This document shows positions 1-20,011 of a stretch of 20,011 nucleotides of DNA, piece after piece; the first letter of the stretch is position 1; every line of letters starts with the position of its first letter. Under the pieces are notes generated by a model, which had not been told where the DNA came from, ran no database searches, and worked only from the letters and a program-made list of their open reading frames with translations. Where the stretch lies: positions 1 to 20,011 of the IMG/VR virus record IMGVR_UViG_3300030294_000190. One strand, 5' to 3'. The DNA comes from a virus. A program made the translations under genes and the position numbers.

Positions 1-1756
1 GCTCCACAAAGTCAACCTTATAGTTGAACTGAGGGATATCACATCCACTATTGAGAATATAGTCATTACCGGCTATAGCAAGGTCTGTGACGTTGTCAAT
101 ATCTGAGAAGTCAATTTGTACCACTTTTGGATGAGGATAATTGTCTATATAAGGACTATCAATGTATCCTATAGGAGCCGTACCTATTTGAGTTGTGAGT
201 TTTAATCCATCCTTACCAACCGGTAGTATTCTGGTCACTATACCGCTAGTATCCAGGGTTTCTTCTATACCAGTTATATTCTTACGATAAGCTACTAAAA
301 CACCTCTATCAGCACCTCTATTGTTATGTAGGTTGATTGTGAAGTTATCCCTCTCAATCTCTCCTCCTATTTGCTCAATTATACCATCTGTCCCCATTAT
401 GGCTTCTACTGGGTTCTTATATTTGATTGCCCAAGTACCAAGGTTTGGAACATCAGATACCGAACGGAATCCATGAGGATAATTTGCTATATCGTGTGTA
501 TGAGTTAGCATCCAATCAAGTGCTGCTGCTCCATTCATTGATGTAAGAGTCATATCTTCTAGGAAGTAGTCAATTAAGTCATAGAATATATGTCTTGCTT
601 TGACATTAACACTACCTAGAATTCGTTTCTTGTAATATATTCTAAATAACTGATTGTCTGCTTTGATAATATGATCCTCTACAAGATTAAGATATTTGCC
701 ATAATCATCCATAGGATGTTCAAGTTCTACCTCATATGAACCATTGAGTTCTTCTATTAACCTAGCAACTGTACACTGTGACAATATACCTAATCCATTT
801 TTTGTGAAAGAGGTCTCGTTGGCATCATATAATTTAATTCGCTTAGAGAACTCTCCACCAATTTGGATAGTGTAAATATAAACACTACTTGTATTGCCTG
901 TTATAACAATAGCTTTTTTCGATATCTTCTTTTTGCTTATAGTTACTGCATTAGTAGCCGTTATAGCAAAAGTATTAGATACTTTCTTCTTAGCCGTAAT
1001 TGATACTGAACTTGCATTAGTTAGTGCAAATGACAGTGCTCTATTATGTCCTGCCACTACAACACTACTTGCATGAGTTATGGCAAATGTTTTAGATGTT
1101 TTCTTCTTAGCAGTAGTTACAATCGAACTTGCATTAGTCATAGCAAATGATCTTGATACTTTCTTCTGACCAGTTACTGCTACACTACTTACATCTTCAC
1201 TCATATTAAATGATAATACTCCACCTACTGTATATGTTATTACTAGTTTGGGAGCATTAGCTGAACCATTTTCGTATCCGTTAGCTGTTATATTACAGTT
1301 TGGAGTAGTCGCTCTTCTATTTTTATGAAGAATTAGTATTGCATTACCGCTAGCCCATGATGCTTGGTTCACAATCTCTTGAATTATACTGGTGAGTTCT
1401 GGAGAATCGTACCAAGTACCTGCTACCCATGCGCCAGGAGCATCCCAATTTACAGAGGCAGTGGTCAAAGCTTTTGCAGTAAATGTAGCATCACTTGTTG
1501 GAGACGTTGGCGCTACAACATTGTTAGCATATATAGTCGTTTGTACACTTGCAAGAGCTAATGAGGACATAGCCTTATATTGGAGGTGTGCACCTGTGAT
1601 TATTGCATTCTTAGGTATGGTTACATTTAAAAATCTAGCGAAGACATGATTATAACCACCATCATATCCTATACCTACATCAGCAATACTAAAGCCATCA
1701 GGCCATACCTGACCATCATCTGCATTTGCTGTAACTTGTCCTGTAAAAGTTGCCAT
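1..1756 (-). CDS. Tail-tip (Tal-like) protein with N-terminal beta-sandwich and repeats, partial
   Basis: The frame is open from ATG at 1756 to the left edge: 585 codons, C-terminus missing. A ribosome binding site (AAAGGTGGTGAG) lies just upstream. Residues 1-180 resemble the DNRLRE-type beta-sandwich found in secreted bacterial surface proteins, with the pattern RFLNVTIPKNA, then SVNW, then LTSIIQEIVN, WASGNAI and APKLVITY. Residues about 195-295 are 4-5 lysine-led repeats of 19-20 residues (KKKxSxxFAITxASSV). From about residue 305 it matches the N-terminal region of phage minor structural or tail-endopeptidase proteins (IKLYDANE, then VARLIEELNGSYEVELEHP, then RHIFYDLIDYFL). The position after Dit also fits Tal, which forms the tip that contacts the host. 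Tal proteins normally begin directly with that last domain, so the leading 300 residues are unusual and may be an added receptor- or glycan-binding part. Any peptidase or fibre domain lies beyond the window. Confidence 0.85.
   Translation of the reverse strand, partial: MATFTGQVTANADDGQVWPDGFSIADVGIGYDGGYNHVFARFLNVTIPKNAIITGAHLQYKAMSSLALASVQTTIYANNVVAPTSPTSDATFTAKALTTASVNWDAPGAWVAGTWYDSPELTSIIQEIVNQASWASGNAILILHKNRRATTPNCNITANGYENGSANAPKLVITYTVGGVLSFNMSEDVSSVAVTGQKKVSRSFAMTNASSIVTTAKKKTSKTFAITHASSVVVAGHNRALSFALTNASSVSITAKKKVSNTFAITATNAVTISKKKISKKAIVITGNTSSVYIYTIQIGGEFSKRIKLYDANETSFTKNGLGILSQCTVARLIEELNGSYEVELEHPMDDYGKYLNLVEDHIIKADNQLFRIYYKKRILGSVNVKARHIFYDLIDYFLEDMTLTSMNGAAALDWMLTHTHDIANYPHGFRSVSDVPNLGTWAIKYKNPVEAIMGTDGIIEQIGGEIERDNFTINLHNNRGADRGVLVAYRKNITGIEETLDTSGIVTRILPVGKDGLKLTTQIGTAPIGYIDSPYIDNYPHPKVVQIDFSDIDNVTDLAIAGNDYILNSGCDIPQFNYKVDFVE
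872..1168 (-). repeat. Tandem 57-60 bp repeats inside the tail-tip gene
   Basis: About 4.5 in-frame units encode 19-20 residues each. Each unit opens with a lysine-rich turn (KKK, or HNR in one unit), followed by a hydrophobic strand (SFAIT), an N/H-ASS turn and another strand (VVVTA). The first unit starts near residue 197 and the last ends near 295. The units sit between the beta-sandwich and the conserved tail-tip domain, where they could act as a short beta-rich linker. The number of units could change by recombination. Confidence 0.75.
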
Positions 1757-1790
1757 TGATTCTCACCACCTTTGTATATCGGAATATAAA

Positions 1791-2147
1791 TTACGTAATT
1801 GTGATTGATCCTGCGGTTATACTATATACACCCTGACCAGCAAACACTTCATCTGGAGTTACATTATACATAGCATACTGAGTTCCTGCGGTTAATGCGT
1901 CATAGAATGCTATTGCTTTAACAGTACACGCTGGCACATCAAAGTTAGGAAGAGTACCATTAAGTTGTATCTTACCTGCTCCACCAGTACCTGCGGTATC
2001 AAAAGTTACTGCTTTCCTTGCATATGCCGGTGAACCACCTGACACCTCTGTAGTTGCAGCATCGTCCGTAAACAATGCCATGTACGCGAATTTTGCTACT
2101 TTAATTGCATCTAGTGCTGCATTTAGTCCTGCTGCGTTTATTGCCAT
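1791..2147 (-). CDS. Small tail protein of unknown role
   Basis: This encodes 118 residues starting at ATG 2147, with a good AGGAGG site 8 bases upstream. The protein is Ala/Thr/Gly rich and predicted mostly beta. It has a short N-terminal helix (AINAAGLNAALDAIK) and ends in a strand-rich part (EVFAGQGVYSITAGSITIT). I recall similar small proteins beside tail-tip and fibre genes of Firmicutes phages, usually annotated as tail fibre or hypothetical. It lies between Dit and the tail-tip gene in the same operon, so a role in the distal tail is likely. The exact function is not known from sequence. Confidence 0.7.
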   Translation of the reverse strand: MAINAAGLNAALDAIKVAKFAYMALFTDDAATTEVSGGSPAYARKAVTFDTAGTGGAGKIQLNGTLPNFDVPACTVKAIAFYDALTAGTQYAMYNVTPDEVFAGQGVYSITAGSITIT

Positions 2148-2159
2148 AAGTTATGCCTC

Positions 2160-2843
2160 CTAATATCTAAAATTTGGTGTTACCTCGATTTTACTAACGG
2201 TTCCAGTCCAGGATATGTTGTTAACTCCTGGTATTAGTTCTTGGAACTCTCCAGTCATATTATTATTCATATTTCCTGCACCACTAAAAGCATCTCCAAT
2301 ATCGGAATCGAGAGTTACTGAACCGATTATACTATTTATTAGTATTGCTCGACCATTAATGGTTAACACTACAGATCCAGTACCATAAATCTTAAATATA
2401 GGTAGACTGTTGATGGTTCCTATATTGTTAATGGTTGTTGGACTTGTAGTTAGGGTTATTACATCGTTTGCATCAACATACTTATGAGGTTGACACTCCA
2501 ATAAAATTATAAAACTATGAAAGGTTCCTAATACTTTAGCAAACTCTATTTGATTCTTAATTACTGCTTTGTATACTTTATCGGGTTCATTACTAAATAT
2601 AACATCACCCTTACCTGATAACCAGTTGCATATATAATCTAATTGTGATAAGTCATTGATGGAGCATTCAACTGATTTAATTACACTTCTGTAACTACCT
2701 AAGTCATTAGTCACATATCCATCTCGTCCTTGTACTGGTACTAACTCCATGTCTCGTTCTGCACTAAAGATTGAAGGTAGTTTATTAACAGTTAGAACAC
2801 CAGTACTGTCTATGTCTTTAAATATGAAATACGGCATTCCCAT
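2160..2843 (-). CDS. Distal tail protein (Dit)
   Basis: This encodes 227 residues. Dit proteins form the ring that joins the tail tube to the tip complex. The N-terminal half has the usual pattern: a short strand, then ERDMELVPVQGRDG and a following strand with VIKSVECSI. The DYICNWLSGKGDVIFSNEPDKVYKAVI stretch (about residues 70-95) is typical of the siphovirus Dit/gp19.1 N-terminal domain. The C-terminal half (from about residue 120) is a beta-rich domain like the second galectin-type domain of larger Dits. The start ATG directly follows the tape-measure stop (TAAATG), and the last tape-measure codons supply GGGGTAGG as ribosome binding site. A second ATG two codons in is an alternative start. 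The place between tape measure and tail-tip gene is canonical. Confidence 0.88.
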   Translation of the reverse strand: MGMPYFIFKDIDSTGVLTVNKLPSIFSAERDMELVPVQGRDGYVTNDLGSYRSVIKSVECSINDLSQLDYICNWLSGKGDVIFSNEPDKVYKAVIKNQIEFAKVLGTFHSFIILLECQPHKYVDANDVITLTTSPTTINNIGTINSLPIFKIYGTGSVVLTINGRAILINSIIGSVTLDSDIGDAFSGAGNMNNNMTGEFQELIPGVNNISWTGTVSKIEVTPNFRY

Positions 2844-5800
2844 TTAGCCTACCCCCAATCCTAAATTCTTTTGTCTCATGTAGAATGATAGTTCTTCCGC
2901 TAATGCTTGTACATCCTGCCCTCTAGCATTATTAAAGTTCTCTATTACAACAGTTAAACCACCATTTGCTTGTGAACCTGGTGTTGAAGATGAATTTGTT
3001 TTCTCAGAATTTCCTCCACGGGATTTTTGGGATGCACTTATTGATCCTGCTATTGATAATCCATTGACTCCAGCCATCATACCATTCATCTGTTTACTAC
3101 CATTTTGAATGTTTGTAAGGTCAAGTACTGGAGTGATAGTTGGTTGTAGATCCATGTTACCATCAACAGCGTCAGAGATACCTGCTATGGCTCCTGATAG
3201 ACCATCTAAGGCATTAGTAGCAACTTCGGCACCTGCTTTAGCCGCTTTATCATTGTAACTGTTCAGTCCTATTACAAGACCCTCTCCAGCGTAAGCACCA
3301 ACCTGCATGAATGCTCTGGATGGAGACTTCTCAACTAAGGCTGCCTTTGCTGCTACTAATGCTGCTCTACCCATCTCTGCGGCGGCTGCTGCTGCTCCTG
3401 CTATGGCCCCTGTTATACCTCTAATAAACCCAGCAACAACATTCTTACCAGCTTCTTCAAAGTCTTTAATAGAATCAGTAACTGCTAGTTTTCCTGCACC
3501 CATCATCGCTAATACAAGATTCTGTACTGCGTCTACAAAGGCTTGTTTATTATTGTTTATGGAGTTGGTAACACCATTTAAGAATGAAATGATCAACTGA
3601 AATCCAGCCTCTACTATTTTGTTCATGTTGGCCTGTATTCCTTGTAGGAACGCAAGTACTAGATTGACACCAGCATCTACTATCTTTGGCATGTTATCAG
3701 TTAAGACCTGCACAATTTCTAGTATAATCGTGATGACTTGAAGTATGATAATCGGAGCATTAAGTATCAATGCATTTAATAATGTTGTAATCAAGTTAAG
3801 TCCAAAGTTTACGATCTCTGGTATTATAAGATAGAAGGTATCTAATATAGTTGCTACTAGTGTAAGTACTGTTAAGGCTATTGTATCAGCACTATCAGTT
3901 AATGTTTGACAGAATAACACAATACCTTCACCTAGCTTTTGGATTATTATTGGGATCATACCAACAATAGCATTAATTATTATTACGATACCTGCTGCTA
4001 TGACTACTGCTCCTGTTGACAGGGCTAAAGCCAATGCTGTTACCCCTACACTCATTAACACTAATCCTGCTCCGGCTAATGCTACACCTACTCCAATCAA
4101 GGCAATTGATCCGGCTAAGGCATATATAACTGGTACCAATGGTCCGAGTATTACGCCAGCAAAGCCTAAGACTACGAATACACCAGCTAAAGAAGTTAAT
4201 CCTTTAACTATTGCATCCCAACTCATGTTACCTAATAATATCAATACTGGTACTAGTAGATTAAATGCTATTGCTGCTACTAATAATGCGGCTGAACCAG
4301 ATAAGGTTCCTTCCATTGCTTTTAAACCTATTGCCATGAATGCTAAGGCTGTTCCCATAGCCATGAAACCCTTCATCAATTCATTTGGTGACATTGTCCC
4401 AAAGTTTCGAAGTGCCGTTGCTAATAGATTTAAAGCCACAGATATAAGTATTAATGATGCTCCTGTAGCCATAACCTGTTTTGACTCACCTGTCAATCTT
4501 GAAAATATACCTATCTCGGTAAGTAGTATACCTACACTGATCATTCCTTTGCTTATCATAGTCCAGTCCATAGTACCAAAATTTCTACACGCAGTTGCAA
4601 GTACATTCATAGCCACTGATAGAATAAGAATACCTGTAGCATTAGCTATTGCCTTCTCACTGAATGTTGTAAAGTTTAAGAATAAGGCTATTTCAGCACA
4701 TAATACACCTACAGACACAAGACCTTTAACGATCATATCCCAATCCATAGTGCCAAAGTTTCTACATGCAGTTGCTAACAAATTCATTGCTGCTGCAAAT
4801 ATAACTAAACTTCCTGCTCCTTGAATCATAGATCCTTTGTTAGCTGCTAAAGCCTTAGATGTCAATACTAATATAGTTGTTAATGCTGCTATGCTAGTTA
4901 TACCCTTTGCTACTTCATCCCATTTAAGTTTTCCAAAGTTGAGCATTGCAAATGATAGGATAAGAACCGCGGTAGATATGGTAGTCATAGCTACACCTAG
5001 TTTTATAAGTTGTCCTATACCTGCTCCGGCTGTAAGTTTACTTAATATACCCATTGCGGCAACTAATTCTATAAATACTCCTGTCATAGCCCCTAATGCT
5101 GAGGATAGTCGCTTATCATCTATCAATGACAATATCACTAAAGATGCTGCTAATATAGCAATAGCAATAGCGATGTTCATTAATGTCTTGGCTTTAAGTG
5201 AGTTCTGGAATGATTCTAAACTACCTCTAACTCCATCTAGAATACCTTTGATTCTATCTAAGAAATTAGTATCCTCTACCATATTCTTTAATGCGCCTAT
5301 AAGTTTCTTAATTCCTAATAATATACCAGCTATTAATCCACCATTGACTACATCAAATACTCTTTTGGTAGTAATTCCAGAAAAGGCTTTCATCATACCT
5401 TCTGACAATTTATCGAACGCTTTACCTACTACTCCAATAATAACTAGTACTGGTTCAAATCCGAGTTTAACTTTATCAGAGATAGTAGTAAGTCCACTGA
5501 AATCAAGTTTGCCAAATGTCGCAAAAGTTTCCTGTATTTTAGTTACTATGTTCGTAACACCACTACCTAGGAATTTAAGAGCATTAACTACTCCCGTTAC
5601 AGCATTGACGAAGAACCCAGATGTCTTTATAGATTGATCTAGTCCTACAAAGAAATTACCTATTTGTCCTGTAACTCCAAGTAAATAATCACCGACAGGA
5701 AGTAAAGCTTGTATTACTGCTCCTATAACGCCTGCAATAGCCATGAATGCCTGTTTGCCTATATCGAGAATTGCAAAGAAACCTTTAAAAGTCGCTTTAA

Positions 5801-7034
5801 GATTATTTGCTGTTTTATCACTTAGTTTTAAACTAGCCATGAAATCTCTAAATTTTACCGTTAAATCAATAAGACCTTGAGCTGTAGTCTTAGGGAATAT
5901 TTCTCTGAATGCTTGACCTATAGGTGTCATGATAGACATTAATGAATCAAATGCATTCTTAAGCCCTAATATTAAGGCATCTCTACCTCCATTGGCTTTC
6001 CAGAAAGCTAGCATCTCGTTTCTAGCCTTTGCGGCTCCACCTACAATGTTACCAAAGCCATTATTGACTTCTGTGAAGAATGCTGCTGCTTCATCTTTAT
6101 TACCTATGATATTTTCCCATGATTGAGCCCATCCAGATTGAACTGACTCTTGCATTGTGTTTATTAACTGAGAGAATGTCTTTACCTGGGTTGCTGCTTT
6201 GATTAGGTCTGGATCATTTGCAAATTTAGATAAAGTCTTTGTTAATACTTCAGATGTCAACCATCCATCTTTAAGTGTTTCTCTGAAAGGTACGCCAGCT
6301 TTAACTACTATACCCATTCCCTTTGCTGTATCCTTCAATGCATTTTGGAATAACTCTCCACCCATACCAGCATTAACTACAGAGTTCCAGTCCATAAGTT
6401 TAACCGAACCGGATGCTATAGCCTGTGAAAGCTGATACATCGCTGTAGATGCTTGTAGAGCACTTGAGCCTGAACCGGCAGCCAAGTTGGCTATACCCTT
6501 AATTGAGTCAGTAGAAGTCTTTAAATCAACTCCTGCGGCCGTAAATGTACCTATATTCTTTGCCATCTCAGCAAAGTTATATATAGTTTGATCAGAATAT
6601 GTATTTAGTTCATTCAATGCTTTATTGACATCGTCTAGGGTTGATCCCTTAGTCTTTGTATTTGTAAGGATTGTCTGAATAGCATTCATCTTGGTTTCAT
6701 ATTCTTGCAGACCTGTCATAATCGGGTCGATAGTAAGAGATTTAACTAGATTAGTACCAGCAGTTATTGCAGCGCTTGAAATGTTAAGAAGGGCGGCAAC
6801 ACCAACTGCACCAAGAAGTGTTAATTTACTATTTATACTTTCTATACCATTAGCCATATTAGCCAATGAGAATGAATTGCCCGCCTGTTGTAAGTTGTTT
6901 AAACTTGCTGCTGACTTATCTAAATTTAATCCATTCTTAAGTGCGGTTAAAGAATTAACACTTGTCTTAATCCCACTCTCAAACTGACTGTTGTTGAATT
7001 GCATGTTAACAATACGTGAATCAACACTTGGCAT
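2844..7034 (-). CDS. Tail tape measure protein
   Basis: At 1396 residues this is by far the longest gene in the window. It sets tail length, guides tail-tube assembly and is usually ejected during DNA entry. The N-terminus (about 1-110) is helical and polar, followed by a conserved tape-measure core (YETKMNAIQTILTNT, then MAKNIGTFTAAGVDL, then GGELFQNALKDTAKGMG). Residues about 600-1100 are very hydrophobic, with many possible membrane helices and a set of 59-residue repeats. The C-terminal part is Ala-rich (AGAAAAAAEMGRAAL) with KSPSRAFMQVGAYAGEGL, common near tape-measure C-termini. At the usual 0.15 nm per residue the tail would be near 200 nm, which is my estimate. The ATG overlaps the upstream stop (TAATG) and has a strong AGGAGG site. 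Confidence 0.95.
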   Translation of the reverse strand: MPSVDSRIVNMQFNNSQFESGIKTSVNSLTALKNGLNLDKSAASLNNLQQAGNSFSLANMANGIESINSKLTLLGAVGVAALLNISSAAITAGTNLVKSLTIDPIMTGLQEYETKMNAIQTILTNTKTKGSTLDDVNKALNELNTYSDQTIYNFAEMAKNIGTFTAAGVDLKTSTDSIKGIANLAAGSGSSALQASTAMYQLSQAIASGSVKLMDWNSVVNAGMGGELFQNALKDTAKGMGIVVKAGVPFRETLKDGWLTSEVLTKTLSKFANDPDLIKAATQVKTFSQLINTMQESVQSGWAQSWENIIGNKDEAAAFFTEVNNGFGNIVGGAAKARNEMLAFWKANGGRDALILGLKNAFDSLMSIMTPIGQAFREIFPKTTAQGLIDLTVKFRDFMASLKLSDKTANNLKATFKGFFAILDIGKQAFMAIAGVIGAVIQALLPVGDYLLGVTGQIGNFFVGLDQSIKTSGFFVNAVTGVVNALKFLGSGVTNIVTKIQETFATFGKLDFSGLTTISDKVKLGFEPVLVIIGVVGKAFDKLSEGMMKAFSGITTKRVFDVVNGGLIAGILLGIKKLIGALKNMVEDTNFLDRIKGILDGVRGSLESFQNSLKAKTLMNIAIAIAILAASLVILSLIDDKRLSSALGAMTGVFIELVAAMGILSKLTAGAGIGQLIKLGVAMTTISTAVLILSFAMLNFGKLKWDEVAKGITSIAALTTILVLTSKALAANKGSMIQGAGSLVIFAAAMNLLATACRNFGTMDWDMIVKGLVSVGVLCAEIALFLNFTTFSEKAIANATGILILSVAMNVLATACRNFGTMDWTMISKGMISVGILLTEIGIFSRLTGESKQVMATGASLILISVALNLLATALRNFGTMSPNELMKGFMAMGTALAFMAIGLKAMEGTLSGSAALLVAAIAFNLLVPVLILLGNMSWDAIVKGLTSLAGVFVVLGFAGVILGPLVPVIYALAGSIALIGVGVALAGAGLVLMSVGVTALALALSTGAVVIAAGIVIIINAIVGMIPIIIQKLGEGIVLFCQTLTDSADTIALTVLTLVATILDTFYLIIPEIVNFGLNLITTLLNALILNAPIIILQVITIILEIVQVLTDNMPKIVDAGVNLVLAFLQGIQANMNKIVEAGFQLIISFLNGVTNSINNNKQAFVDAVQNLVLAMMGAGKLAVTDSIKDFEEAGKNVVAGFIRGITGAIAGAAAAAAEMGRAALVAAKAALVEKSPSRAFMQVGAYAGEGLVIGLNSYNDKAAKAGAEVATNALDGLSGAIAGISDAVDGNMDLQPTITPVLDLTNIQNGSKQMNGMMAGVNGLSIAGSISASQKSRGGNSEKTNSSSTPGSQANGGLTVVIENFNNARGQDVQALAEELSFYMRQKNLGLGVG
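4216..4946 (-). repeat. Tandem 59-residue repeats in the tape measure
   Basis: Five units are recognisable by a recurring NFG(T/K)(M/L)xW-like core. The cores are MLNFGKLKW, CRNFGTMDW, CRNFGTMDW, LRNFGTM and LILLGNMSW. Spacing is 60, 59, 59 and about 56 residues. Each core is preceded by a hydrophobic stretch such as VAMNVLATA and followed by xxIxKGxxSVG. The two middle units are also clearly similar at DNA level (4558-4598 and 4738-4775). The units probably arose by internal duplication. Confidence 0.8.
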
Positions 7035-7408
7035 TATTTAGTTACCTCCTTCCATATTTCATCTGCTATTTTGTCAAATATAGGTTGTATTACTGGATTG
7101 ATGAAGTCACGTCCTTGGACATAACCACCATTTCGCGTACCATGACCGTACTGAATAAGTACAGCAATTGGTATACCACTTTCTACATGGGAATTTCCCC
7201 ATTCTATTTTAAAACCACCTGAAGTCATAACCACATTATAATCCCAGGAATTAGCAGTCTCTCCAGTATCTACTGGTGTAGCAGATGCGAGTGCTGCAAC
7301 TCCCTCACGTCCATATTTCTCTAGAGCAAGTAAATACTCACGAGATACACTTCTTTTAAAGAAATTTTCTGTATTATTAAAGCTTCCAGAGTGACTTATT
7401 ATTATCAT
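7034..7408 (-). CDS. HK97 gp10-like tail/neck completion protein
   Basis: This encodes 124 residues. The pattern ALASATPVDTGETANSWDY (about 41-60), a central strand with VESGIPIAVLIQYGHGTRNGGY, and RDFINPVIQPIFDKI near the end match the HK97 gp10-like family of tail-completion proteins. These join the tail tube to the head or terminate the tube. The upstream gene ends in Gly-Gly codons (GGGGGGTAA) that serve as its ribosome binding site. Its own stop overlaps the tape-measure start. Family members usually sit before the major tail protein, so this place between the tail chaperones and the tape measure is less common. Confidence 0.75.
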   Translation of the reverse strand: MIIISHSGSFNNTENFFKRSVSREYLLALEKYGREGVAALASATPVDTGETANSWDYNVVMTSGGFKIEWGNSHVESGIPIAVLIQYGHGTRNGGYVQGRDFINPVIQPIFDKIADEIWKEVTK

Positions 7409-7413
7409 TTTTA

Positions 7414-7953
7414 TTACCCCCCATTAGCTAATGTTTTTAATCGTGCCTCATTTAATTCAGTATTTCTACTCATAATTTCTCGAGTACTCATTTTCTTAGG
7501 AGGGGAGTTCTTAATATTAATAACATTTATGAGAGTCAAGAGTCGATTTAGATGCCATTTTTGACATTCAAAAGGAATATTCATGGTTACCATCCAATAG
7601 TAGATTAGTTCAGCTGTTACTACTTCTCTACTATTACCTTGTTTCTCTTTAGAGAATGTTGTGGCAGTCATCTCAGCTTCAATATAGGTATTTATCGCTT
7701 GGATGTTGTCATTCGACAAGTTATTATAAACTGCGTCATCAACGTTTTGGGTGATGGTCATGCATCGTATGTAATCGATCGTCTCTTGAATTGTCTTTGA
7801 GTCTTTACTCAGGAATGGTTTACGCCATCTTGACTCCCATTTTGAAATAGAGACTAGAGAATGCTCTAATTGCAATACTTGTTCCTTCGAATAGATGAAA
7901 GTAGATGTGGATTCGTCGTATTGCTCAGTAGCAGGTACTGTGATCTTTAACAT
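7414..7953 (-). CDS. Second tail-assembly chaperone-like protein
   Basis: This encodes 179 residues. It begins MLKITVPATEQYDESTSTF, continues with KEQVLQLEHSLVSISKWESRW and later ELIYYWMVTMNIPFECQKWHL, and ends in a polar tail with NTELNEARLKTLANGG. This pattern is common in Firmicutes siphoviruses just upstream of the tape measure, where the product is taken to coat the tape measure during tail assembly. It has its own AGGGAGG site and ATG, 21 bases after the stop of the first chaperone. I see no need for the ribosomal frameshift used in lambda-type systems. The assignment rests on position and on remembered family pattern. Confidence 0.65.
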   Translation of the reverse strand: MLKITVPATEQYDESTSTFIYSKEQVLQLEHSLVSISKWESRWRKPFLSKDSKTIQETIDYIRCMTITQNVDDAVYNNLSNDNIQAINTYIEAEMTATTFSKEKQGNSREVVTAELIYYWMVTMNIPFECQKWHLNRLLTLINVINIKNSPPKKMSTREIMSRNTELNEARLKTLANGG

Positions 7954-7974
7954 GGTCTAGCCTCCCTTATCAAA

Positions 7975-8388
7975 CTATTTAAGTAATTCTGCGGTTAATG
8001 CGTTTGGATTGTTTTTACCTGGTAGTATTGGTACTGATGGTATGATTCCGTTTACAAACTCAGCTGCTGCTCCTGCATTCATTGCTACTTCCATGAACAT
8101 TTCGCTATATGCTTCAGTCTGTTCAAAGGCGTCTCTCAATTCTTGTGATTTAATAAATCTCTTACCATCTAAGGACTTTTCGCCATAAGACTTAAGTATT
8201 AACTCCTTGAAACTTTCGATTATTCGTTTTGAGTCTTGCTCTGCTACAATCTTGGTTAACATCGCACTAAGTCCACCATTGACAGATAGTTCCATCTCAG
8301 TTACCTCAGCCTTGGATAGATTAAAATAAAAGTCCTCTTTTCTTTCGTTACCGTCAAAGTCGGTATAAGATATTGTTTTCTTTAACAT
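7975..8388 (-). CDS. Tail-assembly chaperone-like protein
   Basis: This encodes 137 residues. The N-terminus (SYTDFDGNERKEDFYFNLSKAEVTEMEL) is a known pattern of Firmicutes phage tail-assembly chaperones, as are KELILKSYGEKSLDGKRFIKS and EAYSEMFMEVAMNAGAAAEFV in the middle. The role would be to keep the tape measure soluble and help recruit tail-tube subunits. The start has an AAAGGGGAT site. It sits between a DUF6275-like gene and the second chaperone-like gene, the usual slot after the major tail protein. Confidence 0.75.
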   Translation of the reverse strand: MLKKTISYTDFDGNERKEDFYFNLSKAEVTEMELSVNGGLSAMLTKIVAEQDSKRIIESFKELILKSYGEKSLDGKRFIKSQELRDAFEQTEAYSEMFMEVAMNAGAAAEFVNGIIPSVPILPGKNNPNALTAELLK

Positions 8389-8415
8389 GGTATTTATCCC
8401 CTTTCTTAATTTAAA

Positions 8416-8664
8416 TTAATCAACAATACATTTGTTAGCCCATTTTTTATAAGCATCCAAGTATGTTTCATTCTTGTCGCCGTTGTGGGTTATCTCGTAA
8501 TACATACCATCTGAGATATCAGTACTAACTAATGCCTTCCAGTTCTGTAATGTCTTACTAAACCATACAACATAAACTTGATCAATGTTTAATTTAACAT
8601 TATCAGTTTTTTCTACATTGTCATTAAAATAATCAACAACTAATTGTTTTGCTCGTTCTAGCAT
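8416..8664 (-). CDS. DUF6275-like small phage protein
   Basis: This encodes 82 residues. The sequence pattern AKQLVVDYFNDNV, then VYVVWFSKTLQNWKALVST, then GMYYEITHNGDKNETYLDAYKKW matches a small phage family I recall as DUF6275, which occurs next to tail genes of Firmicutes phages. The protein has no signal peptide, membrane segment or catalytic motif that I can see, and its function is unknown. It starts at ATG 8664 with AAAGGGGAT upstream, right behind the terminator hairpin that follows the major tail protein. It is therefore the first gene of the lower-expressed tail part. Confidence 0.75.
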   Translation of the reverse strand: MLERAKQLVVDYFNDNVEKTDNVKLNIDQVYVVWFSKTLQNWKALVSTDISDGMYYEITHNGDKNETYLDAYKKWANKCIVD

Positions 8665-8681
8665 TTGTTATCCCCTTTCTT

Positions 8682-8705
8682 AATTAAAAGAGGGGCCGAA
8701 GCCCC
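8682..8705 (-). terminator. Intrinsic terminator after the major tail protein
   Basis: On the minus strand GGGGC, a TTCG tetraloop and GCCCC (8705-8692) are followed by TCTTTTAATT. This is a compact UUCG-capped hairpin plus a T-rich tract 9 bases after the major tail protein stop. It lies inside the operon, so it probably acts as a partial terminator that lowers transcription of the genes after the tail-tube gene. Confidence 0.8.
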
Positions 8706-8713
8706 AATTAATA

Positions 8714-9667
8714 TTATGCCATGGTTGTGAAGTCCTTAACCGCAGCAGCCAATAACTGACCATAGATATCTATTACGCCACCAATGGTAACGAGGTATAC
8801 TTTGGTTCCAGTAAGGGCAGATGTTGGTGTGAATGTGAGTATTTTGCCTGTGCCATCCAATGTCTTAGTACCAGCAACGATAACGCCAGTTGCATCAGTA
8901 ACAATAATAGCTTCACTAGCAATCTTGTTATTGAATGTAAGAACAATTGGAGCAGTTTTGGATATTGATGCAGCGCCATCAGCAGGAACTATAGATGACA
9001 GAGCAATAGCAGCTATTGTTGAACCTGTGAATATGGTTGCTATTTCATCAGGCAAAGGAAGTCTAGGTGTAAGTACAGCAGTTCCGAACAGAATTCCTTC
9101 TAATGTAGCAAGGTTAGTTGGATCTGCTTTGGTTGAGTCTATAACTATAGATGCCGTTGGTTTCTTACCAGTAACTTCTACTGGTGTTGAAGTAACACCC
9201 CATGAGAAGGTAACGCCATCAGGTGAATCATTGATTGACTGATATCCTTTCTCGGAAGGAGAAGCCATTGCGCCATATACCAAATGCAGTTTATAGCCAA
9301 GACTATCATTGACATCATTACCTATTGTAGTCTTATATGCCAAACCGAATGCCGATCTGTTCTGCTGGTTGATCATGACACCAGTAGCAAGTGCTGCTGA
9401 TCCGTCACACGCTGCGAACTCAGATGGGTAAGTATATGCTTCTATTGTTGCTGCAAATTCTTCAGCGGACATCAGGTTAAGATACTTGATATCATCTGCA
9501 TATTTTGGATTTGGTTCTGCTCCTGATGGGCTCTCAGTAACGCTTATTAAGCCGTTCCAAGCAACACCAAGTGGATATGCTCCTGATACCTGGGGATAGA
9601 GCACTCCCTGTTTAACACCGGTTTCATAAAATCGTTCACCGGATTTATCCCATATAATTTTAGTCAT
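8714..9667 (-). CDS. Major tail (tube) protein with C-terminal Ig-like domain
   Basis: This encodes 317 residues. Residues 1-210 fit a siphovirus major tail protein. They begin TKIIWDKSGERFYETGVKQG and contain GVAWNGLISVTESPSGAEPN, then LNLMSAEEFAATIEAYTYP and later FGLAYKTTIGNDV. This part polymerises into the tail tube. Residues about 224-315 (IVPADGAASISKTAPIVLTF, then KTLDGTGKILTFTP, then YLVTIGGVIDIYGQ) look like a bacterial Ig-like (Big_5/SbsA type) domain. Such domains decorate the outside of tail tubes and may bind host-surface sugars weakly. The start ATG has an AAGGAGG site. The gene is followed directly by an intrinsic terminator, consistent with the need for many copies. Confidence 0.92.
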   Translation of the reverse strand: MTKIIWDKSGERFYETGVKQGVLYPQVSGAYPLGVAWNGLISVTESPSGAEPNPKYADDIKYLNLMSAEEFAATIEAYTYPSEFAACDGSAALATGVMINQQNRSAFGLAYKTTIGNDVNDSLGYKLHLVYGAMASPSEKGYQSINDSPDGVTFSWGVTSTPVEVTGKKPTASIVIDSTKADPTNLATLEGILFGTAVLTPRLPLPDEIATIFTGSTIAAIALSSIVPADGAASISKTAPIVLTFNNKIASEAIIVTDATGVIVAGTKTLDGTGKILTFTPTSALTGTKVYLVTIGGVIDIYGQLLAAAVKDFTTMA

Positions 9668-9684
9668 ATTGGTAAAGCCTCCTT

Positions 9685-9984
9685 TTAGTAGTAAATAGTG
9701 AATACAAAGTGGTGCAAATTATCGGCGGTGTAATGCCTATTAAATATACATTTAGACAACATCGCAACTTCCTCCGGTATATTGCTATCCGGGTTCTTGT
9801 CTATTACGGTGACTGTATAGCCTAGATGAATGTTGTATGGCTTATCACTCGCAAATCTAGTATTGGATTTATCCAGTGTGTATATAATACATGGATAACT
9901 AATCTTAACTGTCTCGGGTGGTTGATAGTAGACACTGCTAGTTATCGTTTCCAGAAGGGTCTGTAGTTGGACCCGTGTCCCCAT
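9685..9984 (-). CDS. Head-tail joining / tail completion protein
   Basis: This encodes 99 residues. I place the start at ATG 9984 (MGTRVQLQTLLETI) because GGAGGTG lies 5 bases upstream of it. A TTG at 9999 would need to be read through that same site. Motifs are VYYQPPETVKISYPCIIYTLD and YTVTVIDKNPDSNIPEEVAML. The protein ends with a short beta part (HHFVFTIYY). The pattern matches small proteins found between the head-tail connectors and the major tail protein in Firmicutes siphoviruses, where a tail-terminator role is usual. It overlaps the upstream gene by 47 bases. The exact neck position is inferred from order only. Confidence 0.7.
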   Translation of the reverse strand: MGTRVQLQTLLETITSSVYYQPPETVKISYPCIIYTLDKSNTRFASDKPYNIHLGYTVTVIDKNPDSNIPEEVAMLSKCIFNRHYTADNLHHFVFTIYY

Positions 9985-10291
9985 TGTATACACCTCCAAT
10001 TGATAAGATTAGACGAGGCCGCTGAACCTCGATATTAGTTATCTTCCAAGCGGCTCCCATCCATTTTATATAACGTATAGCATGGAAATTCTGGTAGGCA
10101 TACGGATCGGCTACAATGCTGAACTCATTGTTAATTGTGAGATTATCATTGATACTCTCTCCTGCTTGTGTACGTCTTGATATTTTGTTTATGTCTCCAG
10201 AATAGTTTCGTTCAGTTATAACTTCACCCCACACTCCTGGTGCAGTTTCAAGTGTTTCAGCGTAACCAATTGATCCATAAAACTTTCCCAT
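9938..10291 (-). CDS. Head-tail connector / head-closure-like protein
   Basis: This encodes 117 residues from ATG 10291 (MGKFYGSIGYAETLETAPGV). The frame is open further upstream to 10381, but AAAGGAGGT sits just before 10291 and the protein pattern begins there. GVWGEVITERNYSGDI, then SIVADPYAYQNFHAIRYIKW and RPRLILSIGGVYNGDTG are typical of a Firmicutes phage neck protein placed after the capsid gene. The likely role is in closing the head or joining head and tail. The first 35 bases overlap the small cysteine-rich gene, and the 3' end overlaps the next gene by 47 bases, which suggests translational coupling. Confidence 0.75.
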   Translation of the reverse strand: MGKFYGSIGYAETLETAPGVWGEVITERNYSGDINKISRRTQAGESINDNLTINNEFSIVADPYAYQNFHAIRYIKWMGAAWKITNIEVQRPRLILSIGGVYNGDTGPTTDPSGNDN

Positions 10292-10439
10292 TTTGAACCT
10301 CCTTTGATAAGAAGGATGACTTGTCTTTTGTATCGTAGCATTCAGAACTATTTGGACACTCCATTGTATGATAGTTGGCACAGTCGCTACAATTAGGTAG
10401 GTTTATTTTGGCCTGTTTGCGTTTGAACAAAAGATTCAC
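10257..10439 (-). CDS. Small four-cysteine (zinc-knuckle-like) phage protein
   Basis: This encodes 60 residues. Cysteines at 17, 20, 28 and 34 (CSDC, then MECPNSSEC) make a C-x2-C-x7-C-x5-C array that could bind one zinc ion. I recall short proteins with a similar CxxC plus CPxSxxC pattern in Firmicutes phage head modules; their role is unknown. The start is uncertain. The longest form begins with GTG at 10439, only about 3 bases after AAAGGAT, and TTG at 10430 is an alternative. The 3' end overlaps the next gene by 35 bases in another frame. The spread of conserved-looking residues argues for a real gene. Confidence 0.6.
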   Translation of the reverse strand: MNLLFKRKQAKINLPNCSDCANYHTMECPNSSECYDTKDKSSFLSKEVQNGKVLWINWLR

Positions 10440-10463
10440 TATCCTTTACTTAAGTATTGAGTA

Positions 10464-12194
10464 CTATTTAACCTGTTCGATAACGAGAGCTGATTTAGGA
10501 TGTATAAGAGCACCCGAGCATCTAGTCTCGATCAAGTATTTGTACTGGTTGTAGTCGATATCGAAGTCGTCGAACATACCTATCTGACCACCCTTATCAG
10601 CGCCCATAGCATAGTCACCAAGACTAACCATTATGCCTTTAAGAGCAAGAGTCTCTGCTCCAACAACTCTTTCAAGACCAGCCATAGCTGGAACTTCAAC
10701 GATCCTTGAAACTCTGAGTGTTGCTTCAAGATCAGCAACTGTATTGTGGATTCTTCTACCCAAACTATCTTTAAGTAAAAGCATGTCAGTCAACAGACCA
10801 GTAGTTGTGTAGTATGCTGGAATACCACTACCTTTGTAGTTCTCTCTCGACTTTATGATTTCATCTATAAGATCCTGAGTGTCGCTAACAGCTGTAACTT
10901 TAACGTGGTGAGCATACAGGTCATTGTCAGTGTAGATAGGTCTGATACACTGCTCATCGATTTTGTCTAAACTAGCGATGTCTCTTCCATCTCCAACAAG
11001 AACAGCTCTTGCAAGTTCCTCGTCAAGCATCATTCTCATTTCAGCCTTCAACCAAGCAACTACATCCAGATCAGTTATGTCAAGCATGTCGTCTCTGTCA
11101 AGTTTCTGTTTCTTGTAGATAGTAGTAGGGTAAGTAGTTCTCTTAGCAAGTGCAAAGAACTCTTCTTTCTTAACATTTCCCTTAACATAACCCTTAGCTC
11201 TTGCATCTTCAAGAGATATGTCTGCATATATGGATTTGATTCTTGAGAATGGAGTATGTTTTGTTCCATCCATTACGCTGGTAACCCATGCCATGTCTCT
11301 CTTAAGGAAGTCTGGTGAGTTAACAACGCTCTGTGCATCTGGGAACAAGTAGTCAATGTGCTCTATGCCGTATGTAACCGCATGTGCGAGTACAGCATCC
11401 TTAAGTGAACCTCTCTTCTGAGCATCTGAGAATATGCTCTTTACTGCGTCATGTGATAATGCTTCTCCACCGCCAATATCGTCTTTGCTTTCAAATATAT
11501 TATGTTTCATCTCTTCGCCTCCATCAGTGTATGCCTGCTGTAAAGCGGCATCATTATTTGTTGTAGCTTCGTCTAGTGCTGCGCCTATCATGTAATATAC
11601 GACATTTTTCTGTTCTTCGCTAAGACTATCGAATACCTCCTGAACAGTAGGGTCCTCGTTAGCTGCTGGTGCTGCTGGTGGTGCTGCCTTTACTGCTGCT
11701 GGTGCTGCTGCATGGACAACTTCAGTTTCTTTAAACATAGTGATCTCCTCTCCTGTATAAATTATTGCTTCTTCTGGAATTTCATCGAAGCTGCCATCGC
11801 TATGTTGAAACGATACATTGTCGATTAAAGCCCCTGGATTAGCCCCAGTTAAAACTAAGCTTACTTCGCGAATTGCCCCGTGTAGAACATCTCCGCCATT
11901 CTGTTTAAGGTTATTAGCATAAATGGATAATGCCGATATATCACCATGCTGGACTAATTCTCTAGCATGTGAACCTGCTTGACTTTTGTTAACTTTACAA
12001 TATGCATACACTCCATCAGCTCTATTTTCAAGAACTGCATGACCTAGAACGTTCGTTGGGTCGTCATGAGAATGCTGCCAAACGAGTGGAACAGTAGCTC
12101 CATCATTATGTTTAAATGCATCTTTACGAATTATTCGCCCATCAGAACATTGTAAATCATTTTTTGTAGCATATCCACTAAAATCAAATTTCAT
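10464..12194 (-). CDS. Prohead protease fused to HK97-fold major capsid protein
   Basis: This encodes 576 residues in one frame. Residues 1-130 are an HK97-type prohead serine protease: LVWQHSHDDPTNVLGHA holds the likely catalytic His41, GDISALSIYAN holds the likely Ser90, and IREVSLVLTGANPGAL (about 108-123) is the following conserved strand. Residues about 153-235 hold an Ala/Pro linker and a helical acidic part that looks like a scaffold (delta) domain. Residues about 245-576 are the major capsid protein, with DARAKGYVKGNVKKEEFFALAK, then LVGDGRD, and a C-terminal IETRCSGALIHPKSALVI. The protease would cut away the scaffold during head maturation. The ATG at 12194 has AAGGAGGATAAAAG upstream. 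An internal strong start at 11738 may give a separate capsid-only product. In most HK97-type phages these are two genes. Confidence 0.9.
   Translation of the reverse strand: MKFDFSGYATKNDLQCSDGRIIRKDAFKHNDGATVPLVWQHSHDDPTNVLGHAVLENRADGVYAYCKVNKSQAGSHARELVQHGDISALSIYANNLKQNGGDVLHGAIREVSLVLTGANPGALIDNVSFQHSDGSFDEIPEEAIIYTGEEITMFKETEVVHAAAPAAVKAAPPAAPAANEDPTVQEVFDSLSEEQKNVVYYMIGAALDEATTNNDAALQQAYTDGGEEMKHNIFESKDDIGGGEALSHDAVKSIFSDAQKRGSLKDAVLAHAVTYGIEHIDYLFPDAQSVVNSPDFLKRDMAWVTSVMDGTKHTPFSRIKSIYADISLEDARAKGYVKGNVKKEEFFALAKRTTYPTTIYKKQKLDRDDMLDITDLDVVAWLKAEMRMMLDEELARAVLVGDGRDIASLDKIDEQCIRPIYTDNDLYAHHVKVTAVSDTQDLIDEIIKSRENYKGSGIPAYYTTTGLLTDMLLLKDSLGRRIHNTVADLEATLRVSRIVEVPAMAGLERVVGAETLALKGIMVSLGDYAMGADKGGQIGMFDDFDIDYNQYKYLIETRCSGALIHPKSALVIEQVK
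11736..11752 (-). promoter_or_regulatory. Internal ribosome binding site and ATG for a capsid-only product
   Basis: Within the fused gene the minus strand reads GGAGAGGAGATCACT and then ATG at 11738, with about 7 bases between GGAG and the ATG. This ATG is codon 153, in frame, just after the protease domain. Starting there would give a 424-residue scaffold-plus-capsid protein without the protease. The same bases encode Gly-Glu-Glu-Ile-Thr, so the site could be chance, but its strength and position are striking. Confidence 0.6.
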
Positions 12195-12212
12195 ATTCTT
12201 TTATCCTCCTTT

Positions 12213-13472
12213 TTAAGTAGTAGTTCCACTTGGTAAGAGTGGCGTTTCAGGATTACCATCAGTAGTAGGAGTAGTAGGCGAGTTAATGTTCTTGTTCTTT
12301 AACTCATCTGCTTTAGGATCACTCGATGGTTTAAATCCAATGATACCTCTAAACTCATTTGACGATAGAATTTCATTTCGAGTAAATTTGTCAGCAATAT
12401 CAGCCAATTGACTGACTGGCACTAACTTGAATGGATCTCTAAAGTATACTATTGATTGGTTTTGAGACCTTGCAGTCTTAGTTAGGAACTTGCGCTTCAT
12501 CTCATCAACTATTGCTGATATGATTGGTTCGATAGTTCGGCTAAAGTACGTCAGCATTTCTTGTTCGCCTGCTGAGCCATTGAAGATAGCTTCAGTAATA
12601 CCTAACTGGCCATATAGCATACTTGTTAGATACGTGATTTGACCCATCAGGTTGTTCTCGGTAGGTCTATTCAACTGAGTAATACGTTCTGTACCATCAG
12701 TATAAGCTATACCATACTTTGAACCCGATAACTGCTCCTCTATGTCCTTCCTACGAATCTCGGCTTGTTCTTTTCTAGCTGCTGTTTTAATTACATAAGG
12801 TAATTGTATTATAAGGTCGAGTTTACCTGAACCACTCTGTTCGTCAACAGCATCTATAAGATTTAACTTTCGTATTAGACGTTGGAGGGTTGAGTTTGGC
12901 TCGTTCATAACTGAATAGAATGGATTTTCTATAATAGCTACCATGCTTTTAGGGACTGTTATGTCTTCTTTCTTCGCTGTCTTTTCATTGTAAACCTGAA
13001 CTTTTATATGTGCTGGATACCACTCTAATATCTTTCCGGCTCTTAATTTTTGAATATCATAAGAGTTGGAAAATGCTGGATTATAAGTTGTATCTGTTGG
13101 TACTATAGCAACCTGACCTTCATCAAACATTGATAATACAATATCCTTAATAAAGGATCGTCCAGTCTGGTCCATGTTAGCATCTAATGTTAAACAATCA
13201 TTAAGGCCAGAAGTCATTGGTTCTATGAACCTACCATTTGGATCTGTACGGACATGCTGTATGGAGATTGCTGCTACGTCGGTTGATATACGACTATAGA
13301 CTGAATTGACAATAGACCGTTCATTACCCATAGACAGTCTGGTTTTATCAGGTCTAGAATAATTAGCAGGTCCATAATTTGTATACCTATCTACTTGACT
13401 ATTTGCTTGACCTGTAGTAAAAGCATTCCAAGCATGTTTTAATCTACTCCTAATTGTTTCCTTTTCTTGCAA
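12213..13472 (-). CDS. Portal protein (TTG start)
   Basis: This encodes 419 residues. It forms the ring at the unique head vertex through which DNA is packaged and released. HK97-type portal features are NSVYSRISTDVAAISIQHV (about 56-74), LNDCLTLDANMDQTGRSFI (about 90-108) with MFDEGQVAIVP, and the later IFNGSAGEQEMLTYFSRTIEP with IISAIVDEMKRKFL. The C-terminal part after about residue 395 is polar and Pro/Thr-rich. Translation most likely begins at TTG 13472, because AAAGGAGGTGAG lies 4-7 bases upstream and no ATG is nearby before the conserved part. It lies directly before the protease-capsid gene, as usual, but after a head-fibre-like gene rather than straight after TerL. Confidence 0.92.
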   Translation of the reverse strand: MQEKETIRSRLKHAWNAFTTGQANSQVDRYTNYGPANYSRPDKTRLSMGNERSIVNSVYSRISTDVAAISIQHVRTDPNGRFIEPMTSGLNDCLTLDANMDQTGRSFIKDIVLSMFDEGQVAIVPTDTTYNPAFSNSYDIQKLRAGKILEWYPAHIKVQVYNEKTAKKEDITVPKSMVAIIENPFYSVMNEPNSTLQRLIRKLNLIDAVDEQSGSGKLDLIIQLPYVIKTAARKEQAEIRRKDIEEQLSGSKYGIAYTDGTERITQLNRPTENNLMGQITYLTSMLYGQLGITEAIFNGSAGEQEMLTYFSRTIEPIISAIVDEMKRKFLTKTARSQNQSIVYFRDPFKLVPVSQLADIADKFTRNEILSSNEFRGIIGFKPSSDPKADELKNKNINSPTTPTTDGNPETPLLPSGTTT

Positions 13473-13522
13473 TTTCTCACCTCCTTTATGTAAAGTATTA
13501 AGTGAGCATTATTGATTTAATC

Positions 13523-14491
13523 TTAGAATGCTGAACCAAGAGAAATTCTTCTCCAGTTTTTACCGGCAATTGTGTTGTCAGCCACACATCTATACATGTA
13601 AGTAGCGTCAACCATTTCCTGATTTATTGAACCAACTGTTCCGTCTACTCCAGCAGAAAGTTTCGTAGCTGATCCAGCAAAAGTTGCGTTAGCCATTACT
13701 TTTCCAATAACTATATTATTTCCAGCAACTCCACTAACCTTAGCAGTCAGTTCAACTGTATCGCCAGCACCATCTACGGCTGAAACACCCTGAGTATCCA
13801 ATGTTGTAATTGCAGACACCAATGCGAGTATAGCATTAGCCGCAGTACAATTTGTTCCTAACAGTAAAGTAACAGCTGCAAATGTATCTGTTCCTGCTGT
13901 TATTGTTTCGGTTGAAGCAATTGAATTACCAGCAACTCCACCAACCAACGCCGTTATAGTACATGTGTTGGCAGCAAAGTTTGCAGCACTAACTAATGGA
14001 TGTGGCGTGTTTATGGAATCAGTACCATTGATAGCAGCAACTATATTTATCTTAGTAGCAGGTAAATCAGTGCCGATTGCTATTTCACCATTACCAGTAG
14101 CAGTGCCAGTTGGTACAAATGTAAATACCTTAGTGCCGATAGTCATAGTATTTCCACTTACTGGCTGAGTATCAATTGTTAATACAACAGCAGCTTTATC
14201 TGCATATGTGGAGATATCTACGGCTTTGTTTGTTGGTGTGGTTTTGGTCTGTGCAGCATCAGCTAAGAATTCATAGACATCTGATCCTGCTACTGTTGGA
14301 TTATCAATCGTAACTTTCTCACCGTCAATAACAACTCCTGATACCGTTAGAATTTTTCCAGCATTAACTGCATTTACTGGTGTTCCACTAATAACTTCCA
14401 TTTCAGAAATCCTATTTCCAAGTTTCATTGCTTTGGCATGAATATTAATCTTATTAATCTGGTCAATTTGTTTAGCGGTTAATCTTGTCAT
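13523..14491 (-). CDS. Head-fibre-like decoration protein
   Basis: This encodes 322 residues starting at ATG 14491 with AGAGGAG upstream. The last 35 residues (DATYMYRCVADNTIAGKNWR, then RISLGSAF) are a C-terminal signature I associate with phage head-fibre and capsid-decoration proteins. The N-terminal 30 residues are helical and basic. The middle is low in charge and beta-rich, with at least two related units marked by GGVAGNSI (about 184-191) and SGVAGNNI (about 253-260). There is also a GTKVFTFVPTGTATGNGEIA stretch of a type common in phage surface proteins. It probably sits outside the capsid and may bind host or mucus sugars, but that is inference. It lies between the tag-bearing proteins and the portal. 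Confidence 0.7.
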   Translation of the reverse strand: MTRLTAKQIDQINKINIHAKAMKLGNRISEMEVISGTPVNAVNAGKILTVSGVVIDGEKVTIDNPTVAGSDVYEFLADAAQTKTTPTNKAVDISTYADKAAVVLTIDTQPVSGNTMTIGTKVFTFVPTGTATGNGEIAIGTDLPATKINIVAAINGTDSINTPHPLVSAANFAANTCTITALVGGVAGNSIASTETITAGTDTFAAVTLLLGTNCTAANAILALVSAITTLDTQGVSAVDGAGDTVELTAKVSGVAGNNIVIGKVMANATFAGSATKLSAGVDGTVGSINQEMVDATYMYRCVADNTIAGKNWRRISLGSAF

Positions 14492-14524
14492 TTTTAAATC
14501 TCCTCTTTCTTTTTTTATTTTCTT

Positions 14525-15049
14525 TTATTGTTTAGATGCTTGTACAGTTGATACTATTGCATGTCCTACGCCATAATAAGTTCCAACGGATGCTAATACA
14601 ACGCCCGCTGTTAACTGACCAGACTTCATCATAGCAAGTCCACCTACTTGAGATGCTACTACAATTCCCGCATCTTTTAATAGATTCTGACTTAATGTCT
14701 TACCATTTTTTAATGTTTTGGGTGCTACTATATTTTTACTGGCAGCACTTTTATATTTAGATTTTATTTGTGCTTGTTCATTGTCCAAGGCTTTACTTCT
14801 TTTGATTACTGCATTTACATCATTACCTTTTCCAGACTTTTGTAGGTCAGCCATGTCTTTCTGAAACTTAGCATTAGACTTTTTAAGTTCATCTCTTTTA
14901 CTGGCCGAAGGTTTAGATGTGGCTGCTCCACCAGTTCTATGCCCCCACTTCATGCCTAATTTACCAAAATGTTCGAGTGAATCTTCAGAGTTGGTACCTT
15001 TACCCCAAGACATTCCCATTGCACCGTAATGTTTTAATTCATTATCCAT
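14525..15049 (-). CDS. Protein with two GMxWG tags and hydrophobic C-terminus
   Basis: This encodes 174 residues. The first 38 residues hold two copies of a short motif: LKHYGAMGMSWGKG (5-18) and LEHFGKLGMKWGHR (25-38). A basic, helical and possibly coiled-coil part (about 50-105) follows. Then comes a largely hydrophobic region (about 125-168, with GIVVASQVGGLAMM and GVVLASVGTYYGVG) that could form one or two membrane helices. The N-terminus is identical in protein sequence to that of the next gene upstream for 36 residues. Function is unknown. I infer a virion protein brought into or onto the head by its tags, with a possible membrane role on infection. The start is supported by AAAAGGAGG. 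Confidence 0.7.
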   Translation of the reverse strand: MDNELKHYGAMGMSWGKGTNSEDSLEHFGKLGMKWGHRTGGAATSKPSASKRDELKKSNAKFQKDMADLQKSGKGNDVNAVIKRSKALDNEQAQIKSKYKSAASKNIVAPKTLKNGKTLSQNLLKDAGIVVASQVGGLAMMKSGQLTAGVVLASVGTYYGVGHAIVSTVQASKQ

Positions 15050-15056
15050 TATTTAC
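14943..15056 (-). repeat. 114 bp direct repeat, copy 2
   Basis: This matches 15498-15611 with only three differences (14960, 14972 and 14975), all silent. It covers the ATG, the first 36 codons and a few bases before the start. The offset between the copies is 555 bases. Confidence 0.95.
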
Positions 15057-15064
15057 ACCTCCTT

Positions 15065-15604
15065 TTAACCAAAATTCTTCTTCCATGTCTGAGCAGTTTT
15101 ATAGGTATTTACTGCTGTTTTTGCCGACTTTAACGCTGAACTAACAGCGTGGTCGATTGCTGGTTTGTTTTGAGTGTATAGAATATAACCAGCTGCTAAT
15201 GAGGTTGTTCCCGTTAGGGTCTTAGCTACAATTTTAGCACTTCTACTTGCCTGGTCTTTAGTTGCTCTACCTCTACTGTTAGATATAGCTTTATTATTTA
15301 TTTTAGAGTAGTTAATTTCAGATAGGGCTTTATCGTATGCTGCTTTATACTGAGGATTTTTCATTTTTTCATCAATTTCTTTTTTAACTAATCTTCTCTG
15401 TATACCAGCACCTTTTCCATATGCTTGACGGGCCACTTCGTGCTTAGTTGCATCTTTCTTGGCTGTTTTATTTAATTTATTTTCTGCATGTCGTTGTCCC
15501 CACTTCATGCCTAACTTACCAAAATGCTCTAGTGAATCTTCAGAGTTGGTACCTTTACCCCAAGACATTCCCATTGCACCGTAATGTTTTAATTCATTAT
15601 CCAT
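15065..15604 (-). CDS. Protein with two GMxWG tags, paralogous N-terminus
   Basis: This encodes 179 residues. It starts with the same 36 residues as its downstream neighbour, again with tags at 5-18 (GMSWGKG) and 25-38 (LEHFGKLGMKWGQR). After the tags the two proteins do not align. Here residues 40-120 are highly basic (KLNKTAKKDATKHEVARQ and RRLVKKEIDEKMKN), then a short hydrophobic stretch (about 125-143, with TGTTSLAAGYILY), then a basic end. The basic part might bind DNA. Function is unknown. The gene starts 11 bases after the TerL stop, and its AGGAGG site overlaps that stop, so it is likely co-translated with TerL. Confidence 0.7.
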   Translation of the reverse strand: MDNELKHYGAMGMSWGKGTNSEDSLEHFGKLGMKWGQRHAENKLNKTAKKDATKHEVARQAYGKGAGIQRRLVKKEIDEKMKNPQYKAAYDKALSEINYSKINNKAISNSRGRATKDQASRSAKIVAKTLTGTTSLAAGYILYTQNKPAIDHAVSSALKSAKTAVNTYKTAQTWKKNFG

Positions 15605-15611
15605 TATTTAC
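15498..15611 (-). repeat. 114 bp direct repeat, copy 1
   Basis: This is the upstream member of the repeat pair with 14943-15056 (111 of 114 bases identical). It encodes the double-tag N-terminus of the 179-residue protein. Confidence 0.95.
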
Positions 15612-15615
15612 CCTC

Positions 15616-17361
15616 CTATTCGAATGCATCTTTATTAACCTTATAGGCAATATAAGCATCCATTAATGCCGAAACACTATCAATTTTATTTTCATATCGT
15701 TTCTTTAATAGTTTACGATTACCGTTTGTATCTTCTAAAGTAACACAGTTACCCATTGTGAATGTCATTAATTCTTGATCAAATACTAACATTCGTTCTG
15801 CTGCTAGATTCTTAAGTTCACCTAGTGGTACTGACTCAGTCTTAGAACCTTGGATAACTTTCTCAATTCCATATGGTCCATTCTCTGCTTCCCATCTAGT
15901 TACAAATTCTTTAGCATTGTAAGGGTCAAATCCAAAACTTCGTACGTCATAACCTTCTGAAATTATGAATTCATCTACATCTTCATAGACCTCCATCATG
16001 TCTAGTACAGTGCCTTCTAAGACCATCAAACTACCCTCATCTAAGAACTGGTTATACTTGCTTCTCATTGCTCCTGGAAGTTTCATAAGCGTTAATGATG
16101 TGATATAGCATCTAGTCTTAACTCCGAACTTACCACTTGCTAATGGAAATAAGAAAGTGAAAGCGCAGAAGTCATCTCCCTGAGACATATCGGCTCCCAT
16201 AGAGCAGACCATCTTCCAGAAGTTACGTTTTCTATGTGGCAAGGTTTCTTCGTAAGTGAAGAAGTAGGTATACCCTTCCATTGGAAGACCAAACCTCTTT
16301 GCCAGAATGTCATTCCTAGAAGCAGGTGCTTTCTCCGCTCTCTCAACGTCCAACTGATAGGTTTCGTACGTAACAGTCTTTCCGAGATTAGGATTAGCCT
16401 TTTGCCAGGTTGACGGATCAGTAATTTCTTTGACATCATCGAGTTTGTACCACCAGATGGAAACATGTGGGTTTATGTAGTCTCCTCTAAGTATGTCAGT
16501 TAGTTCCATTTTGATTGTATCGCCACTTCCATTCCTCACGGTACCTTCTGAACTCGTCGCTACGATTAAGTAGTCATCAAGTTTGGATGCACCCTGCTCA
16601 ATAGCACCAACAACATCCTCTCGAATGTCACCAGAGAGCCACTCATCAACAGTTGTTATCTTAGGTCTTAATCCCTGAAGTTTGTCTATGCTCATAGGTC
16701 GAACTTCTATTAGTGATCCTGTAAGAAAGTTCTCAACTCCCTTCTTAGTAGATGCCAACTTAATTCTATTGGCTCTGGAACCGGTTGTGTTCTGTAAGGA
16801 ACCCTCAGTTAAGAACTTAAAGAGAGGACCTCTTGATCTTGTAATGGCAGTTCGTATAGGAGACATAACTTCATCTGCCTGTTTCATTGTTGGGGCAGTC
16901 GTAATCTGGTGTGTGGTTGTAGTATCAACGTTGTGAAAGTACGATTGAATACATGAATCATACAACGACTTCGCAGCACCTCTTCCCACGATCAAATATT
17001 GTTTGTTAATCAATCGCTTTTTAATCATCTTACGAACATACTTTCCGCCATGATTATCTGGAGATGGTTCGTAGATACTTCGCTCAACAAAGTAGTACCA
17101 TCCAAATACTGCTTCGGCCCATAACTTAAATGAATCAAGTAATACCAAATCAGCACCATCAGTAAGAGTAAGTTCATTTTCGCAATAATTAACAAACCCC
17201 TCTACCACTCCACTATCATAGTAGACTCCTGGATTAGCTATTAGTTCATCTATACGATTCATCTCCATAGAGATTTCTTTACAGACTGGAATATCTCCCC
17301 TAATAACTGCCTCACGAAATGCACCATAGTATTTGGGTGTTGCTGTATTTGATAATGACAT
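15616..17361 (-). CDS. terL: Terminase large subunit
   Basis: This encodes 581 residues. It is the ATP-driven DNA packaging motor and the nuclease that cuts concatemers. The ATPase domain shows a Walker A at 126-132 (GRGAAKS), Walker B at 235-240 (TTVDE followed by W) and a coupling motif ATS at 268-270. The nuclease domain has RNase-H-like acidic residues at D391 (SMGADMSQGDDF), D479 (SFGFDPYNAKEF) and D561 (ENKIDSVSALMDAYIAY), the last being the typical end of this family. The length is normal. The ATG at 17361 follows the previous stop by a few bases, with AAGTAGGTG as ribosome binding site. Two tag-bearing genes follow and one precedes it, which is the main peculiarity of this locus. Confidence 0.96.
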   Translation of the reverse strand: MSLSNTATPKYYGAFREAVIRGDIPVCKEISMEMNRIDELIANPGVYYDSGVVEGFVNYCENELTLTDGADLVLLDSFKLWAEAVFGWYYFVERSIYEPSPDNHGGKYVRKMIKKRLINKQYLIVGRGAAKSLYDSCIQSYFHNVDTTTTHQITTAPTMKQADEVMSPIRTAITRSRGPLFKFLTEGSLQNTTGSRANRIKLASTKKGVENFLTGSLIEVRPMSIDKLQGLRPKITTVDEWLSGDIREDVVGAIEQGASKLDDYLIVATSSEGTVRNGSGDTIKMELTDILRGDYINPHVSIWWYKLDDVKEITDPSTWQKANPNLGKTVTYETYQLDVERAEKAPASRNDILAKRFGLPMEGYTYFFTYEETLPHRKRNFWKMVCSMGADMSQGDDFCAFTFLFPLASGKFGVKTRCYITSLTLMKLPGAMRSKYNQFLDEGSLMVLEGTVLDMMEVYEDVDEFIISEGYDVRSFGFDPYNAKEFVTRWEAENGPYGIEKVIQGSKTESVPLGELKNLAAERMLVFDQELMTFTMGNCVTLEDTNGNRKLLKKRYENKIDSVSALMDAYIAYKVNKDAFE

Positions 17362-17368
17362 AATTCAC

Positions 17369-17746
17369 CTACTTTCCAGGTATGGCTTTATTTAAAAGTA
17401 TATCTAATCCTTTAGACATGCCCTTAGCAGCTAAATTGGACACGACCTGTTTAGAAGAATTAGAAAGAACATCATTCACATACTTTCTACCAGCAGAAAC
17501 ATCCTGTTTGCTTAGATCTTTATATGATCTCTCTAACTGTAGTCTATTATTAAGAGTTTGTAGTTCAGAATTAGACATCTCATAGATCTTCTTCTTCTTT
17601 AATTTCTGTTTCTGAGCATAATCCTCGCTAACCTGTTTTGGTTTATGTATGCTAGATGTTATACTAGACATACTAGTTTTAGCATTTCTATGACCCCAAT
17701 GCATTCCTAATTTACCGTAATGCTCTAATGATTCATTATCTGTCAT
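17369..17746 (-). CDS. Small protein with one GMxWG tag
   Basis: This encodes 125 residues. The tag LEHYGKLGMHWGHR is at residues 7-20. A Ser/Thr-rich linker and a strongly basic stretch (QKQKLKKKKIY) follow. Next is MSNSELQTLNNRLQLERSYKDL (about 57-78), a helix pattern I have seen after this tag in other phage proteins. The C-terminus (NLAAKGMSKGLDILLNKAI) is weakly hydrophobic. The ATG shares a base with the upstream stop (TAATG) and has GGAGG before it. Function is unknown. The shared tag and the place just before TerL suggest a head-associated role. Confidence 0.7.
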   Translation of the reverse strand: MTDNESLEHYGKLGMHWGHRNAKTSMSSITSSIHKPKQVSEDYAQKQKLKKKKIYEMSNSELQTLNNRLQLERSYKDLSKQDVSAGRKYVNDVLSNSSKQVVSNLAAKGMSKGLDILLNKAIPGK

Positions 17747-18117
17747 TATATTACCTCCTCTTCTATTATTGGTGGGACATCTGCCGACGTTTCAACTTGT
17801 ACCCATAATCGCCATTCAATCTCGGTTGCTTGCCGCTGCATCGCATCTAAGACAAAAGAACTTGATGGTGGGTCAAATAATAACCGAACTTTTAGATAAA
17901 TATAAGACTTGACAGCTTCTAGATCGGTTCTCTCTCCTAGTAAGTCTATCCATTTTTCATTTGCTCCCGTAATAAGGAATCCTGATTCTGGACCAACCCC
18001 TATTTGGTTAGATGTCATTAATACTGTATTGATGTTAAATATAACATCTTGGTCAAAGTGAGTATATTGAGGTTCTATCCCTAACATACGTTTGATAGTT
18101 AATAAAATGCTGTCCAT
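17746..18117 (-). CDS. Head-tail connector-like phage protein
   Basis: This encodes 123 residues. The start is placed at ATG 18117 (MDSILLTIKRMLGIEPQYTHF) because AAAGGAGGATATT directly precedes it. The frame is open back to 18147, but that start would overlap the upstream gene and has no site. The protein is mostly helical: DQDVIFNINTVLMTSNQIGV, then DLEAVKSYIYLKVRLLFDPP, then RQATEIEWRLWVQVE. This is the pattern of gp6-type head-tail connector (adaptor) proteins that bind below the portal. Its place upstream of TerL, far from the other neck genes, is unusual for an adaptor. Function is therefore inferred from family resemblance only. Confidence 0.7.
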   Translation of the reverse strand: MDSILLTIKRMLGIEPQYTHFDQDVIFNINTVLMTSNQIGVGPESGFLITGANEKWIDLLGERTDLEAVKSYIYLKVRLLFDPPSSSFVLDAMQRQATEIEWRLWVQVETSADVPPIIEEEVI

Positions 18118-18131
18118 AATATCCTCCTTTC

Positions 18132-18542
18132 TTACAACCAAGGACATGTGTCATTACGTCGTCTTTCTATTGGTGCCTGCGGGAGTAATGATGCATCTCC
18201 ATAATGTATAGCATTATGAGTTTGAAGTATTGTACTAATAAGGAACTCAGGATCATAGATTACATCCCTATCAAGTTCAACATCTTCTATTGTTATTTGG
18301 TTCATGTGATGTACTATTATAGAACTATAAATTTCATGACCTTCAACTCCTAAGTCACAACCATTATCTCTAATAATAACATCATCACGAGTCTTTCTCC
18401 ATCGTTTAGATCTGTATAAGATTTGATTTAGATAACGATCAAACCCAAATGTAGTATCTCCAACTGAACCTTTGATTCGTAGATAATCATAACGATCTTC
18501 GAAACTTATTAAATTTTTTAGTTCAGAATATGACCTAATCAT
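18132..18542 (-). CDS. HNH nuclease-like packaging-module protein
   Basis: This encodes 136 residues. RSKRWRKTRDDVIIRDNGCD (about 44-63), VHHMNQITIEDV (78-89) and QTHNAIHYGD (107-116) form an HNH-like set with candidate metal and catalytic residues H78/H79, N81, H109 and H113. The usual zinc-binding CxxC pairs are absent. Very similar patterns are common in Firmicutes phages near the terminase genes. HNH proteins there are known to help terminase cut cos sites in some phages. The start ATG overlaps the upstream stop as ATGA. I see no good ribosome binding site, so translation probably depends on coupling. Whether it is an active nuclease cannot be told from sequence. Confidence 0.75.
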   Translation of the reverse strand: MIRSYSELKNLISFEDRYDYLRIKGSVGDTTFGFDRYLNQILYRSKRWRKTRDDVIIRDNGCDLGVEGHEIYSSIIVHHMNQITIEDVELDRDVIYDPEFLISTILQTHNAIHYGDASLLPQAPIERRRNDTCPWL

Positions 18543-19360
18543 AACATTATTACATTTATGATCTTTTCTAAAGCACGTACTTTATGTACTGTAGATGATA
18601 CAATATCCTCTTTTGGATTTAATAAAATAAGCGGTAATTTACCTAAAAACCCGGAATCATTCTCATCAACCACTGCGTTATAGCCAGTAGATCTAACATG
18701 GTCAAAGAATTTCGTAACCAGTGGATTATCTTTGTTATTAAGATCAGTCATAAAGTTTTTATATAACCCATCATCAACTTCTTTTACATTGTGGGTTTTC
18801 ATATACATCTCAGCCATTATCTTTTTAGATGGAACTTTTATTTCATTCTTACTCTTCATAACATGTTCGTATACACTCTTACCTTCGTCTGGTATGAACC
18901 CTTGTTTTTTCCATGATTCAAAATATCCAGGCATGGTTTCTTTGTAAATTCTTGCATCTTTCTTTACGTGGGATACATATATTTTACCATTCGTCGAATA
19001 ATCTTCAAAAGATTTGGTACTCATCCTATAGAATTTAGAACCTTTAGGAATCGTTGTATCTTTTGTTGATAATGAATTTAGATCTACTATTTTTCCAAAT
19101 CGAAAAGTCTGTACTCCTCCTATTGGTAGATTATTCTTTTTGTAAGCATATACACCACCAGCAACGGCTAAGGTTACACCAACTGCTGCTGCTCCAATTA
19201 GGATGTTCCTTTTAATTCGTTTCTTTCGTTCATCTTCCGTTTCAGTCTTTTTTGAATTACTTGTTATGGTTGTTGATCCTTTTCGATGCCCACATTTCAT
19301 TCCCATTACACCGTGATGTGTGAGTTCTTGTAGTGGAGGTTTCTCTATACTAATCATCAT
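18539..19360 (-). CDS. Tagged membrane-anchored protein, possible ADP-ribosyltransferase-like domain
   Basis: This encodes 273 residues. A variant tag (LTHHGVMGMKCGHR, residues 13-26) has Cys in place of the usual Trp. A charged linker leads to a clear membrane helix at about 52-73 (NILIGAAAVGVTLAVAGGVY) flanked by Lys/Arg. The rest is a soluble domain of about 190 residues. It includes IPKGSKFYRMSTKSF (104-118), GKIYVS (125-130), GYNAVVDENDSG (226-237) and KLPLILLNP. The order R, then YVS, then an acidic pair resembles the R-S-E layout of ADP-ribosyltransferases, but the last glutamate motif is not convincing, so this is a guess. The ATG at 19360 overlaps the upstream gene by 11 bases and has a GGAGGT site. 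Confidence 0.65.
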   Translation of the reverse strand: MMISIEKPPLQELTHHGVMGMKCGHRKGSTTITSNSKKTETEDERKKRIKRNILIGAAAVGVTLAVAGGVYAYKKNNLPIGGVQTFRFGKIVDLNSLSTKDTTIPKGSKFYRMSTKSFEDYSTNGKIYVSHVKKDARIYKETMPGYFESWKKQGFIPDEGKSVYEHVMKSKNEIKVPSKKIMAEMYMKTHNVKEVDDGLYKNFMTDLNNKDNPLVTKFFDHVRSTGYNAVVDENDSGFLGKLPLILLNPKEDIVSSTVHKVRALEKIINVIML

Positions 19361-19682
19361 TACTATTACCTCCCTTACCAGTGTATGTTTTCATTGCATC
19401 GAGAGCATTTGCATAAAGTTCTTCAACCTTCTTGGCTGATTGGATGGCATCTGTCTTAGCAACTATCAATTCCTTTTGTTTCTCAAGGATTTCTTTCTCA
19501 ATTCTTTCCTTTGTAGATCCCAACTTTAAGAAGTGAGTTATAACTTGCGAAGATGCCGTTCCCTTTAGAATTTGTGTCTCTGCTAAATCAACTGCCATAG
19601 CTATCAATTGGTTTTCTCTTGCTTCTGGGGTGGTAGCAGGAGGCTGTCGGTTTGGATTTCCATCCTTTTTAGAAACGGCCAT
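19350..19682 (-). CDS. Small terminase-like packaging protein
   Basis: This encodes 110 residues from ATG 19682 (MAVSKKDGNPNRQPPATTPE). An ATG 7 codons upstream (19703) has no ribosome binding site, and its first codons contain the GAAAGGAG that serves 19682. Motifs are TPEARENQLIAMAVDLAETQ, then GTASSQVITHFLKLGSTKER, then a long helix (KEILEKQKELIVAKTDAIQ) and ELYANALDAMKTYTG. I recall this family directly upstream of TerL genes in Firmicutes phages, with members called hypothetical or small terminase. The helical build and first place in the packaging operon fit DNA recognition by a small terminase, but no classical helix-turn-helix is obvious. Confidence 0.55.
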   Translation of the reverse strand: MAVSKKDGNPNRQPPATTPEARENQLIAMAVDLAETQILKGTASSQVITHFLKLGSTKERIEKEILEKQKELIVAKTDAIQSAKKVEELYANALDAMKTYTGKGGNSNDD

Positions 19683-19728
19683 CAGTTCTTCACTCCTTTC
19701 CATTACTTTATGTAAGTTTTATTATGTT

Positions 19729-19852
19729 CCTAGACACTTTCAGGTATGGCGACCCGACTTTGGGCAATCAACATCTCTTGAAAGGGGAGAGAATGGCCAC
19801 CATGAACCACTTTTGACTAAAGAAGCCGTCGCCATACTTGAAAAGGTCTAGG
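19729..19852. repeat. Long imperfect inverted repeat (25-base arms)
   Basis: The arm 19729-19753 (CCTAGAC, 2 mismatches, TTTCA, then GTATGGCGAC) pairs with 19828-19852 at 22 of 25 positions around a 74-base interior. The plus strand can add a G-U pair at one of the three mismatches. It also shows an inner hairpin UCUCUU-GAAAG-GGGAGA near 19773-19790, which has two G-U pairs and weakens on the minus strand. It could be a structured RNA or a DNA element for packaging or replication. I do not recognise it as a known RNA family. Confidence 0.7.
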
Positions 19853-19856
19853 AAAA

Positions 19857-19925
19857 TGACCCGCCGGAGCTTTTTTTAGGAGCCGGGCGATTTGAAGGGG
19901 GGGTAGGTTTTGCGAGAGACCCCCC
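19857..19925. other. Candidate cos / packaging site
   Basis: GC-rich palindromic elements stand out in AT-rich DNA. CCCGCCGG (19860-19867) faces CCGGG (19883-19887) across a T7 tract. Seven Gs (19897-19903) face six Cs (19920-19925) across 16 bases. G-runs and GC-rich palindromes just before the small terminase gene, with an HNH gene nearby, are typical of cos regions in Firmicutes phages. No cut position can be assigned. Confidence 0.4.
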
Positions 19926-20011
19926 TCTATGCTTTTACGCCTCGCTATTTGTATTATGTGTTGCCTTTGTATAAATTCCTAAAATATTTAATTTAATTAT
20001 TTCATTTATTG

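Follow-up and report, generated by a model that had tools for sequence, protein, structure and literature searches.

A siphovirus-like tail hub protein with a predicted CBM96-like domain and repeat linker before the hub

One stretch of 20,011 bases from a single IMG/VR virus record (here called the window) carries at its left end a minus-strand gene in which a predicted beta-sandwich and a run of short repeats stand in front of what appears to be the tail hub (Tal) of a siphovirus-like phage. This arrangement raises the questions of whether the fusion is real, what the added part resembles, where it may have come from and what it might do at the tip of a phage tail. The features concerned are as follows.

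Complement 1-1756, minus strand: fused Tal gene, starting at 1756, running off base 1 and open at the window edge
1..850, minus strand: predicted gp27-like tail hub (Tal), residues 303-585 and on beyond the window edge (PF06605, phrog_1067, fold match)
851..1222, minus strand: six repeat units of about 20 residues, putative linker or stalk, residues 179-302 (autocorrelation; two short strands each)
1223..1756, minus strand: CBM96/DNRLRE-like beta-sandwich, residues 1-178, putative binding module (AF2, VIA, profile relatives)
1762..1770, minus strand: GGTGGTGAG, likely ribosome-binding site of the fused gene (direct reading)
1791..2147, minus strand: 118-residue Gp80-like protein, probable cassette partner (PF23140, phrog_240)
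2160..2843, minus strand: distal tail protein (Dit), upstream flank of the cassette (phrog_33, E 3.4e-33)
2844..7034, minus strand: probable tape measure protein, judged by size, position and repetitive hydrophobic sequence

The tail hub and its reading frame

In the part of the protein encoded by the window, hub homology begins at residue 304, with phrog_1067 matching residues 304-585 (E 1.4e-76) and PF06605 (Prophage_tail) matching residues 392-584 (E 3.4e-13, 50.3 bits). The whole fused protein, read from locus L002, has 933 residues encoded by a gene of 2,802 bases, and there the PF06605 match extends over residues 392-648 at 93 bits against a curated cut-off of 31.3; phrog_13289 and other phrogs match the fused protein from residue 304 or 307. 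A structure was predicted for residues 1-720 (mean pLDDT 73), in which the ten-residue blocks of the hub (residues 311-640) have pLDDT values from 64 to 97, most of them close to 90; an AF2 hub alignment with the domain rows, at only 10-15% identity, was discarded. Structural comparison with VIA, in which matches below Z 8 were treated with caution, aligned model residues 304-642 with residues 1-327 of the monocin hub 9j1k (Z 22.2), matched model residue 306 to residue 2 in the 80alpha hub 6v8i (Z 19.5) and gave Z 12.6 against p2 2wzp. Model residue 304 lines up with the first residues of the solved hubs 9j1k, 6v8i and 3gs9, and the counterpart of the hub is found at or close to the gene start in Listeria phage PSA, two Clostridioides phages, Lactobacillus PLE2, Latilactobacillus TMW 1.706 P1 and one Oscillospirales phage. 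Since the hub aligns with the first residues of other hubs, the preceding residues, some 302 in number, are best regarded as an addition. This agrees with a preliminary description of the locus, which had the tail-tip domain beginning near residue 305, behind an N-terminal add-on; phrog_1067 and the structural alignment put the start at about 303. The hub gene lies just downstream of Dit, with only the 118-residue gene between them, and the hub is followed by its own C-terminal extension. On profile and model evidence the gene is a predicted Tal of a siphovirus-like phage.

Three further contigs contain the entire fused gene; their DNA is identical to the window across the shared 1,756 bases and, among the three, across the full 2,802 bases. 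A fourth contig (L005), which is without the first 198 residues, differs at 13 of 2,208 bases. The fusion reads as one uninterrupted frame both in identical relatives and in those at 77% and 67%, being open in the 77% relatives L018 and L020 and in the sequenced part of L199. The start codon is preceded by the likely ribosome-binding site, and no in-frame ATG, GTG or TTG occurs between codons 235 and 324, so that the hub would be unable to start alone near residue 303. It might be supposed that two genes have been joined by a sequencing error or a missed stop, and other phages do often have the domain as a gene by itself (16 of 82 ORFs are nearly domain-only). The identical frame in three more contigs, the open frame in L018, L020 and L199 and the lack of any alternative hub start codon leave this idea with almost no credibility, and in practice several contigs refute it. 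Positions 872-1756, singled out in the preliminary description, correspond to residues 1-295 of the minus-strand gene; close relatives carry the whole fusion or nothing, and none was found with residues 1-300 as a separate gene.

The N-terminal domain and the repeat linker

AF2 modelling with a 66-row alignment predicted residues 1-178 to be a beta-sandwich at a pLDDT of about 93. The best structural match to this model was 8wab (VIA Z 15.3, rmsd 3.2, 160 residues aligned, 12% identity), the chondroitin-sulfate-binding CBM of a chondroitinase, which is an enzyme module and is likened to the window domain by fold only. The CBM96 structure 7vbo (TM6-N4) also matched the predicted model (VIA Z 12.3, rmsd 3.5, 154 residues aligned; Foldseek E 5.6e-4), and both matches stood well above the remaining CBMs on the match list. 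BMP9/TGF-beta prodomains likewise match the sandwich, at VIA Z of about 9-11 (BMP9 Z 11). Growth-factor prodomains are not known to be sugar-binding, and since the fold is common to these prodomains it does not by itself give the function. BMP9 is also given as a DALI neighbour of CBM96, which has about 30% identity to DNRLRE domains, in the CBM96 account (PMC9971899).

Searched alone, residues 1-302 had no credible match in Pfam, PHROGs or NCBIfam or, by sequence, in the PDB; tblastn against phage records with E up to 10 matched nothing, and neither did a DNA search with window positions 1-2900. The domain profile gave one weak PDB match, to GDF2 (BMP9) at E 0.77, whose prodomain came up again in the fold search. 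The DNRLRE model NF033679 matched neither the window part (E up to 10) nor the domain (E up to 1) and was matched by four of 11 aligned domain relatives (best E 1.1e-6); the literal DNRLRE motif is absent from residues 1-302 on direct reading. For the basic alginate-binding residues of CBM96 (in TM6-N4 Lys10, 22, 25, 27 and 31, Arg36 and Tyr159) there is no obvious counterpart in residues 1-45 of the window protein, which, read from the sequence and not by structural position, hold no lysine and one arginine (R41). The sandwich, which shares its predicted fold with 7vbo, thus appears to be a distant relative of the DNRLRE/CBM96 group and not a passing member of it. Residues 1-180 had earlier been called a DNRLRE-like beta-sandwich, and a domain search of residues 1-300 had been proposed; the predicted model bears out the sandwich, with a CBM96-like fold, the libraries gave nothing credible, and the kinship with DNRLRE is distant.

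Behind the sandwich, residues 179-297 are repetitive, with the best autocorrelation at lags of 39, 20 and 19 and none of 2000 shuffles reaching as high. By eye there are six units, four of them led by lysine, each predicted as two short strands at a pLDDT of about 62-72, which is modest and comes from a monomer prediction. The original count of four to five lysine-led repeats of about 20 residues was sound as to the repeats and their lysine lead in four, and low as to the number of units. Counting the units between isolates, as had been suggested, gave five by eye in each of L196 and L199 against the six of the window. Lysine-led repeats are also present in L039, with a period of 18. Pairwise BLAST of the window linker against that of L027 found nothing, and the two are alike only in period and lysine lead. 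A resemblance of linker residues 199-296 to gp38 of PP01 (VIA Z 6.7) was set aside, being below Z 8 and in a region of modest confidence. A triple-beta-spiral is one form that the stalk could conceivably have.

The repeat linkers that follow the same domain elsewhere differ, being poly-Ser, Ser-Pro or short tandem units (L045 5974-7479, L055 5872-7839, L061 5929-8163, L073 6001-8004 and L111 6001-8334). Two loci (L027 6846-9434 and L179 5893-8481) encode 862-residue proteins with three copies of the domain, lysine-led repeats and a C-terminal part that is amidase-like by eye.

Distribution and gene neighbourhood of the addition

Comparison of N-termini in related phages, also proposed earlier, was made on 80 hub relatives fetched with the hub profile. 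The addition was found in eight of these loci, in three lineages (L193 holds only its end); in the 72 without it the hub starts at or before residue 62, and in 71 of these at or before residue 43. On a tree of 54 hubs, L199 with the addition and L200 without it are sisters (support 100/99), and the pair lies inside a clade with L192 and L196 (support 100/100). The addition needs two state changes on this tree, which may represent either a gain and then a loss or two gains. The stop of Dit and the start of the hub are 1,309 bases apart in L192 and 1,249 in L196, a gap that holds the 118-residue gene and the addition; the L199 contig ends before residue 1, with the upstream gene outside it. In L200 Dit and Tal overlap at an intact junction, the C-terminus resembles that of the window protein and no gene like that for the 118-residue protein (gp118) was found. 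Since L200 is without both gp118 and the addition while its Dit-Tal junction is intact, the block appears to behave as a removable cassette.

gp118 matches PF23140 (Gp80), the family of the podophage GP4 fibre I protein gp80, with an E-value of 1.7e-10 and 41.7 bits against a curated cut-off of 27, and phrog_240 with an E-value of 1.2e-15. Unlike gp80 of podophage GP4, it lies between Dit and Tal of a siphovirus-like genome. At L002 5610-6534 the G+C content is 43% in gp118 and 40% in the sandwich, above the 36% of the hub and the 34% of Dit and the linker. PF23140 itself matched four of 65 ORFs upstream of domain ORFs, the 65 comprising 63 of 75 upstream ORFs and two second-upstream ORFs (12 were removed by hand, among them near-copies and ORFs that carry the domain themselves). 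An iterated gp118 model matched 20 of the 976 small ORFs at domain loci (90-210 residues, six frames), and 15 of the 20 lie no more than 900 bases upstream of a domain ORF, as do 90 of the 976; 40 control seeds gave 35 matches, one of them upstream. Counting pairs, 15/92 against 5/884 gives a Fisher p of 1.4e-12, a value weakened by possible drift of the model, by counting the near-copies L018/L019 and L040/L100 apart and by the possibility that both kinds of gene just share a tail-module context. The association is suggestive only. In L065 a gp118-like gene stands directly before the domain and repeats follow it, which is also the order of the window; directly upstream of the domain ORF in L029 or L082 no such gene was found. 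Given the upstream enrichment and the joint absence in L200, a two-gene cassette of gp118 and the addition is plausible rather than shown.

The domain itself was searched for in IMG/VR with a profile of 11 domains, and of 249 stretches that matched the pattern at least 177 contained relatives. Together with loci obtained before, the 80 best of these gave 82 distinct ORFs, of which 22 have the domain N-terminal, 16 nearly alone, 13 internal, nine in several copies and eight C-terminal, the other 14 being cut by contig ends. In three relatives outside the window clade it lies N-terminal to a tail protein, namely to a PF06605 part in L029 (2.8e-7, just under the cut-off), to a phrog_1887 part in L065 (6.3e-27) and to a phrog_1885 part in L082 (2.4e-7); it lies inside a split Prophage_tail domain in L092 and at residues 116-304 of a tail-module protein without a library match in L030. 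Judged by these matches, the domain is found in front of other tail hubs as well as within them, in genes of fibre-like type, and as a gene by itself. It is missing from the families of both Pfam and PHROGs, and at least 177 IMG/VR stretches contain it.

Origin and putative function

The preliminary description had proposed that the domain was captured from a bacterial surface protein. Relatives are indeed encoded by 149 of 167 pattern matches in cellular (bacterial and archaeal) genomes, and the best 80 cellular loci gave 91 ORFs, mostly for long proteins, many with signal-like N-termini. Some of these proteins, from gammaproteobacterial and related sources (L118, L119, L122, L127, L129, L148, L156, L160, L165 and L174), have N-termini that by eye resemble the pilus adhesin PilY1. 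The best 80 include one phage-like locus, L179, from a GTDB bin with the label Candidatus Daviesbacteria. A quick tree was made of 229 rows, restricted to domains of at least 150 residues; on it, however, the rows nearest to the window domain are viral (L019 at 62%, L039 at 53%, then L042). The viral label requires 11 changes on this tree against a shuffled mean of 71, a comparison to be read with 102 of 226 inner branches open, many deep branches weak and a cellular set found with a profile of viral domains, which may favour viral clustering. With phage proteins as its closest kin, the domain lends no support to direct capture from a bacterium, which seems improbable. For the last step of transfer, the deep origin aside, a phage source is favoured by the sequence comparisons, and the block would most likely have been acquired from a fibre gene of another phage.

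The reading that we prefer, at a probability of roughly 0.62, is that the gene encodes a Tal with an N-terminal accessory adhesin, in which the CBM-like sandwich on its repeat stalk would be a putative glycan-binding module. Since tail hubs are trimers, each tail would carry three modules, suspended from the hub by stalks whose length depends on the number of repeats. The modules would bind a host-surface glycan weakly and in parallel and would keep the tail tip near the cell during engagement of the main receptor-binding proteins. A role as accessory glycan adhesin is likely because of other CBMs on siphophage tails: CBMs are established on Dit, the tail tube, the neck and Tal (PMC7291167, PMC9437275) and some bind the host as GFP fusions (PMC6669499). 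The fold held in common with growth-factor prodomains and the lack of an evident CBM96 basic patch in residues 1-45 count against this reading. The module and the 118-residue Gp80-like gene would form a removable block between Dit and Tal. More tentatively, a transferable two-gene cassette, composed of a Gp80-like anchor and a CBM96-like head with repeat stalk, may move between unrelated phages and may here have been placed in frame at the Dit-Tal junction as a length-adjustable stalked glycan adhesin; heads fused to or inserted in hubs elsewhere would then be independent uses.

The extension might instead be a structural part, binding Dit or gp118 and bracing the baseplate with no glycan contact. 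The presence of the extension together with gp118, the lack of both in L200 and the naming of the gp118 family after a podophage fibre protein would all suit such a brace. L029 and L082, however, have the domain on a tail protein, and in neither was a gp118-like gene found immediately before it; in many phages it is alone or in other kinds of gene, so that a purely structural part seems rather unlikely. A glycan-binding module, for its part, could be directed at the environment, binding mucus or extracellular matrix and keeping phages near surfaces, as kinship of fold with modules for chondroitin sulfate and alginate might suggest; placement on the tail hub and not on the capsid favours contact with the host, and we consider environmental binding very improbable. 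For the accessory adhesin that we prefer, L199 (with the addition) and L200 (without it) offer a natural pair for asking what a tail-hub CBM does.

The evolved Tal and Dit proteins of lactococcal and streptococcal siphophages also carry a CBM on a conserved tail-tip protein (PMC7291167, PMC9437275, PMC9692632), and the evolved Tal, as here, has a gp27-like hub with a separate C-terminal extension. The CBMs of those proteins are described as belonging to the gp27-like domain, to galectin loops of Dit or to extensions at the C-terminus, whereas the predicted CBM96-like fold described here comes before hub residue 1 with a repeat stalk and a Gp80-like gene; the window Tal thus bears a module of CBM fold, placed outside the gp27-like domain. 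L092, unlike the window, has a domain relative within the hub. The earlier remark that tail-tip extensions are normally C-terminal needs some qualification, N-terminal hub additions being known in lambda gpJ and T5 pb3, where the hub fold starts far from residue 1, at an estimated ~185 and ~386 respectively (PMC7291167). These N-terminal parts, compared by text only, are not known to have been reported as CBM-like. One phage paper has a DNRLRE protein in its gene table (PMC12512217), and no report of a CBM96/DNRLRE-like domain on phage hubs was found in the open-access literature. Relative to known CBM decorations, the place before hub residue 1, the CBM96/DNRLRE-like fold and the repeat stalk appear to be new.

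Other observations were made in the window and its relatives. Phages that are nearly identical differ in a long gene downstream of Tal (L003 10318-12597 and L002 10509-12869 against L004 8422-10819 and L005 3916-6313), where a segment of about 450 bases, LamG-like by eye, has been swapped; identity is 99.9% over the 1,573 bases preceding the segment and about 95-96% past it. This looks like an exchange of a receptor-binding domain. The hubs of two Christensenellales (Heliusvirales) phages (L006 5037-5900 and L007 5112-5978) have about 100 extra residues inside the hub, SH3-like by eye and at the same alignment place in both. Four minus-strand ORFs in the ORF list of the window (14525-15049, 15065-15604, 17369-17746 and 18539-19360) start with versions of the motif L-x-H-[YFH]-G-x-x-G-M-x-[WC]-G, and in two of the four the first 36 residues are almost identical.

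Follow-up and report, generated by a model that had tools for sequence, protein, structure and literature searches.

In phage lambda (C/Nu3), phage Mu (I/Z) and the herpesviruses (protease/scaffold), a nested in-frame start gives rise to a protease-free protein, which in the lambda C/Nu3 type shares the C-terminal part of the longer chain and assembles in excess. There the nested product is a scaffold, and the capsid protein is encoded by a separate gene. In HK97, the S78 protease gp4 and the HK97-fold capsid protein gp5, which carries the N-terminal delta scaffold domain, are separate genes, and the proheads contain ∼60 protease chains to 415 capsid chains, or roughly seven capsid chains for each protease (PMC12749128). 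A different arrangement, in which protease and capsid are fused, has been described in Arthrobacter phages of clusters AM and AU (PMC5513430). A strict fusion would force a 1:1 ratio and fill the shell with protease; judged by the HK97 ratio, a fusion therefore needs a surplus of plain capsid chains. A universal internal start would be a simple answer to this stoichiometry problem.

The DNA analysed here (the window) is a 20,011-base IMG/VR virus record. A single uninterrupted frame of 576 codons on its minus strand encodes both an S78 protease and a capsid protein of the HK97 fold. This confirms the protease–capsid fusion of the initial annotation, which belongs to a known type (Table 1). The match to phrog_3270, the family of the actinophage fusions, spans residues 2–574, and Pfam finds Peptidase_S78 followed by Phage_capsid (residues 335–572). 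The AlphaFold model, built with 79 relatives, comprises a confident protease (residues 1–130), a disordered linker (136–182), a small helical module (184–211), a second disordered stretch (211–243), two helices (248–275) and a largely confident capsid (∼300–576). Residues 282–576 of the model align with residues 114–383 of HK97 gp5 (1ohg) with a Z of 15.9 over 250 residues and an rmsd of 5.3; a sequence search of solved structures gave no useful match. The genes upstream encode the portal (12213–13472) and the terminase (15616–17361), and the order terminase, portal, fusion, connectors and major tail is that of the actinophage fusions.

Table 1. Features of the fusion gene and its predicted internal starts
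Feature	Coordinates	Strand	Evidence
Protease-module-capsid fusion ORF, 12194 to 10464, 576 codons, ATG start; 63.3-kDa full-length product	10464..12194	-	ORF, Pfam, phrog_3270
SD of the gene's own start, AGGAGG	12205..12210	-	Hybridisation -9.8 kcal/mol
S78 prohead protease domain, residues 5–125	11820..12182	-	Pfam PF04586; AlphaFold pLDDT mostly >90
Candidate linker-start SD (site of the initial annotation), GGAGAGGAG	11745..11753	-	-8.4 kcal/mol; kept, with codon 153, in 87%-identical L002
Candidate start in the linker, ATG at codon 153; would give a module-capsid product of 424 aa and 46.8 kDa	11736..11738	-	Class-level enrichment; own position not conserved
Conserved helical module TVxDVFDTLxEEQKxVVYxMIGxALE, residues 183–211	11562..11648	-	Tandem repeats in some relatives
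Capsid-start SD, GGAGG, 7 nt 5' of ATG	11518..11522	-	-9.3 kcal/mol
Predicted capsid start codon ATG, codon 229, MKHNIF; predicted 348-aa, 38.8-kDa capsid-only product	11508..11510	-	Start codon in 127/127 relatives (few slightly shifted)
HK97-fold capsid domain, residues 282–576	10467..11351	-	Foldseek, VIA-align, Pfam PF05065

Full-length homologues are found in 244 phage records (33–54% identity, with at least 80% of the query covered in one place), many of which carry the label 'major capsid and protease fusion protein'. For comparison we used 150 fusion genes, drawn from phage isolates, viral contigs and bacterial genomes, of which 127 were non-redundant at ≤90% identity, with a median pairwise identity of 54%. 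No split homologue, in which a separate capsid gene would begin at this start, was found, and every genome locus with enough upstream sequence was fused. A motif-based sample of viral contigs gave 120 matches, comprising 115 fused genes, four that ran off the contig edge and one chance match; the fusion was thus present in 115/115 genes with an open upstream frame, with an SD in 99%.

The initial annotation had proposed that an internal start supplies capsid protein without protease. The comparison strongly supports the idea, although the main conserved site is not the one named there (codon 153) but codon 229, a universal internal start downstream of the helical module that had been missed. 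At 11510 the window reads GGAGGCGAAGAG-ATG, in frame (GGAGG-CGAAGAG-ATG), and an ATG, GTG or TTG is present at this site in all 127 non-redundant relatives, a few of them shifted by up to five codons. At the fixed alignment column a start codon occurs in 123 of 126 relatives, and the three exceptions have an ATG or GTG no more than five codons away. The column holds M in 109 genes (ATG), V in 13 (GTG in 12) and L in two (TTG in both), against a GTG share of 14% among all Val codons (814/5710). The homologous positions in two Arthrobacter genes and in relatives L059 and L061 were placed by hand. When the genes were clustered at 60% identity, all 37 groups had the start codon and 32 had an SD of -6 kcal/mol or stronger.

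The SD preceding codon 229 is, on average, by far the strongest among the columns held by a start codon, and its mean strength (-8.56 kcal/mol) equals that of the SD at the gene start (-8.60 kcal/mol). A match to AGGAGG of at least five of six bases was found upstream in 121/127 genes. More than 30 tripeptides encode this SD, in two main registers (QEG, EGG, KGG, EGD, EGE, DGG, EED, KEE and MED among them), and the tree calls for at least 34 changes of SD register and 12 of start codon. Measured against a synonymous-codon null over positions -16 to -4, the SD is in excess by -1.77 kcal/mol (p = 1.7e-12); a wider window of -18 to -4 was replaced because it ignored spacing and gave mixed results in GC-rich genes. 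The same bias is visible in single codons: Gly is encoded by GGA in 125/164 cases (76%) in the six codons upstream, compared with 1079/5178 (21%) elsewhere (p = 7e-52), and in GC-rich genes in 13/26 upstream cases compared with 86/1096. Of 54 Gly codons in LibertyBell, a Streptomyces phage, just one is GGA, and it falls in this SD. Predicted mRNA structure is also depleted at the site (-2.5 versus -5.7 kcal/mol, p = 4e-22). Only ∼5% of single genes pass the synonymous test at p < 0.05, because the favoured peptides (EGG, KGG) themselves encode much of the SD, and the signal lies in the ensemble. On these comparative data it is close to certain that codon 229 is a functional translation start.

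A decoy of the form GGxxxM is conserved within the capsid domain, at codon 540. Among the 127 relatives its SD is weaker than the synonymous null by +1.25 kcal/mol, a codon choice that looks as if selection acted against spurious initiation.

The site to which the initial annotation had drawn attention, an in-frame ATG at 11738, is present as described, on the minus strand (the strand had been left unstated). It reads GGAGAGGAGATCACT-ATG (TATACAGGAGAGGAGATCACT-ATG-TTTAAA, with the ATG at 11738–11736), and codon 153 is the sole start codon within the linker of this phage. By itself the site is only slightly better than its peptide recoded with synonymous codons (p = 0.067), and the common IYTGEE peptide already accounts for part of the SD. 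In the corresponding alignment column, only 4/127 non-redundant relatives have Met and 70/127 have Leu, and the homologue check suggested with the site, if applied literally, rejects it. This column test was superseded by a position-free scan of the linkers, which requires no alignment and in which shuffled linker codons serve as the null.

In the first set, 40/127 genes had an ATG with an SD in the linker, where shuffling gave 7.3 ± 2.4. A second, separate set, 72 genes picked out by a DNA motif carrying no linker information, gave an ATG or GTG with an SD in 51, where 4.6 ± 1.9 were expected. Strong-SD linker starts are thus ∼5–11 times commoner than in shuffled linkers, and as a class they lie far beyond chance. 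In the separate set, an SD preceded 15/23 linker GTG codons and 3/93 other Val codons (p = 1e-10), and the commonest second residue after the start was Ala. The densities of SD-preceded starts along the gene (per 1000 codons: protease 0.88, linker 7.83, module 0.35, codon-229 site 96.7, capsid 0.29) therefore point to two start zones only. Counting start codons of any kind, 61/127 genes of the first set have a linker start with an SD and 66/127 do not; as about half lack a detectable one, the linker start would not be essential to the scheme. Among the isolates examined, it is present in several Arthrobacter phages, both Curtobacterium phages, the Faecalibacterium phage and one Lactococcus phage, and none was found in Streptomyces, Gordonia or Rhodococcus phages. 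On the tree, its presence requires 30 changes, compared with a mean of 42.6 and a minimum of 33 in 200 shuffled-label controls. Codon 153 probably belongs to this movable, clade-dependent class of starts for a module-plus-capsid product.

The product starting at codon 153 had been described as scaffold plus capsid. It would indeed be capsid without protease, and its scaffold part is suggested by the position and helical structure of the module, which is possibly scaffold-like. In the predicted capsid-only product, ∼45–55 residues containing two predicted helices lie ahead of the portion aligning to mature HK97 gp5. The module is tandemly repeated in relatives L081 (Arthrobacter phage Qui), L082, L091, L095, L014, L045 and L074, with as many as ∼5 copies in Qui. 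Here, as in Gordon (L091) and Salk (L095), the linker start directly precedes the last copy.

At both the codon 229 site and the linker class, an internal SD and start are conserved beyond what the protein sequence demands. We consider it very likely that this one ORF yields nested proteins by way of internal starts at codon 229 and, depending on the clade, in the linker; the comparative evidence for nested products is strong. Initiation at 12194 would produce the full protease-module-capsid chain, independent initiation at 11510, on its dedicated SD, would produce the capsid protein alone, and in this phage (at 11738) and many relatives, though not in all, a third start within the linker would add a module-plus-capsid chain. 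Since all of the chains share the HK97-fold capsid domain, they could co-assemble through it. The protease would enter the prohead on full-length chains, present as a minority, most of the shell would consist of plain chains, and proteolytic cleavage would afterwards release the protease and the module. Whilst comparison among relatives establishes the conserved predicted start at codon 229 and the enrichment of candidate starts in the linker, we infer the use of both in the window phage, as well as the product ratio, co-assembly, cleavage and the scaffold role of the module. From the SD strengths alone, the outer and codon-229 starts would be expected to initiate to a similar extent; no product ratio follows from them. 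The likeness to lambda C/Nu3 drawn in the initial annotation holds for the way in which the gene would work. It does not extend to membership of that type, as the nested frame runs on into the HK97-fold capsid domain; unlike in lambda, the capsid protein itself would be nested, and starts for module and capsid can be stacked in one ORF. In contrast to HK97, a single ORF with internal starts would take the place of two genes.

The conserved sequence around codon 229 might instead be a feature of the protein, with only the full-length chain being made and G-G-x-x-M-K-H-N-V-F acting, for example, as a cut site for self-release of the protease. Such a role would fit the strong conservation, as protein, of the K/S-H/R-N-V-F that follows the Met, and the predicted disorder of the region, which resembles a cleavable linker. 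However, the M, V and L of the column are encoded almost solely by ATG, GTG and TTG, and the peptide upstream varies freely (EGG, KGG, KEE, MED, EED) whilst the nucleotide SD and its spacing are kept. The SD-favouring codon choice exceeds the demands of the peptide, RNA structure is depleted, and in L059 and L061, where the Met has been lost, there is an ATG with its own SD five codons upstream. We regard the full-length chain as sole product as very improbable. A role in ribosome pausing, with SD-like sequences allowing the protease to fold before the capsid is translated and no initiation taking place, is extremely improbable. Both SD zones do lie at domain boundaries, but pausing requires no start codon at initiation spacing, and linker SDs precede ATG or GTG at least 10 times more often than other codons; at codon 229, moreover, a start codon is invariably present or lies no more than five codons away.

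It is also conceivable that codon 229 alone is functional and that the linker ATGs, including that at 11738, are chance products of purine-rich linkers. The Lys/Glu-rich linkers are indeed purine-rich, the position of the linker start is not conserved, and about half of the first set has none. Shuffled linker codons, however, account for only 4.6–7.3 genes where 38–51 were observed, the comparison of GTG with the other Val codons controls for linker composition, and the clustering of the start's presence on the tree exceeds that in all 200 controls. We therefore consider a chance origin of the linker starts unlikely, and prefer the reading in which both zones initiate translation.

In-frame nested starts, of which lambda C/Nu3 is the textbook case, and protease–capsid fusions are both already known. 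In the open-access literature searched we found no report of an ORF in which stacked starts yield the capsid protein itself as the nested product, and accounts of the fusion (PMC5513430 and genome announcements) but none of an internal start; most subscription papers lay outside the search, and an earlier report is possible. The capsid start is also present in the actinophage fusions but is unannotated, with a single product given in the examined records and papers; in none of those examined among the 244 phage records is a second product listed. The universal internal start predicts, for each such phage examined, a capsid protein missing from the annotation, with Met at codon 229 or its homologue as the expected N-terminus.

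A second family of protease–capsid fusions, with little sequence similarity to the first, is found in Rhodococcus phage RRH1, Gordonia phages GMA5, Rahul and McGonagall, and Arthrobacter phage Decurro. In this family an SD-preceded ATG lies at the end of the protease in 5/7 genes, as in GMA5 (AGGAGGACACCACA-ATG), and none was seen there in SallySpecial or EricDab. A search of viral contigs with RRH1 returned RRH1 itself only. The pattern suggests a repeated solution, in a sample of seven sequences that is too small for a claim. We lean slightly towards a broader proposal, namely that the stacked starts (protease-module-capsid, module-capsid and capsid) form a complete capsid-assembly set with ratios set by the three SDs and conserved in phages of both Firmicutes and Actinobacteria, and that the arrangement arose again in the unrelated fusion family.

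Two further observations concern neighbouring genes. A minus-strand gene (13523–14491) that lies between the portal and the small DUF7211 genes encodes a Thr/Val/Ala-rich protein of 322 aa with no match in Pfam or PHROG; its sequence resembles that of a surface or decoration protein, for which the location is unusual. Four minus-strand neighbours (14525–15049, 15065–15604, 17369–17746 and 18539–19360), the first of which contains Pfam DUF7211, have a common motif of the H(Y/F/H)GxxGMxxG type. Two of them open with an identical 36 residues (MDNELKHYGAMGMSWGKGTNSEDSLEHFGKLGMKWG), and these shared starts, adjoining the terminase gene, look like a recent duplication.
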